Below, piece after piece: positions 1-64,000 of a DNA stretch of 64,000 nt. The notes under the pieces were generated by a model. The model did no database searches, was not told the origin of the DNA, and saw nothing but the letters and a program-made list of their open reading frames with translations. A program made the position numbers and the translations under genes. Location: assembly GCA_017415025.1 (NCBI GenBank), contig JAFQJH010000004.1, positions 62,001-126,000 of the forward strand. Direction: 5' to 3'. This DNA is from Clostridia bacterium (GTDB taxonomy: Bacteria; Bacillota; Clostridia; Oscillospirales; Acutalibacteraceae). The stretch's first letter is position 1. Every line of letters begins with the position of its first letter.

Positions 1-2
1 AG

Positions 3-605
3 CTTACACGTGACAACGTTGACGTTGATACAACGGGTATGGACGAATGGACCGAAAAGGGCGCAGAGACAAAGCTCCTCGGTGAGACCTTCGGCGAATG
101 CATCATCTCCGCTGAATATGAAACAGAGCTTGAGCCTGTTATCAACGCTCATCACACAGAGCTTGTTATCACACCCGAAAACAGTATTCTTGCCCTTGCC
201 TGTGAGGTAAACCTCGTCAACAATCAGGTTTATTACACAGAGGACGGTGTCGGCATTATCTCTGAAATCGGCTACATTGAATTCGGCAACAAGGTCGGCT
301 TTGCACTCTTCCCGGGCGAGCTTTATCCCGAGGTTTTCTGGGGTCACGAGATTATCGGCGACACAACGTGGGACGGCACCGAATGGGCATATCCCGCACT
401 TAACAATTCGGTTGACGGCGTTGACGTTTTCGCAGTAAGCCTTGCAAACGATGCACTCGGCTACGTGCTCACTGATGACAACTTCGCATTTATGGGTCAC
501 ATCATCGGAGACGGAATTGCAGACGAGGTTCTTTCCGTCGGCAAGCACACCGGCTCATATTTCGTAGGCACATACCTTGATTTGATTGAAGGCTATGTGA
601 AATAA
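3..605 (+). CDS. C-terminal part of a possible neutral ceramidase-like hydrolase (5' truncated by window)
   Basis: The frame is open to the left edge, so the start lies outside the window; about 200 residues remain. The visible part contains an FALFPGELYPEV segment, a GYVLTDDNFAF segment and a SVGKHTGSYFVGTYLDLIEGY ending spaced much as in the C-terminal half of neutral/alkaline non-lysosomal ceramidases (PF04734), where a PGE(x)PE loop is followed by a GY(I/V)PT segment. That match is from memory and weak. No membrane segment or dockerin is present. A strong bidirectional hairpin follows immediately. The alternative is an unrecognised secreted enzyme; the catalytic region is not in view. Confidence 0.4.
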   Translation, partial: LTRDNVDVDTTGMDEWTEKGAETKLLGETFGECIISAEYETELEPVINAHHTELVITPENSILALACEVNLVNNQVYYTEDGVGIISEIGYIEFGNKVGFALFPGELYPEVFWGHEIIGDTTWDGTEWAYPALNNSVDGVDVFAVSLANDALGYVLTDDNFAFMGHIIGDGIADEVLSVGKHTGSYFVGTYLDLIEGYVK

Positions 606-617
606 AATCAAAAAAGT

Positions 618-655
618 TTACGGCTTGCAGAAAAAATCTGCAAGCCGTAATTTTT
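618..655. terminator. Bidirectional intrinsic terminator
   Basis: A perfect 14-bp stem, TTACGGCTTGCAGA (618-631) with TCTGCAAGCCGTAA (637-650), is flanked by A-run on the left and T-run on the right, so it can end both the plus-strand gene before it and the minus-strand esterase after it. Confidence 0.9.
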
Positions 656-663
656 ATACCGTC

Positions 664-2895
664 TTATCTAAACAGCTTTGCGAACAAGCCGAGGAAGTTT
701 GTGACGATAGCGCAGAAAATTTCAAAAATATTATCTGCTGTGTCAAAGGATGCATCGTAGCTGTTTTTTGCATCACCGTCGTTCGGAGTGAAGGTAAAAT
801 CATCAATGCTCAAATCTGCATCTTCACCCTTGAAGCAAAGCTCGATATCCCTGATTTTCTCAAGCTTCTTGCTTGTAAAACCGATACCGCCCTCGTTGCC
901 GTGGAGATAGAGGCAATTGAGGTTGAGCGTTACAAGATGCCATTCGCCGTCGGCAGGAATAACAAAGGACGTATCACCCGTGCCATTGACCTCGGGCGTG
1001 TGCCACATTGTGTTATTCTTTAAAAGCTTAACCTTGTCAAGCATTACGGGATTTTCGCCGTTATTACGAACGTAAAAGGACATTGTGCCGTAATCGCTGT
1101 AATCGGTATCTGCGTCAAAGAAGCTTTCCGTCTTTATACCGTCCTTGAAGGTAAGGAGAGGCTTTACGTTGAATTTCTTTTTTTCTGCGGTAACGTTAAG
1201 TCCGTTTTCACCCTCGTGTGCATCTGTCGGATTAAAGGAAATCACAGCATTTTCTGCTGACCACGAATCGAAAAATCCGCTCGTTGAATCGCCAAGCGTA
1301 TGCCAGATTTCTTTACTTTCGCAATCCGTCCAGTGCTTATCCGACCAATAATGCGCATTCTCTGCTCTTTCTGTTATAAAAATGCTGACAGGTAAAGGAT
1401 TCTCACCCTCGTAAAGGCAGGCAAGATTTGCTCTGCCGTTGCCCATTCCGTAGGCATAAGATGCGGAAACGGGATTTTCTATATTTTCATTCCATACCTT
1501 TATTGTGTTTGCGGATACGATTTCAGCTTCCGCCTCAACGTAAACTCCGTCCGCACCGCAGACAGCAAAGCCGTAAGCCTTTTTGCCGTTGAGCACAAGT
1601 CCGCCGCCGACATTTTTAAGAGTAACGAACACCGCGCCGTCTCTGATTTCGGTTGACTGCACCGTTGCGCCCGTGAAGGAGTCATACTTCCCGTAAACCA
1701 TTCCCTTTGCACAAAGAGCCATTCTTTCGCCGATTTCTTTTTTATGCTCGGGATGAATGACACCTGTGGCAGGAAGATAAGTTATCGGTATATCGTAGAT
1801 ACCGAAGGTTGCTCTTGATTCAGGGCGTGATGCCTGAATTTTGCCGAAGGCTATATTTCTGTCGGGCAGAACAAGTCCGTCATCGGTATAAAAATACTCC
1901 GCAAGGTTTGTGAAGATAATCGGCAAATCACCGTTATCGTGTGCGAAAATATCCGTATACAGGTCCTGCATAGCATCAAATGCTTTTGCGTAGTATTCAT
2001 CGGAAAATCCGATATCGCTTTCGCCCTGATACCATATCATTCCGACAGGACGGAAGCTGCGGAGTGCTTCTATTTTATGGTTGTAGTTCGCACCGACATC
2101 AGTATAAACGTTCTGATCTTCAGCCGTCCAGTCAGCACTTTCCTTATAAGCGCCGTAGCTTTTGAGCATATTTTTAAGCTCAACATCAGAGTCGATTTTT
2201 TCGCGCGAAATCCAGCTTGCGATTAACGAGCCGCCGAGCGGTGCATTAAGAATGCCCACGGGCATATCCAGCTCTTTCATCATTTCTTCGGCAAAGTAGA
2301 ACGCAACCGCACTCATATTATAAATAAACTCGTTTTCGCCGTTCACCCACTGCGCACCTGCAATATCCTTCTGCGGCTCGTCGGGTACAAAGCCGATTTC
2401 AGAGTAGCTGTTGACATAGGGCGGTACCATTAGCACGCGGAGCCACTTGCTGAATTTTTTGCCGTTCGTCATATCCTCAAATCCGCCCTTCGCCTGACCG
2501 AGCGGATACTGCATATTGCTCTGTCCGCTTGCAAGCCACAGTTCACCGAAAACAACGTTTTCAAGACTATCAAAAACCGAGCCGTCCTTCATCAATACGA
2601 TTGTATATTCTTCATATCCGCCCGACGGTGCGGCAAATGAAACGGTGAACGTTCCGTCAGCCGTTGCCGCGCTTTCAGCCGATGCAACGATTTCGCTTTC
2701 CTTGTTATAAAGCGTTGCTGTTATCTCACTGCCGGATGCAGCCACTCCCGCAAGGATTGCTTCATTATTCTGCTGAAAAAGCATACCGTCGCCGTAGACA
2801 GTATAAAGACGCGTCTGCACATCCTGCGCTGCCGCAAACGGCATACACGAAAGAGCAAAAACTACAACAAGAATAATACTCAATATCTTTTTCAT
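664..2895 (-). CDS. Secreted sialate O-acetylesterase-like (SASA family) enzyme with C-terminal hydrophobic tail
   Basis: A 743-aa exported esterase. A signal peptide (residues 1-24, ending FAAAQ) precedes a SASA/SGNH hydrolase domain: GQSNM (124-128) carries the nucleophile Ser, WYQGESD (288-294) is the family block, and IHPEHKKEIGERMA (380-393) is in the usual place for the catalytic His. The family deacetylates sialic acids or acetylated plant glycans. Residues about 510-720 form a beta-rich, carbohydrate-binding-like module, and the protein ends in an aromatic helix (NIFEIFCAIVTNF...LFR) with no charged cell-wall signal. I chose the ATG at 2895 because AGGGGA lies just upstream; an ATG 18 bases earlier lacks a site. 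It follows the glycosyltransferase gene by 14 bases and probably shares its transcript. Confidence 0.85.
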   Translation of the reverse strand: MKKILSIILVVVFALSCMPFAAAQDVQTRLYTVYGDGMLFQQNNEAILAGVAASGSEITATLYNKESEIVASAESAATADGTFTVSFAAPSGGYEEYTIVLMKDGSVFDSLENVVFGELWLASGQSNMQYPLGQAKGGFEDMTNGKKFSKWLRVLMVPPYVNSYSEIGFVPDEPQKDIAGAQWVNGENEFIYNMSAVAFYFAEEMMKELDMPVGILNAPLGGSLIASWISREKIDSDVELKNMLKSYGAYKESADWTAEDQNVYTDVGANYNHKIEALRSFRPVGMIWYQGESDIGFSDEYYAKAFDAMQDLYTDIFAHDNGDLPIIFTNLAEYFYTDDGLVLPDRNIAFGKIQASRPESRATFGIYDIPITYLPATGVIHPEHKKEIGERMALCAKGMVYGKYDSFTGATVQSTEIRDGAVFVTLKNVGGGLVLNGKKAYGFAVCGADGVYVEAEAEIVSANTIKVWNENIENPVSASYAYGMGNGRANLACLYEGENPLPVSIFITERAENAHYWSDKHWTDCESKEIWHTLGDSTSGFFDSWSAENAVISFNPTDAHEGENGLNVTAEKKKFNVKPLLTFKDGIKTESFFDADTDYSDYGTMSFYVRNNGENPVMLDKVKLLKNNTMWHTPEVNGTGDTSFVIPADGEWHLVTLNLNCLYLHGNEGGIGFTSKKLEKIRDIELCFKGEDADLSIDDFTFTPNDGDAKNSYDASFDTADNIFEIFCAIVTNFLGLFAKLFR

Positions 2896-2909
2896 AGCTG
2901 TTCCCCTTT

Positions 2910-3977
2910 TCATAAGTATTTTCTGAAGTTATCCGCCCAAACCTGCATCGAATAATTCGAGGTGATTTCTTTTCTTGCCTTTTCACGCTCGGCATCGGTT
3001 TCGGGCTTTTTCACATCCTCAACAGCCTTTGAAAGCACGCGGACATAATCGTCAACATCTTCGCTTTTAAAATATCTGACCGTGCTGACCTTATCGGTAA
3101 GTTGCTGCGGAATATCGCTGGCTACCGCAAGGCAGCCGCAATACATCGCCTCAAAAACTGCGAAAGGGAGTGCTCCTTCCGTGCGCGAGGGACTTAAGAT
3201 AATATCTGTATTGTGATAGTAAGTTCCGATATTTTCCGTCGGCGGAAGAACGGTAATCCATTCAGGCTTTTCACCGAAGGTCTTTCGGATTTCCTCCTCA
3301 AATTCATCGCGGTGAGAAGCAACAACAACATACAGATGAACGTCGTGTTCTTCACGGATATGCCTGAAAGCTTCAAATGTAAGGTCAATGCCCTTGACCT
3401 TTACGTTATACCCCATAGTAAGGCAGGATATTTTATCCTTCCTTTCAAACTCATCAACCGTTTCAAGACGGTCAAAATAAAGCGCGTGCTCAAGCGTTTC
3501 AATCTCTCTGTCAGGGAATGAAAGCTCCGCCTTTTCGGTAACCGACGGACTGACACCGACAAGTACGTCCTTTTTGTAAAGTAATGTACGCAGCTTGTGG
3601 CTCAGACCGCTTGCATTATAGGTGCACTGAAAAAAGCGCACAACGGGAATTTTCGGACAAACAATTTTTGTGATGACATCCATAGGGAAATCGTTGAAAT
3701 GTCTGAATATTTTTTTAATTTTATTCTCCTTGATAATCTTTCTGAGAAGGAAAATGTTTTTTACAAAACTATCGGTCTGAACATAGACAACCGCACCGTC
3801 ACGCCGCATATCCTCAATCCAGCTTTTCGCATTGGTCGAGAGCGCACGGTGAGGCAGAAGATACACCTGTCGGATACCGTCTTTTTCGACATCCTTGCGC
3901 AAAAATTCAAGTGCGTTCATAAAACCGCCCTTATACGCGGCGGCATAATCGCAGATATGTAAAACTCCGAAATTCAT
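2910..3977 (-). CDS. Family 4-like glycosyltransferase
   Basis: A cytoplasmic GT-B glycosyltransferase of about 355 aa. The N-terminal half starts MNFGVLHICDYAA with a gly-containing turn (KGGF), and the C-terminal donor-binding half has the GT4 pattern SPSRTEGALPFAVFEAMYCG, whose E-x7-E acidic pair is typical of retaining family 4 enzymes. Acceptor and donor cannot be read from sequence. I prefer the ATG at 3977, eight bases after GGAG, to the one at 3983, which sits only two bases from it. First gene of a two-gene operon with the secreted esterase. Confidence 0.85.
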   Translation of the reverse strand: MNFGVLHICDYAAAYKGGFMNALEFLRKDVEKDGIRQVYLLPHRALSTNAKSWIEDMRRDGAVVYVQTDSFVKNIFLLRKIIKENKIKKIFRHFNDFPMDVITKIVCPKIPVVRFFQCTYNASGLSHKLRTLLYKKDVLVGVSPSVTEKAELSFPDREIETLEHALYFDRLETVDEFERKDKISCLTMGYNVKVKGIDLTFEAFRHIREEHDVHLYVVVASHRDEFEEEIRKTFGEKPEWITVLPPTENIGTYYHNTDIILSPSRTEGALPFAVFEAMYCGCLAVASDIPQQLTDKVSTVRYFKSEDVDDYVRVLSKAVEDVKKPETDAEREKARKEITSNYSMQVWADNFRKYL

Positions 3978-4008
3978 TCGCATTACTCCGTTTAAATATA
4001 CTATTAAA

Positions 4009-4037
4009 AAGATATCACATTACAAAAGCAAAGTCAA
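4009..4037 (-). promoter_or_regulatory. Sigma-A type promoter for the glycosyltransferase-esterase operon
   Basis: On the minus strand TTGACT (4037-4032) is followed after 17 bases by TATCTT (4014-4009), preceded by TGA (a TGn extended -10). Confidence 0.65.
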
Positions 4038-4051
4038 TTTTTACAGCAAAA

Positions 4052-4074
4052 AAGGCCCGACAAAGTCGAGCCTT
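4052..4074 (-). terminator. Intrinsic terminator of the typA-to-phosphoesterase operon
   Basis: Reading the minus strand, AAGGCTCGAC and GTCGGGCCTT pair around a TTT loop with one G-T or mismatch and run into TTTTT. It closes the five-gene minus-strand operon. Confidence 0.8.
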
Positions 4075-4088
4075 AAATGTTTATTCAA

Positions 4089-5279
4089 TTAAAATGCGTA
4101 ACCGAAGAAAATCTTAATCGGGAATGTGATAACAAAGAGAAGTCCTGCCTTGATTCGTTCCCAGAGGGTAAGCTCTTCAGCGTTCATATTGTAGTTAGCC
4201 ATAGCCATCTTACTCTCGCCGAAATAATCCTGGAAATGAATGAGGTGTGTCTCGTAAGTTGAAGTATCTTCCTCGTTAAGGTTGATGATTCTGAAGCCTC
4301 TGTCCTCGTTGCCATAGCTGTGGAAGGTCATACCCGGTGTTGCAACAAGGTCGATTCCGTTGTAATCAACCTCAAAGGAATTGTTGTGGTCGTGGCCGAA
4401 GAACATTGCTACAACGTCGCCCTGAGCCTGAATTGCAGGCATCTGCTTTGAATCACGTGTAGCGGGGCAGGGATACTCCTTGAAGTGGCCTGCCTTGAGT
4501 ACGCCCGGCTTGAACACATAGTATCTGCCGTCCTGATAAAGCTCCGAGCCTTCAATATACTCTGTGCTGCTGTCAATAAGACCAACGATTTCCTTAACAA
4601 TGATATGCTGGAAAGCCATTGAAGGAACGGCAACACCGCCGTTTGCAGCCTTGAGCTCGTTTGACTTGTTGACATACCATTCAACCTGATCGTCGTGAAC
4701 GTAGTCGTAACCGCCAAGCTCTTCATCATAAGTGTTTGAATCGAACATCCAGAGGTTATACATCATCTTATCAGCATCCTCTGAAGAGTAGATAGGAAGA
4801 TTGTATGTACCGCAGCCGTAGAGTGCTTCGCCCTCGTCCTCGCCGATAAAGCAATCATACTTCTCGTAAATATCGAAAAGTTCTTCCTTTGAAAGCTTGT
4901 TCTCGTCATCGTGGTTACCGAAAACCATAGCAACGGGAACTTCATATTCCTCGAAAATTGACATAAACTGGTCGATAGCCTTTTCACATCTTCTTGTATC
5001 CCAAGCCTTTGAGATATCGGTACGGCAGGAGCCGCCCGAAATATTGTCGCCCGTAAGAACTACAAGGTCAGGCTTTTCCTGCTTTACAGCCTCTTCAAGG
5101 AATGCCTTGACAGCGCCGTTGAGCTGCATATCATCCTGAAGGTCTGCAACCTGCATAATTTTGAAATTTCCGTCATCGTTGAACTGAAGCTTGTCGAAAT
5201 CCTTTTCTGCCGAAACGCCGAAGCAGAGAGTTGTTGCGAGCATCAGCACGCAAAGGGCAACTGAAACAAATTTTTTCAT
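4089..5279 (-). CDS. Secreted calcineurin-like metallophosphoesterase with C-terminal hydrophobic tail
   Basis: A 396-aa exported phosphoesterase. After a signal peptide (1-24, GVSA|EKD) come the metal-site blocks of the calcineurin-like fold: ADLQ (45-48, in place of the usual DxH), GDN (77-79), GNHDDE (121-126) and GHDHNN near residue 300. The DLQ variant of the first block also occurs in bacterial purple-acid-phosphatase and Icc-like proteins. The last 25 residues (LTLWERIKAGLLF...FFGYAF) form a hydrophobic helix at the extreme C-terminus, similar in style to two other secreted enzymes here. Start at 5279 follows AAAGGAG by seven bases; the upstream ATG at 5315 lies inside the preceding gene and would ruin the signal peptide. 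Last gene of the operon. Confidence 0.85.
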   Translation of the reverse strand: MKKFVSVALCVLMLATTLCFGVSAEKDFDKLQFNDDGNFKIMQVADLQDDMQLNGAVKAFLEEAVKQEKPDLVVLTGDNISGGSCRTDISKAWDTRRCEKAIDQFMSIFEEYEVPVAMVFGNHDDENKLSKEELFDIYEKYDCFIGEDEGEALYGCGTYNLPIYSSEDADKMMYNLWMFDSNTYDEELGGYDYVHDDQVEWYVNKSNELKAANGGVAVPSMAFQHIIVKEIVGLIDSSTEYIEGSELYQDGRYYVFKPGVLKAGHFKEYPCPATRDSKQMPAIQAQGDVVAMFFGHDHNNSFEVDYNGIDLVATPGMTFHSYGNEDRGFRIINLNEEDTSTYETHLIHFQDYFGESKMAMANYNMNAEELTLWERIKAGLLFVITFPIKIFFGYAF

Positions 5280-5296
5280 AAGTTTTCTCCTTTTAA

Positions 5297-5869
5297 TTAG
5301 TAAGTATGAGTGCATACTTCTTTGATTTTATCTCTGAGCTTAAGGAAATCCTCAAGCGCCTGAGGCTTGTTGTTGGGGTTGCGCAATAATGCCGCGGGAT
5401 GGAAGGTACCCATCATAAGAACCCCGTTTTTCTCAATAAATTCGCCGTGCTGCTGTGTTACCTTGAAATCAGCACCGATAAGCTTTTGCGCCGCAATTCT
5501 GCCGACACAGACGATGATTTTCGGCTTCATCAGCCTTACCTGCTCACGCAGCCAGCCGAGACACGCATCCTGCTCCTCGGGCTGAGGGTCGCGGTTTTTC
5601 GGCGGTCTGCACTTGACCATATTTGCAATATAAATATTCTTCTTACGGTCAAGTCCGATTGCATCCATATACTTATCAAGAAGCTGTCCGCTTCTGCCGA
5701 CAAAGGGCTCGCCCTTAAGGTCCTCCTGTTCACCCGGACCTTCGCCGATAAACAGAACCTCGGCATCTTCGTTGCCGACACCGAAGACGAGATTTGTTCT
5801 GGCGGCACCGAGAGGACATTTCTGACAAGTGGCACAATCGCACTTTAACTCTTCCCAAGTGTTATACAT
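5297..5869 (-). CDS. udg: Family 4 (4Fe-4S) uracil-DNA glycosylase
   Basis: A 190-aa DNA repair enzyme that removes uracil from DNA. The iron-sulfur ligands are Cys15, Cys18, Cys87 and Cys103, with the C-x2-C and C-x15-C spacing of the Thermus UDGa type. The active-site blocks GEGPGEQED (42-50), FVGRSGQLLD and HPAALL (157-162) are all intact. Length is normal for the family. It starts five bases after ribF stops, so it is translated from the same transcript. Some related proteins were annotated as SPO1 DNA polymerase-like; the cysteines favour Udg family 4. Confidence 0.93.
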   Translation of the reverse strand: MYNTWEELKCDCATCQKCPLGAARTNLVFGVGNEDAEVLFIGEGPGEQEDLKGEPFVGRSGQLLDKYMDAIGLDRKKNIYIANMVKCRPPKNRDPQPEEQDACLGWLREQVRLMKPKIIVCVGRIAAQKLIGADFKVTQQHGEFIEKNGVLMMGTFHPAALLRNPNNKPQALEDFLKLRDKIKEVCTHTY

Positions 5870-5874
5870 CCTGC

Positions 5875-6762
5875 TTACACACCACCTTTCACTGTTGAAA
5901 CATCTGATTTTATCTGCATAATAAGCTCGTCAAACGAGCTGAATTTCTGTTCGGGACGGATAAATCTGACAAGACTGACTTCAACATCCTTGCCGTATAA
6001 ATCTCCGCTGAAATCCAGAATATGAGTTTCGCTCAAAACAACATCCGTTCCGACTGTCGGGCGCAAGCCGATGTTTGTAATGCCCGTATACGTCCTGCCG
6101 TCTGCCGTTACCCTCGATTCGTATACACCGAAAAGAGGAACAACCAAGCCGTCGGGCAAGCGCTGATTAATTGTCGGAAAGCCCCACGTTCTGCCGCGCT
6201 TGTCGCCGTTGATTACGGTTGCGGTATAACCGAAGCATCTGCCGAGCATTCGGTTTGCAAGCTCGATTTCTCCGTTTTCAACGGCTTTGCGGATTGCAGT
6301 TGAACTGACGGGAAGTGAGTCCGAAAGAATTTCGTCCACAATCAGGCATTCAATATTTTTTTCTTTGCAAAGCTTGTTCAGCAGTGTTGCGTCCCCTGCC
6401 GCTCCTTTTCCGAAGCGGTAATTGAAGCCGCAGACAACCGCCCTTGCATTAAAGCGGTTTATAAGAACGCTGTCGATAAATTCCTCGGGGGTAAAATTTT
6501 TTATATCCGTAAAGCTTACGGTTTTAATTTCAAGACCCTTTTCCTTTAAAAAAGCAAGTCTTTCACTGTCTGTCATAAGCTGCGGCGGTGCTTCGCCCGT
6601 TACGGTTTTAAGGCTGTGCTCATCAAAGAGCATCACCGTCGGAACAAGTCCTTTACGGCACAGTTCGGCGGTTTTTTCGATAACCGCCAGGTGGCCGATA
6701 TGCATACCGTCGAAATTACCGAGGGCAACCGCACTGCCGTTATTCAGTTTTTCGTCGGTCAT
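5875..6762 (-). CDS. ribF: Bifunctional riboflavin kinase / FMN adenylyltransferase
   Basis: A 295-aa cytoplasmic enzyme that phosphorylates riboflavin to FMN and adenylates FMN to FAD. The N-terminal nucleotidyltransferase has GNFDGMHIGH (15-24) and the TSSTAIR-like block SSTAIRKAVENG; the C-terminal flavokinase has GDKRGRTWGFPTIN near residue 185. Both domains are complete. It lies nine bases downstream of the alpha/beta hydrolase gene and just upstream of the uracil-DNA glycosylase gene in a minus-strand operon. Confidence 0.96.
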   Translation of the reverse strand: MTDEKLNNGSAVALGNFDGMHIGHLAVIEKTAELCRKGLVPTVMLFDEHSLKTVTGEAPPQLMTDSERLAFLKEKGLEIKTVSFTDIKNFTPEEFIDSVLINRFNARAVVCGFNYRFGKGAAGDATLLNKLCKEKNIECLIVDEILSDSLPVSSTAIRKAVENGEIELANRMLGRCFGYTATVINGDKRGRTWGFPTINQRLPDGLVVPLFGVYESRVTADGRTYTGITNIGLRPTVGTDVVLSETHILDFSGDLYGKDVEVSLVRFIRPEQKFSSFDELIMQIKSDVSTVKGGV

Positions 6763-6771
6763 AGTTACTCC

Positions 6772-7698
6772 TTATTTGTTGAGGAAATTGAAAGCTACGC
6801 CTGCAAGCTCCTCTGCTCTGTCCTCAATGCAGATGTGTCCGCCGTCCTCAACGAGGTAATGCTCTGCTGACGGGAAGGCTCCTGCAATCTGCTGCTTCAT
6901 TGAATTATTGATAATCATATCCTTTTCAGCATTGACAATAAGCACGGGACATTTGATATCCGCCGCACCCTCAAGGTCTGTCGGGCGCATTGTCTGCATC
7001 AGCATACAAAGTCCCTCACCCGTTCCGTCAAGCTGAAGAGGTGCAGTAACACCTTCAAGGTTATAGTTCTTTGTATATTCAAGGTTAGCCGTTGCCATAA
7101 GAACAACAAGGCGCATAAGAATATCAATCTTCGTAAGATATTTAAAAACAAAATCAAGCATACCGCTCATAATCGGCGAAGACATCATACCGCCCATATT
7201 ACCCATATTTCCCATATCTGCAACGGGTGCGGCACAGAAAAGCATCAGCTTCTGAACGTCAACCTGCTGTGCAACGTTGATTGCAACAGCACCGCCCATT
7301 GAATGACCTGCAAGAGTCCAGGTAAATCCCGGTGCGATGCTAAGCATCAGCTTTTCAACAAGTGTTTCACGGTCGATAAGCTCCATTTCTGCGTTTTCAC
7401 GTGTACTGTAACCGAAGTTCGGAAGGTCAACGCAGTAGCAGTCATAGCCCTTTGCGCTCATTTCGTCAGCCATATTTTCCCACGAGAAGCTTGACTGACC
7501 GAAGCCGTGAATGAACATAATTCTGCCCTTATACAAGCCTTCGTGCGGCTCAAAGCGGTAATGAAGCTCATAATCGCCGTAAGAGAAAAATCTGCTGTTT
7601 TCATAAGGAAGTGCCTCACCGTCCGCCGCAAATGCAGGTACACAGACAGCAAGCATCATAACTAGTGATAAAAAAACTGATAAAACTTTCTTTGTCAT
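6772..7698 (-). CDS. Secreted alpha/beta hydrolase
   Basis: A 308-aa exported serine hydrolase. Signal peptide 1-25 (PAFA|AD); oxyanion segment FIHGFGQSS (63-71); nucleophile elbow GHSMGG with Ser133; likely acid in NAEKDMII and catalytic His in the GGHIC segment near the end. A Met/Gly-rich insert (MGNMGNMGG, about 162-170) sits in the cap region. The substrate is unknown. It is embedded, oddly for a secreted enzyme, between typA and ribF with only 12 and 9 bases of spacing. Confidence 0.85.
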   Translation of the reverse strand: MTKKVLSVFLSLVMMLAVCVPAFAADGEALPYENSRFFSYGDYELHYRFEPHEGLYKGRIMFIHGFGQSSFSWENMADEMSAKGYDCYCVDLPNFGYSTRENAEMELIDRETLVEKLMLSIAPGFTWTLAGHSMGGAVAINVAQQVDVQKLMLFCAAPVADMGNMGNMGGMMSSPIMSGMLDFVFKYLTKIDILMRLVVLMATANLEYTKNYNLEGVTAPLQLDGTGEGLCMLMQTMRPTDLEGAADIKCPVLIVNAEKDMIINNSMKQQIAGAFPSAEHYLVEDGGHICIEDRAEELAGVAFNFLNK

Positions 7699-7710
7699 AA
7701 CAAATTCTCC

Positions 7711-9531
7711 TTATTTTTTCTTGAACATCTGCTTCATACGAAGCTCCTTTGAAAGAACGCGTTTACGAAGCCTGAGTGACTGCGGTGTAACCTCAAGAAG
7801 CTCATCGTCCTTGATAAATTCCATTGACTGCTCAAGGCTGAGCGTAGTCGGAGGTACAAGACGAAGTGCATCGTCACTGCCTGCAGCACGGGTGTTTGTC
7901 ATCTGCTTTTTCTTGCAGACGTTGCAGACGATATCCTCGTTTCTTGAGCATTCGCCGACAATCATACCCTCATAAACCTCAAGTCCCGGTCCGATAAAGA
8001 GACGTCCTCTGTCCTGAGTATTGAAAAGACCGTAGCCCGTACTTGTGCCCGTTTCGTGGACAACGATTGAGCCGCGCTCGCGTGTGAGCATATCACCCTT
8101 ATACGGCTCATAGCCTGCAAAGAGCTGATTCATAATACCGTTACCGTTGGTGTCCGTCATAAACTCCGAGCGGTAGCCGATAAGACCTCTTGACGGAATT
8201 TTGAATTCAAGGTGAGTCGCACCGCCGTCGCGCGAGCCCATATTTTCAAGCTCACCCTTGCGTGAGCCGAGCTTTTCGATAACTGCGCCGACATACTGCT
8301 CGGGAACCTCAACGATAAGAAGCTCCATCGGCTCGCAAAGCTGACCGTTAATTGTTTTATAGATAACCTCGGGGCGTGAAACCTGGAATTCATAGCCCTG
8401 ACGGCGCATCGTTTCGATAAGAATTGAAAGGTGAAGCTCACCTCTGCCCGAAACCTTGAAGGTGTCTGTTGAGTCAGTTTCCTCAACGCGCATACTTACG
8501 TTTGTTTCAACCTCCTTGAAAAGGCGGTCACGGATATTTCGGGAAGTTACAAACTTACCCTCGCGGCCTGCAAACGGGCTGTCATTGACAATGAAATTCA
8601 TTGAAATTGTCGGCTCGTCAATCTTGACGAAGGGAAGCGGCTCAATACAGTCGGGTGCGCAGGCTGTCTCACCGATATTAAGGTCAACAATACCCGAAAC
8701 GCAAACGATATCACCCATCATTGCCGACTCAACCTCAACACGTCGGAGTCCTTCAAACTGATACAGACGTGAGATTTTAACGTTCTGTGTCTCGCCGTCC
8801 TGCTTGCAGAGAACAACGCTGTCACCGCGCTTTATCTGACCTCTTTCAACTCTGCCGACACCGATACGGCCGATATAATCATCATAATCAAGGCTCGAAA
8901 AAAGAATCTGAAGCGGAGCATCAATCTCTCCCTCGGGCGGCCGGATGTGCTCAAGGATTGAGTCAAGAAGCGGTCGCATATCGCCCTCGCGCACATCAGA
9001 ATCAAGTGAAGAATAGCCCTCTCTTGCCGAAGCAAAAACCACGGGGAATTCAATCTGATCATCATCCGCACCAAGCTCAATAAATAAGTCCAGCACCTCG
9101 TCAATAACCTCGTCGGGTCTTGCGCCCGGTCGGTCAATTTTATTGACGACAACGAGAACCTTTTTCTTGAGTCCGAGTGCTTTTTTGAGAACAAAGCGTG
9201 TCTGCGGCATACAGCCCTCAAACGCATCAACAAGAAGAAGCACACCGTCAACCATCATAAGAATACGCTCAACCTCGCCGCCGAAATCAGCGTGGCCGGG
9301 AGTGTCAACGATATTGATTTTTGTGTCTTTATAATGAACTGACGTGTTTTTTGAAAGAATGGTAATTCCGCGCTCTCTTTCGAGGTCGTTGGAGTCCATA
9401 ACTCTGTCCTGCACCTGCTCATTCTCGCGGAAGATACCGCTCTGCTTGAGCATTTCGTCAACCAGCGTTGTCTTGCCGTGGTCAACGTGTGCGATAATCG
9501 CAACGTTTCTGATTGAATCTCTTTTTGTCAT
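7711..9531 (-). CDS. typA: TypA/BipA ribosome-associated translational GTPase
   Basis: A 606-aa GTPase of the elongation-factor-G class that binds ribosomes and helps late 50S assembly and stress or cold adaptation. The P-loop AHVDHGKT (14-21), DTPGHADFGGEVER switch II and NKIDRPGAR are intact, followed by domain II, EF-G III/V-like domains and the TypA-specific C-terminal domain (FNTQDRGRLFIGPG region). Full length. First gene of a five-gene operon, with a consensus promoter just upstream. Confidence 0.97.
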   Translation of the reverse strand: MTKRDSIRNVAIIAHVDHGKTTLVDEMLKQSGIFRENEQVQDRVMDSNDLERERGITILSKNTSVHYKDTKINIVDTPGHADFGGEVERILMMVDGVLLLVDAFEGCMPQTRFVLKKALGLKKKVLVVVNKIDRPGARPDEVIDEVLDLFIELGADDDQIEFPVVFASAREGYSSLDSDVREGDMRPLLDSILEHIRPPEGEIDAPLQILFSSLDYDDYIGRIGVGRVERGQIKRGDSVVLCKQDGETQNVKISRLYQFEGLRRVEVESAMMGDIVCVSGIVDLNIGETACAPDCIEPLPFVKIDEPTISMNFIVNDSPFAGREGKFVTSRNIRDRLFKEVETNVSMRVEETDSTDTFKVSGRGELHLSILIETMRRQGYEFQVSRPEVIYKTINGQLCEPMELLIVEVPEQYVGAVIEKLGSRKGELENMGSRDGGATHLEFKIPSRGLIGYRSEFMTDTNGNGIMNQLFAGYEPYKGDMLTRERGSIVVHETGTSTGYGLFNTQDRGRLFIGPGLEVYEGMIVGECSRNEDIVCNVCKKKQMTNTRAAGSDDALRLVPPTTLSLEQSMEFIKDDELLEVTPQSLRLRKRVLSKELRMKQMFKKK

Positions 9532-9569
9532 AATATCCGTCCTTGCATTTATATCTCTTACAACCTTAT

Positions 9570-9598
9570 ATTTTAATATATTTAAGATGTATAGTCAA
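9570..9598 (-). promoter_or_regulatory. Promoter of the typA operon
   Basis: Minus strand: TTGACT (9598-9593), 17-base spacer, TAAAAT (9575-9570), about 39 bases before the typA ATG. Confidence 0.75.
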
Positions 9599-9607
9599 GA
9601 AAAATCA

Positions 9608-9636
9608 TTGATTTCCGTCTCTCTTTATGCTACAAT
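9608..9636 (+). promoter_or_regulatory. Promoter of the plus-strand metallophosphoesterase
   Basis: TTGATT (9608-9613), 17-base spacer, TACAAT (9631-9636), 37 bases before the ATG at 9674. It is divergent from the typA promoter; the two -35 boxes are about 10 bases apart. Confidence 0.6.
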
Positions 9637-9673
9637 TTCCCAAAATGATATAACAAACAGAAGAGGTGTTTGT

Positions 9674-11302
9674 ATGATAAGCAGAGAAGAGTGGAAGACC
9701 TTGCGCGGCTCGCAGAAAAGCCCTGACCATATTATGCTTTCCGTCAAGGGAAATCCCGAAACATCAATGACCGTTACCTGGCGCACCTGCACGGATATTA
9801 CGGACGGCTATGCCCTTTGCCGTGAGGTCGGCGGTGAAAAATGGCTGCGTTTTGATGCAGCTATGGGTAACTTCGAGTCAGATATGGATTCAAGCCATAT
9901 TTTCTGGGCAGATATGACAGGTCTTAAGCCTGACACAAAATACGAATATAATGTCGGCGACGATGAAAACAGAAGCGAAAATTACAGCTTTTCAACCGTC
10001 CCCGAAAACCTCGATGATTTCAGCTTCGTCTGCTTTTCCGACGTTCAGACGGGCGGTCCCGTTCCCCCTGCCGATTATTCGGGCTTCAACAAATTTCTCA
10101 AGGAAACTCTTAAAAAGCATCCCGAGGTACGCTTCATCCTCACCGCAGGCGATAACACAAACTGCGGTCAGACCGATATTCAGTGGACAGGCGCGCTCGA
10201 GGGCTACAAGGGCGTTATGGAATACATTCCGCTGATGATGGCTATGGGCAATCACGACGATATGGGCTTTGAAAATTACTTCACCTTCGAGGGTAAATAC
10301 TACTGTGAGAAGGCGGATTATTTCCGCAATCAGTTCGGCGGTGCTTACGCCGACAACGGTCCTGAAGGGTGGAAAACAGCCAACTATTCCTTTGATTACG
10401 GCAACGCTCATTTTACCGCAATCGGCATCAGCGGTCCCGAGGACGTCAACGAATGGCTGATCAAGGATACCGATGCGAGCGACAAAACGTGGAAATTCGG
10501 CTCGTATCACTTTCCCGTCTGCTATGCGGGCAGTGACCTTTCGTGCGACGATGCCTACCCGATGATGATGGAGGGTATGGAAAAATTTGACGTTATGTTC
10601 AGCGGCCACGAGCACTGCTTCTCGAGAAGCTATCCGAGACGCGGTGAAAACCTCTGGGACAAGCCGTCGGAGGGTACTGTTTTCTACAACCTCGGCAGCG
10701 GCAACAGAAATCCGTCAAGAATGCTTGCTCTGCCCAAGCTCTGGAACTGCGCGTGGTATCCGCACGAGGAAAAGCTTTCGATGTACGCAATCGTTCACGT
10801 TGAGAAAAACAAGGTTACACTCACCTCTTACCTCGAGGACGGCAGAATCGCCGACCGTTGCGTTATTGATAAGGAAAACGACTGCATTGAACCCGTTGCG
10901 CTCGCTCCTATTTATGCTGAAACACGAATGATGTTCAAGGGCGCTGACCTCGGACTTTGCGCAAGAACGACCTCGGGCGAATGCATAGACGGAGTGTGGC
11001 ACGTTCCTGCGGCAATACTATTCCGCTATGCAGGCTTTGACGTTGTTCTTGACAAGGGTACGGTTTACATTGAGGCATACCGCCACAAGGCTACATTCAC
11101 CGAGGGCAGTAACATTGCGGTTACAGACCGCGGAGAAATCGAAATGTCCCACGCCGTTGTACGCTCACAGCGCGATCAGCTTTACGTCCCCGTTGACGGA
11201 CTGTGCAAGGCTTTTGATATGAGATGCAACTACTACACAAGAAACAACATTCTCTCCTTTGAGCACGAAAAGCAGGATAAGCCCGTGCCCGTTCAGCCGT
11301 AA
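9674..11302 (+). CDS. Purple-acid-phosphatase-like metallophosphoesterase with copper-amine-oxidase-like C-terminal domain, no signal peptide
   Basis: A 542-aa protein. Residues about 15-110 look like the fibronectin-III-like N-domain of purple acid phosphatases (SMTVTWRT, LKPDTKYEYNVGD). The calcineurin-like domain has SDVQ (122-125), AGDN near 166, GNHDD near 196 and GHEHCFSR near 312. The C-terminal 120 residues resemble the Cu_amine_oxidN1 module (repeated beta/beta/alpha units, LYVPVDGL), often found in surface proteins. Unlike its neighbours it has no signal peptide from the ATG at 9674, which follows AAGAGGTG; in-frame codons upstream overlap the promoter and typA. It may be cytoplasmic or exported in an unrecognised way. 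Confidence 0.8.
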   Translation: MISREEWKTLRGSQKSPDHIMLSVKGNPETSMTVTWRTCTDITDGYALCREVGGEKWLRFDAAMGNFESDMDSSHIFWADMTGLKPDTKYEYNVGDDENRSENYSFSTVPENLDDFSFVCFSDVQTGGPVPPADYSGFNKFLKETLKKHPEVRFILTAGDNTNCGQTDIQWTGALEGYKGVMEYIPLMMAMGNHDDMGFENYFTFEGKYYCEKADYFRNQFGGAYADNGPEGWKTANYSFDYGNAHFTAIGISGPEDVNEWLIKDTDASDKTWKFGSYHFPVCYAGSDLSCDDAYPMMMEGMEKFDVMFSGHEHCFSRSYPRRGENLWDKPSEGTVFYNLGSGNRNPSRMLALPKLWNCAWYPHEEKLSMYAIVHVEKNKVTLTSYLEDGRIADRCVIDKENDCIEPVALAPIYAETRMMFKGADLGLCARTTSGECIDGVWHVPAAILFRYAGFDVVLDKGTVYIEAYRHKATFTEGSNIAVTDRGEIEMSHAVVRSQRDQLYVPVDGLCKAFDMRCNYYTRNNILSFEHEKQDKPVPVQP

Positions 11303-11339
11303 CAGACACTTTTGCGACATATTATGCAAATTTGAGGTA

Positions 11340-11368
11340 TTGACAAAAAAATACAACGGTGTTAAAAT
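11340..11368 (+). promoter_or_regulatory. Consensus promoter of small peptide gene 1
   Basis: TTGACA (11340-11345), exact 17-base spacer, TAAAAT (11363-11368). Confidence 0.85.
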
Positions 11369-11417
11369 ATATCCAAATAAGGTGGCTTTTCACCTGAAAT
11401 ACGAAAGGAGATTCATC

Positions 11418-11567
11418 ATGGATCAGATTACAGCAATTTTTGAAGGCATTGATTGGAATGGCATTCTTGACACAGTTATGAATAAGCTCACAGACCTCAT
11501 CGTTCAGATCGACTTCCAGAAGGTTCTCGACGCTCTCGGTGGTCTCATCGGTAGCTTACTCGGCTAA
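11418..11567 (+). CDS. Small acidic amphipathic helical protein 1 (49 aa), unknown function
   Basis: A 49-aa product beginning MDQITAIFEGIDWNG and ending GGLIGSLLG. The ATG follows GAAAGGAG at good spacing. There is no signal peptide, cysteine or double-glycine leader; seven Asp/Glu against two Lys give a strongly acidic charge. Hydrophobic residues recur every three to four positions, as expected for one or two amphipathic helices, and an ID(W/F)xx(I/V)LD motif occurs twice (residues 11-18 and 31-38), hinting at internal duplication. It is a paralogue of the next gene: both start MDQITA, carry IDFQ and end near GLIG. Own promoter and own terminator. I do not recognise a family; surfactant-like or leaderless-bacteriocin-like peptides and a membrane-associated structural peptide are possibilities. 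Confidence 0.75.
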   Translation: MDQITAIFEGIDWNGILDTVMNKLTDLIVQIDFQKVLDALGGLIGSLLG

Positions 11568-11579
11568 TTACATTAAACT

Positions 11580-11612
11580 TAAGCGGTCGGTTTTTCCGGC
11601 TGCTTATTTTTT
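11580..11612 (+). terminator. Intrinsic terminator of small peptide gene 1
   Basis: AAGCGGTCGG and CCGGCTGCTT pair around TTTTT (one mismatch, one G-T) and are followed by ATTTTTTT. Confidence 0.8.
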
Positions 11613-11635
11613 TGAAGAAAACGATTATTTTACTA

Positions 11636-11664
11636 TTGACAACAAGCTATACAAATGATAGAAT
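11636..11664 (+). promoter_or_regulatory. Consensus promoter of small peptide gene 2
   Basis: TTGACA (11636-11641), 17-base spacer, TAGAAT (11659-11664). It lies directly after the terminator of the first peptide gene, so the two are independent transcription units. Confidence 0.85.
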
Positions 11665-11716
11665 GTGTATAATCATAGGCGATATTTATCGCTATTTTAC
11701 GAAAGGAGAAAATATC

Positions 11717-11854
11717 ATGGATCAGATTACAGCATTCATCGAGAGCATTGATTTCGACGCTATCATCACAGCTATCACAGATTTCCTTGCAACAATCGAT
11801 TTCCAGGCTATCCTTGACGAGATCATGGCTATGGTTTCAGGTCTTATCGGCTAA
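11717..11854 (+). CDS. Small acidic amphipathic helical protein 2 (45 aa), paralogue of protein 1
   Basis: A 45-aa product starting MDQITAFIESIDFDA and ending MVSGLIG, preceded by GAAAGGAG. It has eight acidic and no basic residues, no Cys, no leader and the same repeated IDFxx(I) motif (11-16 and 27-32) in a helical hydrophobic pattern. It aligns end to end with protein 1 apart from a few residues. The gene has its own promoter and a strong terminator shared with the converging phosphatase gene. The acidity argues against an ordinary cationic antimicrobial peptide. Function unknown. Confidence 0.75.
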   Translation: MDQITAFIESIDFDAIITAITDFLATIDFQAILDEIMAMVSGLIG

Positions 11855-11875
11855 TTTGGAACATACCTAAAAATA

Positions 11876-11906
11876 ATGGGGCTGTTTTTCACAGCCCCTT
11901 ATTTTT
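11876..11906. terminator. Bidirectional intrinsic terminator
   Basis: GGGGCTGT (11878-11885) and ACAGCCCC (11891-11898) pair around TTTTC, followed by TTATTTTTT. It ends peptide gene 2 and probably also the converging minus-strand phosphatase gene. Confidence 0.9.
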
Positions 11907-13186
11907 TATTTTTCGATTGTAACACTGTCAAACATTTCGTTCGTATCCGTGTGATAGGATTTTACGGTAAGAGTATCTCCGTCAATGTCAAGTATCGAAT
12001 ATGTCGCTCTTCTTTCCTGCAAGGCAAAACTGCAGTATTCGGAAATTTCGTCGCCGATACCGCTGTAATTACTGCCCGAGGAAGAGTTCTGCGTAATATA
12101 AAGCGTTCCGTCAGGGTTGTTGTAAGCATCGGTTTTGCCGATATCAGACGTTATCTCCCCGTCCTTTATGATATGTGACCGGCTGTAATAATGGTCGTGA
12201 CCGCTGAGGCAGACGTCGATATCAAACTCGTCGATAAAAGGAACAACGGTTGTTCGTGCGAACTTGTTGCCGATATCGTCAGCACCGCGCGCATCAAACG
12301 GGCTGTGGTGCATCATCAGCACACGCCACTTTGCCTCTGGATAAGCCTTACAGGCATTTTTGATTATCCGTCTGTTTGCCGTGGGAAGGAAGTTGTTTGA
12401 ATCAACCACGATAAACAAAACGTCATTATAGCAGAAATAGTAGCCCTGACCTGCAGGCCAGCGGAAGAGAGTAAAGGTTTTATCGTTCGGATTGTTGAAA
12501 TGATGAGAATAATTTGTTGTATAAAAATCGTGGTTGCCGATTGCCGCCGCAACGGGAGTTGAGCGGAGAATTGACGGAGACTCAAAATAAGTATACTGCT
12601 CTTCGGAATAAGAGTCCTCTACCTGGTCACCGCTTGAAAGAATAAAATCAAACTCATTATTTTCCGATGCGGTTTCAAGAGTTTTTGTCCATCCGTAGGT
12701 GTCGTTCATATAGATTTCTTCCTGCGTACCGCTTGAACGGCCGATCTGCGAATCGGTTACAAAAAGTGCCGTCACGCCCTCTCCGTCACCCGTGGTAAAG
12801 GAATAAACCTCACTCTCGGTTTTATCAACCGTGTAACGGTAGTAGTAGACGGTGTTCGTTTCAAGCTCGGTTGCAGAAGCATTGTTTGTCCATTCAAAGC
12901 CGAAGAGGTTGAAATCACGCTTTACCTTGAGCTGTTTTGCATCGCTTAAATCCGCTTTCTTGCCGAGAACAATCTGTTCTCTCGTACTGAAAAACGATGA
13001 CTGCCAGGAGAAATTCATCTGCGTTTCGTCCTCGCCGGGAGTAAGGGTTATGTAGCCCGAGGATGCTTTGATATCCTCCCAGCCCGTCTGCCATTCCTCA
13101 AAGGTGCTTGCCGCACCTGCAGAAAAGGTAAAAAGACTGAAAACCAAAGAAATAATCAATATAACTGACAATAATTTTTTAGGCAT
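11906..13186 (-). CDS. Secreted purple-acid-phosphatase-like metallophosphoesterase
   Basis: A 426-aa exported phosphoesterase. Signal peptide 1-25 (FSAGA|AS) is followed by a beta-sandwich N-domain like that of purple acid phosphatases (MNFSWQSS, ELETNTVYYYRYTV) and a calcineurin-like domain with TDSQ, SSGDQVED, AIGNHDFY, MMHHSPF and SGHDHYYSRSH, so all metal and substrate histidines appear present. The likely role is release of phosphate from phosphomonoesters outside the cell. It is the third metallophosphoesterase within about 9 kb. Unlike two other secreted enzymes here it lacks the aromatic C-terminal helix. Confidence 0.88.
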   Translation of the reverse strand: MPKKLLSVILIISLVFSLFTFSAGAASTFEEWQTGWEDIKASSGYITLTPGEDETQMNFSWQSSFFSTREQIVLGKKADLSDAKQLKVKRDFNLFGFEWTNNASATELETNTVYYYRYTVDKTESEVYSFTTGDGEGVTALFVTDSQIGRSSGTQEEIYMNDTYGWTKTLETASENNEFDFILSSGDQVEDSYSEEQYTYFESPSILRSTPVAAAIGNHDFYTTNYSHHFNNPNDKTFTLFRWPAGQGYYFCYNDVLFIVVDSNNFLPTANRRIIKNACKAYPEAKWRVLMMHHSPFDARGADDIGNKFARTTVVPFIDEFDIDVCLSGHDHYYSRSHIIKDGEITSDIGKTDAYNNPDGTLYITQNSSSGSNYSGIGDEISEYCSFALQERRATYSILDIDGDTLTVKSYHTDTNEMFDSVTIEK

Positions 13187-13242
13187 AAAATCACCTCACG
13201 GAAATTATAACATATATTTGAAAATCCGTAACGGAAAATTTG

Positions 13243-13271
13243 TTGACAATTTTTTGTATAAAATATATAAT
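13243..13271 (+). promoter_or_regulatory. Perfect consensus promoter of the FHA gene
   Basis: TTGACA (13243-13248), 17-base spacer, TATAAT (13266-13271), followed by AGGAGG before the ATG at 13298. Confidence 0.9.
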
Positions 13272-13297
13272 CGTTTTGTCAGGAGGTGTGAACGCTA

Positions 13298-13687
13298 ATG
13301 GAAGATATGATGTCAGTTTTCAGGTATCTTATACCCGTGCTGTGCTTTGTTGTAGTTGCGTATTGCATAAAGCATCTTTTGCAGAGCAAGGCTCCGAAGG
13401 TAACGCCCGCGTGTCTTATTGACGAGATGACGGGAGACGAGTACCTTATCACCAACTGGGAGACCTCCGTGGGCAGAAGTAACGCCTGCGACATCGTGCT
13501 CAACTATTCAACCGTTTCACGTTTTCACGCTGTTATTTCCAAGCACAAAAAGGGCTGGGTGCTGACAGATACCAACTCCAGCGCAGGAACATACATCGGC
13601 AAAACACAGGTGCAGAAAAGTGTTGTAATTAATGACGGAGACGAAATCTCCTTCGGCGGAATTATCCTTCGTTTCAGAGTAAAATAA
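13298..13687 (+). CDS. Membrane-anchored FHA domain protein
   Basis: A 129-aa protein with one N-terminal membrane helix (about 9-27) and a cytosolic FHA domain, which binds phosphothreonine peptides. Diagnostic blocks: TSVGRSNACDI (56-66), STVSRFHAVI (71-80), NSSAGTYIG and NDGDEISFGG. In Firmicutes such proteins usually act with PASTA Ser/Thr kinases in cell-wall or division control; no kinase gene lies in this window. The gene stands alone between a perfect promoter and a hairpin (13686-13730). Confidence 0.88.
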   Translation: MEDMMSVFRYLIPVLCFVVVAYCIKHLLQSKAPKVTPACLIDEMTGDEYLITNWETSVGRSNACDIVLNYSTVSRFHAVISKHKKGWVLTDTNSSAGTYIGKTQVQKSVVINDGDEISFGGIILRFRVK

Positions 13688-13730
13688 GAAGCTGTTTTTT
13701 ATCACGGATAAAAGACGGCTTCTTGTGCTT
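13686..13730 (+). terminator. Probable terminator of the FHA gene
   Basis: AAGAAGC pairs with GCTTCTT and TTTTTTATC with GATAAAA in one long imperfect hairpin, followed by GTGCTTTTTTATC. Confidence 0.55.
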
Positions 13731-13780
13731 TTTTATCAAAAAAATTGCATCATTTTTTATTCTCAATTTCGCGTTTTCTC

Positions 13781-13810
13781 TTGAACAATAATACATTTAT
13801 ATGGTAAAAT
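13781..13810 (+). promoter_or_regulatory. Promoter of the inositol operon
   Basis: TTGAAC (13781-13786), 18-base spacer ending TGG (extended -10), TAAAAT (13805-13810), 40 bases before the iolC ATG. I see no clear operator palindrome. Confidence 0.65.
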
Positions 13811-13850
13811 ATTATGAATGATTTAAAAATTGGTTTTGGAGGCTGATTTT

Positions 13851-14864
13851 ATGAAATACATTGAGTTTGACGAGTCAAGAGAGCTCGATCTTATTCCGAT
13901 AGGACGAGTTGCCATTGACTTTAACCCGACCGATTATTACAACACGCTCGACAAGTGCGAAAACTACAAAAAATATGTCGGCGGCTCACCTGCCAATATT
14001 GCCGTAGGTCTTGCAAGACTCGGCAAAAAGGTCGGCTTCATCGGCAAGGTTTCCGATGACCAGTTCGGCACTTATGTTGAAAACTTCTTCAAGGATGAGG
14101 GAATCGACATTTCTCACATCACGCGCACAAAGGGCGGCGAAAAGCTCGGTCTGACCTTCACGGAAATAAAATCAGAGCACGAAAGCAGTATTCTTATGTA
14201 CCGTGACGGTATTGCTGACCTTATGCTCCACCCCGACGACGTTGACGAGGATTACATCAAGAGCGCAAAGGCTATTCTCATCAGCGGTACCGCACTTTCA
14301 CAGAGCCCGTCAAGAGAGGCTTGTCTGAAGGCTATGTACCTTGCTAAGAAGGTCGGCACAAAGGTTATTTTTGATATTGACTACCGTCCCTACAACTGGA
14401 AGAATATGGACGAAATCGCAATCTACTATTCGGTAGTTGCTTCAAACAGCGATATGGTTATGGGCTCACGCGAGGAGTTCGACCTCACGGAAGCAATCTC
14501 CGCACCGGGCAGAACAGACAAGGAAACTGCCGCTCATTGGATGAGTATGGGTAACAAGATTGTTATCATCAAGCACGGCAAGGAGGGCTCAACCGCTCAC
14601 ACTGCAGAGGGCGAATATTCAATCAAGCCCTTCCCCGTCAAGGCTTTCAAATCCTTCGGCGGCGGTGACGGCTACGGCTCGGCATTCATCTACGGTCTTC
14701 TCGAGGAATGGGATATTATGGACTGCCTCGAGCTCGGCTCGGCTTCAGCTTCAATGCTCGTTGCGGCTCACGGCTGTTCACTCTTTATGCCGACGGTAGA
14801 CGAAATCAAGGCTTTCATCAAGGATGAAAAAGAAAAATACGGCGAAATGGTCGCCCGTGCATAA
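13851..14864 (+). CDS. iolC: 5-dehydro-2-deoxygluconokinase
   Basis: A 337-aa PfkB-family sugar kinase that phosphorylates 5-dehydro-2-deoxygluconate in myo-inositol catabolism. The N-terminal PfkB block GGSPANIAVGLARLG (44-58) and the C-terminal active-site block GGGDGYGSAF, with the general-base Asp, are present. The ATG at 13851 follows TTGGAGG; a TTG 21 bases earlier is less likely. It is the first gene of the five-gene cluster with iolD-iolE-mmsA-iolG, which decides its substrate among PfkB kinases. Confidence 0.9.
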   Translation: MKYIEFDESRELDLIPIGRVAIDFNPTDYYNTLDKCENYKKYVGGSPANIAVGLARLGKKVGFIGKVSDDQFGTYVENFFKDEGIDISHITRTKGGEKLGLTFTEIKSEHESSILMYRDGIADLMLHPDDVDEDYIKSAKAILISGTALSQSPSREACLKAMYLAKKVGTKVIFDIDYRPYNWKNMDEIAIYYSVVASNSDMVMGSREEFDLTEAISAPGRTDKETAAHWMSMGNKIVIIKHGKEGSTAHTAEGEYSIKPFPVKAFKSFGGGDGYGSAFIYGLLEEWDIMDCLELGSASASMLVAAHGCSLFMPTVDEIKAFIKDEKEKYGEMVARA

Positions 14865-14874
14865 GGAGAGTATT

Positions 14875-16806
14875 ATGAAAACTGTAAGACTTACCTTAGG
14901 TGAGGCTATCGTAAGATACCTCGACAATCAGTATGTTACAATTGAGCATAACGGTGAAATGCTTGAAAGCAAGTACGTTGAATACTTCTACACCGTTTTC
15001 GGTCACGGCTGTGTGCTCGGTGTCGGTGAGGCACTCTCGCAGGCTGAGCATTCAATCAAGGTTATGCAGGGCAGAAACGAGCAGGGTATGGCTCAGGCGG
15101 CGGCATCCTACGGCAAGATGACAAACAGAATGAAGATTATTCCCTGTATGTCCTCAATCGGTCCCGGTGCGGCAAATATGGTTACAGCGGCGGCTATGGC
15201 AACAGTCAACAATATGCCCCTCCTCCTGTTTATGGGTGACACCTTCGCATCCCGTCAGCCCGACCCCGTTTTACAGCAGATTGAACAGCTCCACGACGGC
15301 ACGGTTACAACAAACGATGCCTTTAAGGCTGTTACAAGATATTTTGACAGAATCACCCGCCCCGAGCAGATTATGTCAGCACTCACAAACGCAATGCGCG
15401 TGCTTACAGACCCCGGTCACTGCGGCGCTGTTGCTATCGCACTTTCGCAGGACGTTCAGGGTGAAAGCTACGATTACCCCGAAGAGTTCTTTAGAAAAAG
15501 AGTTCACTTCATACCCCGTCAGATTCCGTGTGACTACGAGGTGCGTCAGGTTGCAGAAGCTGTTAAAAACAGCAAGAAGCCTCTTGTTATCGTCGGCGGC
15601 GGTGTAAGATATTCACTCGCAGGCGAAACAGTCAAGGCTTTCTGCGAAAAGCACAACATCCCCTTCTCCGAAACGCAGGCAGGTAAATCCGCTATCGAAT
15701 CAAGCCATTATCTCAACGTCGGCGGTATCGGCGTTACTGGTAACTCGAGCGCAAATGTGCTTGCAAGGGATGCTGACCTTATTATCGGTATCGGCTCAAA
15801 GTTCACGGACTTCACAACAAGCTCAAAGTGGCTTTATGCCGACAAGCAGGTTGTTACAATCAACGCAAGTGCTTTCCACGCAGGCAAGCTCGACAGCATC
15901 AAAATGGTTGCCGATGCAAACGAGGGTGTTAAGGCACTTGAAAAATATCTTGACGGCTACGAGACAGCATATACAACAGAAATTGCAGATGCAAAGGCTG
16001 ACTGGGACAAGGAAATGGAGAGACTCGCAAACGCTTCCTATTCCGAGGACTACAAGCCCGAAATCCCGAACCACGTTGACGATGCCGTTACAGGCTTTGT
16101 AAAGGCAACGGGCGGTGTTATCACCCAGACGGCGGCACTTGCACTCATCCGCAAGCTTATGCCTGCAGATGCAATCGCAGTCGGTGCGGCAGGCTCACTT
16201 CCCGGCTGTATGCAGAGAATGTGGACAACCGATGCAATTGACTCCTACAATATGGAATACGGCTATTCGTGCATGGGCTACGAAATCGCAGGCGCATTCG
16301 GCTCAAAGCTTGCATATCCCGACCGTGAGGTTTATGCCTTCTCGGGTGACGGCAGCTACAATATGCTCCACTCCGAAATGATTACGGCTCTTCAGGAGGG
16401 TAAGAAGATAAACGTTCTTCTCTTTGACAACGCATCCTTCGGCTGTATCAACAACCTTCAGATGGGTCAGGGCATCGAGGCTCTCTGCACGGAGTCACGT
16501 TACCGTGACGGTGACAAGCCGATCCGCGAGGGTGAATTTATGAACATCGACTATGCCGCTTGCGCAAGAGGCTACGGTTACGTTACATACACGGCAAAGA
16601 CTATGGATGAGCTTGAGGCGGCATTGCTTGATTCTATGAAGCAGACAAAGCCGACACTCATTGACATAAAGGTTCTTCCGAAATCTATGACAGACGGCTA
16701 CGGCGGATGGTGGAACGTAGGCTGTTCCGATATTCCCCGCACAGAAAAAGGAAAAGAAGCCTTGCAGGAAAAGCAGGAGCACCTGCTTGAAGCAAGAAAA
16801 TACTGA
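14875..16806 (+). CDS. iolD: 3D-(3,5/4)-trihydroxycyclohexane-1,2-dione hydrolase
   Basis: A 643-aa thiamine-diphosphate enzyme that opens the ring of the inosose dehydration product to give 5-deoxyglucuronate. RNEQGMAQAA (66-75) carries the cofactor-activating Glu, and the C-terminal ThDP/Mg motif runs from GDGSYNML (near 491) to DNASFGCINN. Length and the N-terminal start (MKTVRLTLGEAIVRYLDNQY) are typical of IolD rather than acetolactate synthase. The ATG at 14875 follows AAGGAGAG, 10 bases after iolC. Confidence 0.94.
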   Translation: MKTVRLTLGEAIVRYLDNQYVTIEHNGEMLESKYVEYFYTVFGHGCVLGVGEALSQAEHSIKVMQGRNEQGMAQAAASYGKMTNRMKIIPCMSSIGPGAANMVTAAAMATVNNMPLLLFMGDTFASRQPDPVLQQIEQLHDGTVTTNDAFKAVTRYFDRITRPEQIMSALTNAMRVLTDPGHCGAVAIALSQDVQGESYDYPEEFFRKRVHFIPRQIPCDYEVRQVAEAVKNSKKPLVIVGGGVRYSLAGETVKAFCEKHNIPFSETQAGKSAIESSHYLNVGGIGVTGNSSANVLARDADLIIGIGSKFTDFTTSSKWLYADKQVVTINASAFHAGKLDSIKMVADANEGVKALEKYLDGYETAYTTEIADAKADWDKEMERLANASYSEDYKPEIPNHVDDAVTGFVKATGGVITQTAALALIRKLMPADAIAVGAAGSLPGCMQRMWTTDAIDSYNMEYGYSCMGYEIAGAFGSKLAYPDREVYAFSGDGSYNMLHSEMITALQEGKKINVLLFDNASFGCINNLQMGQGIEALCTESRYRDGDKPIREGEFMNIDYAACARGYGYVTYTAKTMDELEAALLDSMKQTKPTLIDIKVLPKSMTDGYGGWWNVGCSDIPRTEKGKEALQEKQEHLLEARKY

Positions 16807-16822
16807 TAAAGGAGACTTCACA

Positions 16823-17716
16823 ATGAACGCAGAAAAAATCAAACTCGGCATCGCTCCTATCGGTTGGACAAACGATGATATGCCCGACCTCGGCGGTGAA
16901 ATCACATTTGAGCAGTGTGTAAGTGAAATGGCACTTGCAGGCTACAAGGGCTGTGAAATCGGCAACAAATATCCCAAGACAGTTGAGGGTATGCACGAAT
17001 ACCTCGACATCCGCGGACTTGAAATCGCTAACCGCTGGTTCTCATCCTTCATCCTCACAAAGCCCTTCGAAGAGGTTGAAAAGGATTTCAGAGAAAACTG
17101 TGAATTTCTCAAGGGCTGCGGCGCAAAGCGTATCGGTGCATCGGAGCAGAGTTACAGCATTCAGGGACAGATGGAGACTCCTGTTTTTGAGAAAAAGTAT
17201 GTTATGAACGACGAGGAATGGAAGAAGTTCACAGACGGTCTTTCAAAGCTCGGCAACATCGCAAAGGAATACGGCATCACTCTTGTTTATCATCACCATA
17301 TGGGTACTGTTGTTCAGACAGCAGAGGAAATCGACAAGATGATGGATATGTGCGACCCCGAGGCAGTTTACCTCCTCTTTGACACAGGTCATCTCGCATA
17401 CTGTGGCGGGGACTATATGGCAGTTCTTAAAAAGTATGCAAAGAGAATCAAGCACGTTCATTTAAAGGACATCCGTCCCGAAATCGTCGAGAAGGTTAAG
17501 GCAGAGCATCTTTCCTTCCTTCAGGGTGTAAGACTCGGCGCATTCACCGTTCCCGGTGACGGCACAATCGACTTCAAGCCCGTTTTCGACGTTCTTGACA
17601 AGGCTGATTACGAGGGCTGGATGCTCGTTGAAGCAGAGCAGGATCCCGCAATCGCAAATCCGTTCAAGTATGCTAAAATGGCAAGAGAATATATTACTGA
17701 AAAAGCTGGCATATAA
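16823..17716 (+). CDS. iolE: Inosose (2-keto-myo-inositol) dehydratase
   Basis: A 297-aa TIM-barrel enzyme of the xylose-isomerase-like fold that removes water from scyllo-inosose. The start MNAEKIKLGIAPIGWTNDDMPDLG is characteristic of IolE; metal-site segments include YHHHMGT, FDTGHLAY, KHVHLKD and the C-terminal EAEQDP. The ATG follows AAAGGAG. It sits 16 bases after iolD. Confidence 0.94.
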   Translation: MNAEKIKLGIAPIGWTNDDMPDLGGEITFEQCVSEMALAGYKGCEIGNKYPKTVEGMHEYLDIRGLEIANRWFSSFILTKPFEEVEKDFRENCEFLKGCGAKRIGASEQSYSIQGQMETPVFEKKYVMNDEEWKKFTDGLSKLGNIAKEYGITLVYHHHMGTVVQTAEEIDKMMDMCDPEAVYLLFDTGHLAYCGGDYMAVLKKYAKRIKHVHLKDIRPEIVEKVKAEHLSFLQGVRLGAFTVPGDGTIDFKPVFDVLDKADYEGWMLVEAEQDPAIANPFKYAKMAREYITEKAGI

Positions 17717-17730
17717 AAGGAGACTTAAAA

Positions 17731-19236
17731 ATGGCTGAAAAACTCAAGTATTTTGTCAACGGTCAGTATGTTGAATCAAAGACCGACAAGTATTATGACC
17801 TCGTAAACCCGAGCACGGGTGAAATCACAGGCTATGCACCCAACTGTACAGCAGAAGAGGTTGAAGAGGCTATCGCTGCTGCAAAGGCTGCATATCCCGC
17901 ATGGAGTGCTACTCCCGCAATCAAGAGAGCGCAGATTCTGTATAAGATTCGCGACCTTCTTATCGAAAATATGGAAGAGCTCACAATGCTTGTTGCCGAG
18001 GAAAACGGCAAGGTATGGAGCGAGGCTGAAGGCGACGTGCTCAAGGCAAAGGAAGGCACAGAGCTTGCAACTCAGGTTCCGTCACTTATGATGGGCGAAA
18101 GCACAATGGACGCTTCCGCAGGCTATGACACAGTTCTCTACCGTGAATCAATGGGTGTTTTTGCGGGCATTGTTCCCGTCAACTTCCCCGCTATGATTCC
18201 GTTCGGCTGGATGGCTCCCGTTTGTATTGCAACGGGTAACACAATGGTACTCAAGGCTGCAAGCCTTACACCGAGAACTGCTCTTCGCATTGCAGGTCTT
18301 TACAAGGAAGCAGGCGTTCCCGACGGCGTTATCAACATCGTTACCTGCTCAAGAAACGAAATCAACGTTCTTCTCGACAGCCCTGACGTTAAGGGTATCA
18401 CCTTCGTCGGCTCAACTCCCGTAGGTAAGCTTATCTATGAGCGTGCCGCAAAGAACGGCAAGAGAGTTCAGGCTCTCTGTCAGGCAAAGAACCACGCTCT
18501 CGTTCTTGAGGACACTCCGATTGAAAGAACAGCCGCAGGTGTTATCAACTCCGCATTCGGCTGTGCAGGTCAGAGATGTATGGCTCTCTCCTGCTGTGTT
18601 GTTCAGGAAAGCATTGCCGATGAGTTCGTTGCAGAGCTTGTCAAGCAGGCAAAGACAATCAAGGTCGGCCCCGGCTACGACAAGACCTCAAAGCTCGGCC
18701 CCATTACATACAAGAAGCACTACGAAGAAGTTATCGCTGACATCAACAAGGGTGTTGCAGAGGGTGCAGAGCTTGTACTCGACGGCAGAAACTGCGTTGT
18801 TGAGGGTTATGAAAACGGCTTCTACGTAGGCCCGACAATCTTCGATAAGGTTACACCCGAAATGACTATCGGTGACGAAGAGGTATTCGGCCCCGTGCTT
18901 TGCATCAAGCGTGTCAAGACTTTTGATGAAGGTCTCAAGCTTATGAACGCTAATCCCTATGCAAACGGCTCCGTTATCTTCACACAGAACGGCTACTATG
19001 CAAGAGAGTTTACCCGCCACACAGACGGCGGTATGGTCGGTGTTAACGTCGGTATTCCCGTTCCCATCGGCTTCTTCCCCTTCGCAGGACATAAAAATTC
19101 ATTCTTCGGCGACCTCCACTGCCTCGGCAAGGATGCTTATCGCTTCTATACAGAAAGCAAGTGCGTAACAACACGCTGGTTTGACGAAGAAGAAATGAAG
19201 AAGACCGAGGTTTCAACCTGGGACGGAACAATCTAA
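17731..19236 (+). CDS. mmsA: CoA-acylating methylmalonate-semialdehyde dehydrogenase
   Basis: A 501-aa aldehyde dehydrogenase (called IolA in Bacillus) that oxidises malonate semialdehyde, the end product of inositol breakdown, to acetyl-CoA. Catalytic Cys283 lies in FGCAGQRCMALS; the NAD-binding FVGSTPVGK and the family-specific QAKNHALVLED follow the MmsA pattern. Start follows AAAGGAG. Fourth gene of the operon. Confidence 0.93.
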   Translation: MAEKLKYFVNGQYVESKTDKYYDLVNPSTGEITGYAPNCTAEEVEEAIAAAKAAYPAWSATPAIKRAQILYKIRDLLIENMEELTMLVAEENGKVWSEAEGDVLKAKEGTELATQVPSLMMGESTMDASAGYDTVLYRESMGVFAGIVPVNFPAMIPFGWMAPVCIATGNTMVLKAASLTPRTALRIAGLYKEAGVPDGVINIVTCSRNEINVLLDSPDVKGITFVGSTPVGKLIYERAAKNGKRVQALCQAKNHALVLEDTPIERTAAGVINSAFGCAGQRCMALSCCVVQESIADEFVAELVKQAKTIKVGPGYDKTSKLGPITYKKHYEEVIADINKGVAEGAELVLDGRNCVVEGYENGFYVGPTIFDKVTPEMTIGDEEVFGPVLCIKRVKTFDEGLKLMNANPYANGSVIFTQNGYYAREFTRHTDGGMVGVNVGIPVPIGFFPFAGHKNSFFGDLHCLGKDAYRFYTESKCVTTRWFDEEEMKKTEVSTWDGTI

Positions 19237-19264
19237 GTTAAATATATAAAGGAGATTTATAGCT

Positions 19265-20290
19265 ATGATTAATGTTGGTATTATCGGCGCAGGCAGAATC
19301 GGCAAGGTTCACTGCGAATCCATTATGAGATATGTTAAGAACGCAACCGTCAAGGCTGTTGCAGATCCCTTCCTTAACGACGAGACAATCGCTTGGGCAA
19401 AGGGTCTCGGAATTGAGGAATTCTACGAGGACTATCACAAAATCCTCGAGGATGACGACATTCAGGCAGTTCTTATCTGCTCTTCAACAGACACTCACTC
19501 AACAATTTCTCTTGAGGCTATCGCAGCAGGCAAGCACATCTTCTGCGAAAAGCCCATTGACCACGACGTAAACAAGATTCTTGAGGTTAAGAAGGCTCTT
19601 GAAAACAGCAACGTTAAGTATCAGGTAGGCTTCAACCGCCGCTTTGACCACAACTTCAAGGCCGCAAGAAAGGCTGTTGAGGGCGGTCAGATCGGTGACC
19701 TCAACATCCTCAAGGTCTGCTCAAGAGACCCCGGTGCTCCCCCGGTAAGCTACATCAAGGTTTCGGGCGGCATCTTCCTTGATATGACAATCCACGATTT
19801 TGATATGGTTCGCTTTATGTCAGGCTCTGAGGTTGAAGAGGTATTCGCTTACGGCGCAGTTCTCGTTGACCCCGCAATCGGCGAAGCAGGCGACATTGAT
19901 ACAGCAGTTATCTCAATGAAGCTCGCTAACGGTGCAATCGCAGTTATTGATAACTGCCGCCGTGCAAGCTACGGCTACGACCAGAGAGTTGAGGCATTCG
20001 GTTCACTCGGCCAGGTTGCAATCGGCAACGATTCAGAGTCAACAGCAGTTATCTCCGATGCAAACGGCGTTCGCGGTGAAGTTCCCCTCAACTTCTTCCT
20101 TGAGAGATATATGGGCGCTTATGTTGAGGAAATCACAGAGTTCATCGACTGTATCGTAAACGATAAGGAAGTAAGCGTCGGTCTTGACTGCGGCCTTCAG
20201 CCCGTTCTCATCGGTCTTGCCGCAAAGAAGTCACTCGTTACAGGTATGCCTGTTAAAATTGCAGACATTGCCGCTGAATACGCTTTATAA
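19265..20290 (+). CDS. iolG: Inositol 2-dehydrogenase
   Basis: A 341-aa Gfo/Idh/MocA oxidoreductase that oxidises myo-inositol to scyllo-inosose with NAD. The Rossmann motif is GIIGAGRIGKVH (5-16); the EKPI cofactor/catalytic block is in IFCEKPID, and DMTIHDFDM carries the active-site His/Asp. It catalyses the first pathway step but is encoded last, 28 bases after mmsA. Related dehydrogenases acting on other inositols or sugars cannot be excluded, but context supports IolG. Confidence 0.92.
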   Translation: MINVGIIGAGRIGKVHCESIMRYVKNATVKAVADPFLNDETIAWAKGLGIEEFYEDYHKILEDDDIQAVLICSSTDTHSTISLEAIAAGKHIFCEKPIDHDVNKILEVKKALENSNVKYQVGFNRRFDHNFKAARKAVEGGQIGDLNILKVCSRDPGAPPVSYIKVSGGIFLDMTIHDFDMVRFMSGSEVEEVFAYGAVLVDPAIGEAGDIDTAVISMKLANGAIAVIDNCRRASYGYDQRVEAFGSLGQVAIGNDSESTAVISDANGVRGEVPLNFFLERYMGAYVEEITEFIDCIVNDKEVSVGLDCGLQPVLIGLAAKKSLVTGMPVKIADIAAEYAL

Positions 20291-20302
20291 TTGAAAACGA
20301 AT

Positions 20303-20338
20303 TCACCGCCGTTGCAAGTCGCTTCGGCGGTGTTTTTA
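20303..20338 (+). terminator. Terminator of the inositol operon
   Basis: CACCGCCG and CGGCGGTG pair around TTGCAAGTCGCTT-type loop sequence and run into TTTTTA. Confidence 0.8.
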
Positions 20339-20485
20339 TGTCAAAATCGAAAAATAAAACTGATTTTCCTTAAAAATAGTTACAAAAAGTTACAAAAATT
20401 CTTAAAATGTCATAATTTCGTAACATTTGTATGTTATAAGTTTATTGCTGACTATTCGGCTAAACTTAAAAAAGGACTAATTTTT

Positions 20486-21238
20486 ATGCACTTAAAAAAC
20501 TACATAAAAAGAACTCTTATCACAATTCTTGCTCTCGTTATGGTTTTTTCAGCACTTCCTGTCGCAACAATGGCGGCTGCATCAAAGGCTGAAACCATTC
20601 AGACTATATTCGATTTCCTCGTAGATGAAATGGGACTTAATTCCGCGGCAGCCTGCGGTGTTCTTGCTAACATCGAAAAGGAATCCGACTTCAACCCCAC
20701 CCTCTACGGTGACAGCGGTTCAAGCTACGGCATCTGCCAGTGGCACAACGGCAGATTTGAAAACCTTAAGAATTACTGTAACAAGAACGGTTATTCCTGG
20801 AAAACAGTTGAGGGTCAGCTTCATTTCCTCAAATATGAGCTGAGCACAAACAAGACAGATACAGGTAAAATTCTTGACCGTCTCGAAGACGTTACAAATA
20901 CTGCTGAAGGCGCTTACAAGGCAGGCTATGATTGGTGCTACTACTTTGAGCGTCCCGCAAACAAGGCAAGCAAGGCTGAAGCAAGAGGCAGTAATGCTCA
21001 GACAAAGTACTGGCCGACATACAAGCTTGTTTATGAGCTCGGCGACGTTAACGCTGACGGTAAGGTCAACGCAACAGATGCGCTTATGACTCTCGAATCA
21101 GCAGTAGGCTCATGCAAGCTCAGCAAGAGCCAGAACAAGGCGGCTGACATCAATAAGGACGGCAAAATCACATCCAACGATGCATTGATTATGCTTTCAA
21201 TTTCGACAGGCAGCCTTTCAATCAAAGATTACAGATAA
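20486..21238 (+). CDS. Secreted phage-tail-lysozyme-like hydrolase with C-terminal dockerin
   Basis: A 250-aa exported protein. Signal peptide about 1-31; a phage-tail-lysozyme-type domain (about 35-180) with ANIEKESDFNP (61-71, likely catalytic Glu66) and SYGICQWHNGR (80-90); then a type I-like dockerin from about 185, with two calcium repeats, GDVNADGKVNATDAL and ADINKDGKITSNDAL. A dockerin should plug the enzyme into a cohesin scaffold on the cell surface. Start at ATG 20486 follows AAAAGGA; the frame extends upstream without a site. No scaffold gene is adjacent, though a dockerin/cohesin-like protein lies at 62.3 kb. Confidence 0.85.
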   Translation: MHLKNYIKRTLITILALVMVFSALPVATMAAASKAETIQTIFDFLVDEMGLNSAAACGVLANIEKESDFNPTLYGDSGSSYGICQWHNGRFENLKNYCNKNGYSWKTVEGQLHFLKYELSTNKTDTGKILDRLEDVTNTAEGAYKAGYDWCYYFERPANKASKAEARGSNAQTKYWPTYKLVYELGDVNADGKVNATDALMTLESAVGSCKLSKSQNKAADINKDGKITSNDALIMLSISTGSLSIKDYR

Positions 21239-21242
21239 AAAT

Positions 21243-21276
21243 AAGACCGAAGATTTTAAAGTCTTCGGTCTTTCTT
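21243..21276. terminator. Bidirectional intrinsic terminator
   Basis: AAGACCGAAGA and TCTTCGGTCTT form an 11-bp stem flanked by A- and T-rich tails, between the converging dockerin-lysozyme and pth genes. Confidence 0.88.
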
Positions 21277-21279
21277 ATT

Positions 21280-21885
21280 TTAATTTGCTTTGTTCATAGC
21301 CTTATCTATCTCACCGTCGAGCATAAACGGCAAAACCTCTGTTGCCTTGGTTATCGCCTTTTTCAGCTCCTCCAGCTCGTCCTTTTTAAAGGTTGAAAGC
21401 ACCCAATCGGCAAGGTTGTAATCGGGATGCGGCTTTGCACCGACACCGACCTTGATGCGCGGGAAATTATCCGAATTAAGGTGATAGATAATACTCTTTA
21501 TTCCGTTATGTCCGCCGTCAGTACCCTTTCGGCGGATTCTTAATTTTCCGCACGGAAGTGAGATATCGTCAAAGATAACGATGATTTTTTCGGGCGGAAT
21601 TTTGTAAAACTGTGATATTTCGCGCACAGCCTCGCCGCTGTTGTTCATAAAGGTCTGCGGCTTGACAAGCAGGCATCTGTGCCCCGAGATAACCGTGTCT
21701 CCTATCAGCGCCTTGTATTTGAGCTTTTTGATGTCCGCATCTGCTTCAACCGCAATGTGGTCAAGTGTCAGAAAGCCTGCGTTGTGACGGGTAAATTCAT
21801 AATCCTTGCCCGGATTGCCGAGGCCGACGACCATAAATTCGGGCGAGCCTGACGGTGCGGGTGTTGCTTTTTTCTTGAAAAACAT
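21280..21885 (-). CDS. pth: Peptidyl-tRNA hydrolase
   Basis: A 201-aa cytoplasmic enzyme that recycles tRNA by cleaving peptidyl-tRNA. GLGNPGKDYEFTRHNAGF (21-38) holds the catalytic His34; KPQTFMNNSGE and DDISLPCGKLRIR are the other family blocks. The first 15 residues (MFFKKKATPAPSGSP) are an unusual basic/Pro-rich extension before the conserved core. Last gene of the glmU-lipoprotein-pth run; the glmU-pth linkage is common in Firmicutes. Confidence 0.96.
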   Translation of the reverse strand: MFFKKKATPAPSGSPEFMVVGLGNPGKDYEFTRHNAGFLTLDHIAVEADADIKKLKYKALIGDTVISGHRCLLVKPQTFMNNSGEAVREISQFYKIPPEKIIVIFDDISLPCGKLRIRRKGTDGGHNGIKSIIYHLNSDNFPRIKVGVGAKPHPDYNLADWVLSTFKKDELEELKKAITKATEVLPFMLDGEIDKAMNKAN

Positions 21886-21905
21886 TGTATTCTCCTAAAC
21901 TTTAC

Positions 21906-21935
21906 AAGATAAACGGGACGGTAATCCGTCCCGTG
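21906..21935 (-). terminator. Hairpin between the lipoprotein gene and pth
   Basis: CACGGGACGG and CCGTCCCGT form a 9-bp stem around ATTA; on the minus strand only a short TTTAT follows, so this may be a partial terminator or RNA-stability element inside the operon. Confidence 0.5.
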
Positions 21936-21939
21936 TTTT

Positions 21940-22608
21940 TTAGAATGTAACAGGCATATATGCCGTTGTTACCTGTGACCAATCGTCCACGCTGTCAAGG
22001 TCGCTTTCGATGAGTGTATAGATAATTTGAACGTCCATCTTATTGAGCTCTGCGAGGATTTCTTCCTCTGTATCAAACTTTGAAGAGTTTACAAGACCTT
22101 CAACAAGAATCGGCATTCCCCTGCCCGGATTGAAGCCGTACTCACAACCGAGGTCGGTATCAATGATGATATCCTCTGTATTTGTTGCTTTAAGCATTCT
22201 GAAAGCAACGCGCTTTGCATTGGAGTTAGCAACGTAAATGCTGTATGTAAACTTTGTCCACTTATCAGCATTGTCAACGATATCCTGAGCCTCATCCTTG
22301 CTGATGCCGAAATCCTCGTTGCGGTTGATGAACTCATCCTCGTCTTCCTTATCCTTCAAGGTATCGGAAAGCGATGAGCCCGCATTGAGGTTGCCGATAG
22401 CATCCTTATTGACCTCAACAACGTTTGTAGCATCAACCTCTTTGCCGTCGCTATTCATGCTCGGGTATTCGATAACTACCTGATTGTCGTTGATTTCAGG
22501 CTGACCGAGTCCCGTATTATCTTTACCGTCCTTACAGCCGTACGCGGTAAGTATAACGCACGCTGCAAGGATTAAGGAAACTGCTCTGATTAAAATATTC
22601 TTGTTCAT
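21940..22608 (-). CDS. Putative lipoprotein of unknown function
   Basis: A 222-aa protein with a lipoprotein signal sequence: hydrophobic stretch then TAYGC, lipidated at Cys25. An Asp/Asn-rich linker (26-100) leads into a compact domain with FTYSIYVANSNAKRVAFRM and a hydrophobic C-terminus. I recognise no family. It is encoded 12 bases after glmU and before pth, so it is co-expressed with cell-wall precursor synthesis; a role at the cell envelope is inference only. Confidence 0.75.
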   Translation of the reverse strand: MNKNILIRAVSLILAACVILTAYGCKDGKDNTGLGQPEINDNQVVIEYPSMNSDGKEVDATNVVEVNKDAIGNLNAGSSLSDTLKDKEDEDEFINRNEDFGISKDEAQDIVDNADKWTKFTYSIYVANSNAKRVAFRMLKATNTEDIIIDTDLGCEYGFNPGRGMPILVEGLVNSSKFDTEEEILAELNKMDVQIIYTLIESDLDSVDDWSQVTTAYMPVTF

Positions 22609-22620
22609 TTTTTCTACCTC

Positions 22621-24015
22621 TTATTTCTGCCACTTATAGGGTTTTTTCTTGACAATCCAATCTTTTTTGACGGACTGTCTTGCTCTTGCGATTGCAAGTG
22701 AATTTTCGGGAACGTCCTCGGTGATTACCGAGCCTGCCGCCGTGTAAGCATTTTTGCCGACGCTGACGGGTGCAACAAGATACGTACTGCATCCGAGGAA
22801 AGCGTGGTCTTCAACCTTTGTACGGTTCTTTTCTCTTCCGTTATAATTGACCGTTGCACATCCGCAGCCGACGTTGACCTCTGAACCGAAATCCGCATCG
22901 CCGATATAAGTAAGATGAGAAACGCTCGTGCGGTCGCCGATTGTTGCGTTCTTGAATTCAACAAAGTTGCCTGCCTTAACGCCCTCGCCGATAACGCAGT
23001 CGGGACGGATTCGTGAAAAGGGACCGATTTTTGCATCCTTCTTAACCGTTGAAGAGAAGCACTGAACGTTATTGAGAGTAACGTTATCCTCGATGATACT
23101 GTCCTCAACAAGGCTGTTCGGGCCGATGACACAGTTTTCGCCGATGACGGTATTTCCCCTGACAATTGTTCCGGGAAGAATTTCCGTTTCAGCACCGATT
23201 TTAACGTCGGGACTTATCATAACACCGTCCGCGCACGGAATTGAAACACCGTCCTTCATAAGTTCATACATAACCTTTTTGCGCGCGATTTCGTTGAGCT
23301 GCTGAAGCTGAATTCTGTCATTGGCACCGAGTACTGCATCGGGATTGCCTGCTTCATAGGCAACGGCATTGAGGTTTTTATCAAGAATAACCTCAATCGC
23401 ATCGGTCAGATAGTATTCCTCCTGATGCTTTTTGTCGTGCATTTCAACAATACCCTCGAGTGCTTCAAGAAGCACGGAGCAGTTGAACCAATACGCACCC
23501 GAGTTGACCTCATTGATCATCTTCTCGGCGTTATTTGCATCGCGGTCTTCAACGATTTTCTTAAGGCACTTATCCTTGTTGCGGATAATTCTTCCGTAGC
23601 CCTCGGGATTGTCAATCTTTGCAGAGATAATTGTAACCGCATTATTATGCGAAAGATGATATTCAAGAGCGGTGCTTATGGTTTTCGCATCAATCAGCGG
23701 TGCGTCTCCGTTAAGAATGAGGATATTACCGGGGGAATTTGCTTTTATAAAATCCTTTGCCTGCATAACAGCGTGTCCCGTACCGAGAAGCTCATTCTGC
23801 ACGGCAATTTTAAACTTTCCGCCGAGGTGATTTTCAAGTTCCTCGTGGCAATGTCCCGTTACGACACAGATTTCGTCAACACCGCCCGCCTGAGCCGCAT
23901 CGGTGACCCAATCAATCATCGGTTTGAAAAGAACCTCCGTCATAACTCTCGGCTTTGACGTTTTCATACGCTTGCCGTCACCCGCCGCAAGAATCAATGC
24001 ACACTTTTTACTCAT
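22621..24015 (-). CDS. glmU: Bifunctional UDP-N-acetylglucosamine pyrophosphorylase / glucosamine-1-phosphate acetyltransferase
   Basis: A 464-aa enzyme making UDP-GlcNAc for peptidoglycan. The uridylyltransferase domain opens LILAAGDGKRMKTSKPR (a variant of LAAGxGTRMxSxxPK), with NGDAPLI further on; the C-terminal left-handed beta-helix carries hexapeptide repeats and the acetyltransferase active site RPDCVIGEGVKAGNFVEFKN with YIGDADFG and NVGCGCATVNYNG. I place the start at 24015, where GGAGG lies seven bases upstream, rather than eight codons earlier. Confidence 0.95.
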   Translation of the reverse strand: MSKKCALILAAGDGKRMKTSKPRVMTEVLFKPMIDWVTDAAQAGGVDEICVVTGHCHEELENHLGGKFKIAVQNELLGTGHAVMQAKDFIKANSPGNILILNGDAPLIDAKTISTALEYHLSHNNAVTIISAKIDNPEGYGRIIRNKDKCLKKIVEDRDANNAEKMINEVNSGAYWFNCSVLLEALEGIVEMHDKKHQEEYYLTDAIEVILDKNLNAVAYEAGNPDAVLGANDRIQLQQLNEIARKKVMYELMKDGVSIPCADGVMISPDVKIGAETEILPGTIVRGNTVIGENCVIGPNSLVEDSIIEDNVTLNNVQCFSSTVKKDAKIGPFSRIRPDCVIGEGVKAGNFVEFKNATIGDRTSVSHLTYIGDADFGSEVNVGCGCATVNYNGREKNRTKVEDHAFLGCSTYLVAPVSVGKNAYTAAGSVITEDVPENSLAIARARQSVKKDWIVKKKPYKWQK

Positions 24016-24466
24016 AAATATACCTCCAATCCTGGACATTATAAATATACAATTATATTATCGCAGAAAATTGTCGCAAATACAATAGTAAAATAAGGAT
24101 TTTTTTGCGACAAAATTCACAAAAATTAAGGTAGGATATTGTAACTGTAATTTGGTAGTTTATCTATCTCTTTTGGACACCTCATCCACCACTAACGTGG
24201 TCCCCCTTCCCCTCGAGGGGAAGGCTCTGAAAATCACTGCTAATCAAGGCTTCTCCTTGAGGAGAGGCTCCGTCGTAGGCGGTGGTGAGGTGTAGGTTGC
24301 AACGCAACCGTTATTATTCGACATCCCGACAAATTAAGATTTGCATTTTGGGCAAGGATGAATTCCTGCTCTACGATTGTAAAATCGTGAATTGTGGAAA
24401 ACGTATTTATACGTTACGGACACAATACCGAAAATTCTCTGAAAGACAGAGAAAGCTCTGTTCTTG
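24016..24466. other. Long intergenic region without a gene
   Basis: Nothing coding is supported here. It holds the glmU upstream region (AT-rich, 24016-24120), the hairpin-rich repeat at 24177-24293, a small AACGTAT/ATACGTT hairpin near 24400 and the run-up to the ABC promoter. Confidence 0.6.
24177..24293. repeat. MITE-like palindromic repeat element
   Basis: A 117-bp element with imperfect terminal inverted repeats: ACACCTCATCCACC (24177-24190) against GGTGGTGAGGTGT (24281-24293). Inside are two hairpins, the perfect 20-bp palindrome CCTTCCCCTCGAGGGGAAGG (24205-24224) and CTTCTCCTTGAGGAGAGG. Its base composition (GC-rich) stands out from the AT-rich surroundings. Similar CCTTCCCC/GGGGAAGG elements are familiar to me from other gut Clostridia genomes. 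No transposase is encoded. Confidence 0.7.
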
Positions 24467-24495
24467 TTGACATAAATTTTCTCAAATGATATACT
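24467..24495 (+). promoter_or_regulatory. Promoter of the ABC/FtsX pair
   Basis: TTGACA (24467-24472), 17-base spacer, TATACT (24490-24495). The implied transcript start near 24502 makes the ATG codons at 24500-24515 unlikely starts. Confidence 0.75.
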
Positions 24496-24598
24496 TGCTT
24501 TGATGGTAAATATGCTATATAAGCAAAAAGAGGAATATATCAGGCAAGGCTCAGAGCATCCCCTATCTTGTAAAATTTTTTCAAAGGATTTGTTGCTG

Positions 24599-25330
24599 AT
24601 GAGAAAGAAGAAATTTGTTGAAGTTCAATTACCCGAGACAGATGTTGCTGTTAAGCTCGAGGATGTAACCAAGATTTACGAAAACGGCTTTGCTAACATT
24701 TTCCCGGCAGCCGATAATATTTCGCTTGAAATAAAAAAAGGTGAATTTGTTGCAATTATCGGCACCAGCGGTTCAGGAAAATCAACGCTTATGCATATGA
24801 TTGCGGGTGTAGAAAAACCTACCAAAGGTAAAGTATACATAAGCGGTTGCGATATTTATGAGCTTGACGACGACAGCCTTTCTTATTTCAGGTGCAAAGA
24901 AATCGGAATGGTTTTTCAGTTTTTCAATCTTATCCCTGTTATAAATATCGAAGAAAATATTGCGTATCCTTTGGTTGCTTCAGGCAGAAAACCCGACTTT
25001 AAAAAAATCACTGAAATTATGAATAGTCTCGGTCTGAACGGCAAGGGTTCTTATTTGCCGAATCAGCTTTCAGGCGGTCAACAGCAAAGAGTTGCAATTG
25101 CAAGATTGCTTGCCGCTTCACCTTCTTTGATACTTGCGGATGAGCCGACAGGAAACCTTGATTCCAAAAACAGCAAAGAGGTTATCGGCTTACTAATGAA
25201 AATATGCAAGGAAGAACGCAAGACCCTGGTTGTAATTACCCATGATGAAACAATAGCAAATTGTGCAGACAGAATACTTCGCATTGAGGACGGTAAAATA
25301 GTTTCCGATCAACGAAAAGCGGTGATGTAA
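24599..25330 (+). CDS. ABC transporter ATP-binding protein (MacB/Bce-like)
   Basis: A 243-aa ATPase. Walker A GTSGSGKST (55-63), Q-loop in MVFQFFNL, signature LSGGQQQRVA near 159, Walker B LILADEPTG and the switch His in VVITHD are all intact. The LolD/MacB/BceA-type sequence and the FtsX-like partner encoded next point to a mechanotransmission exporter acting on peptides, lipids or antimicrobials. I prefer the ATG at 24599 (AAAGGA 10 bases upstream), since the frame's earlier ATGs lie at the transcript start. Base composition is more AT-rich than the core genes nearby. Confidence 0.85.
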   Translation: MRKKKFVEVQLPETDVAVKLEDVTKIYENGFANIFPAADNISLEIKKGEFVAIIGTSGSGKSTLMHMIAGVEKPTKGKVYISGCDIYELDDDSLSYFRCKEIGMVFQFFNLIPVINIEENIAYPLVASGRKPDFKKITEIMNSLGLNGKGSYLPNQLSGGQQQRVAIARLLAASPSLILADEPTGNLDSKNSKEVIGLLMKICKEERKTLVVITHDETIANCADRILRIEDGKIVSDQRKAVM

Positions 25331-26827
25331 ATGAAATTTTACAGTGTTCTTGCTAAAAAAAGATTTGCGGCAGAGAAAACGGAATTTGTTCTGCTTGCGG
25401 TAACAATAGCTATATCGACTGCGGTTTTGCTTCTGACGCTTTCTATGAGTACAAACTATCTCACATTTTTAGTTAAAAATTCTCAAAGCATCACCGGCGG
25501 CAGTTTTTCACAGCTTCTGAAAAACAATTTTGAAAACCTTTCCGACATCGGTGAATATACAGGAGAGTTTTTAAATTACCTCCGGACCGGTGCTTCAGAC
25601 AATGTTGCTGAAAAAGTCAGTCCGAAGCCGAATTCGTCTCTGAGCATAAATGGCTATTTCCAGAACCTGGCGGAAGAGTCAGCACCTCTTCTTCCTCCGC
25701 AGGCAGAAAATTCAGAATCAATCTTTTCGCCAACGGCCAGTGTTGAAAATATGCCGTCAACAATTTTTCTGCTTTCCGTAGTTGTATTATTTATGATTAA
25801 TACAACAATTTCCATTGTATTCAGACTGTGCCGAAAAGCCCGAAGAAGCTTTCTGATAACAATGCTCGGTTCCGGAGATACAATGAACGGGATAAAGAAG
25901 TACGTTCATAAAGAAACTCAATATATTCTTATCACAGGTGTACCTGCGGGGATTTTACTTGGAGTTATCGGTATTTACACTGTCCGATTTTTCGGCAGGA
26001 TATATTTTCAAAACCAAAGTTTTTCGCCATTCCCCGTAAACATCCGGATTTCTTTGTCTGCTTTGGCTGTAACGGTAATGATAATAGCATTACTGACCTT
26101 CAGGTTTTCCAAAAAGGCATACAAGAACGTGTCAATTAAGGGAGTAGCATCCGCACTGAAAACCAAGCTGACATCCGATAACGGTATAAGAACAATGACT
26201 GCAAAGCCGGAAAAATACCTTAAAAAAAGTATGGCGCATTTCGTGTCAATCGGCAATTTTTCAAGCAATATTATGAACTATATCGGTATGATAAGCTCAA
26301 CAAGCATCACACTGCTCATTTTTGTTATAATTATTATGGTGTTTGATATTGTCAGAAATTACGGTGGCAAGGAAATCTTGTCTTACAGTTCTCAAATGAT
26401 TGAATTCAGCTTCGCATCTGAAATCTACTTTTTTGCAGTGGCAAGTGCGCTTGTTGCAGTCTCAGTACTTACTGTATTCAGTTCAGTTTTTGCAAATATA
26501 ACCTCGAATACGGGCATATACGCCCTTATGCGTTCCTCAGGTTCAAATGTCGGTGAGGTTCTGCGGACTGTTCGTAAAGAAGGCAACATAACATCACTCA
26601 CTTGTTGTGTTGTTGCTTCATTTGTTACGATGTTTATCACAGTCAACACTTCGGCAATGTATGAAAACGACAGTCGGGTTATATTCAGCGGTTCGTGGAA
26701 AATCTTGCTGGTTGTAGCATCAGCAATACTGCTGATGTATACAAGTGTTTTTGTAACGACTTATTTTATGAGGAAGAAAATAAAAAGGCTCGATATGATC
26801 GGTACTCTTAAGAATTTATTTTACTAA
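25331..26827 (+). CDS. FtsX-like ABC transporter permease
   Basis: A 498-aa membrane protein that starts immediately after the ATPase stop codon. Helices lie near residues 18-40, 150-170, 195-220, 238-255, 318-338, 360-385, 415-435 and 465-485, with an extracytoplasmic stretch (about 45-145) after the first helix. This is the repeated FtsX layout with two halves in one chain. No response regulator or histidine kinase gene flanks it, so a full Bce module is not present. Substrate unknown. Confidence 0.8.
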   Translation: MKFYSVLAKKRFAAEKTEFVLLAVTIAISTAVLLLTLSMSTNYLTFLVKNSQSITGGSFSQLLKNNFENLSDIGEYTGEFLNYLRTGASDNVAEKVSPKPNSSLSINGYFQNLAEESAPLLPPQAENSESIFSPTASVENMPSTIFLLSVVVLFMINTTISIVFRLCRKARRSFLITMLGSGDTMNGIKKYVHKETQYILITGVPAGILLGVIGIYTVRFFGRIYFQNQSFSPFPVNIRISLSALAVTVMIIALLTFRFSKKAYKNVSIKGVASALKTKLTSDNGIRTMTAKPEKYLKKSMAHFVSIGNFSSNIMNYIGMISSTSITLLIFVIIIMVFDIVRNYGGKEILSYSSQMIEFSFASEIYFFAVASALVAVSVLTVFSSVFANITSNTGIYALMRSSGSNVGEVLRTVRKEGNITSLTCCVVASFVTMFITVNTSAMYENDSRVIFSGSWKILLVVASAILLMYTSVFVTTYFMRKKIKRLDMIGTLKNLFY

Positions 26828-26852
26828 AAAGAATAAACCGGATAGATGCACA

Positions 26853-26894
26853 ACAAGTAACGGATTGCAGTTGTAACCCGTTACTTGTCATTTT
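26853..26894 (+). terminator. Terminator after the ABC permease gene
   Basis: ACAAGTAACGG (26853-26863) pairs with CCGTTACTTGT (26878-26888), followed by CATTTTTC. Confidence 0.8.
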
Positions 26895-26952
26895 TCGTCA
26901 GTTAATACAAAAAAATCCTATTTCACATCAAACAAATTTCTATAAAAAAGTA

Positions 26953-26982
26953 TAGACAATTTGCATAAAACTGTGATATACT
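26953..26982 (+). promoter_or_regulatory. Promoter of ppdK
   Basis: TAGACA (26953-26958), 18-base spacer ending TGA (extended -10), TATACT (26977-26982); about 70 bases of leader precede a strong GGAGG site. Confidence 0.6.
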
Positions 26983-27056
26983 AATTTACGAATGTTAGTG
27001 GGAAAATTATGCCTATTAACACCCAATCAAGTTATTAATTTTTTGGAGGTATAAAA

Positions 27057-29687
27057 ATGGCACACAAGTATGTATACCTTTTCAAAGAGGGTAACGCTTC
27101 CATGCGTGAGCTCCTCGGCGGTAAGGGTGCTAACCTTGCTGAGATGACAAGTCTCGGCCTTCCCGTTCCTCAGGGCTTCACTGTTACAACTGAAGCTTGT
27201 ACACAGTACTACGAGGACGGCAGAAAGATCAATGAAGACATCCAGGCAGAAATTATGGAGTACATCGACAAGATGGAAGAAATCACCGGCAAGAAGTTCG
27301 GCGATAAGGAAAATCCCCTCCTCGTTTCTGTTCGTTCAGGCGCTCGTGCTTCAATGCCCGGTATGATGGATACTATCCTCAACCTCGGTCTTAACGAAGA
27401 AGTTGTTGAAGTTATGGCTGCTAAGTCAGGTAATGCTCGTTGGGCATACGACTGCTACAGAAGATTTATCCAGATGTATTCCGACGTTGTTATGGAAGTT
27501 GGTAAGAAGTACTTTGAGCAGCTTATCGACGAGATGAAGGAAGACAGAGGCGTTTCTCAGGACGTTGAGCTTACAGCTGATGACCTTAAGGAGCTCGCTG
27601 AGCAGTTCAAGGCTGAGTATAAGTCAAAGATCGGCAAGGACTTCCCGTCAGACCCCAGAGAGCAGCTCATGGGTGCTGTTGAGGCTGTTTTCCGTTCATG
27701 GGACAACCCCCGTGCAAACGTTTACCGTCGTGACAACGATATCCCGTACTCATGGGGTACTGCTGTTAACGTTCAGGCTATGGCTTTCGGTAACATGGGT
27801 GACGATTGCGGTACAGGTGTTGCTTTCACACGTGACCCCGCTACAGGTGACAAGGGCCTTATGGGTGAGTTCCTTGTAAATGCACAGGGTGAAGACGTTG
27901 TTGCAGGTGTTCGTACTCCGATGCCGATCGCACAGATGGCTGACAAGTTCCCCGAGGCTTTCGCAGAGTTCACAAAGGTTTGCGCTATCCTTGAGGATCA
28001 TTACAGAGATATGCAGGATATGGAGTTCACTATCGAAGGCGGTAAGCTCTATATGCTCCAGACAAGAAACGGTAAGAGAACAGCTAAGGCTGCTCTTAAG
28101 ATCGCTTGTGACCTGGTTGTTGAGGGTATGATCGATGCTAAGAAGGCAGTTGCTATGTTCGACCCGAGAAACCTTGACACACTCCTCCACCCGCAGTTCG
28201 ATGCAAAGGCTCTCAAGGCTGCTACTCCTGCAGGTAAGGGTCTCGGCGCTTCTCCGGGTGCTGCTTGCGGTAAGGTTGTATTCACAGCTGAAGATGCTGT
28301 TGAATGGAACGAGAAGGGCGAGAAGGTTGTTCTTGTTCGTCTTGAGACTTCACCGGAAGACATCACAGGTATGAAGGCTGCTCAGGGTATCCTCACAGTT
28401 CGTGGCGGTATGACATCACACGCTGCTGTTGTTGCTCGTGGTATGGGTACATGCTGCGTATCAGGCTGCGGCGAAATCAAGATGGATGAAGAAAACAAGA
28501 AGTTTGAACTCGCAGGTAAGGTATACAACGAAGGCGACTATATCTCAATCGACGGTTCAACAGGTAATATCTATGACGGTATCATCCCGACAGTTGACGC
28601 TGAAATCGCAGGCGAATTCGGCAGAATCATGGCTTGGGCTGATGAGTTCAGAACTCTTAAGGTTCGTACAAACGCTGACACACCTGCAGACGCAAAGAGA
28701 GCTCGCGAGCTCGGCGCTGAAGGTATCGGTCTCTGCCGTACAGAGCATATGTTCTTCGAGGCAGACAGAATCGCTGCATTCCGTGAGATGATCTGTGCTG
28801 ACACAGTCGAAGAGAGAGAAGCAGCTCTTGATAAGATTCTTCCTTATCAGCAGGGCGACTTCGAGGCTCTTTACGAAGCACTTGAGGGCAACCCGGTTAC
28901 AATCCGTTTCCTTGATCCCCCGCTTCACGAGTTCGTTCCCACAGAGGAAGCTGACATTGCTGCGCTCGCAGCTGCTCAGGGCAAGAGCGTTGAGGACATC
29001 AAGGCTATCATCGCAGGTCTCCACGAGTTCAACCCGATGATGGGTCACCGCGGATGCCGTCTTGCAGTAACTTATCCGGAAATCGCTGCAATGCAGACAA
29101 AGGCTGTTATCCGTGCTGCTATCAACGTTCAGAAGGCACACGCAGACTGGAACGTTGTTCCTGAAATTATGATTCCGCTCGTTGGCGAAGTTAAGGAGCT
29201 TAAGTTCGTTAAGAAGGTTGTTGTTGAGACAGCTGACGCTGAAATCGCAGCAGCAGGCGTAGAGCTCAAGTACGAAGTTGGTACAATGATCGAGATTCCG
29301 AGAGCATGTCTCACAGCTGATGAGATCGCTAAGGAAGCTGACTTCTTCTGCTTCGGTACAAACGACCTTACACAGATGACATTCGGCTTCAGCCGTGATG
29401 ACGCTGGTAAGTTCCTTTCAGCTTACTATGATACAAAGATCTTTGAGAACGATCCGTTCGCAAAGCTTGACCAGACAGGCGTTGGCGCTCTTATGGAGAT
29501 GGCAGTTGCTAAGGGTAAGGCTAGCGGCAAGAACCTTCACTACGGTATCTGTGGTGAGCACGGCGGTGACCCGACATCTGTTGAGTTCTGCCACAAGATC
29601 GGCCTCAACTATGTTTCATGCTCACCGTTCCGCGTTCCTGTAGCTCGCCTCGCTGCAGCTCAGGCAGCTATTGCTGAGATGAAATAA
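27057..29687 (+). CDS. ppdK: Pyruvate, phosphate dikinase
   Basis: An 876-aa cytosolic enzyme that interconverts pyruvate/ATP/Pi and PEP/AMP/PPi, central to PPi-linked glycolysis in anaerobes. Domains in order: ATP-grasp (KGANLAEM near the N-terminus), the swivelling phosphohistidine domain with GGMTSHAAVVARGMG (His455, same number as the Clostridium symbiosum enzyme) and the C-terminal TIM barrel with the catalytic Cys in HYGICGEHGGDP (about 832). The coding sequence uses a narrow set of codons, suggesting very high expression, which also creates long antisense open frames. Single-gene unit with its own promoter and terminator. Confidence 0.98.
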   Translation: MAHKYVYLFKEGNASMRELLGGKGANLAEMTSLGLPVPQGFTVTTEACTQYYEDGRKINEDIQAEIMEYIDKMEEITGKKFGDKENPLLVSVRSGARASMPGMMDTILNLGLNEEVVEVMAAKSGNARWAYDCYRRFIQMYSDVVMEVGKKYFEQLIDEMKEDRGVSQDVELTADDLKELAEQFKAEYKSKIGKDFPSDPREQLMGAVEAVFRSWDNPRANVYRRDNDIPYSWGTAVNVQAMAFGNMGDDCGTGVAFTRDPATGDKGLMGEFLVNAQGEDVVAGVRTPMPIAQMADKFPEAFAEFTKVCAILEDHYRDMQDMEFTIEGGKLYMLQTRNGKRTAKAALKIACDLVVEGMIDAKKAVAMFDPRNLDTLLHPQFDAKALKAATPAGKGLGASPGAACGKVVFTAEDAVEWNEKGEKVVLVRLETSPEDITGMKAAQGILTVRGGMTSHAAVVARGMGTCCVSGCGEIKMDEENKKFELAGKVYNEGDYISIDGSTGNIYDGIIPTVDAEIAGEFGRIMAWADEFRTLKVRTNADTPADAKRARELGAEGIGLCRTEHMFFEADRIAAFREMICADTVEEREAALDKILPYQQGDFEALYEALEGNPVTIRFLDPPLHEFVPTEEADIAALAAAQGKSVEDIKAIIAGLHEFNPMMGHRGCRLAVTYPEIAAMQTKAVIRAAINVQKAHADWNVVPEIMIPLVGEVKELKFVKKVVVETADAEIAAAGVELKYEVGTMIEIPRACLTADEIAKEADFFCFGTNDLTQMTFGFSRDDAGKFLSAYYDTKIFENDPFAKLDQTGVGALMEMAVAKGKASGKNLHYGICGEHGGDPTSVEFCHKIGLNYVSCSPFRVPVARLAAAQAAIAEMK

Positions 29688-29716
29688 GATTGAGTGTTGA
29701 CTCATTCTGAATAAAC

Positions 29717-29752
29717 AATCAATCCCCTTGGAGCAATCCAAGGGGATTTTTT
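29717..29752 (+). terminator. ppdK terminator (copy 1 of a 35-bp repeated element)
   Basis: AATCCCCTTGG and CCAAGGGGATT form an 11-bp stem around AGCAAT, then TTTTT. The same 35 bases recur at 31499-31533 and, inverted, at 42158-42192. Confidence 0.92.
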
Positions 29753-29754
29753 AT

Positions 29755-29810
29755 GAATGCAACCACCGGTTGACAAATTTCAAGGTATACTTGGTAGAAT
29801 GTAACCACCG
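29755..29810 (+). promoter_or_regulatory. Promoter bracketed by two 14-bp direct repeats (candidate operator)
   Basis: GAATGCAACCACCG (29755-29768) and GAATGTAACCACCG (29797-29810) differ at one base and are spaced 42 bp, about four helical turns. Between them are TTGACA (29770-29775) and, 19 bases on, TGG-TAGAAT (29795-29800), so the first copy abuts the -35 and the second overlaps the -10. A further possible promoter, TTGACA (29828-29833) with CATAAT 18 bases on, lies downstream. Confidence 0.55.
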
Positions 29811-29884
29811 AATTTGTTATATTTTTGTTGACAAGAGAAGGATTATTACCGCATAATAAACATATGGATTTGCAGGTGATGAAA

Positions 29885-30547
29885 ATGACAATTGGTACAA
29901 AAATACAAACATTACGAAAGCAACGTGGTTTATCACAAGAACAGCTTGCCGAGGCTTTAGGTGTCTCTCGACAAGCTGTCAGCAAATGGGAGGCGGAGCA
30001 ATCCGTACCCGATATTGATAAAATAATTTTAATTTGTGATTATTTTGGTGTGACAACTGACCATATTCTCCGCAACACAGAATCGCACCAAGCCGAACAA
30101 GAACCTGAACCTCAGCCTGATAGTCTTATGCAAAATAATACAAGCCAAAATGAAGTTAATGCAGAAGAAAAGAAGAAATCCGCACTTCTTTTGGCTGTTG
30201 CAATTATGTTATATATAATTTCGGTTATTCCGCCGATTCTTATTGATGATGCGGCAGGTCCGGCACTTATGTTCGTTATGGTTGCGGTAGCTACAGGTAT
30301 AATAGTTTACCGTTCAGTACTGAACTCCAGAAATAAGAGCGAAGAAGTATCAGAACCAAAGCAACCGGAAAATCCTAAACATAAAGCAGTGAAGAGCAGT
30401 GTTAGAGCTTTGTCAGTGGTTCTGTTCTTTGTGATTAGCTTTTTAAGTGGTGCGTGGTATATAACTTGGCTTGTTTTTCCAATAACTGTAGCGATTAATA
30501 ATATTATTGAAGCCTGTTTTGATTTGAAAGATGGTGATGATAAATGA
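29885..30547 (+). CDS. XRE-family regulator with C-terminal membrane helices
   Basis: A 220-aa protein. Residues 1-58 are a Cro/CI-type helix-turn-helix (IQTLRKQRGLSQEQLAEALGVSRQAVSKWE is the typical core, split here by helices 2-3). An acidic, Gln/Pro-rich linker follows, then three to four hydrophobic helices between about 103 and 205. It is thus a membrane-tethered repressor or activator. The ATG at 29885 follows CAGGTG; earlier in-frame starts lack a site. It overlaps the next gene by ATGA, so the pair is translationally coupled. Codon use is AT-richer than ppdK. Confidence 0.85.
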   Translation: MTIGTKIQTLRKQRGLSQEQLAEALGVSRQAVSKWEAEQSVPDIDKIILICDYFGVTTDHILRNTESHQAEQEPEPQPDSLMQNNTSQNEVNAEEKKKSALLLAVAIMLYIISVIPPILIDDAAGPALMFVMVAVATGIIVYRSVLNSRNKSEEVSEPKQPENPKHKAVKSSVRALSVVLFFVISFLSGAWYITWLVFPITVAINNIIEACFDLKDGDDK

Positions 30548-31479
30548 AAAAATCAGCAATTGCGAGAATAGTTATATGGTCCGTTGTAGCAGTTTTACTT
30601 ATAGGGATTTTGTTGGGTGTGATGATTTTCAGCGAAAACCTCAATGCACCCAGAATCTTTGGAAAAGAACAAGGCTATAAATATAGTAACGAAAAAGAAT
30701 ATACTGTCGGTGCATCTGAAATACCCGCGGAGACCTTTACAAGCATACGCGTTGATTGGATTAGCGGAAATGTATATGTGTTTGCTTATGACGGCGATAC
30801 TGTTAAAATAGAAGAAACATCAAATGATGTTATCGAAGAAAAATATGAACTTCGTTGGCGGGTGAAAGAAAATACGCTTTATATAAAGCCCTGCCAATCA
30901 ACAAATTCTTGGAACTTGTCAAATAAAATTCCTACAAAGGATTTGTTTGTTTATCTTCCCAAAACTCTGGCGACGACACTGAATATAGTTTCAGTTGACA
31001 CTGCAAGTGCGTGTATCGGCATAACCGATATTACCGCAAACGAGATTGATACAACAACTGCTTCAGGTGATACTTGGCTTGAAAAATGCGGTGCAGTAGA
31101 TATAGATGTTGAAGGTGTCAGCGGATATATAAATATTACTGAAACGAATATGGAAAGAATTGATGCAGAAACTGTCAGCGGAAATATTGAGATTATGGGT
31201 ACGGTTAAAGAGTTGAGTGCAGACAGTGTATCAGGAACAGTTCTTTTGTATACAGGCGAGGCACCTCAATCGGCTGATATTTCTACCGTCAGCGGTGACA
31301 TTAAATTTGAGATTCCTGATAATAAAGGCTTCTATGTTGATTTTGATTCCGTCAGCGGTAAGATCACAAGCGAATTTTCATTGACAATAAATAACGGTAA
31401 GCAGATCTATGGTAACGGCGAAAGACATTATGACTTTGAAACTGTCAGTGGCAATGCTTATATTGAAACAAAAGAATAA
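30544..31479 (+). CDS. Membrane-anchored DUF4097-type beta-repeat protein
   Basis: A 311-aa protein with one N-terminal membrane helix (about 9-30) and an extracytoplasmic beta-solenoid-like region. Short VSG repeats recur (VEGVSGYI, AETVSGNI, ADSVSGTV, STVSGDI, DSVSGKI, ETVSGNAY), the hallmark of DUF4097/DUF4098 (PF13349) proteins. In Firmicutes these commonly sit beside a PadR or XRE regulator and are linked to envelope stress; here the partner is the membrane XRE protein, overlapping by four bases. Precise function unknown. Confidence 0.8.
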   Translation: MKKSAIARIVIWSVVAVLLIGILLGVMIFSENLNAPRIFGKEQGYKYSNEKEYTVGASEIPAETFTSIRVDWISGNVYVFAYDGDTVKIEETSNDVIEEKYELRWRVKENTLYIKPCQSTNSWNLSNKIPTKDLFVYLPKTLATTLNIVSVDTASACIGITDITANEIDTTTASGDTWLEKCGAVDIDVEGVSGYINITETNMERIDAETVSGNIEIMGTVKELSADSVSGTVLLYTGEAPQSADISTVSGDIKFEIPDNKGFYVDFDSVSGKITSEFSLTINNGKQIYGNGERHYDFETVSGNAYIETKE

Positions 31480-31498
31480 GACTTCGTAATTAAAGTTT

Positions 31499-31533
31499 AA
31501 TCAATCCCCTTGGAGCAATCCAAGGGGATTTTT
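31499..31533 (+). terminator. Terminator (copy 2 of the 35-bp element)
   Basis: Identical over 35 bases to the ppdK terminator, ending the XRE-DUF4097 pair. Confidence 0.9.
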
Positions 31534-31595
31534 GTTGCAGTTTCAGAGTGGTGATGATATAATTTAAGTACAGATCAAGAACGGGTGGGATTTTT

Positions 31596-32291
31596 GTGAA
31601 AAAGCTGTTTGAGAAGCACGAAACTGCATTCTGTATATTTCTTATAATCGTATACATCGTTGTAAATTCTGTTTGCGTTCAGTGCTTTGGTTATACAAGC
31701 TGTGTCGGTTTTATCGTAAACACCATACTGTCCGTATGCTTAATTGCAATTATTCTGATGTCGAACAGAGCCGAATACTATGGTTTAAAAAAGGTCAAGA
31801 ACGCAAAGAAGTATTTATATTTTATTCCGCTAATCTTCATTGTGACAGTTAATCTTTGGAACGGATTTAACATCAACCATTCACCAAGCGAGATAATATT
31901 TCACATCTTAACTATGATAAATATCGGCTTCATAGAAGAGATTATCTTCAGAGGTTTTCTGTTTAAAATGATGGCAAAAACAAATATTAAAAGCGCAATA
32001 ATAGTAAGTGCCGTTACCTTTGGTGCAGGTCACATTGTCAACTTGATAAACGGTGCAGATTTTGTCCCTACTGTAATTCAGGTATGCTATGCGACTGCAG
32101 TAGGCTACCTGTTCGTTGTTTTGTTTCATAAAAGCAAGTCGCTTGTTCCCTGTATCATAACACATTCGCTGGTGAATTCCTTGTCCGTGTTCAATGTTGA
32201 AAACACCTTGTCACTATACATAGCACCCGTATTTCTTACAATCGTTCCGCTTGCCTACGCACTTTATATAAACAAAACGGTCAAAGAATAA
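31596..32291 (+). CDS. CPBP-family intramembrane metalloprotease
   Basis: A 231-aa membrane protein of the CAAX-protease/bacteriocin-processing family (PF02517). The catalytic motifs are EEIIFRGFLFK (motif 1, Glu-Glu with Arg), FGAGHIVNL (motif 2) and ITHSLVN (motif 3), within about seven hydrophobic helices. It starts at GTG 31596 after GGGTGGGA. In Gram-positive bacteria such proteins process peptides or give bacteriocin immunity; there is no obvious substrate gene beside it. Confidence 0.85.
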   Translation: MKKLFEKHETAFCIFLIIVYIVVNSVCVQCFGYTSCVGFIVNTILSVCLIAIILMSNRAEYYGLKKVKNAKKYLYFIPLIFIVTVNLWNGFNINHSPSEIIFHILTMINIGFIEEIIFRGFLFKMMAKTNIKSAIIVSAVTFGAGHIVNLINGADFVPTVIQVCYATAVGYLFVVLFHKSKSLVPCIITHSLVNSLSVFNVENTLSLYIAPVFLTIVPLAYALYINKTVKE

Positions 32292-32503
32292 TTCGGGAGG
32301 TTTTCGCCATTCTTTTCCAACCGTTGAGATAAAATAAACTTCAGTTAGAATAATCAATGCCTCGTATTTATGATATAAACCCCATTAAGTAGTTTTGAAA
32401 CTTTTTATTATTTCAAGTGTGTTATATCATATCACCAAATACAAGGAGGGCAAGTTTGATTTTTAGTTAAGAAAACCAAACTGAAGCTCACGGATTTTGG
32501 GTA
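32292..32503. other. Intergenic region, nothing recognised
   Basis: AT-rich spacer between converging genes. I see no clear hairpin with a T-run and no open frame with a ribosome site. Confidence 0.5.
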
Positions 32504-33214
32504 TTACTTCTTAAGATAGTTCAGAACTGTGACACCGTTTTCGATTTTTGCGTTAATTGCTTCAAAGGTTGAAAGTGTACTTTCTGTGAATAACGGCTTA
32601 TCGTTTTTATCAGCAACAATGGGAGCAACAATAAGGCTCAGCTCATCAATAACATCTGCTCTCTGAAAATATCCGTTTACAATACTTCCGCCCTCTAGAA
32701 GCAGAGTATCACATCCGATAATATTTTTAAGCTTGAAGAGTGCAAGCTCAACATCGATTTCGGTTTCGCCTGCAAATATGTACGGAATTTCCATACTTTC
32801 AAGGTAACCTAAATATCGTTCATCTGCCTGTTCGGTCAGCACTTCAATAATCTGTGCACCGTCATATCCCGGGTCACCGTCAGGGTCGACGATTTTATTC
32901 GACTTCCAACCAAGCTTACCTTTCGGGTCAAAAGCAACAGCGTAAAAGCCGGTCATATCGTCAAGAATAAAATCCATCTTTAAATCCATATCGTGACGCA
33001 CGGGCTCATATTCTGAAAGGTCAGGATAATATCCACCTGTAAAGCTGCCTTCCATTGTGACTCTGCCACAGATAAATCCGTTTGATTTCAAGTTACGGTT
33101 AATCTCGTAATAGGTTTCGCAAGCAGCTGCACATTCGGTTTTTCCTAAAAAATCACCTGTAACCTTCCCGTCAAGAGAGGTTACCATATGGCAAATGATG
33201 TATGGTCTGTTCAT
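32504..33214 (-). CDS. RibD C-terminal / dihydrofolate-reductase-fold reductase
   Basis: A 236-aa cytosolic protein matching the RibD_C reductase domain (PF01872) alone: ICHMVTSLDGKVTG at the N-terminus, GRVTMEGSFTG for cofactor/substrate binding, LLLEGGSIVNGYF for the NADPH-binding glycine loop and ELSLIVAPIVAD near the end. There is no deaminase domain and no other riboflavin gene nearby, so it is probably a stand-alone NADPH reductase rather than RibD itself. Confidence 0.85.
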   Translation of the reverse strand: MNRPYIICHMVTSLDGKVTGDFLGKTECAAACETYYEINRNLKSNGFICGRVTMEGSFTGGYYPDLSEYEPVRHDMDLKMDFILDDMTGFYAVAFDPKGKLGWKSNKIVDPDGDPGYDGAQIIEVLTEQADERYLGYLESMEIPYIFAGETEIDVELALFKLKNIIGCDTLLLEGGSIVNGYFQRADVIDELSLIVAPIVADKNDKPLFTESTLSTFEAINAKIENGVTVLNYLKK

Positions 33215-33292
33215 AATTTCACCTCATCGGATTAATATGTTAAAACAAATTATATCACATCGGTACAATAACTTTCAATATATCCGTATTTA

Positions 33293-33366
33293 TTGACAAT
33301 CTTCTCAGCTGTTTTGTATTAATTATACAAATTGATATTGAATTCTTATCCCAAATATGTTAAAAT
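33293..33366 (+). promoter_or_regulatory. Two candidate promoters upstream of the glycan block
   Basis: TTGACA (33293-33298) with TATTAA 18 bases on (33317-33322), and TTGAAT (33338-33343) with TAAAAT 17 bases on (33361-33366). The leader to the ATG at 33496 is about 125 bases. The rest of the 33215-33495 spacer shows nothing else. Confidence 0.55.
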
Positions 33367-33495
33367 GAATATTATATCATTGAGCATGAGGCGTTTAATA
33401 AGAATCTAAAATAATACGTTTTTTGTTAATCTGCATAATCAATAATGGGATCAATTGATGATTAATAAAACTTCAATTTAGAAGAGAGGTATTGT

Positions 33496-34455
33496 ATGAC
33501 ACGGTTTTTATACAGAGTAAAAAGAAAATTGGAAAAAATCAAAAAGACAGTTATGAATCACTTGCCAGCATATATATATTTAAAATTAGTTTGGAAAAGC
33601 AAGAGTGGTTCACCAACAAAGCTAAATCTAAAGAATCCAAAAGGTTTTAACGAAAAACTTAATTGGTTAAAGATTTATGACAGAAATCCTGCGTATACAA
33701 TGATGGTAGACAAATATCAAGCTAGAAATTGGGTTGCTAAAACAATTGGAGAAAAATATTTGGTTCCGTTGATTGCAGTTTTTGATAATGCTGATGAAAT
33801 AGATTTTGATTTGCTTCCTGACAAGTTCGTGTTAAAATGTAATCATAACTCAGGGGAAGGAATGTGCGTGTGCAGAGACAAACATCAGATAAACACAGCC
33901 GAAGTAACCAAAAGACTAAATGTTGAATTATCAAAGAATTATTACTACGAAAGCAGAGAGTGGCCGTATAAAAATGTTGTACCTAAAATTCTCTGTGAAG
34001 TGCTCCTCGAAGGTGAAAAAATAGACAATTTTATTTCTACAATTGTTAACTATAAGTTTTTTTGTTTCAACGGTGAACCAAAATTTTTGTATGTTTCTAT
34101 CGATAACACTGACAGCGGGAAAAAAGGAAAAACTAAACTAAATATGAAAGATTTAAATTGGAAAGAACCGCCATTTTATAGATTAGACCATGCAAACATT
34201 GTGGATGAAATTCAAAAACCTGATGCTTTTGAAGAAATGATTGAAATTTGTAATAAGTTATCTGCTAACATTCCTTTTGTCAGAGTTGATTTATACTATA
34301 TAAAAGGGAAGGTGTATTTTTCTGAAATGACTTTTTCTCCAACTGGCGGTTTTGCACTTTTTACTCCTCATAAATGGGAACTAAAAATTGGTGATTGGTT
34401 AAAACTTCCCGACAAAAGAAATTTATTTAATGGTGATTTATATGGTAAAAAATAA
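33496..34455 (+). CDS. TupA-like ATP-grasp protein of a surface-polysaccharide cluster
   Basis: A 319-aa protein with the ATPgrasp_TupA pattern (PF14305): NPKGFNEKLNWLKIYDRNP near 45-63, DKYQARNWVAKTIGEKYLVPL, FVLKCNHNSGEG and the late FVRVDLYYIKGKVYFSEMTFSPTGG that supplies Mg/ATP ligands. TupA joins an amino acid to a sugar acid in teichuronopeptide synthesis, so this enzyme likely amidates or otherwise modifies a surface glycan. The gene is AT-rich with rare codons relative to core genes and overlaps the next by 14 bases. Confidence 0.85.
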   Translation: MTRFLYRVKRKLEKIKKTVMNHLPAYIYLKLVWKSKSGSPTKLNLKNPKGFNEKLNWLKIYDRNPAYTMMVDKYQARNWVAKTIGEKYLVPLIAVFDNADEIDFDLLPDKFVLKCNHNSGEGMCVCRDKHQINTAEVTKRLNVELSKNYYYESREWPYKNVVPKILCEVLLEGEKIDNFISTIVNYKFFCFNGEPKFLYVSIDNTDSGKKGKTKLNMKDLNWKEPPFYRLDHANIVDEIQKPDAFEEMIEICNKLSANIPFVRVDLYYIKGKVYFSEMTFSPTGGFALFTPHKWELKIGDWLKLPDKRNLFNGDLYGKK

Positions 34456-35662
34456 AGAAATCTTAATTCTTGTCGAAACTTTTGTTGGTGGAGTTGGAAC
34501 GGTTGCAAAAAATCTCTCAACAAGTTTTTCGAAAAACGGATATACTGTATATATTATTCCGACTCTTCAACCCCAAAAAGAGGCATCAACATTGTTAGGT
34601 GATTGGCCGACATCCGATCAGAATATCCATATATATTACATAAAAGACGATGATACTAAATTTAACAAATTAGTTCCTAAAACAATTATGTTTTTATCAA
34701 AAATAATTATCCGTCTTTGTGAAAAATGTCAAAGCAAACTATTTAGGCAAGTTTTAATTCAAAAACGTTACGCGCAGACATACCGAAAATCTTTTTTGTT
34801 GGAAAGATTTTTGAAAAAACATCCTGACATACCTATTATTGCTTTAGCTCATAATCCTATCATGCTTGCCATGCCTGTATTAAAAAAAGCAAAAATGAAA
34901 AATAAAATCGTCATATCTGAAAGAAGTTCACAGGATGAAATAACAGGCCGAACTATGGATGCTTTTATAAGAGAACTTTATAACAAAGCTGATCATATGG
35001 TTTTTCAGTCTGCGGATGTTTGTACTTGGTACGAAAAAAACTATAAGATTAAAGGTTCAGTAATTTTCAATCCAATCAAAGAAGACTTACCATTACCTTA
35101 CTTTGGCGAAAGACAGAAGAAGATTGTTAATTTCTGCCGAATAAGTCCTCAGAAAAATTTAAACTTATTATTGAAAAGTTTTGCAAAATTTATAAATGAA
35201 TATCCAGATTACGAGTTATATATTTATGGCAATGTAGACGAATCATCCAAGGATTATGGTGAACAAATAAGAAATGAAATTGCAAGGTTGCCTTGCAAAG
35301 AGAAAATACACGTATTGCCTGCTGTCAATGATATTCATAACCTGGTAAGAGATTTTTCCATGTTTGTTTCAAGCTCTGATTATGAAGGAATGTCAAACTC
35401 GATGATTGAAGCAATGGCAATAGGTTTACCGGTGGTTTGTACAGATTGCCCCGCTGGTGGAGCACGAGCTGTTATTAAAAATCGTGAGAACGGATTATTA
35501 GTCCCTATAAAAGATGAAGAGGCTTTATTTGAAGCGATGTCAGAAATTGCTAAAAATCCAAACTTAGGAAAAACTTTATCGTTAAATGCAAGTAAAATCA
35601 GATGCGAACAATCCGCTGATGTAATCGCAGAAAAATGGCTGGAATTGATCGAAACTTCATAA
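34442..35662 (+). CDS. Family 4 glycosyltransferase
   Basis: A 406-aa GT-B enzyme. The N-terminus has ILILVETFVGGVGTVAKNL (acceptor-side Gly loop); the C-terminal half has FCRISPQKNLNLLLKSF and SSDYEGMSNSMIEAMAIGLPVV, the GT4 E-x7-E block. The ATG at 34442 follows GGTGAT and lies within the end of the ATP-grasp gene. Donor and acceptor are unknown. Confidence 0.88.
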   Translation: MVKNKEILILVETFVGGVGTVAKNLSTSFSKNGYTVYIIPTLQPQKEASTLLGDWPTSDQNIHIYYIKDDDTKFNKLVPKTIMFLSKIIIRLCEKCQSKLFRQVLIQKRYAQTYRKSFLLERFLKKHPDIPIIALAHNPIMLAMPVLKKAKMKNKIVISERSSQDEITGRTMDAFIRELYNKADHMVFQSADVCTWYEKNYKIKGSVIFNPIKEDLPLPYFGERQKKIVNFCRISPQKNLNLLLKSFAKFINEYPDYELYIYGNVDESSKDYGEQIRNEIARLPCKEKIHVLPAVNDIHNLVRDFSMFVSSSDYEGMSNSMIEAMAIGLPVVCTDCPAGGARAVIKNRENGLLVPIKDEEALFEAMSEIAKNPNLGKTLSLNASKIRCEQSADVIAEKWLELIETS

Positions 35663-35671
35663 GGAGATTTT

Positions 35672-36853
35672 ATGAAAAGAATTATATTTGTTTGCATGGG
35701 TATGGGGCTTGGCGGAACAGAAAAAACTCTTGTTTCTGCGCTCAATGCGCTTGATCACTCAAAGTATGATGTTACTCTGTATATCAGAAAAAATAGAGTA
35801 GATTTACTCCCTTGTATAAATAAAAGAGTTCAAATTATTCTTAATAATAGTGCACCAGAGTTTGAAAACAGCTTTTATTGTAGGGTCTGTAATATTGCAA
35901 AAAGATTTTGTGATAACCTTAAATTAAAATCATTATCCACAAAAATTGCTCGTTCAGCAAGAAAGTATGTTTTAAGAAAGCGTACAGAGTACGAAAAAGA
36001 AACTTTTTTTAGAAGCACTGAGTATGATTATGCCATAGCATATGATATGGCAACAGAAGTTGTAAAATTCACTCTTAACTGTATTAATGCGAAACAAAAA
36101 ATTGCATTTTTTCACGCCAGCAGATTGTATAATGCAAAAATGCTGTTATATAAGAATTTCGATAAAATCGTATGTGTGAACGATGTGGTTGCGTCTGATA
36201 TGAAATCTGATTATCCACAGCTGGCCAGCAAAGTGCTTGCTGTGGAAAATTATATTTCTCCAGAATATATTTATAACGAACTAAACAATTCTGAACCCTT
36301 AAAAAGACCTATAACCGAATTGGTATTATGCTCATGTGGAAGGATTGCCAAAGAAAAGGGTTTTGATCTTGCAGTAAAAGCAGCTAAACTGTTAAAGGAT
36401 GACGGAGTGTCTTTTCATTGGTATTTCGTTGGAGATTATCGTGATGGTGGCATTGTTAAAGAAATGATAGCAGTAGAAGGATTGCAGGAAGATATTACTG
36501 TAACAGGGTTTGTGAGCAATCCGTATAAGTATATGAATCTCTGTGATATATATATTCAACCATCATGGGAGGATGCACACGCAACAACTGTTGTAGAAGC
36601 AGCCATTCTTTGCAAACCAATAATCAGTACTGATACTTCAACTGGAAGGCTTTTTCGTGATAAATATGGTTGCTGTAATGTTTGCGATAAAAAAGAGAAA
36701 TCTTTAGCAAAAGCAATTTATGAACTTTATAATAACCAATCTGAGCAAAATAAACTACTTTCGGCTGCAAAAAATATCGATTATTCTGGAAGATATTTAG
36801 AATATCATCAAGCAATAAATACTTTATTTAGTGGTGATAAGGATGAAATTTAA
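35672..36853 (+). CDS. Family 4 glycosyltransferase
   Basis: A 393-aa GT-B enzyme: CMGMGLGGTEKTLVSALNAL at the N-terminus, CSCGRIAKEKGFDLAVKAAKLL for the donor site and IQPSWEDAHATTVVEAAILCKP, a GT4 C-terminal block in which the first Glu is followed by Asp-Ala-His-Ala. It starts nine bases after the previous gene with AAGGAGA. Part of the AT-rich glycan block. Confidence 0.87.
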   Translation: MKRIIFVCMGMGLGGTEKTLVSALNALDHSKYDVTLYIRKNRVDLLPCINKRVQIILNNSAPEFENSFYCRVCNIAKRFCDNLKLKSLSTKIARSARKYVLRKRTEYEKETFFRSTEYDYAIAYDMATEVVKFTLNCINAKQKIAFFHASRLYNAKMLLYKNFDKIVCVNDVVASDMKSDYPQLASKVLAVENYISPEYIYNELNNSEPLKRPITELVLCSCGRIAKEKGFDLAVKAAKLLKDDGVSFHWYFVGDYRDGGIVKEMIAVEGLQEDITVTGFVSNPYKYMNLCDIYIQPSWEDAHATTVVEAAILCKPIISTDTSTGRLFRDKYGCCNVCDKKEKSLAKAIYELYNNQSEQNKLLSAAKNIDYSGRYLEYHQAINTLFSGDKDEI

Positions 36854-38126
36854 CATTGTTGAAATCAAACATAAACTAAAGAAAAAGAAAGAAAGAATTA
36901 AACGGTTTAAAAGAAACTTGCGATTAGCAAAAAGAAAAATACATTTCAGGGCTTTGAAAAATGATTTAAAGAGTAGCCTTAAATCTGATGCGAAAAACAT
37001 TTCATGGTTTTGTTTAACATTTAAAAATATAAAACATGCGCGCTATATATTTTTAAGAAATAATAAAAAAGTTATACGTGTTATTAACGATAGCCAAATA
37101 AATATACTTAATCCTTTTCATAAAGTTAACTACATATATATTAAATTCCATAAGGAGTTTCCTCAGAAGATTTTTATTAAAGGTCAGAATGCAAATACAA
37201 CTTATCAATGCAAGTACCTGCATACCCTAATTAAACTAAATGATTTAAGTGTTCTTCGTAAAATTAGTATAAAATTTTCATCAGATGTAAAAATTAATAG
37301 GATTTATGTTTTTACAGATGGAGAGTTACCAGATTGGGTGCAAAAATGGGAGCCCCCCTGTGAAAAAGCTGATCTTTTGGCTATGAGCACACATTCAGAT
37401 GATGAACAACTCTTCTTTGCAGGAGTTCTTCCTTTATATGCTGCCAAGAATAAAAGAATTCAAGTCAGTTATTTTGCACCTCCGCTCGCTTTACATAGAT
37501 TTAATGAATTGCTTGATGGCTTGTGGCAAATTGGAATTAAAAATTATCCTGTTTTTGCACCATTTTACGAAGAATGGTCAATGTCTATACCTGAAGCTAA
37601 GAATAATTTAAGCAATCATAACACAACGGAGGAAGACATACAGAACTATATTGTTTCCACAATAAGAAGGTTTAAACCTTTGGTTGTTATCGGACAAGAC
37701 CCTATTAATGGAGAATACGGTCATGGACAACATATGTATTTTGCTTATTGCTTGGGAAAGTACATAAGTAATTCTACAAATCCCGTCATTGACCCCGAAA
37801 GTACTCGAAAATATGGATTACATTCTGTTTCAAAGCTTTACTTGCATCTACATAAAAACAACCGTATTGTCCTTGATTTAGATATTCCGATGAAAGAATT
37901 GCACGGAAAAACTCCGTTTGAAAAATCTCAAGAAGGTTTTTCAAAACATCGGTCACAATATGTAGCGTTTTTTCCTAAATTTTTGTACGGAACAATCCGT
38001 CATCCTATAACCCAAGCAAGACAAATCAAGGATAATTCTCCATGCGAATGGGGTTTAGCCTATACAACAGTTGGTCCTGACCTGATTTGTTGTGATATGT
38101 TCGAAAATTTAGACCAAACCGATTAG
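36843..38126 (+). CDS. PIG-L family de-N-acetylase with basic N-terminal extension
   Basis: A 427-aa protein. Residues 1-45 are very basic (KHKLKKKKERIKRFKRN), then comes a beta-rich region of about 120 residues and a PIG-L/LmbE domain from about 180: AMSTHSDDEQLFFAG is the zinc-binding AHPDDE block with Ser for Pro, and GEYGHGQHMYFAY supplies the HxxH-type ligands. PIG-L enzymes remove N-acetyl groups from sugars; here the neighbours suggest a surface glycan or lipid-linked intermediate. It overlaps the preceding gene by 11 bases, at GGTGATAAGG-ATG. Confidence 0.85.
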   Translation: MKFNIVEIKHKLKKKKERIKRFKRNLRLAKRKIHFRALKNDLKSSLKSDAKNISWFCLTFKNIKHARYIFLRNNKKVIRVINDSQINILNPFHKVNYIYIKFHKEFPQKIFIKGQNANTTYQCKYLHTLIKLNDLSVLRKISIKFSSDVKINRIYVFTDGELPDWVQKWEPPCEKADLLAMSTHSDDEQLFFAGVLPLYAAKNKRIQVSYFAPPLALHRFNELLDGLWQIGIKNYPVFAPFYEEWSMSIPEAKNNLSNHNTTEEDIQNYIVSTIRRFKPLVVIGQDPINGEYGHGQHMYFAYCLGKYISNSTNPVIDPESTRKYGLHSVSKLYLHLHKNNRIVLDLDIPMKELHGKTPFEKSQEGFSKHRSQYVAFFPKFLYGTIRHPITQARQIKDNSPCEWGLAYTTVGPDLICCDMFENLDQTD

Positions 38127-38214
38127 GTTGTAACAAAAGCCGCTCCACCACAGATTTTTATTGTAATCGAATACAATATATGTTACAATTACAAAAGCAT
38201 AGGAGACGTTATGA

Positions 38215-38604
38215 ATGACACATAACATAGTTTTCAACAGTACGGACCATCCTGACGGAGAGATGATAAATCTGGCTTGCGGATACATATCTCTCAATGA
38301 GATTAATTTCATAAACGAAAAAATTACCGTTAATGTTGAGTCGCGTACAGGAGAGGTAGCCTTTTATGATTCTGAAGGTAATAAGCTTCTGACCGCTATG
38401 GCAAAGACTCCGCAGTCGGGCGACGAAAAGTTTTCGGAAATCAAGTGCAGTGCCAAAGGAAATCAGATCAAACTAGGCTTTCCTCATTACAGCTATAAAG
38501 ATAATTACCCGCATTGTGACGGTGAGCACGACCGTTGGACAAAAACTGTTTCAGGGTTCAGCTTTTTATGCTTTGATATTACAAACAACTGTATCGTTGA
38601 GTAG
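38215..38604 (+). CDS. Hypothetical protein, 129 aa
   Basis: A soluble-looking 129-aa protein (MTHNIVFNSTDHPDGEMINL at the start) with alternating beta-strand patterns and a His/Asp-rich patch (FPHYSYKDNYPHCDGEHD). There is no signal peptide or membrane helix. The ATG follows AGGAGACGTT. I recognise no family. It stands alone at the edge of the AT-rich block; a TTACAATT element upstream may be its -10. Confidence 0.65.
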   Translation: MTHNIVFNSTDHPDGEMINLACGYISLNEINFINEKITVNVESRTGEVAFYDSEGNKLLTAMAKTPQSGDEKFSEIKCSAKGNQIKLGFPHYSYKDNYPHCDGEHDRWTKTVSGFSFLCFDITNNCIVE

Positions 38605-38674
38605 TTTTTGTTTATGCGTTCCTTGAAACTACCTTTACAGATATGATATTCACAATGAAATGGAGTGTTAGAGT

Positions 38675-39682
38675 ATGATTTTTGAAAGAATTATTGCTTT
38701 TTTTACAGCGCTTATCACATTTTTTGCAGGCGTTTTCGGTATGACGGAATGTATTGAAAAACCTGAAAATTTTCGCGTCACAACATACATCAGGGCAGAC
38801 TACGTTCAGTCTCCCGACAGCCTTTATTTGGAGGATTTCGATATTATTACCGATGTCATTCTGTTTGAATGTGCATCATTTGACAATGAAGGTAATGTGA
38901 TTTTGCAAAAAGAAAAGCTGGAAACAGCTTTAACAAACATCCGTAACGCAATCGGCGAAAGAGACGTTAAGCTTACTCTGAATCTGCTCGGTCCGTCGTG
39001 GTATTCGGATTCTGATGTTTGGGAGGAGCAGATGGAAGCCCAGAGTGATGAGCACAACAAGGCTTTCACGAGCGGTGTTCTTGAAGATAATATCATTGCC
39101 GTGCTTGACAAATACGACTTCGACGGTGTGCATTTCGACTATGAATACCCGCTTTCCAACAAGGCATGGCGCTATTACAACAAATTTTTAGTTTCTCTCG
39201 GCAAAAAGCTTGGTGATTATACTCTCGGCGTTGCGTGTAACGACTGGAACATCAAGTTTTCCGCAAAAGCATTACACGAAATTGACACTTTTGAAATTAT
39301 GCTTTACGATATGAACGATGAAAACGGCAGACATTCCACTTGCGAGGATATGATTAAGCTTGTGCGTAAGGTCGGTTTTTACGGTGTCCCGCTTGATAAG
39401 GTGAACATCGGCTTGCCGTTCTACTCCCGCCCGACGGATATGTCAGGATATTGGTACGGATATAACGGATGCTACGGAAGCATTGATGAAAACGGCTGGT
39501 ATCATTGTGAAAGCACGGGTAAGGATTTCTGGTTCAACACTCCCGATGTTATCGCAGAGAAGACCGAATATGCAATCAACAACGGCTACGGCGGCGTTAT
39601 GATATGGCATTACAACTGCGATTTACCGTCAAGCCACGAGGATTCGCTCCTTCGTGCAATTGGTGAGACGGTTGGTAAATAA
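38675..39682 (+). CDS. Glycoside hydrolase family 18-like protein with N-terminal membrane helix
   Basis: A 335-aa protein. Residues 1-22 (MIFERIIAFFTALITFFAG...) form an aromatic hydrophobic helix that could be a signal anchor. The TIM barrel has the GH18 motif FDGVHFDYEYP with the likely acid Glu157, followed by YDMNDENG and a late GGVMIWHYNCD block. GH18 enzymes cleave chitin-like or peptidoglycan/N-glycan GlcNAc links, while some are only lectins; the DxxDxDxE equivalent here is D-G-V-H-F-D-Y-E, so activity is plausible. Confidence 0.85.
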   Translation: MIFERIIAFFTALITFFAGVFGMTECIEKPENFRVTTYIRADYVQSPDSLYLEDFDIITDVILFECASFDNEGNVILQKEKLETALTNIRNAIGERDVKLTLNLLGPSWYSDSDVWEEQMEAQSDEHNKAFTSGVLEDNIIAVLDKYDFDGVHFDYEYPLSNKAWRYYNKFLVSLGKKLGDYTLGVACNDWNIKFSAKALHEIDTFEIMLYDMNDENGRHSTCEDMIKLVRKVGFYGVPLDKVNIGLPFYSRPTDMSGYWYGYNGCYGSIDENGWYHCESTGKDFWFNTPDVIAEKTEYAINNGYGGVMIWHYNCDLPSSHEDSLLRAIGETVGK

Positions 39683-39688
39683 CAGCAA

Positions 39689-39725
39689 AAAAATTACAGC
39701 ATCAACGTGATGCTGTAATTTTTTG
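39689..39725. terminator. Bidirectional intrinsic terminator
   Basis: AAAATTACAGCATCA and TGATGCTGTAATTTT form a 15-bp stem around ACG between converging genes. Confidence 0.92.
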
Positions 39726-39734
39726 TTCTATAAA

Positions 39735-40688
39735 TCAATACCTGTTCGCTACAATAAATGTCATTCTTTCCTGAATTGTAGCACCGCCGTGTCCCGTGCC
39801 GTAACCGCCGTGGTCGGATGTTATGATGATCAGCCAATCCTCTGTTTCAAACGTATCTCTGTTTTTGATTGTGCGGATTGTGTCAAAAGCAAACTTTTCA
39901 CAATGCTCAAAGCCGGCTTTGTAATAAGGATTGTTGAACGAGAAGCCGAGGTTATGTCCGTTACTGTCCGTATTCTCATAAATTGCGATTGTAAAATCGG
40001 GACAAGACTCTTTTTTCAGCTCCTTTGCCGCCTTGATCATACTGCCTTCGTTACCCGTGGTCTTGATAAAAGACACGTCAAGTCCGTTATCCTCACAGTA
40101 TTTCTTCTCGTTGATGTAGGTTGAATCCTTCTTCGAAAAATGTCCGTTCCATTTTGTGATAAAGGATGCAGAATCGATTGTGCCGTCCTCAACCAGCTCT
40201 GTCATAATGGTCTTGTATTCAAGGCTTTTAGGCTGACCGTTACCGTATACACCGTTTTTGTCCGCCCATACACCCGTAAGCACCGAGCACCAGCCGGGAG
40301 CGGTGGATGTATCCTGCGTGTTCTCACCGTCGGGGAAGTTCACACCGCCGCAGTATGCGAGGTTAATTGACGCACCGTCATTGAGTAATGCAGTAATACC
40401 GCTGAAATCTCCTCCGGCAAGGGAGACTACATCCGCACGGCATCCGTCATAGCCGATAACGATTGCCTTCTTTTTCGTCTTACCTTCGGGCAAATCGGAT
40501 TTGTAGTGATCAACGAGCATATTGTGGATTTCAGTCTGCGGAATTGCAGTTTCGATAGTATTTTCGTAACCGACACTCTCGACGCGCTTGATATAAGCCT
40601 CCTGAGTGTCTTTTGCATCATTCATATAAAGACCAAAAAGTGCAGGAATCAAAAGAATGATGCTCATAAGCATTGATAAAAATGTCAT
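39735..40688 (-). CDS. Membrane-anchored alkaline-phosphatase-superfamily phosphodiesterase-like enzyme
   Basis: A 317-aa protein with an N-terminal hydrophobic anchor (about 3-22). GYDGCRADV supplies the first metal Asp, DTSTAPGW the nucleophile Thr, and ITSDHGGYGTGHGG near the C-terminus the metal Asp/His ligands, as in type I phosphodiesterase/sulfatase-like alkaline phosphatase relatives. It is short for the superfamily (the cap domain is minimal). The active site faces outward if the anchor is N-in. Substrate unknown. Confidence 0.82.
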   Translation of the reverse strand: MTFLSMLMSIILLIPALFGLYMNDAKDTQEAYIKRVESVGYENTIETAIPQTEIHNMLVDHYKSDLPEGKTKKKAIVIGYDGCRADVVSLAGGDFSGITALLNDGASINLAYCGGVNFPDGENTQDTSTAPGWCSVLTGVWADKNGVYGNGQPKSLEYKTIMTELVEDGTIDSASFITKWNGHFSKKDSTYINEKKYCEDNGLDVSFIKTTGNEGSMIKAAKELKKESCPDFTIAIYENTDSNGHNLGFSFNNPYYKAGFEHCEKFAFDTIRTIKNRDTFETEDWLIIITSDHGGYGTGHGGATIQERMTFIVANRY

Positions 40689-40793
40689 AACAGCCGCTCC
40701 TTTATCTGATATTAGCTTTATAATACCATTTCACAGCTTTTTAGTCAATCATAAGCTTTTCTGATAGGATGTATTTACTCTATTAAAGCCCGA

Positions 40794-42017
40794 TCACCAA
40801 TCCAGAGAAAGATAGTACGGGCCTTCGGCAAAGGAGTCGATTGCGTATGACGCAATGTATCTCACTCTTCGGGTTTTATCGTTATAGGCGAATATCAAAA
40901 ACCAATAGTACTCATTCTCCCAATCTTCATATTCCTGAGTATCTGCGTAATAGAGACATACCCAATCTCCTTTTTCTTCTGTATGTAAGGCAGGCTTTTG
41001 TATCTCTTCCTTTGCTTTTATATATTCTTCCTCAGGCAAAACCCATTCCGCGACAAGGTCAAAATCGGGATCCAGGACAAAGGTATGCTTATAGTAATAT
41101 TTCGTCGTGAGAGGAACACCTAAATCAAACTCCCTGCCGGGGGCATCAAGCGCCGATTGCGGCACCTCATCGGGAAATACAGCATCAATTTCCGCTCCGT
41201 AATCCTCCTGAATCCACGAATCGAGAACAAGATAATCCTCAATATCATAAGTAAGCGAGTACCCGAAAAACAGCATTCCTCCAAGAGATGCTAAAAACGA
41301 GAATATACTCAAAGGCACAAAAGCTACAAGTAAAATACTGCAGATTATCTTTTTCACCTTTTGCCGTTTCTTTCGATGCTCTTCTTTCCTGTTGAGCCAA
41401 ACAAGAGTCAACGATAAAAACAGTATTACAATAACTCCGCAGTTTCCGAACAAAAATCCTCGGATAAAATCATCGTCAAAATTAAGATGTATAAATGCAA
41501 TTTTTTGAATCACTACGTACGCTATCATTGCGAGGACGGAAAGTACCGACATAAAAATCCCGACCCCGAAAGCGGTTTTACGGAGTGTTTCCGAAGCAAA
41601 CCTCGGCTTCATATCCTCCTGCGGAACCTCATTTTCTATGATCGTTTCCGAAAGAGATTCGCATATTGTTTCAAGGGTTATATCTTCATCTGATGATATA
41701 CTTTTCAGCTTTTCAACAACTTCCGTGTCGTGTCTGATATTCTGTTCGGTCTGTTCGATAAAAGCTTCGATAATCTTTTTTGCAGCGTCTTTGTCTTCAG
41801 CAATACTCTTTATTTCCGGTATAGAAAAGCCTGCCTTACGAAGCAGAGCAATGTTGTTAAGTCTGCTGACATCCTCCGCGGAAAAGTCAATACTCTTCCT
41901 TCCGCTGTATGATTCCTCAATGTTAGGAAGTACCAATCCTTCATCAATATAAAGTCTTATTGCACGGTCGGTAAGACCTGTTTTTTCGATAACCTCTTTA
42001 ATTTTCAGAAAAATCAC
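40794..42017 (-). CDS. MerR-family regulator with C-terminal membrane and sensor region
   Basis: A 407-aa protein. The N-terminal winged helix-turn-helix (about 1-72) has KIKEVIEKTGLTDRAIRLYIDEGL and LLRKAGFSIPEIKSI, typical of MerR. A helical linker (75-130) leads to about three or four membrane helices between residues 150 and 255, then a roughly 150-residue Trp/Tyr-rich extracytoplasmic domain (EYEDWENEYYWFLIFAYND). So a MerR DNA-binding head is fused to a membrane sensor. Its own promoter carries a MerR-type palindrome in a 19-base spacer, so autoregulation is likely. No partner gene follows on the same strand. Confidence 0.82.
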   Translation of the reverse strand: MIFLKIKEVIEKTGLTDRAIRLYIDEGLVLPNIEESYSGRKSIDFSAEDVSRLNNIALLRKAGFSIPEIKSIAEDKDAAKKIIEAFIEQTEQNIRHDTEVVEKLKSISSDEDITLETICESLSETIIENEVPQEDMKPRFASETLRKTAFGVGIFMSVLSVLAMIAYVVIQKIAFIHLNFDDDFIRGFLFGNCGVIVILFLSLTLVWLNRKEEHRKKRQKVKKIICSILLVAFVPLSIFSFLASLGGMLFFGYSLTYDIEDYLVLDSWIQEDYGAEIDAVFPDEVPQSALDAPGREFDLGVPLTTKYYYKHTFVLDPDFDLVAEWVLPEEEYIKAKEEIQKPALHTEEKGDWVCLYYADTQEYEDWENEYYWFLIFAYNDKTRRVRYIASYAIDSFAEGPYYLSLDW

Positions 42018-42031
42018 CCTCTTTCACCCTT

Positions 42032-42062
42032 ATAATAACATTTTACCTAAGGTGAAAGTCAA
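42032..42062 (-). promoter_or_regulatory. MerR-type promoter with 19-bp spacer and palindromic operator
   Basis: On the minus strand, TTGACT (42062-42057) and TATTAT (42037-42032, with upstream TGT) are 19 bases apart, the stretched spacing typical of MerR-activated promoters. Inside the spacer is a near-perfect palindrome centred on ACCTTAGGT (42053-42045), extending as TTTCACC-T-T-A-GGTAAAA. Confidence 0.7.
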
Positions 42063-42157
42063 TAACAACGGTGAAAAATTTTTATAATTCCGAAGTTTTC
42101 TGCAGAGCTGATATGAATATTGCTTTTAAAACAGATTAATTTCAATAATACTAACAC

Positions 42158-42251
42158 AAAAATCCCCTTGGATTGCTCCAAGGGGATTGATTGTTTATTC
42201 AGAATGAGTCAGCACTCAAGCCTATTTCATCTCAGCGATTGCTGCCTGTGT
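42158..42251 (-). pseudogene. Relic of a ppdK 3' end with its terminator (inverted copy)
   Basis: Read on the minus strand, this stretch repeats the last codons of ppdK (encoding QAAIAEMK then a stop, TAG here instead of TAA), its 3' untranslated region and the whole terminator, with about five differences over roughly 90 bases from 29661-29751. Upstream of position 42251 the similarity stops. The remainder of the 42018-42348 gap holds only the MerR promoter and AT-rich sequence. Confidence 0.85.
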
Positions 42252-42348
42252 CGAGAGGAAGAAATATAGAAAATCAAAGCTTTCAGGTTGAAATTTATTC
42301 TGTTTACATATATAATGTTTTTGATATTTATTTTCGGGGTATGTTTGT

Positions 42349-43047
42349 TTGAGTAAAAAGAGTTTATCAAAAAAGGATGTTTTTGTTTTTATATTGATGG
42401 GCTGTACCGCGGTACTGATAACCGTTGCGGGAATTAATTTCAACCAGAGCTTTCTGCGTATTCTTCCTCTGTATAATTCGCTTATCATTGCAACACTCCA
42501 ATCGCGCGTAAACCGTTACAGCAATCTGCTCGGCAGTGTCAATTCCCTGCTTTATGCCGCGGTTTATGCTTATTATCATCTTTATGCTTCGGCTTTTTCG
42601 GCGCTTTTGTTCTCGTTCCCAATGCAGCTTATCACCTTCATCCGTTGGAATAAAAACAAGTGGCAGCATTCCACAAAGCTGAGAAAAATGACTTGGAAGC
42701 AGAGACTTCTGTCGCTTGTCGGCTATGCCGTCGTGCTTGTTGCAATGTGGATAGTGCTCCCGCTCATCGGCTCGGAATACGTTTTCCTCGACAGCGCCAC
42801 TACCCTGCTCGGTATTGTTGTACTTTTCCTTACGATGTTCGCTTTTGTCGAATACACCTTCTGTATGATCGTCAACGGTATTATCAGCATCGCACTTTAT
42901 GTAACAATGATTCCGAAAGAACCGGAAACGATGACATTTCTGATTTTTTCGGTTTATTCGTTTATTTGCATTTGCTTTGCATTTTTCGAGGCAAAGAAAC
43001 TTTACAGTAAACAACAAAATGAAAATAAAACAGCTTTGGAGGTTTAA
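42349..43047 (+). CDS. PnuC-like nicotinamide riboside/vitamin transporter
   Basis: A 232-aa membrane protein with about seven hydrophobic helices. The PnuC-type features are the short aromatic/polar block FSFPMQLITFIRWNKNKWQ, the charged loop before KMTWKQRLLSLVG and the acidic helix end LIGSEYVFLDSATT. The family moves nicotinamide riboside or, in relatives, thiamine or riboflavin by facilitated diffusion. The apparent start is TTG at 42349, eight bases after GGGG. First gene of a tight five-gene run. Confidence 0.75.
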   Translation: MSKKSLSKKDVFVFILMGCTAVLITVAGINFNQSFLRILPLYNSLIIATLQSRVNRYSNLLGSVNSLLYAAVYAYYHLYASAFSALLFSFPMQLITFIRWNKNKWQHSTKLRKMTWKQRLLSLVGYAVVLVAMWIVLPLIGSEYVFLDSATTLLGIVVLFLTMFAFVEYTFCMIVNGIISIALYVTMIPKEPETMTFLIFSVYSFICICFAFFEAKKLYSKQQNENKTALEV

Positions 43048-43050
43048 AAT

Positions 43051-43539
43051 ATGAACGGAATGACAAGACGTGAAAGACAGGTTACCGATATGCAGGAAAT
43101 TATAAAAATCCTGGACAATTCAAAGGTACTCCACCTCGGAATGATTGACGGTGACGAGCCATACGTTGTACCGATGAATTACGGCTACACGCTCGACGGA
43201 GATAAGCTTACCCTCTGGCTCCACGGCGCGCGTCAGGGCAGAAAAATTGATGCTATGCGTGCTAATCCAAAGGTTTTCTTCGAAATGGAATACGGTATCG
43301 AGCCTTTTGAGGGCGAGGTTGCCTGCAAATACGGCATTACATACTCTTCGATTATGGGAAGAGGCACGGCGCACATTATTGAGGATATTGAAGAGAAAAA
43401 GTCTGCCCTTAAATATCTTATGAAAACACAGACGGGCAAGGATTTCGACTTTGAGGATAAGATGGCATCAGTTGTCGGGGTTATCCGTATCGACGTGCTT
43501 GAGTATACCGCAAAGTGCCGTCCCCTGCCGAAGAAATAA
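43051..43539 (+). CDS. Pyridoxamine 5'-phosphate oxidase-fold (NimA-like) flavoprotein
   Basis: A 162-aa split-barrel protein: LHLGMIDGDEPYVVPMNYGY at the N-terminus and HGARQGRKIDAMRANPKVFFE (split-barrel FMN-binding strand) match the PNPOx-like/NimA group. Such proteins bind FMN and reduce nitro- or other small compounds. It starts four bases after the transporter gene with TTTGGAGG. Confidence 0.88.
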   Translation: MNGMTRRERQVTDMQEIIKILDNSKVLHLGMIDGDEPYVVPMNYGYTLDGDKLTLWLHGARQGRKIDAMRANPKVFFEMEYGIEPFEGEVACKYGITYSSIMGRGTAHIIEDIEEKKSALKYLMKTQTGKDFDFEDKMASVVGVIRIDVLEYTAKCRPLPKK

Positions 43540-43548
43540 GGTGAGAAA

Positions 43549-44157
43549 ATGAATATATTTTCAAAGGTTCTGCTCGGAGCGGTCGGCGGTATTGCAGGAT
43601 ATCTGACCGTAACGGCAGGCGCATATCTGCCTTTTGTAATAAAAGACGCGAAGAAAGGCTACCGTGACGACTGCGACTATCTGCTTGTGCTAGGCGGTCT
43701 CGTAATCGGTGAGGAAACGCCGAGCGAGCATCTGCTTGAAAGAATCCGTGCGGCAGCGGAATATCTTAAAGAAAATACATCCTGCTTTGTTGTGCCCTGC
43801 GGTGGCTGCTTCCGCGACGGACAGAAAAAGAGCGAGGCACTCATCATCAAGGAGCATCTAGTTGAGCTCAGAATTGATGAAGAAAGATTTATTCTAGAGG
43901 ATAAATCGACAACCACATTCGAAAATTTCGAAAATGCATTTGAGATAATAAAGGCTCATTCGGGCAGAAATCCGAACGAGCTGAAGGTTGCTTTTCTGTC
44001 TTCCGACTATCACCTTCACCGCGCAGGAATAATCGCAAAACGGTGCGGTTTCGAAAAAATAGGCAAGGTTAGCAGTCCGAATAAAAGCGATATTATTAAG
44101 AATTACACGCGAGAATATTTTGTGGCGTATGAGCTGTTGAAGAAGGATAGGAAGTAA
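43549..44157 (+). CDS. DUF218 (YdcF/SanA-like) envelope protein
   Basis: A 202-aa protein with one N-terminal membrane helix (about 5-25) and a DUF218 domain: DYLLVLGGLVIGEE, CGGCFRDGQKKSEA, EDKSTTTFENFENA and SSDYHLHRA are the standard blocks. The family is tied to envelope integrity, vancomycin sensitivity and glycan metabolism, but its reaction is unproven. Ten bases after the previous gene. Confidence 0.88.
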   Translation: MNIFSKVLLGAVGGIAGYLTVTAGAYLPFVIKDAKKGYRDDCDYLLVLGGLVIGEETPSEHLLERIRAAAEYLKENTSCFVVPCGGCFRDGQKKSEALIIKEHLVELRIDEERFILEDKSTTTFENFENAFEIIKAHSGRNPNELKVAFLSSDYHLHRAGIIAKRCGFEKIGKVSSPNKSDIIKNYTREYFVAYELLKKDRK

Positions 44158-44161
44158 TTAA

Positions 44162-44563
44162 ATGTTTTATGTTCTTTCGGGTATATTGAGCTTTTTTGTT
44201 GCGGCATTTATCGGGGCTGTGATTATAGGTCTGATTGCCGTTGTGAGCATATACATAACCCGTGACGCGCGTAAATACAAAATGAACGCCCGTTTCTGGA
44301 TTGCGGTCGTTATTCTGCTTCAGTTTATAGGGTTGTGTCTTTATTGGCACGCAAGAAAAAGGCTGTGCGATAAGCGTTGTCCCGTCTGCGGCGCAGGAAT
44401 ACCGCAAGGTAATGAAAACTGTATTCTGTGCGGAGTCACGCTTCAATCCGTACGACCGATTAAAAACTCCGTCGGACGGTTTCTTGTCGGAATAGGTGCA
44501 TCCTATCAGGTGTTTCTGATTTTTATGTATATCCTGATTTCGATATCGGAGTTATTTATTTGA
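44162..44563 (+). CDS. Small membrane protein with zinc ribbon, type 1
   Basis: A 133-aa protein: hydrophobic helix (7-32), basic stretch, helix (44-62, RFWIAVVILLQFIGLCLYW), a zinc ribbon CPVCGAGIPQGNENCILCG and a C-terminal helix (105-130). Function unknown. The next gene encodes a protein with the same arrangement, suggesting paralogy. Confidence 0.7.
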   Translation: MFYVLSGILSFFVAAFIGAVIIGLIAVVSIYITRDARKYKMNARFWIAVVILLQFIGLCLYWHARKRLCDKRCPVCGAGIPQGNENCILCGVTLQSVRPIKNSVGRFLVGIGASYQVFLIFMYILISISELFI

Positions 44564-44575
44564 GGAGGTACCTTA

Positions 44576-44956
44576 ATGGGCGCGATGCTTGTAGGTATGG
44601 CTACCGCCATCCCCGCAATGATTCTGCTGATTTTCTTCACCATAGTGCAGGCGTGTGTAATCTCATATTGCGCTTACAAAAATAATATGAGTGTCAAATG
44701 GTGGCTTCTTGCATCTTTTATGCTCAATTCATGGGTGATTTTGCCTTTTGTTTTTGCTGTAACAAAAACAAAAACTCAGAAATGCAAGTCCTGCGGCACA
44801 AGGGTAGAATACAAAACGCAGTTTTGTCCCTCGTGCGGTGAGCGAATCAAGGTTTTTGATGACGAGGGCTTTATCAGAAAGATTCTGATTGCACTTGTGG
44901 TTGTTTTTTTCTGTATTTTGACTGTAGAGATGATTTATCTGACTTTTACGGCATAA
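44576..44956 (+). CDS. Small membrane protein with zinc ribbon, type 2
   Basis: A 126-aa protein laid out like its neighbour: helix (8-30), KWWLLASFMLNSWVILPFVF helix, zinc ribbon CKSCGTRVEYKTQFCPSCG and a final helix (100-122). The ATG follows GAGGAGGT. The two ribbons are in the cytosol if both ends of the central loop are; partner unknown. Confidence 0.7.
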   Translation: MGAMLVGMATAIPAMILLIFFTIVQACVISYCAYKNNMSVKWWLLASFMLNSWVILPFVFAVTKTKTQKCKSCGTRVEYKTQFCPSCGERIKVFDDEGFIRKILIALVVVFFCILTVEMIYLTFTA

Positions 44957-45014
44957 AATATCTGTCGGCAGAAAAAAATTGGCTTTAAATCGACACTTTG
45001 CGTATTATTGTTCA

Positions 45015-45043
45015 TTGACAGACAAAAGAATAATTGATAAAAT
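45015..45043 (+). promoter_or_regulatory. Promoter of the secreted esterase gene
   Basis: TTGACA (45015-45020), 17-base spacer, TAAAAT (45038-45043), 28 bases before the start. Confidence 0.8.
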
Positions 45044-45071
45044 AAAGTATAAATTTTTTGAGGTGATAATT

Positions 45072-46130
45072 GTGAAAGTTATGAAAAAGGTTTTCGCAGT
45101 ATTTATGGCACTCTGTATGTGCCTTGTTCCGCTTGCTGTAAGCGCAAGTGCCGCAGGCAGAAAGCCCGCGCTCCGCACATCCGCAGGTATTCAGGCTCTC
45201 CGTGACGAATTTGACCACGATGTAGCTCCGAAGGCAGGCGGTCATGCTCTTGACTATGCTTACTACTCACCCGTCGGCAAAAACGATGATACGAAATATC
45301 CGCTCGTTATCTTCCTTCACGGTATCGGCCACGCTGACTATGAGGGCGCACAGCTTGATGACAGTGACTTCCCCTACTGGGCATCATCCGAGCTTCAGGG
45401 ACGCTTTGACGAAGGCGGTGCATTCATCCTTCTCCCCCGTGCTCCCGAGGATAAGCTCATCTATTGGGGTGAAACACTTATCGAGCCTCTCCGCGCTGTA
45501 ATTGATGACGTTATTGCAAAGCACGGCGACAACATCGACACGTCAAAAATCTTCATCGGCGGCAGCTCTGCAGGCGGTGAAATGACATGGAATATGATCG
45601 TTGCCTTCCCCGAGTACTTTGCAGGCGCATTCCCGATTGCTTCAACGGGTACAGTATCAGAAAAAGACGTTCTCTACTGCTCCGATGTTGCAATCTGGAT
45701 GATTTCAAGTAAGAAGGACCCCGTTGTCAACTATACTACAATCACAACTCCGCTCTGGAACAAGGTTGTAAAGTACAACGCTCATCCCGAAAATTGCAGA
45801 CTTTCAAGCTTTGAGAGCGTTGTTGAGCCTGCAGGAGCCTCTGCAAGCGACAACCACCACATGGCAAAGGTTGTTACTTATGACTTCCATATGCTCGACG
45901 GCAGTACATACCCGAACGTTACGACAAAGAACGGTAACGGACAGACAGTTTCTCTCGTCAGCCCGAACGGAATGATCAAATGGATGAATTCACTTTCATC
46001 TGACTTTGACGGCGGTGCTTCTGACGGTTCAGGAAACATTAAGGTTTCGATTTTCGATACACTTTTTGCTTTCATCCGTAATTTCGGCCTGAAGATTGTC
46101 AACATCTTCCAGAGAATTCTCGGCTTATAA
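45072..46130 (+). CDS. Secreted alpha/beta hydrolase (esterase, LpqC/poly-hydroxybutyrate-depolymerase-like) with C-terminal hydrophobic tail
   Basis: A 352-aa exported esterase. Signal peptide 1-27 (VSASA|AG). FLHGIGHADYEG holds the oxyanion hole, GGSSAGGEM the nucleophile Ser, ISSKKDPVV the acid and DNHHMAKV a likely catalytic His, as in feruloyl/acetyl-xylan esterase-like hydrolases. The C-terminus ends in an aromatic helix (SIFDTLFAFIRNFGLKI...ILGL) after a Gly/Ser-rich linker, echoing the sialate-esterase tail at 0.7 kb. I choose GTG 45072, seven bases after GAGGTG; ATG 45081 would also give a signal peptide. Confidence 0.85.
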   Translation: MKVMKKVFAVFMALCMCLVPLAVSASAAGRKPALRTSAGIQALRDEFDHDVAPKAGGHALDYAYYSPVGKNDDTKYPLVIFLHGIGHADYEGAQLDDSDFPYWASSELQGRFDEGGAFILLPRAPEDKLIYWGETLIEPLRAVIDDVIAKHGDNIDTSKIFIGGSSAGGEMTWNMIVAFPEYFAGAFPIASTGTVSEKDVLYCSDVAIWMISSKKDPVVNYTTITTPLWNKVVKYNAHPENCRLSSFESVVEPAGASASDNHHMAKVVTYDFHMLDGSTYPNVTTKNGNGQTVSLVSPNGMIKWMNSLSSDFDGGASDGSGNIKVSIFDTLFAFIRNFGLKIVNIFQRILGL

Positions 46131-46146
46131 TAATTAATAGTAATTT

Positions 46147-46183
46147 ATGGCATCTTTCACAAGAAGGATGCCATTTTTTTGTA
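46147..46183 (+). terminator. Terminator of the esterase gene
   Basis: ATGGCATC and GATGCCAT pair around TTTCACAAGAAG, followed by TTTTTTT. Confidence 0.88.
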
Positions 46184-46243
46184 TACCAATTTTTGTTGTT
46201 TTGCGATATAATATGAATACAAATCATCGCGGAGGTGCTTTCA

Positions 46244-47284
46244 ATGAGCTGGCTGTCCTTTACAAGATTACTTATGGCAATTCTGATGATGCCTTATTAT
46301 CTTTTTAATTATGCTTTCAATCAATACGCCTACCCTGCTTACAGCAGAGAGGGTGCATATCTGTTCTGCTACTTTGTCGGCAACGAAATAAGCGAGCAGA
46401 CGCTGCATTTTGCCGTCAGCACGGACGGATATAACTTTAAGGCACTTAACAATAACGAAGCGGTCATCACGCAGACTCTCGGCACAAAATGCGTGCGCGA
46501 CCCCTACATTTTAAAAGGTGTTGACGAAAACGGCAAGGACTGTTATTTCATTATCGCAACGGATATGGATGCAGGTCTCGGCTGGCTTTCGAATCACAGC
46601 CTTATCACGTGGAAATCCTACGACCTTGTCAACTGGATTGACGAGACGGTTATTGACATCCGTCAGTTTGAGGGCTTTGAAACCACAAACAGAGCGTGGG
46701 CTCCTCAGGCTATCTGGGATGCGGATAAGGGTATGTATATGGTCTATTGGGCAAACTCTACCGAAGAAAATGACTGTGCAGGGCACTACTACGCTTATAC
46801 AAAGGATTTCAAGACCTTTGAGACAAAGCCCGAGGTTCTCTTCGGCAGGTGGAACGAATACGTTCCCGAGCGTGACGAGGTGATGAACATCCAGTGCATC
46901 GACGGCGATATTATTTACAACGAGGATGACGGATATTATTATCTTTATTTCAAGGAGGATCTGACACAGAAAATCGCCTATGTCCGTTCAAAAAATCTGA
47001 CAGGTCCGTATAACACTGATTATACAATCTGCTCGCTGAATTGGTTCGGCGTTGAGGGCAGCTCGATGTACCGCATCACAGGCAGTGATGCGTGGATTAT
47101 GATTATGGACGAATACGGCAACGGAACGTTTTTTACGCAGATGACGAGAGATTTCGAGAATTTCCGCCAGGTTCAGCGTTCAACAATGGGTATTGACCAC
47201 CTCAAGCCACGCCACGGCTCGGTCGTACCGATTTCGGAGGAAGAATACAAGAGAATGGTCGAGCATTACGGCGTTGAGGAATAA
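46244..47284 (+). CDS. Glycoside hydrolase family 43-like beta-propeller protein
   Basis: A 346-aa protein with an N-terminal hydrophobic segment (about 5-22) that may be a signal anchor. Five-bladed-propeller motifs include KCVRDPYILKG (the catalytic-base Asp region), ATDMDAGLGW, ENRAWAPQAIWDAD-like TNRAWAPQAIWD and the ending LKPRHGSVV. These fit GH43/GH117-type arabinofuranosidases or xylosidases. Start ATG 46244 follows GGAGG; it stands alone after a TATAAT box near 46207. Confidence 0.78.
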   Translation: MSWLSFTRLLMAILMMPYYLFNYAFNQYAYPAYSREGAYLFCYFVGNEISEQTLHFAVSTDGYNFKALNNNEAVITQTLGTKCVRDPYILKGVDENGKDCYFIIATDMDAGLGWLSNHSLITWKSYDLVNWIDETVIDIRQFEGFETTNRAWAPQAIWDADKGMYMVYWANSTEENDCAGHYYAYTKDFKTFETKPEVLFGRWNEYVPERDEVMNIQCIDGDIIYNEDDGYYYLYFKEDLTQKIAYVRSKNLTGPYNTDYTICSLNWFGVEGSSMYRITGSDAWIMIMDEYGNGTFFTQMTRDFENFRQVQRSTMGIDHLKPRHGSVVPISEEEYKRMVEHYGVEE

Positions 47285-47320
47285 GGCAGATTAATTTTAA
47301 TTTGAAAGCGAGATGGAATT

Positions 47321-47488
47321 ATGAACAATGAAGTTAAGCTTGTTATTGAGAAATTCAAAGAGGTAAAAGATATATTAAAAGAAATTGCCGACAAAGATAA
47401 AGCAATAGAATATCTTGTTAATGAAACAAAATTAACAAAAGAAGAATGTTCTACTGCATATGATATTATTATGAAAATTGAAGATTAA
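47321..47488 (+). CDS. Small helical protein, 55 aa, unknown
   Basis: Starts MNNEVKLVIEKFKEVKDI and ends IIMKIED. Heptad-like hydrophobic spacing and many Lys/Glu suggest two short helices. The ATG follows AAAGCGAG, a modest site. No signal peptide or Cys. The coding probability rests mainly on the intact frame and site. Confidence 0.5.
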   Translation: MNNEVKLVIEKFKEVKDILKEIADKDKAIEYLVNETKLTKEECSTAYDIIMKIED

Positions 47489-47761
47489 TTTTCAATTTAT
47501 CAAACAAGCTAAAAATCTATTTGTAGGGTTCGGCGCTCGCCGACGAACCGAAAATCACATTGAAATTCTTGCATTTAGATAAGATTATTGTGTTTTGCAG
47601 TCTACTAAAGTATACCGAAAACGTGCTAAATAACAAAACTCAAAAATTTTATGTCACAAATCGCTTTTCGGCTGACTACTAAATGAAGACACAGAATAAT
47701 GATGTAGTTTTTGTGATTTAATCAGCCCGAAACAACTATAAAAAGCAAAGGAGAATTCGTT
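47489..47761. other. Intergenic region with a small hairpin repeat
   Basis: Contains GGTTCGGCG...CGCCGACGAACC (47527-47549), a GC-rich imperfect palindrome that resembles short dispersed repeats seen in gut Firmicutes. Otherwise AT-rich with no supported gene. Confidence 0.5.
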
Positions 47762-48301
47762 ATGAAAAAAGTATTCAAATCTGCTTTGGCAGTTTTGTTA
47801 GTCATCATTCTCGGAGGGTGCACAACCACCGTCGACCAAAAAGATACTATTGATTATAAATCCGCATTGGAGAGTGTTTTATTCTCGGAAGAATATATGC
47901 CGAGCGTGAACGAAGTTGAAGGCAATGATAATTACACATTAAAAACTTATAAAAACAAAAGGCTTTTCGGCGGAACGGGAATTACTTTAACCGAACAGCT
48001 TTCTGCAGAAGAATATGAAAAGAAGCTTGATGAAATCAATAATACTTATTCGTTTTTGGAAGAACCGCAACTGACAGATTATGATGAGGAGCATTACACA
48101 ATCCCTCAGGCAGAATTTGAAATTAAAGGCTATAAATTCAGAGTTCTGTCCGACGGTACTTATCCTAAATATTTCGGTATGATAGCCGTGTCTGACGAGG
48201 AGCACAGAATAATTTATTTTGCTTGTGACTGTCAGGACCTTGACTACATTGAGGATATGGAAGACTTTATTAAAGAAAACTATCCACGTTGGTACAAATG
48301 A
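47762..48301 (+). CDS. Putative lipoprotein, 179 aa
   Basis: A lipoprotein signal (ILGGC, Cys at about 20) precedes an acidic, Tyr-rich domain of about 150 residues with FGGTGITLTEQLSAEEYEKKL and a C-terminal YIEDMEDFIKENYPRWYK. I recognise no family. The start follows AAAGGAG. It converges on the NRPS-like genes, separated by a strong terminator. Confidence 0.75.
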   Translation: MKKVFKSALAVLLVIILGGCTTTVDQKDTIDYKSALESVLFSEEYMPSVNEVEGNDNYTLKTYKNKRLFGGTGITLTEQLSAEEYEKKLDEINNTYSFLEEPQLTDYDEEHYTIPQAEFEIKGYKFRVLSDGTYPKYFGMIAVSDEEHRIIYFACDCQDLDYIEDMEDFIKENYPRWYK

Positions 48302-48307
48302 TAAATA

Positions 48308-48352
48308 AAATCACCCGTAAAAGACGCAAATCTTTTACGGGTGATTAATTTT
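48308..48352. terminator. Bidirectional intrinsic terminator
   Basis: ATCACCCGTAAAAGA and TCTTTTACGGGTGAT form a 15-bp stem around CGCAAA, with A-rich and T-rich flanks; ends the lipoprotein gene and the NRPS-like operon. Confidence 0.92.
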
Positions 48353-48359
48353 TTCTTAA

Positions 48360-48587
48360 TTATTCTGCAATGCTCTCAATATACTTTGCCATTTCGCCGA
48401 CGGTTTTGTTGTTTACAAAATCGTTCGCTTTAAGCTCGACACCAAATTCACTTTTGATATCGTTTACCATACACATTGTGTCAAACGAGCTCATGCCGAG
48501 ATCAAGCTTAAAACTGTCTTCAGCCTTGATTTCGTCAGCTTCAACGTATTCTTCAAGGATTTGAACAAGTCTTTCGAATGTCTGCAT
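48360..48587 (-). CDS. Stand-alone acyl/peptidyl carrier protein
   Basis: A 75-aa carrier protein. LGMSSFDTM (30-38) carries the likely phosphopantetheine Ser34 in the usual position before helix II, and the rest (FGVELKANDF, TVGEMAKYIESIAE) follows the four-helix carrier fold. The ATG follows AAAGGAA. Its first 97 bases overlap the 3' end of the condensation gene in another frame. With the AMP ligase and condensation protein upstream it forms a minimal split NRPS-like line. No phosphopantetheinyl transferase lies in the window. Confidence 0.9.
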   Translation of the reverse strand: MQTFERLVQILEEYVEADEIKAEDSFKLDLGMSSFDTMCMVNDIKSEFGVELKANDFVNNKTVGEMAKYIESIAE

Positions 48588-50035
48588 TCGGGTTTACCGT
48601 TCCTTTCCGCATCTGTCAATGCAATTTTTTCGAGTATTTCACCGACGGTAATGTCGGGGTTTTCCGCACCGATAACGAGTGTCTGTGCAATTTTGTTATA
48701 AAGTATTGTAAGATCATATTCCGCCTCGGGCTCCTGTCTGTATTCGAAGACAAAATCAAGACCCTCATCAACCGAACGGTGCTTGACCGTAACGTAGAGC
48801 GGAATCATCGTTGCGCCGTTGTTATACCAGATGCTTCTGACGGACTTTTCCATTTCCTCATCAATGCTCTTGATTTTCATAAGCGGCTGATAAGAAAGAC
48901 CGAAGCTGTCATAGGTCGAGTCGAATTTTGCATCCTCGGGCATTGACTTGTGTCTTTCCTTGAGGGTTTCAAGGAAGGCAAGGCTCGAATGCTGATACAT
49001 CTCGTTCTGCACTTCGGAAATCTTACTTACTGCCTCGCAGAAGGTTTCCTCCGGCTTGATGATGCTTCGCATCGGAAGGAAGTTGATACGAAGTCCGCCC
49101 GATTTTTTCTCGGCAAGAGTGCCGCGGCGGTTGATAATCATCTTGAAGGAAACGTCCTCCTGATTGTCATTGAAGCAGGAAAGTCCCGTTCTGACACCCA
49201 TAGAAATGAGGGAGAAAACCGAGAGATTACGCTCGGCACAAAGAGCCATCAACTTTTTGCTGTCCTCCGCGGTCATACTGAAATGCAACGAATTTGCATC
49301 AGGAAGACCCGAATGGATATCCGCAAAGCGGTGTTCGGGGTGCTTTATCTGCTGCTCCTTGAGCCTGTTTTCAATCATATAATCCGTAAAAATCGGCTCG
49401 GTTGACTTTGCAAGCGAATCGAACCAATACTGCTTGTCCGCCGAATGCTGTTCGGAGCCGATATAATTGAGCTCTGCCTCAAGTGCGGGAATATACGGGC
49501 GCATCGGCTTCGGGTACGGTGTTCCCTGCGTTTTATGAAGATACAACTCAATGATATCGTTGATAAAAATCTTGAGCGCATAGGCATCCATTGCAAGGTG
49601 CTGGATGCGCATAAACAATCCCTTATACCCTTCGGCAAAATGAACGATAGCAATTCTGTGAAGCTCACAGTTGAACATCGGGATATTCGTGCGCGAAAAA
49701 GCAGTAAGCTTTTCCTCCGCCTCGTCAACTGTCATATCGCTATAATCCCATTCTTCGACCTTGAGCGAGCTATGCTCGGTTACGTATTGCAGAAGCTGAA
49801 GCTTTTTACCCATTACAAAGCGCAGACGCATTGTATCGCAACGGTCAACAGCCTCGTAAATAGCCTCTTTCATAATTCTGACATTGAGCTCGCCCTTCCA
49901 ATAGTAGCCACAGCCGATATTGTTGACGGGATAGCCCGAGCCGTATTTCAGAGACATAAGGTACATCATCTGCTGGGAGCCGGAAATGGGATATGCCTGT
50001 ACTTTTTCGCCGTTCGGCAAAACCTTTTCAACCAT
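48491..50035 (-). CDS. Stand-alone NRPS condensation-domain-like protein
   Basis: A 514-aa acyltransferase of the condensation/chloramphenicol-acetyltransferase superfamily. The active site HHxxxDG is QHLAMDAY here: catalytic His146 and structural Asp150 are kept, the first His is Gln and the Gly is Ala. Two CAT-like lobes fit the length; the C-terminal 60 residues are basic (KLTKSRLKTVLSL) and extend past the start of the carrier gene. Such stand-alone C proteins join an acyl group on a carrier to a free amine. It is coupled to the ligase gene by a TAATG stop-start. Confidence 0.82.
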   Translation of the reverse strand: MVEKVLPNGEKVQAYPISGSQQMMYLMSLKYGSGYPVNNIGCGYYWKGELNVRIMKEAIYEAVDRCDTMRLRFVMGKKLQLLQYVTEHSSLKVEEWDYSDMTVDEAEEKLTAFSRTNIPMFNCELHRIAIVHFAEGYKGLFMRIQHLAMDAYALKIFINDIIELYLHKTQGTPYPKPMRPYIPALEAELNYIGSEQHSADKQYWFDSLAKSTEPIFTDYMIENRLKEQQIKHPEHRFADIHSGLPDANSLHFSMTAEDSKKLMALCAERNLSVFSLISMGVRTGLSCFNDNQEDVSFKMIINRRGTLAEKKSGGLRINFLPMRSIIKPEETFCEAVSKISEVQNEMYQHSSLAFLETLKERHKSMPEDAKFDSTYDSFGLSYQPLMKIKSIDEEMEKSVRSIWYNNGATMIPLYVTVKHRSVDEGLDFVFEYRQEPEAEYDLTILYNKIAQTLVIGAENPDITVGEILEKIALTDAERNGKPECRHSKDLFKSLKNTLKLTKSRLKTVLSLISA

Positions 50036-51585
50036 TATTTCTCATCCTCCGTATAATGGAACTGTGTCCTCTTTATTTTACCCGTTGAAGTTCTTTCAAA
50101 GGGCTTTTCTCTTAAACGGAAAAGGTGAATCTGCCTGTCCGTATTGAGCTGTGAATTGACTCTGTCGATAATCTTAACGACCTCGTCCTCTATATTTTCA
50201 ATATTAAGCGTTGCGGCAAGCTGTTCGTCAGGGAAAATCTCGGCAATAATGCTGTCCTTTTCGCCGTAGACGATAACCTCCTTGATAATGCCGTCATCAA
50301 CAAATTTATTTTCAATCTCTTCGGGAGAAATATTTTCGCCGTTTGAAAGAATAATCAGATTTTTCTTTCTGCCTACGAGGTAGACGTGGTTATTCTCGAT
50401 ATAACCGAGGTCGCCTGTATGAAGGTATCCGTCCTCTGTAAAAGCCTCTGCCGTGCGCTCAGGCTTCTTATAGTAGCCGAGCATAACCGACGGGCCCTTG
50501 ACCTGAATTTCGCCGTCAACAACTCTTACGTCGTCAACGCCGTGAAGAACGCCGTTGGAATACTTGTTATCCGCAGAGAAATCTGACGTTGTGATACGCG
50601 GACTGCATTCGCTCATTCCGTAGCCCTGACGTGCGGTAATACCGTACTTTTTGAATTCGTCAATCAAAGCACCGCTGAGGAAGGCACTGCCCGCAATAAG
50701 TCTTGTAAGCCTTCTGCCGACAATTCTATCCGCCGCCTCTCGCGGTGAAAGCTCGGGATTTCGTCTCTCGGCAATTTTTATTTTAGTTAAAATCGACTTG
50801 CAGATAAGCGGTACAACTCTCGCAACTGTCGGCTCAAAGGCAACAAAATTCTTATAAAGATTGAGCAGAGAGCCGTTGAGGCAGACCGTACTGCCGTCGT
50901 AAAGATTTTTAAGCACGTCGCACGCATAGCAGAAAACGTGGTGCATCGGAAGAAGAGACAGATTAACGTCATCGTCCCTTGACTTGTATGTATCGTAGCA
51001 CGAATTTGAAGCAAGGTTTGAGTTAGAAAGCATAACGCCCTTTCTTTCCCCTGTTGTGCCCGACGTGTAAATGATAAGTGCGCAGGAATGAGGGTCAATC
51101 TCAACATCTGAAAGCTGTGAATATTCGGAATCGGAAGAATACTTTTTGAACACATCGTCAAACCAGCGCCAATCGCCGAGGGAGACAATCTGCCTTATAC
51201 CGTTGTAACGCTCGCTTATCTGCTGTGCCTTTTCGCTGAATTCCTCTTCGCAGAAAAGCATTTCGATATCGGCATCGTCAAAAAGATTACAAGCTTCGTC
51301 CACACTGATATCGGGAGCAAACGGAACAACAACGTTACCGCTGCAGATCATACCCGTAAGACAGGCAACGTACTCATAATTCGTGTTGCCGATGAAAGCA
51401 ATATGCATCTTTCTGCTTTCAATGTTTTTAATATATCTGCTGACAGCGTAGCAGTCTTCTTTAAACTCGTTAAAGCTCTTGGCGGTCATCTCACCGTCGC
51501 GGAAGAAACGGCAGAAATCCTTGTCGCCGTATTTTTCAGCAGCGTAATCCACCATTGTTTTAATTGTCGAAAGCTGATTGCTCAT
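50035..51585 (-). CDS. AMP-dependent acyl/carrier-protein ligase
   Basis: A 516-aa adenylate-forming enzyme. YTSGTTGERKG (173-183) is the P-loop, YGMSECSPRIT the A5-like block, HTGDLGYIENN the hinge-side Asp and STGKIKR the C-terminal catalytic Lys. The likely role is to activate a fatty or carboxylic acid and load it on the carrier protein encoded two genes on. Head of the ligase-condensation-carrier operon, with a consensus promoter 50 bases upstream. Confidence 0.87.
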   Translation of the reverse strand: MSNQLSTIKTMVDYAAEKYGDKDFCRFFRDGEMTAKSFNEFKEDCYAVSRYIKNIESRKMHIAFIGNTNYEYVACLTGMICSGNVVVPFAPDISVDEACNLFDDADIEMLFCEEEFSEKAQQISERYNGIRQIVSLGDWRWFDDVFKKYSSDSEYSQLSDVEIDPHSCALIIYTSGTTGERKGVMLSNSNLASNSCYDTYKSRDDDVNLSLLPMHHVFCYACDVLKNLYDGSTVCLNGSLLNLYKNFVAFEPTVARVVPLICKSILTKIKIAERRNPELSPREAADRIVGRRLTRLIAGSAFLSGALIDEFKKYGITARQGYGMSECSPRITTSDFSADNKYSNGVLHGVDDVRVVDGEIQVKGPSVMLGYYKKPERTAEAFTEDGYLHTGDLGYIENNHVYLVGRKKNLIILSNGENISPEEIENKFVDDGIIKEVIVYGEKDSIIAEIFPDEQLAATLNIENIEDEVVKIIDRVNSQLNTDRQIHLFRLREKPFERTSTGKIKRTQFHYTEDEK

Positions 51586-51635
51586 AGAAAAATCCCCATT
51601 CGCACAGTTTCCCGTTTAATCATATTAACGTGTAG

Positions 51636-51664
51636 ATTTTAAGATAAACTGAAGAAAAAGTCAA
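51636..51664 (-). promoter_or_regulatory. Promoter of the NRPS-like operon
   Basis: Minus strand: TTGACT (51664-51659), 17-base spacer, TAAAAT (51641-51636). Confidence 0.8.
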
Positions 51665-51667
51665 GAC

Positions 51668-51698
51668 AAAAACCGACAATGTGTTGCACATTGTCGGT
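51668..51698 (-). terminator. Terminator after the ABC exporter pair
   Basis: ACCGACAATGTG and CACATTGTCGGT form a perfect 12-bp stem around a 3-base loop and run into TTTTT on the minus strand. It separates the exporter operon from the NRPS-like operon. Confidence 0.9.
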
Positions 51699-51708
51699 CA
51701 GAATTTAT

Positions 51709-53511
51709 TTATTCGCTTGTTTTTTCGTACTTTTCGGCCTGCAGACGGAACATATAAGCATATTTTCCGTCCTTTTTCATCAGCTCATCGTGGCTTCCCG
51801 ATTCAATTATTCTGCCGTTTTCAAGCATCAGAATTCTGTCAGCATGACGTGTGGTAGAAAGTCTGTGAGAAATAAAGACAACTGTTCTGTCGTCACACTC
51901 ACGGCTGATAGCCTTGTTCAGCTCATACTCCGAAACGGGGTCAAGATTTGCCGAAGGCTCGTCGAGAATAATGTACGGACAATCCTTATAAAAGGCTCTT
52001 GCGATTGCAATCTTCTGCTGTTCGCCGCCCGAAAGCATAAGCCCGTCATCATCAAATTCACGAAGAAGAACCGTATTCACTCCGTTGGGCAGCTCCTTTG
52101 TAAAGCCTGCCTTGCGAAGAGCATCAAGGACTCTCTGCTCATCAAAATCCTTTTCGAGTGCAACATTTTCGCCGACGGTTGCACCGAAAATCTGAAAGTC
52201 CTGAAAGACCGCTGAAAATCTTGCACGGTGAGATTCAACCGTCACGTCGCGGATATCCGTACCGCCGATTTCAATCGAGCCGTCCGTTACGTCGTAGAGC
52301 CGCAGAAGCAGATTGGTGAGAGTTGTTTTGCCCGCACCGTTGTAGCCGACGAGAGCAATTTTTTCGCACGGCTCAATTTCAAACGAAATTCCGTTCAGCG
52401 CATCCTCGTCACTGCCAGTATAGGAAAATGAAATGTTTTTAACCGTGATTTTCTCGGGCTTACCGCTCTGCGCCGCCGTTTTACCGTCAAGCACTCTTGA
52501 TTGTTCTGCCATAAACACACGGTATTTTTCAATCATACCCGAGCGTTCCGTGAACTGACGTACACCGTAAACCGTGAGGTAGAGCACGCCGCCGCCAATC
52601 TGCACCGCGCCGTTGAAGGTTGCAACAAAATCACCTGCGGTCATATCGCCCGTGACAAGAGTTCTGTAACCGATGTAAAGCGTGAGTGCAAGCATAAAGC
52701 CGATAACCTGAACCGAGGTCTCCTGCACGAAGAAGATTTTGTCAATCTTTTTGACGTATTTATCCTGCGTACTGACAATATCATCCGCGCTCTCACTGAA
52801 GCGTCTGTCAAGCAGACCGAAAAGTCCGCCCGTGCGAATTTCGCCCGCATAATCCCTAAGGTAGAAAAGACGCGAGAAGTAGTCGCCCTTACGGTGCTTT
52901 TCCGTAATTTCCGTACGGCGTTTATTCATAAGATTGCCCGTATATCTGCCGACAGGAATAAAAATTGCAACCGAGGTCAGCACAATCAGCAGGCAGACAG
53001 GGTCAATCGTCAGCAAAACTGCACTGATAGTGAGGAAAGAAATAATCTCTCCTACGTAATATTTTACATTCTGAAGAATGTATTTGATGTTGTCGGAGGA
53101 CATTTCGACAGCGAGGATAAAGTCGCTGTAATAGCCGGGGTCGTCATACTTTGAAAGGTCGAGCTGTGCCGCCTTTTTATAAAGAGTAGACTGTATACCC
53201 AGGTCGAGCTTTTCGCGCTCTCTGTGAACAAAAAGCTCGAAGAATATCGAATTTCCGACCTCGCTGACAACAAGAATAAGCAGGATTGCCGCTATTCCTA
53301 TAACAACGTTTTTAACGTCACCGCCGTTAGTCACCTCGTCGATTATGTACTTGAGTCCGATAACCGAAATCAGCTTTCCCGGAAGTGTTTTGAGTATATG
53401 CTCGGCAATTTCGCCGACAACAAGAGCCGGAGAAATCTTAAACATCAGCTTGAGCATATAAAAAATGTTTGATACCATCGAGTGCTTTGTCTTGTTATTA
53501 TTCTTTTTCAT
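51709..53511 (-). CDS. ABC exporter half-transporter 2 (BmrD/heterodimeric multidrug type)
   Basis: A 600-aa protein with six membrane helices in the first 330 residues and a C-terminal ATPase: Walker A VGYNGAGKTTL, signature LSGGEQQKIA, Walker B YIILDEPSANLDP with the catalytic Glu, and switch FISHRLST. It starts at TGATG, overlapping the stop of its partner gene by one base, so the two are made together as a heterodimer. Substrate could be a drug, lipid or peptide; the leader-attenuator upstream favours a drug-responsive efflux pump. Confidence 0.88.
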   Translation of the reverse strand: MKKNNNKTKHSMVSNIFYMLKLMFKISPALVVGEIAEHILKTLPGKLISVIGLKYIIDEVTNGGDVKNVVIGIAAILLILVVSEVGNSIFFELFVHREREKLDLGIQSTLYKKAAQLDLSKYDDPGYYSDFILAVEMSSDNIKYILQNVKYYVGEIISFLTISAVLLTIDPVCLLIVLTSVAIFIPVGRYTGNLMNKRRTEITEKHRKGDYFSRLFYLRDYAGEIRTGGLFGLLDRRFSESADDIVSTQDKYVKKIDKIFFVQETSVQVIGFMLALTLYIGYRTLVTGDMTAGDFVATFNGAVQIGGGVLYLTVYGVRQFTERSGMIEKYRVFMAEQSRVLDGKTAAQSGKPEKITVKNISFSYTGSDEDALNGISFEIEPCEKIALVGYNGAGKTTLTNLLLRLYDVTDGSIEIGGTDIRDVTVESHRARFSAVFQDFQIFGATVGENVALEKDFDEQRVLDALRKAGFTKELPNGVNTVLLREFDDDGLMLSGGEQQKIAIARAFYKDCPYIILDEPSANLDPVSEYELNKAISRECDDRTVVFISHRLSTTRHADRILMLENGRIIESGSHDELMKKDGKYAYMFRLQAEKYEKTSE

Positions 53512-55337
53512 CAGTCATCCACACTCCCCTCTTGTGATTTGTAGCTTGAAGCCTGGAGTGTGAACATCTCCGAATAAATACCTCCGCTTTGCATAAGCTC
53601 TTCGTGAGTTCCGCTTTCTGCTACCGTTCCGCCGTCAAAGACGTAGATTTTATCCGAGAGCACCGCACTCGAAAGTCTGTGAGAGATATAGATAACCGTT
53701 TTATCCTGCGTTGCGGAAATAAGACTTTCATACATTTTGTATTCCGCAATCGGGTCAAGCGCACTCGACGGCTCGTCAAGCACGGCAAGGTCAAAGGCGC
53801 GAGCAAACATTCTTGCCGCCGCAACCTTCTGCTGTTCACCGCCCGAAAGTCCCGTGCCCTTTTCGTCAAACTCACGGGTAAGAACTGTCTGCGCCTTCTG
53901 AGGAAGTGCGTTCACACAGGTATCAGCGCCGCTGTTTTTCAGAGCCTCATCGACAAGCAAGGCATCATCCGCCGTCTCAACCTCGCGGCAGAGAACGTTC
54001 TCGCCGACGCTCAAGGCAAAGACCTTGTAATCCTGAAAAACAGTTGCAAGGCGGTCGCGCAGGGATTTGATGCTGTACTCCCTGATGTCAACACCGTTAT
54101 AGAGAATCACACCCTCATCGGGGTCATAGAAACGCAGAAGAAGCTTGACAAAGGTTGTTTTTCCTGCACCGTTCTTGCCCACAACTGCCGTTGTTTCGCC
54201 CTTGTTGAACTTGAGGTTCACATTGACGAGAGACGGCTTTTTCGCTGACGGATAAGTGAAAGAAACGTTTTTAAATTCAAGCGTTTCAAGCTCATCCGCT
54301 TCAAGACTTCCGCCCGTGACTGTGGATTCATATTCAAAGAATTCGCGCAGATTTCCGAAGAATTTTGCCTCCTTGCGGATTGCGCCGATTGCCTCACCGA
54401 GGTCGTTGAAAACATCCTTGAGGTTGCTCATTGCCGTCATAATAACGGAAAAATTTGAAATTGACAGATTGCGCTTGATTGCAAATCTGTAAGCCGCATA
54501 AATATAGGTTATTACAACGGGAAGTGACGTTCCGAAAAGTCCCGAAAGCACCTCGAGCACAGCCATTTTTTTGCCGTATTTTTTAATGATTTCGCGGTTA
54601 TTCTCAACCGCATCCTTATAGCGCGAATGCATAACGTTGAAGATGCCCGAGGTACGCATATCCTTTGCAAATTCACGAAGAAAAACCGTTCTTTTTACAT
54701 AAGCCTTCGAGCGCTTGTGCGGAGTCATCTTCTTATCCTTTTCAACCTCGACCTTACCCTTTACCGATTCGATTATAACAACAATAATCATTGATAAGAG
54801 TATAAGAAGAATTTTTGCATCAATCGAAATAACGTAAGCAATAAGGAAAATTCCCGTCAATCCGCCCGAGATTATCATTGCGAAGAAATAGCTGAAATCT
54901 GAGTAATGCGAATCGCTGATAATCTCCGTCGCGCGCTGATATTTGTCATAAAAATCGGGGTTTTCATAGCATTGCATATCGACCTCGACCGCTTTTTTGA
55001 AAACTCTGCGGTTAAGGTTCTTGTAAAAGACCTTCATCTGCCGCGAGCAGACGTAGTCGCCGAAGCAGTCCACCGCCTTTGAAAGCACGCCTGCCAGCGC
55101 AAAAACTCCAACCATTACGGCAAACTGTCCGAATGTTCCGCCCTTTTCGATAATATCGAGCAAAACCTTGAGGAACATTATCTCCTGCACAAAGCCTGTA
55201 AAAAACCAATATGCAATCATTGTTGCGACCTGCGACACGAGCATAAATGGGGCACACTGCGTAATGATTTTAAACGCATATAAGGTGTTTTTCAGGTTTT
55301 CAAAGCGTTCCTTTTTCTGTTTCTTTTTTTGTTTCAT
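53511..55337 (-). CDS. ABC exporter half-transporter 1 (BmrC-like)
   Basis: A 608-aa ABC exporter half: six membrane helices to about residue 350, Walker A VGKNGAGKTTF, signature LSGGEQQKVA, Walker B LAVLDEPSSALDP and switch YISHRLSS. Both partners keep the catalytic Glu, unlike asymmetric TM287/288-type pairs with a clear degenerate site. The N-terminus is very basic (MKQKKKQKKERF). I place the start at 55337 after GGAGAGGAGG; the frame runs another 27 codons upstream through the terminator hairpin, which is not likely translated. Confidence 0.88.
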   Translation of the reverse strand: MKQKKKQKKERFENLKNTLYAFKIITQCAPFMLVSQVATMIAYWFFTGFVQEIMFLKVLLDIIEKGGTFGQFAVMVGVFALAGVLSKAVDCFGDYVCSRQMKVFYKNLNRRVFKKAVEVDMQCYENPDFYDKYQRATEIISDSHYSDFSYFFAMIISGGLTGIFLIAYVISIDAKILLILLSMIIVVIIESVKGKVEVEKDKKMTPHKRSKAYVKRTVFLREFAKDMRTSGIFNVMHSRYKDAVENNREIIKKYGKKMAVLEVLSGLFGTSLPVVITYIYAAYRFAIKRNLSISNFSVIMTAMSNLKDVFNDLGEAIGAIRKEAKFFGNLREFFEYESTVTGGSLEADELETLEFKNVSFTYPSAKKPSLVNVNLKFNKGETTAVVGKNGAGKTTFVKLLLRFYDPDEGVILYNGVDIREYSIKSLRDRLATVFQDYKVFALSVGENVLCREVETADDALLVDEALKNSGADTCVNALPQKAQTVLTREFDEKGTGLSGGEQQKVAAARMFARAFDLAVLDEPSSALDPIAEYKMYESLISATQDKTVIYISHRLSSAVLSDKIYVFDGGTVAESGTHEELMQSGGIYSEMFTLQASSYKSQEGSVDD

Positions 55338-55364
55338 TTTACCTCCTCTCCGAGAGATTATGCC

Positions 55365-55436
55365 TTCTGCATAACGCAAAAACTCCCGGAACAAAACGTC
55401 CCGGGAGTGCAAAAACACAATGCCTGTTATGCAGAA
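55365..55436 (-). promoter_or_regulatory. Attenuator: intrinsic terminator nested in an 11-bp inverted repeat
   Basis: The terminator stem ACTCCCGG/CCGGGAGT (55401-55408 with 55382-55389, plus two inner pairs) runs into TTTTTG on the minus strand, between the leader peptide stop and the exporter start. It is enclosed by TTCTGCATAAC (55436-55426, covering the leader's last codons and stop) and GTTATGCAGAA (55375-55365, just ahead of the exporter ribosome site), a perfect 11-bp match. Confidence 0.78.
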
Positions 55437-55492
55437 ACAGACACAACCGCCGGATAACCGTTTTTGATGTTTTTCATAATTAATCTTGTCAT
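55427..55492 (-). CDS. 21-codon leader peptide ahead of the ABC exporter genes
   Basis: A 21-aa product starting MTRLIMKNIKNG and ending YPAVVSVSA, preceded by GAAAGGAGA at ideal distance. A second in-frame Met at codon 6 has no separate site. It has no Cys and no export signal. Position, size and the terminator immediately after its stop codon fit a regulatory leader like BmrB of the Bacillus bmrBCD operon, whose translation controls attenuation under ribosome-targeting antibiotics. A small secreted pheromone exported by the ABC pair is the alternative. Confidence 0.7.
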   Translation of the reverse strand: MTRLIMKNIKNGYPAVVSVSA

Positions 55493-55539
55493 TATGTCTG
55501 TCTCCTTTCTTAAATATTTACATTTTTCAATGCTCCTAT

Positions 55540-55568
55540 AAACTACCATATTAAGGCAAAAAAGTCAA
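55540..55568 (-). promoter_or_regulatory. Probable promoter of the leader-exporter operon
   Basis: Minus strand: TTGACT (55568-55563), 17-base spacer ending TGG (extended -10), TAGTTT (55545-55540). Confidence 0.55.
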
Positions 55569-55742
55569 GCCTGAACATATTATTTTTTACGACATATTAT
55601 GTAATGGGGATTTATCTGCAAAAATTTCCCGAAAATTTATATATTGTTAATATATATAACTATAAAAAGATTGAAAGTAGATGTATTTTGATGTATAATA
55701 ATATAATTAATAATGGCATAGTGTCGTTTGGAGGAAAAGTAT

Positions 55743-56876
55743 ATGGAAGCTTATCTGGATAACAGTGCAACAACACCGCTTTGCAAAGAGGCTGTTGAAA
55801 AAGTGAATTATGCCCTTACGTCCTGTTGGGGTAACCCCTCTTCCCTGCACGCAAACGGCATTGCATCATCCGAGCTGCTCGAAGAATCGCGCAACGTGAT
55901 TGCGCGCAAGCTTTCTTGCGAAAGCGATGAAATCATCTTCACATCGGGCGGTACGGAAAGTAATAATATAGCAATTCTCGGCGCCGCCAATGCTCTCAAA
56001 AGGCGCGGCAGCAGAATTATCACAACGTCGATTGAGCACTCAAGCGTTGAAGAGCCCGTCAAGTATCTTGAAGGTCAGGGCTTTGACGTTATCCGACTCC
56101 GTGTCGGCGAAAACGGACTGATTGATGAGCGTCAGCTTTATGCCGCAACAAATCCCTCCGTTGTGCTCATCAGCATTATGTACGTCAACAACGAAATCGG
56201 CTCTGTTCAGCCCGTTGAATTTGCAAAAAGAGCCGCCGTCCACGCAGGTGCGAACGCACTTATCCACTGCGACGCGGTACAGGCTTTCGGCAAAATGCAG
56301 TTGAAGCCCTACAATATGGGCGTTGACCTGATGAGCATCAGCTCGCACAAAATTCACGGTCCCAAGGGCGCAGGCGCGCTGTTCGTCAAAAAAGGCACCC
56401 GCCTTGCTCCGCACGTACTCGGCGGTCTTCAGGAAAATAAAATCCGTCCCGGCACAGAGCCGTTACCTGCGATTGCAGGCTTTGCCGCCGCGGCACAGGC
56501 TATGCCCGACTACGCACAGGGACTTGACCACGCGACACAGCTTCGCGACTATTTCGTAAAAAATGTTTCCGCAATGGAAAACATTAAAATAAATTCACCC
56601 GCAAACGCAGTGCCGTATATCACCAACATTTCCGTGCTTGGTATCCCGTCTGAGGTTATGCTCAACTACCTTTCGAATATGGGCATATACGTTTCGAGCG
56701 GCTCGGCTTGCGCAAAGGGTAACAAGAGCCGTGTGCTCAAAAATATGAATCTTTCCGATGACAGAATTAACAGCGCATTGAGAATCAGCATTTCCCGTTT
56801 CACAACGAAGGAGGAAATTGACTACCTGCTTTACGGTATCGCCAACGCGCAGAAAACTATGAGAAGAATGAAATAA
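55743..56876 (+). CDS. Cysteine desulfurase (NifS/IscS family) paired with ThiI
   Basis: A 377-aa PLP enzyme that takes sulfur from cysteine. MEAYLDNSATTPLCKEAV opens the fold, SISSHKIHGPKG carries the PLP-binding Lys and SSGSACAKG the persulfide Cys. It is encoded 18 bases before thiI, as NifZ is in Bacillus subtilis, so it probably feeds sulfur to tRNA 4-thiouridine synthesis. The ATG at 55743 follows TTTGGAGG; a TTG 15 bases earlier overlaps the ribosome site. Confidence 0.93.
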   Translation: MEAYLDNSATTPLCKEAVEKVNYALTSCWGNPSSLHANGIASSELLEESRNVIARKLSCESDEIIFTSGGTESNNIAILGAANALKRRGSRIITTSIEHSSVEEPVKYLEGQGFDVIRLRVGENGLIDERQLYAATNPSVVLISIMYVNNEIGSVQPVEFAKRAAVHAGANALIHCDAVQAFGKMQLKPYNMGVDLMSISSHKIHGPKGAGALFVKKGTRLAPHVLGGLQENKIRPGTEPLPAIAGFAAAAQAMPDYAQGLDHATQLRDYFVKNVSAMENIKINSPANAVPYITNISVLGIPSEVMLNYLSNMGIYVSSGSACAKGNKSRVLKNMNLSDDRINSALRISISRFTTKEEIDYLLYGIANAQKTMRRMK

Positions 56877-56894
56877 ATTTGGAGTTTCTGAAAA

Positions 56895-58067
56895 ATGAAG
56901 GAAATTATTTTGCTTAAAAACGGTGAGCTTGCCCTTAAGGGACTCAACCGCCACACTTTTGAAAATCAGCTTGTTAAAAATATGAAGCAGAGGCTTCACG
57001 ACCTCGGAAAAATCCGCTATGTGCAGTCGCAGTCAACTATTATGGTCGAGCCTATCGACGAAAGAGTTGATCTTGACGAGGCTTTCCGCAGACTTAAAAA
57101 AATCTTCGGCATTGCAGGTCTTTCCCGTTGCGCGGCAGTTGAAAAGGATATGAATGCGATACTGCCTGCCGCCTGTGAGTATCTCAGCGAGGAGCTGATG
57201 CTCGCAAAAACCTTCAAGGTTGAAGCGAAGCGTTCGGATAAAAAATTCCCGTTCAACTCTCCGCAGATTTGCAGAGAGGTCGGCGGAGCTATTCTTTCAA
57301 AATATCATCACCTTAAGGTTGACGTGCACAATCCCGATCTTGTCGTCACCGTCGAGGTCAGAGATAGCTACGCTTACATTCACGGCAATCAGCACAAGGG
57401 CGCGGGCGGTATGCCCGTCGGCTCGGCAGGACAAGCCGCCATACTTATCTCGGGCGGTATCGACAGCCCCGTTGCGGCTTGGATGATGGCAAAAAGAGGC
57501 TTACGCCTTTACGCAATCCACTTTGCTTCACCGCCGTACACAAGCCAGCGCGCAGAGATGAAGGTGCATACTCTCCTTCGTCAGGTTGCAAAGTACAGCG
57601 GAGATATCCCCCTTTGTGTTGTTCCCTTCACACACATTCAGGAAGAAATTAAGGACAACTGTCCCGAGGATCTTTTCACAATTATTATGCGCCGCTTTAT
57701 GATGCGCTGTGCGGAGAGAATTGCAAAGGAGCAGGGCTGCGGTGCACTCATCACGGGTGAGAGCGTCGGACAGGTTGCAAGCCAGACAATGCAGGCTATC
57801 GCCTGTACCGAGGCTGTTGTCGAGGAATTACCGCTTTTCCGTCCGCTTATCGGCATGGATAAGGACGAGGTTATCGAAATTTCCCGAAAAATCGATACCT
57901 TCGAAACATCAATTCTCCCCTACGAGGACTGCTGTACGGTATTCACTCCCAAGCATCCGAAAACACGTCCTCAGGTTAAATTCGTTGAAGATGCCGAAAG
58001 CGTGCTTGACGTTGAAGGGCTTATTGAAGAGGCTCTCGGCAATTTAAAATTCATTAATATAGAGTAA
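56895..58067 (+). CDS. thiI: tRNA 4-thiouridine synthetase (no rhodanese domain)
   Basis: A 390-aa enzyme that adenylates and thiolates U8 of tRNA. A ferredoxin-like/THUMP region (about 1-165) precedes the PP-loop ATPase with LISGGIDSPVAAWMMAKRG (from about 184). It ends soon after the ATPase domain without the rhodanese module of the enteric type, which fits the dedicated cysteine desulfurase gene upstream. A Cys pair is present (PYEDCCTVF). Confidence 0.95.
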   Translation: MKEIILLKNGELALKGLNRHTFENQLVKNMKQRLHDLGKIRYVQSQSTIMVEPIDERVDLDEAFRRLKKIFGIAGLSRCAAVEKDMNAILPAACEYLSEELMLAKTFKVEAKRSDKKFPFNSPQICREVGGAILSKYHHLKVDVHNPDLVVTVEVRDSYAYIHGNQHKGAGGMPVGSAGQAAILISGGIDSPVAAWMMAKRGLRLYAIHFASPPYTSQRAEMKVHTLLRQVAKYSGDIPLCVVPFTHIQEEIKDNCPEDLFTIIMRRFMMRCAERIAKEQGCGALITGESVGQVASQTMQAIACTEAVVEELPLFRPLIGMDKDEVIEISRKIDTFETSILPYEDCCTVFTPKHPKTRPQVKFVEDAESVLDVEGLIEEALGNLKFINIE

Positions 58068-58079
58068 AGGTGAAATCTT

Positions 58080-59327
58080 TTGAAAACTTGTGAAATTATC
58101 AGTGTAGGCACGGAGCTTCTGCTCGGCGACATTCTCAATACGGATGCACAGTTCCTCGCACAGGAGCTCGCAAGGCTCGGCTTCAGTGTAATGCATCAGA
58201 GCGTTGTCGGCGACAATCACGACCGTCTGCTCGCGTCTCTTAATCACGCGGCACAGAGGAGCGATATCATCATCCTTTCCGGCGGTCTCGGCCCTACTCC
58301 CGATGATATCACAAAAGAGGTTGCCTGCGAATTCTTCTCAAAGGAGCTTGTTCTCCATAAGGAGAGCCTTGAGAGAATGACAAAGTATTTCACAAACAAG
58401 GGACTCGAAATGCCCGAGAGCAACAAGAAGCAGGCTATGCTTCCTGCCGACTGCGTTGTTTTTGAAAACAACAACGGTACTGCTCCCGGTCTCGGAATGG
58501 AAAAGGACGGCAAGCACATTCTGCTTCTCCCCGGCCCGCCGAGAGAGCTCAAGCCGATGTTCTTTGAAAGTGCAGTCCCCTATCTTAAAAGATTTTCCGA
58601 CAAAATAATAATTTCCCATAACGTGCGTACGTTTGGTATCGGCGAATCCGCAATGTCACAGCTCGTTGAGGATTTGCTTGAAAGCGAAAACCCCACCGTT
58701 GCCCCCTACGCCAAGGACGGCGAGGCTCTGCTCCGCGTTACCGCAATGGCTGATAACGAATCTGAAGCGGACAGACTCTGTGCTCCCGTGATTGAAGAAA
58801 TCACAAACAGGCTCGGTGATTATATCTACGGCATTGACCTGACCTGCATTGAAGAGGCTGTTGTCGCCTTGCTTAAAGAAAAGGGAATGAAGCTTGCTAC
58901 TGCCGAATCCTGTACGGGCGGTCTTATAGGAAAAAGAATTACCAACATTTCGGGCGCATCAAGCGTTTTCGACTGCGGTATTATTTCATATTCCAACGAA
59001 ATCAAACACAAAATCCTCGGTGTAAGTGAGGACGACCTAAAAAAATACGGTGCTGTCAGCGAGCAGGTCGCAAAGCAGATGGCACAGGGCGTATTGAAAT
59101 TAAGCGGTGCTGACGTTGCGGTTTCCGTCACGGGAATTGCAGGCCCGAACAGTGACGTTACGGATAAGCCCGTAGGTTTGAGCTATATCGGACTTGCCCA
59201 CAAAAACGGCGTAGAGGTTAAAAAGCTGATGACGGGCAGAAACGACCGTGACTACAACAGATATGTCAACGCGTCCAACGCTCTTAATATGGTCAGAATG
59301 TATCTGAGAGGTGAAAACAATGGCTGA
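58080..59327 (+). CDS. cinA: CinA-family protein (NMN deamidase / ADP-ribose pyrophosphatase)
   Basis: A 415-aa protein. The N-terminal molybdopterin-binding-like (COG1058) domain has ISVGTELLLGDILNTDAQFL, SGGLGPTPDDITKEV and LLPGPPRELKPMF; the C-terminal amidase domain (PncC) has ATAESCTGGLIGKRIT and VTGIAGPNSDVTDKPVG. It recycles pyridine nucleotide by-products. The start is TTG 58080 after AAAGGTGA. It overlaps the frame of the sortase gene at its end. Confidence 0.93.
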   Translation: MKTCEIISVGTELLLGDILNTDAQFLAQELARLGFSVMHQSVVGDNHDRLLASLNHAAQRSDIIILSGGLGPTPDDITKEVACEFFSKELVLHKESLERMTKYFTNKGLEMPESNKKQAMLPADCVVFENNNGTAPGLGMEKDGKHILLLPGPPRELKPMFFESAVPYLKRFSDKIIISHNVRTFGIGESAMSQLVEDLLESENPTVAPYAKDGEALLRVTAMADNESEADRLCAPVIEEITNRLGDYIYGIDLTCIEEAVVALLKEKGMKLATAESCTGGLIGKRITNISGASSVFDCGIISYSNEIKHKILGVSEDDLKKYGAVSEQVAKQMAQGVLKLSGADVAVSVTGIAGPNSDVTDKPVGLSYIGLAHKNGVEVKKLMTGRNDRDYNRYVNASNALNMVRMYLRGENNG

Positions 59328-60309
59328 AAACAACATTAACAATGAAGTCGTCAACGAGGCTAACGAGCCTGAAAAGAAGGGTAATCCCTTTTTCGGTGCA
59401 ATATGTGCGCTTCTTTGCGTTGCAATCGTTGCATCGGGCATTTTCTCGTTTTTCAATATAACGGGCTTTATGAGCTCTTCGGGTGAAGACCCCCAGACGG
59501 ATAATGCCGTAAACGTCGGATATAACATCTACACCTCAATGGTGCCGAAGTATAACGCGACGAAGTATCCCGCGGGCATCAATCCCAATCTTGTCAAGGC
59601 TTATTCCGTCAACAATGACGTTGTCGGCTGGCTGAGTATCCCGGGTACAAACGTCAACACTCCCATAGTTCAGTCGAAGGATAACAACTACTATCTGCGC
59701 TGTAATTTCTACGGCACAAACACAAACTACGGCACACCGTACGCCGATTACAGATGCAAGAAGAACACGCTCAGCACAAATACGGTTATCTACGGTCACA
59801 ATATGCCGTCGGGTACTCATTTCTACGACGTTCACCGCTATGAGGACATCGAATGGTACAAGCAGCACCCGATTATCAACTATTCTACTCTCAACGGCAG
59901 CTATACCTTCCTTGTTTACACGGCTTTTTACACCACGGGTAAGGTCAGCTACAACGGCGGATACTTCTTCAACTATATTTATCCGAATATGGGTCCCGTA
60001 AGTATGAAGGGCTTTGTTGAGCAGATTAATCAGCGCGCTATCTACACAACCGGAATTGACCTTCGTTCAAGTGACAGAATAATCACTCTTTCAACCTGTA
60101 CCCATTCGCTCGACGCCGCCTGCGGAATGGATATCGACGGCAGACTTGTTGTTATCGGCAGACTTCTGCGCGCAGGTGAGACAACTGACGTTGATACATC
60201 AAAGGCAAAGTCAAACCCCGATTACCGCCGTCCGCAGATATGGTACGACAAGAAGGGCAAGACAAATCCCTACGCAAAGTCCGTAACCTGGCAGCCTTCA
60301 CAGAGATAG
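59320..60309 (+). CDS. Class B sortase 1
   Basis: A 329-aa membrane transpeptidase. One N-terminal helix (about 25-45) anchors an extracellular sortase barrel: YGHNMPSG with His160, TLSTCTHS with Cys260 and the catalytic Arg in VVIGRLLR. The extra N-terminal helices and the short insert before the TLSTC strand are class B traits. Sorting motif and substrates are unknown. Starts ATG 59320 after GAGAGGTG, overlapping the cinA stop by eight bases. Confidence 0.92.
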   Translation: MAENNINNEVVNEANEPEKKGNPFFGAICALLCVAIVASGIFSFFNITGFMSSSGEDPQTDNAVNVGYNIYTSMVPKYNATKYPAGINPNLVKAYSVNNDVVGWLSIPGTNVNTPIVQSKDNNYYLRCNFYGTNTNYGTPYADYRCKKNTLSTNTVIYGHNMPSGTHFYDVHRYEDIEWYKQHPIINYSTLNGSYTFLVYTAFYTTGKVSYNGGYFFNYIYPNMGPVSMKGFVEQINQRAIYTTGIDLRSSDRIITLSTCTHSLDAACGMDIDGRLVVIGRLLRAGETTDVDTSKAKSNPDYRRPQIWYDKKGKTNPYAKSVTWQPSQR

Positions 60310-60320
60310 GAGGAATTTGA

Positions 60321-61247
60321 TTGGTAAGCAAAAAAGATGTTAAAAAATCCGTTGCTGAAAGCATCAGAAAAACCGTACTCGGTATTGCTATCATCGTTCT
60401 CGTCTGTACCGCGGCATACCTTCTGAACGCTTTTGTAATAGAACCGTTCAAGCATAACCAGACAGGTAATGACACAACAGTATCAGACGAAAGCAACACG
60501 AACACAACGCTTATAGACGGCAGTGATGACGCTATTCAGGCAAAATACAGCGCACTGCTGAAAATCAATCCCGATTTTGTAGGTAAACTCTACATCAGCG
60601 CAATTGACGAAACAGGCTACAACGTTGTTCAGGCTGATGATAACAACAAATATCTCAAGCTCGGCTTCAAGGGCGAGACAACGCGCTACGGTACGCTTTT
60701 CGTTGACTACCGCAACAATCTTAAGGAATTCAACGCAAATACTATCATCTACGGCCACAATATGCGCGACGGCTCACAGCTCGGCTCTTTAAGCCTTTAT
60801 AACGACATTGAAAACTACAAGGCTTATCCCACACTTGATTTCAATACAATTTACTCTAACCATACCTGGAAGATTTTTGCCGCCTTCATTTCCAACGGAA
60901 ACAAGGCACAGGACAACGGCTACGAATTCCCGTATATTGCAACAAACTTCCCGTCCGAGGCAAAATTCCTCGAATTTATCGATGAGGTAAAGTCACGCTC
61001 ATATTACACAAACGAGGCAGTCGACATCGTCCCCGGTGACAAAATCCTCACCCTTTCGACCTGCGATACCGTTTTTGAGGATGCTCGCTTTGTTGTTATG
61101 GCAAGACTCGTCCGTGACGGCGAAAGCACGGAGGTTGATACCTCAAGAGCAAAGGTAAACGAAAACCAGAGATTCCCCCAGGCGTGGTATGACGAAATGG
61201 GTAAAACCAATCCCTTCCGCAACGCTTCAAAATTTACAATCAACTGA
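60321..61247 (+). CDS. Class B sortase 2
   Basis: A 308-aa paralogue of the previous protein: N-terminal helix (about 19-40), YGHNMRDG with His146, TLSTCDTV with Cys248 and the Arg in VVMARLVR. It starts at TTG 60321 after GGAGGAA. Both end in a very similar tail (VDTS(K/R)AK...QxWYD(K/E)xGKTNP), so tandem duplication is likely, yet overall divergence suggests different substrates. Confidence 0.92.
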   Translation: MVSKKDVKKSVAESIRKTVLGIAIIVLVCTAAYLLNAFVIEPFKHNQTGNDTTVSDESNTNTTLIDGSDDAIQAKYSALLKINPDFVGKLYISAIDETGYNVVQADDNNKYLKLGFKGETTRYGTLFVDYRNNLKEFNANTIIYGHNMRDGSQLGSLSLYNDIENYKAYPTLDFNTIYSNHTWKIFAAFISNGNKAQDNGYEFPYIATNFPSEAKFLEFIDEVKSRSYYTNEAVDIVPGDKILTLSTCDTVFEDARFVVMARLVRDGESTEVDTSRAKVNENQRFPQAWYDEMGKTNPFRNASKFTIN

Positions 61248-61258
61248 GAGGTGCCGTA

Positions 61259-62329
61259 ATGGACATCAAACTTTTTTCACTGTCAAAGCAGGAAAGCCCC
61301 GAATCCGAGTCGGGTAAGGAATACATTTATGAGTGTGTAAAAAGCTTCTTCCCCGATTGCGGCGGATTTACATCCTTCACCTCGCAGAAAAGGATGCTTC
61401 TTGCCGTTTCGCAGAGTCTTCGTGCCGCCGATATCGTTATCATCGCGGTACAGAACAATATGTATAATGCGACAAAGAGGATGCTTTCTTCCGCACTCGG
61501 TCTTAAAATGACGGTCAACGAGGACGTTGCCGTTGCGCTCAAGCCCCTGCTGCACAGCGGCAAAATCAAGGAAAATATTTACGACGTCAACATCAGATTT
61601 CCCGACGGTGCACGGGTTATGCCGACCGAAAGTGCTTTGACGAGCGGTTTTGCTATTTCTTCGGGCGCACAGCATATCATTTATCTTCCCGAAAGCTCGC
61701 CGCGTGCGGACGAGGTTGTTCTCGGTTCGCTCTACGATTATCTCGGTGAATTCTGTGACGGTATGAACAGCCGTGCGGCTCAAACAAGACGCCGTGCAAT
61801 CTTTGACAGATTTGCCGACAAGTTTAATGAAGAAAAAATCCGAATTGCTTTTGCGGGACTGCCGGCGGACATCAATATCGGAAAATATCTTCCTAAAGAC
61901 GACAAGGGATACATCCTTTCCGAAGAAAAATTCGACTGCACCGCCGAGGATGACGAAACGCTCATCAACAAGGCAAGAGAGCTTCTCACATTCAAGAACA
62001 CTCAGTTCAGCGTGCTTTTCGGTGAAAAGGCAGTTGATGCACAAACAGAGGATGAATTTCTTCCCGTTGCGATTGCCGATGAAACAGGCACAAGCACAAT
62101 CAAGCTGTTCAAAGAAAAGCAGGAAAGCGATGAAGAATTTTTCTCCGCCTGCTTTGATAAGATTTTACTTATGCTCTGCGATACAAAGCAGTTCACCAGC
62201 GCCGACAATGAGGACGATTGTGACACGAAGGCAGATAAGCTCCTTCGTAAATCGCTGATAAAGCTCACAGCCGCCGTAATCGGAGGCGCAAGCGCAATCA
62301 GCCTTATAATTGCTCTTATTATGGGTTAA
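61259..62329 (+). CDS. Tail-anchored protein with degenerate CinA/molybdopterin-binding-like domain
   Basis: A 356-aa protein with a single hydrophobic helix at the very C-terminus (about 333-355) and no signal peptide, so the bulk is cytosolic. Residues about 45-155 run parallel to the CinA N-domain: ADIVIIAVQNNMYNATKRML for the SGGLGPTPDDITKEV region and VMPTESALTSGFAISSGAQ followed by IIYLPESSPRADEVV for the LLPGPPREL region, but the diagnostic Gly/Pro/Asp residues are lost. The likeness is my inference. It is encoded between sortase and dockerin genes in one run. Confidence 0.6.
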   Translation: MDIKLFSLSKQESPESESGKEYIYECVKSFFPDCGGFTSFTSQKRMLLAVSQSLRAADIVIIAVQNNMYNATKRMLSSALGLKMTVNEDVAVALKPLLHSGKIKENIYDVNIRFPDGARVMPTESALTSGFAISSGAQHIIYLPESSPRADEVVLGSLYDYLGEFCDGMNSRAAQTRRRAIFDRFADKFNEEKIRIAFAGLPADINIGKYLPKDDKGYILSEEKFDCTAEDDETLINKARELLTFKNTQFSVLFGEKAVDAQTEDEFLPVAIADETGTSTIKLFKEKQESDEEFFSACFDKILLMLCDTKQFTSADNEDDCDTKADKLLRKSLIKLTAAVIGGASAISLIIALIMG

Positions 62330-62343
62330 GGAGGTATGAAAAT

Positions 62344-63228
62344 ATGAAAAGATTTTTTGCATTAATGCTCGCGCTCGTTATCGCAGCTTCTGCTTGTCTG
62401 ACCGTATCTGCACAGAAGCTCGGCGACGTTACGGGTGACAACAAGGTAAATTCGATAGATGCCCTCGCTGTTTTGCAGTATTCTGTCGGACTTAACAAAA
62501 ATATCGACAAAAAAACTGCCGACGTCAGCGGTGACGGCAAGGTCAATTCGACGGATGCTCTTATTATTCTTCAGATTTCCGTCGGACTTTACGACACCTC
62601 AAAGTATAAGGCTAATTTCGCACTCAAGGCAACTGTCGGAAGCAAAAATTATGATTATGATGACGTTATTCCCGTCAAGGCGGGCGATACGGTTTACGTA
62701 ACTCTTTCACTTTCAAACAATTTCTACACAGGCCCGACAAGCGCACAGCTTTACTACAACAGCAGTATTTTCTCCTCCGCACCTAGCGCAAAGTTCAACA
62801 CAAGCGGAAGACTTTACGAGGTTTGCGGCAGACAGACCTGCACCTTTGTTGACTGGGCTAAGGTTGCACAGCAGAACAAAGAGCTCTGCTGGCCCGATTA
62901 CAGCGAAGCAAAGCTCAAGGAATTCAAGAAAACTCACAAATTCCTTCGCGTTACGATGACACCCAACGCAATGATGGCAAGCGAGGTACCCAAGTCAATC
63001 AACGAGGATCTTGTCACAATCGAATTCAAGGTAAGCTCAACCGCCAGAAAGGGCACAACGGGTCAGATTACAGTACCCTACGAATCGAGAAGAACAAGAG
63101 ATTACCTCAACGGCCACTTGATGTGCTCGGTTTATGAGAACGCTGATATCACGAGCAAGGTCAGCCCCTACGTTGAAGGTCTTTCCTACAACTGCACGAA
63201 GGCTACTCTCAATTTTAAGGTTGTCTGA
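62344..63228 (+). CDS. Secreted protein with N-terminal dockerin and cohesin-like domain
   Basis: A 294-aa exported protein: signal peptide (1-23), then at once a dockerin with two calcium repeats, GDVTGDNKVNSIDALAVLQ and ADVSGDGKVNSTDALIILQ, then a beta-sandwich (about 90-294) with VIPVKAGDTVYVTLSLSNN, PTSAQLYYNSSIF and EDLVTIEFKVSSTARKG, which resembles a cohesin/CBM-like fold. An N-terminal dockerin followed by a cohesin-like module is the layout of an adaptor scaffoldin. No LPxTG-like motif is visible. Last gene of the run with two sortases. Confidence 0.75.
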   Translation: MKRFFALMLALVIAASACLTVSAQKLGDVTGDNKVNSIDALAVLQYSVGLNKNIDKKTADVSGDGKVNSTDALIILQISVGLYDTSKYKANFALKATVGSKNYDYDDVIPVKAGDTVYVTLSLSNNFYTGPTSAQLYYNSSIFSSAPSAKFNTSGRLYEVCGRQTCTFVDWAKVAQQNKELCWPDYSEAKLKEFKKTHKFLRVTMTPNAMMASEVPKSINEDLVTIEFKVSSTARKGTTGQITVPYESRRTRDYLNGHLMCSVYENADITSKVSPYVEGLSYNCTKATLNFKVV

Positions 63229-63239
63229 AAATAAAATCA

Positions 63240-63269
63240 TTGACAACAGCAAATGATTTTGTTTATAAT
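63240..63269 (+). promoter_or_regulatory. Promoter of the PHP-domain gene
   Basis: TTGACA (63240-63245), 18-base spacer, TATAAT (63264-63269); AGGAGG precedes the ATG. Confidence 0.8.
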
Positions 63270-63298
63270 TAAACTATAAATTTCAGGAGGTTTTTGTT

Positions 63299-64000
63299 AT
63301 GAAATCATTCAAAAAGCTTATGTGCGTACTCTTAAGCATTATGATGCTCGCACAGTTTGCCGTTATCGGCGCTTCTGCGGCAGAGGATTACACAATCGTT
63401 AACCCCTACAACGAGGTTATCTGGAGCGGTAACGATGCCTGGGGCGCTTACAAGGGCACTCTTCATTCACACACTACATACAGTGATGCTGAAGATACTC
63501 TTCCCGTTATGACAGAGGAGTATTACAATCAGGACTATGATTTCCTCGCACACTCTGACCACGGTATTACAGGTGTTGATTGGGATCAGAAGCCCGATAC
63601 ACAGATTCTTTATACATACCAGTGGATTATCGACAATCCTTACGAGCACCTTACAACAGAGGAATATGAGGCTTACAAAAACGGCACTCATCTCCTTTAC
63701 GACGGAACAGTCAGAAACAAGAAGATAGTTCCTGTCCTCGGTGCAAACGAATTCAACAATCTCTCACTTACAAAGAACCACGTCAACGGCTATTTCCTTC
63801 CCGGCACAACAGGCAGCGGCTTTGCAGGTGCTGAAAATGAAAGAGGCTTTGAGCAGGCTCTTGAGTTTATTGAAGAAAACGGCGGTCTTTCTCACATCAA
63901 CCACCCCGGCGACTGGCTCAACTCCAACGCTAACCCCGATGTTGTTAATGACCCGTATTACATCAGCTTCTTCGGCGACCTTATGCTCAAGTATGACTCC
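63299..64000 (+). CDS. Secreted PHP-domain metalloenzyme (3' truncated by window)
   Basis: The first 234 codons of an exported protein. Signal peptide 1-28 (VIGASA|AE) is followed by a PHP phosphoesterase domain: KGTLHSHTTYSD (the paired metal His), DFLAHSDHG (second His/Asp set), PVLGANEF (Glu ligand) and SHINHPGDW (His ligands). Secreted PHP proteins are usually phosphoesterases of unknown substrate and are often long and multi-domain. The frame is open at the right edge. Confidence 0.88.
   Translation, partial: MKSFKKLMCVLLSIMMLAQFAVIGASAAEDYTIVNPYNEVIWSGNDAWGAYKGTLHSHTTYSDAEDTLPVMTEEYYNQDYDFLAHSDHGITGVDWDQKPDTQILYTYQWIIDNPYEHLTTEEYEAYKNGTHLLYDGTVRNKKIVPVLGANEFNNLSLTKNHVNGYFLPGTTGSGFAGAENERGFEQALEFIEENGGLSHINHPGDWLNSNANPDVVNDPYYISFFGDLMLKYDS

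Follow-up and report, generated by a model that had tools for sequence, protein, structure and literature searches.

What decides whether a pair of ABC exporter genes is transcribed when a very short gene and a terminator stand directly in front of it? The question is raised by a locus in the 64,000-nucleotide stretch of DNA analysed here (the window), which comes from a Clostridia genome of 2.09 Mb in 28 contigs. A first, sequence-only reading had described a 21-codon leader with a strong ribosome site that ends inside one arm of a perfect 11-bp repeat, and the coordinates agree with this description (Table 1). It had also placed an intrinsic terminator inside the repeat and the other arm just before the exporter Shine-Dalgarno (SD) sequence, which is confirmed, and the structure folds better than shuffled sequences. 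Its general proposal, a leader-peptide transcription attenuator resembling bmrB and vmlR in logic in front of a two-gene ABC exporter, is supported. The helices that are likely to do the work are different ones.

Table 1. Coordinates of the leader, exporter genes and paired regions in the window
Feature	Coordinates	Strand	Details and basis
Candidate promoter	55540..55568	-	TTGACT 55568-55563, 17-nt spacer, TAGTTT 55545-55540; by eye
Region 1, leader SD and start, 5' strand of lock	55491..55505	-	GGAGACAGACATAAT pairs with GTTGTGTCTGTTTCT, 15 pairs including G-U
Leader ORF, 21 codons	55427..55492	-	MTRLIMKNIKNGYPAVVSVSA; SD AAAGGAG, ATG at 55492, stop TAA 55429-55427; sequence, frame kept across relatives
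Region A, candidate antiterminator strand	55450..55464	-	AAAACG and TCCGG, inside leader frame; pairs with terminator top CCGGGACGTTTT
Region 2, leader 3' end, 3' strand of lock	55433..55447	-	Folding; support from distant exporters
5' arm of 11-bp repeat	55426..55436	-	TTCTGCATAAC; overlaps region 2 and stop codon
Intrinsic terminator hairpin, 12 pairs	55382..55408	-	ACTCCCGGGACGTTTTGTTCCGGGAGT; U-tract 55382-55378; terminator scan
Region 4, 3' arm of repeat	55365..55375	-	GTTATGCAGAA, downstream of U-tract; exact reverse complement of 5' arm
Exporter SD	55342..55348	-	GAGGAGG; seen in sequence
ABC exporter subunit 1, 608 aa	53511..55337	-	ATG at 55337; Pfam ABC_tran 5.9e-30
ABC exporter subunit 2, 600 aa	51709..53511	-	Pfam ABC_tran 2.4e-29
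Terminator-like hairpin 3' of exporter pair	51671..51699	-	Terminator scan

The leader and the genes it precedes

The leader is kept as a reading frame rather than as a fixed peptide. Together with its own SD, it folds with a z of -3.34 against shuffles. A search with exporter subunit 1 gave a match at E <= 1e-60 in 62 of 148 related genomes, and the six relatives that came closest in the first protein search have the leader frame. It is present before the five best orthologues, which are 82-89% in five same-genus genomes, and before one at 58%; the peptides have 19-24 codons. They start with MTR(L/Y) in the five best orthologues, vary in the middle and carry YP(V/A)VVS near the end in all six relatives. 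At the DNA level, the leader SD, the start and the distal codons are conserved among the six; the SD is strong, and length changes among relatives stay in frame. Here the sequence-only reading is borne out: the frame persists although the peptide drifts.

The same holds in a wider set of 52 parsed elements of this layout, in which the leader ranges from 16 to 38 codons. A script found the phase from the AUG to the core of region 2 to be constant in 43 of 51 elements, across 14 different spacings. The exceptions L008, L081, L083 and L058 are search-word mismatches by eye, which would bring the count to 47 of 51; the phase is truly different in L051, L057, L154 and L159, where the frame is open nonetheless. 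The leader stop lies 3 to 24 nt (median 6) past region 2. A leader responding to amino-acid starvation, of the trp or his type, was considered and rejected, as codons 2-6 have no common amino acid and the peptides contain no codon run. The genes scanned downstream, mainly exporters and acetyltransferases, also speak against a leader of amino-acid biosynthesis.

In the window, the gene pair downstream of the leader is a two-gene ABC exporter, as in the bmrB type of leader, and the start of subunit 2 overlaps the stop of subunit 1. Heterodimeric multidrug exporters of the BmrCD type have one degenerate ATP site. No degenerate site was found in the window pair, and the Walker A, signature, Walker B DE and H-loop motifs are intact in both subunits. 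Of the earlier description as a heterodimeric multidrug exporter, the gene pairing therefore stands, but both ATPase sites keep the usual motifs and the pair lacks the mark of the BmrCD type. As for the promoter, a TTGAC(A/T) box is similarly placed by eye in the six relatives; the candidate in Table 1 is absent from the sites given by the sequence scan.

Beyond the hairpin that follows the exporter pair, a domain scan found genes for an AMP-ligase, a condensation-domain protein and an acyl carrier protein. Near-copies of the ligase and the condensation protein adjoin the exporter in four of the 30 loci searched (L062-L065 of L062-L091), all from the window's genus, so the leader unit is more widely shared than this neighborhood. 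Another locus of that genus, L066, is without such copies and stops about 2 kb past the first subunit, and L077 has only a ligase-like match (26%). The divergent neighbor of the exporter resembles a cysteine desulfurase by eye. Among the named orthologue records, those nearest to the exporter are Clostridia metagenome-assembled genomes (MAGs) from the gut of deer, sheep and cattle.

Helices of the leader and the terminator

The terminator is listed first of 22 terminator-like sites in the 10 kb scanned (shuffles expect 11.2) and has the most G-C pairs. This intrinsic terminator lies between leader and gene, begins 18 nt past the leader stop and is followed by TTTT after the hairpin (55408-55382). 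The 52 nt around it fold at -21.6 kcal/mol (z -4.33), and for the stretch with terminator and repeat the folding energy is -41.5 kcal/mol (z -4.74, 0 of 200 shuffles). All 52 parsed elements have a terminator, partly by selection, and three of them were corrected by hand.

Folding the whole leader brought out a helix of 15 pairs, missing from the sequence-only reading, in which the SD and start of the leader (region 1) pair with its 3' end (region 2). This helix, the lock, was recovered by RNAalifold in 24 chosen sequences with 13 pairs, 7 of them with two-sided changes. A set of 14 divergent exporter loci was found by protein search and selected for having a called leader ORF. There, own partners paired better than swapped ones (0 of 20,000 permutations, z 5.3); taken singly, the lock beats 95% of shuffles in 9 of the 14 and fails in L094, L105, L127, L128 and L138. 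With contiguous helices, permutations gave 1 of 20,000 for 18 representatives (z 4.6), 2 of 20,000 for 16 exporter-type sequences and 0 of 20,000 for 34 parsed elements. The two strands can be seen to change together, for example in L159 (GGTGCACAAGATGA:TCATTTTGTGCACC), L116 (GTGAATATAACG:CGTTATATTCGC) and L103 (GGTGAACACA:TGTGTTCACC). Elements found with search models R1 or R2, which were built from 7 and 30 sequences, contain the lock by construction.

A second pairing that had been missed joins the leader to the terminator. The codons just 5' of region 2 form strand A, a candidate antiterminator strand complementary to the top of the terminator (T). In the window, AAAACG and TCCGG face CCGGG and CGTTTT with an internal loop between them; the duplex, at -12.6 kcal/mol, is weaker than the terminator at -19.3 kcal/mol, and swap tests place the window's own partner 4th of 18 and 8th of 29. 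Other members carry different versions of the pair, such as CAAAGCTGA:TCGGCTTTG in L043, CGTCACGGCGC:GCGCCGTGACG in L057 and CTGATAAAATCA:TGATTTTATCAG in L145, L150 and L157. A:T is outside the structure of both R1 and R2. Among 29 chosen representatives, the duplex energy is -15.5 kcal/mol for own and -9.0 for swapped partners (0 of 20,000, z -10.3), and among 20 close exporter-type sequences the result is 30 of 20,000 (z -3.3). As a contiguous helix, A:T gives 0 of 20,000 for the 18 representatives (z 7.3), 12 of 20,000 for the 16 exporter-type sequences and 0 of 20,000 for the 34 parsed elements; all these permutation sets were picked by hand, and kinship among the sequences makes the tests optimistic.

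In the 14 divergent exporter loci, A:T is not significant (1,930 of 20,000, z 1.3) and beats 95% of shuffles singly in only two (L133 and L138). A subset of 12, without L105 (no lock) and L109 (a near copy of L103), gave 484 of 20,000; both loci are back in the test of 14. From the own-versus-swapped and single-locus tests, the lock thus reaches distant exporters, whereas support for A:T is confined to the 52 parsed elements. The search for covarying hairpins that had been suggested therefore succeeded for the lock, for A:T in the parsed sets and for the repeat (helix 2:4) in close exporter-type members, but not for A:T in the 14 divergent loci. Over the 52 elements, the best A helix, sought from +6 on, never begins before nucleotide +14. 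This is near the edge of an initiating ribosome, for which the cited parts of two studies give toeprints at +16 in vmlR (PMC9226507) and at +16 to +18 (PMC12121999). The leader end can also form a short hairpin with the nucleotides immediately following the stop (GTGTCTGTT:AACAGGCAT), which was set aside; it is strong in the window's genus and patchy in relatives by eye.

Ribosome position and the proposed switch

The effect of a ribosome was modelled at equilibrium with ViennaRNA, using a mask from -14 to +15 and leaving out half of the 3' arm of the terminator; pseudoknots are beyond the tools used. With no ribosome on the window leader, the lock fraction is 0.96. A ribosome at codon 1 or 2 brings the lock to 0 and leaves about 10 A:T pairs; at codons 3-5 there are 3.2, 3.0 and 0.8 pairs, and from codon 6 on there is no A:T, with 0.5 pairs at the last codon and at most 2 with the ribosome at the stop. 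Other mask sizes gave 10.3 and 11.1 pairs at codon 1, and the smaller mask drops codon 2 to 2.7. Across the elements, 51 of 52 reach 6 or more A:T pairs with a codon-1 ribosome; the mean is 12.2 for own and 5.9 for swapped terminators. A ribosome over A leaves fewer than 2 pairs in 51 of 52, a result nearly guaranteed by construction. All four parts of the switch pattern occur together in 37 of 52 elements, compared to 18, 15, 21, 18 and 25 of 52 with swapped terminators. In several relatives, A also becomes free when the ribosome stands on the last codons.

In this comparison of folds with and without a masked ribosome, as had been proposed, the codon-1 ribosome opens the lock and A:T forms, but the complete terminator wins at equilibrium in all ribosome states tested (0.97-0.98 in the window and 0.87-0.98 over four elements). 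This means that switching, if it occurs, must be kinetic and be decided while the terminator is being made.

The folds suggest the following sequence of events. When no ribosome is present, region 1 would pair with region 2; the lock would close the ribosome site of the leader and hold A in a closed loop, the terminator would form and the pumps would stay off. A ribosome moving through the leader would cover A and region 2, and the terminator would form again. A ribosome halted early in the leader (at codon 1 or 2 in the window; the range is one to five codons depending on the member) would cover region 1 and leave A and region 2 free, and the agents giving such an arrest would be inhibitors of initiation or early elongation. 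The free A could then pair with the emerging top of the terminator, RNA polymerase would read on and the exporter pair would be made. The view that stalling on the leader prevents termination is thus retained for such an early stall or, in some relatives, for one on the last codons; a stall over strand A is predicted by the masked folds to favor termination instead.

On these models, the element is probably a ribosome-mediated transcription attenuator that senses a ribosome held at the leader start, a reading in which we place somewhat better than even confidence. Its parts, their co-variation, the kept frame, the downstream genes and the masked-ribosome folds are what the computation shows. 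We infer that switching takes place in cells, that an antibiotic-arrested ribosome is the signal and that the antiterminator wins kinetically; the leader may accordingly serve to sense antibiotics.

Other explanations deserve to be weighed against this attenuator, and one of them concerns the state in which the leader is not translated. In 13 of the 15 elements that fail the four-part pattern, A:T is already formed with the leader free of ribosomes, and members may therefore differ in their untranslated state. One could consider a sensor of failure to initiate, in which any A strand left uncovered by a ribosome pairs with the terminator, either by itself or in a pseudoknot together with the lock, and the loss of leader translation itself turns the pumps on. 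No-ribosome folds with at least 10 A:T pairs in L045, L046, L086, L151, L154, L156, L157 and L163 fit such a sensor, and a pseudoknot of lock and antiterminator falls outside the scope of the folding tools used. It is nonetheless unlikely: without a ribosome the lock stands at 0.92-0.99 in the exporter-type L002, L003, L004, L005, L043, L067 and L078 (the exporter leader L086, at 0.01, is excepted), and the lock is transcribed ahead of the terminator. A late arrest, in which a drug and the nascent YP(V/A)VVS stop the ribosome toward the end of the leader and free A, as in ermK or msrD, can draw on YPxVVS or VLS, a motif that many leaders carry close to their end, and on the last-codon ribosome that frees A in several relatives. 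However, the motif is the translation of the paired RNA of regions A and 2, the lock persists though the peptides of L043, L086, L103, L110 and L116 differ, and no more than 2 A:T pairs form in the window with the ribosome at the stop, so that this kind of arrest seems quite improbable.

The sequence-only reading had assigned control of the terminator to the 11-bp repeat, with a leader ribosome blocking its formation. The repeat is indeed perfect, and helix 2:4 co-varies in close exporter-type members (0 of 20,000, n=16) and over all 34 parsed elements (0 of 20,000). In the mixed set, though, the co-variation is weak (279 of 20,000, z 2.3, n=18), and the own partner ranks only 26th, 31st, 33rd and 34th of 34 in L054, L051, L043 and L044, respectively. 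Since the far arm is 3' of the U-tract and made only once polymerase is past it, the helix is possible only after read-through, and it surrounds the terminator rather than competing with it. We regard the repeat as a very improbable switch; the SD lock and the leader:terminator antiterminator are the likelier controlling helices, and in the read-through mRNA helix 2:4 would perhaps free the leader SD or alter stability. The strong SD, the kept frame and the exporter downstream could also be expected if the short ORF encoded a working peptide (a pump substrate, a signal or a modified peptide) and the hairpins only tuned its dose. That reading is the most remote of all, given a peptide that is variable outside the paired segments, the same type of leader before acetyltransferases and no NCBIfam match.

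Spread of the element and comparison with known attenuators

Within one class, 11 family-level groups have elements of this kind, placed before ABC exporters and GNAT acetyltransferases. R1 has matches at E <= 0.01 in 33 of 398 genomes of the family, and R2 in 20 of 394 genomes of the order (E <= 1e-3), in 9 of 391 of the class and in 1 of 299 of the phylum (E <= 1e-4), the last being the source genome itself; the samples overlap partly, so the tallies are not additive. Within the source genome, R2 gave four matches at E <= 1, and the layout was seen by eye only in the window element. The layout was recognized by eye in 21 of 30 R1 family loci, 18 of 20 new order loci and 3 of 8 new class loci, and the loci that have it are spread over nine family labels within the order, to which the class adds two. 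Loci rejected by eye as having no SD, leader or fitting terminator were L050, L052, L053, L055, L056, L059, L060 and L061 of the R1 family loci, the R2 matches L142-L144, L160 and L161 of the new order loci and the class loci L169-L172. The class loci L165-L167 look real and lie outside the 52 parsed elements. Also outside the 52 are the class locus L168, which fell into neither group, and the R1 family locus L048, which matches R2. At E <= 0.01, R2 matches 29 of 80 exporter loci, and all matches except that in L090 (28) end at most 300 nt upstream of the called exporter start; 13 of those 28 loci were in R2 and three more equal R2 member loci. Some exporters at about 50% identity have other leaders together with a terminator.

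Scanning 16 downstream proteins identified 13 GNAT, one NAT_N/GNAT_C, one ABC_membrane and one PF09818 ATPase. Judged from sequence, exporter-like proteins follow L040, L043, L044, L049 and L057, exporter-like pieces follow L155 and L159, L058 is followed by a LytTR-like regulator and then an exporter-like start, and GNAT-like proteins follow L149, L164 and L165-L167. No fitting gene was found in the available stretch behind L045, L046 and L145. As to mobile spread, one GNAT-type pattern had no exact match in viral contigs, and one GNAT-type element had no match in plasmids. Rfam 15 gave no window match at the gathering score, with sub-threshold ones far below the cut-off; in 19 and 6 further relative loci nothing matched on the element, and only tRNAs and one Gut-1 RNA were found elsewhere. 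On these searches of the window and 25 relative loci, a known riboswitch or leader family was rejected. Among the papers listed in searches of a limited set of literature, none describes such an element in its title or abstract opening.

Several characterized systems share part of this design, as far as the cited passages describe them. In the vmlR leader of Bacillus subtilis, the uORF, Met-Ile-Asn, is located in a bulge of SL-1, its SD is not part of the stem, and the gene controlled is a single ABCF gene; an antibiotic-stalled ribosome prevents the anti-antiterminator, the antiterminator forms and intrinsic termination is avoided (PMC9226507). Both have a short uORF overlapped by an anti-antiterminator that a ribosome opens, and in the window the likeness is in silico, the lock going from 0.96 without a ribosome to 0.0 with one at codon 1. 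In contrast to the vmlR tripeptide, the window leader has 21 codons and its SD forms one side of the lock helix. The frame, which has 16 to 38 codons in the 52 parsed elements, includes the candidate antiterminator strand, and the genes behind it are ABC exporters or GNATs. The bmrB-bmrC-bmrD operon of B. subtilis has a translated leader, a terminator, anti- and anti-antiterminators and a two-gene ABC exporter, to which the leader, the terminator, the predicted helices and the exporter pair of the window would correspond, but bmrB has 53 codons with the terminator-like structure within its coding region, whereas the window terminator lies 18 nt past the stop; the two are set apart by layout (PMC4191407, in its account of the leader). 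In toiL, the uORF of Escherichia coli topAI, tetracycline or retapamulin stalls ribosomes at the start codon, RNA pairing changes and the gene is turned on. The signal is similar, but translation and Rho-dependent termination are controlled there with no intrinsic terminator described, and the gene is of the toxin-antitoxin kind (PMC12121999). The ermK and mef-mel(msr) attenuators also place a leader ORF and a terminator/antiterminator before a resistance gene, with a macrolide stalling the ribosome within the ORF, while the window element is predicted to need a start-proximal hold (PMC5418344, PMC4335068, in the parts cited). By analogy with these accounts, vmlR is the closest in logic and bmrB the closest in the gene controlled. 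The element is classed as a probable ribosome-mediated attenuator but as a member of neither the bmrB nor the vmlR type.

Taken across the class, the elements might form one attenuator family, an idea for and against which we hold the balance to be even. In such a family, the ribosome-binding site of the leader would be one strand of the anti-antiterminator, and a single ribosome arrested at the start would both open the lock and free the antiterminator. The same sensor would be shared before ABC exporters, GNATs and a few other genes, with the peptide free to change. If this is true, many related bacteria carry a common sensor that ties a start-arrested ribosome to exporter and acetyltransferase genes, and wherever it stands before an acetyltransferase or exporter of unknown substrate, it would assign that gene to the response to ribosome inhibitors. 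It would also provide a testable rule on where the ribosome must stop, for which the natural compensatory pairs would be ready evidence.

Exporter gene variants and neighbours

At one related locus (L004), a single in-frame TAA interrupts the orthologue of the first exporter gene, and the leader and terminator are nevertheless intact. The window's own genome also carries a second exporter gene, 46% identical, on another contig, and genes resembling it elsewhere in the genus (L013, L015-L018) start immediately 3' of another reading frame; no leader or terminator was seen by eye before these genes at those five loci. A row of ligase and condensation genes lies in the window as well, and among the 30 loci compared, close copies of this row adjoin the exporter only within the window's genus.

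At L090, the search model R2, built from 30 sequences, gave a match of 72.5 bits. Since this match lies approximately 3.7 kb 5' of the exporter, the element probably precedes some other gene.

Coordinates of the features discussed
Feature	Location	Strand
Second exporter gene of the window's genome (G000)	G000:C17:73167-74936	
R2 match	L090:188-312	
Promoter-like site, then genes for an AMP-ligase, a stand-alone condensation-domain protein and an acyl carrier protein, consecutive	window 51664-48360	minus

Sequences flanking the leader and terminator

Several members share a CCGTGT word in the loop of a hairpin-like stretch, at most 50 nt 5' of the leader Shine-Dalgarno sequence. The word is present in 11 of the 20 exporter-type leaders inspected (L067, L069, L070, L071, L073, L039, L074, L075, L078, L076 and L091), and the stems vary by member, such as TTGTACC/GGTACAA and TTTCTGCACC/GGTGCAGAAA.

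Six loci (L068, L070, L071, L074, L075 and L078) have an additional untranslated stretch of approximately 100-290 nt between the terminator and the exporter start. Rfam gave no matches in this stretch. All six contain the word CCTCTCA, some also having ACTCCGGA or GTCGTTA, and the stretch is perhaps a second RNA element.
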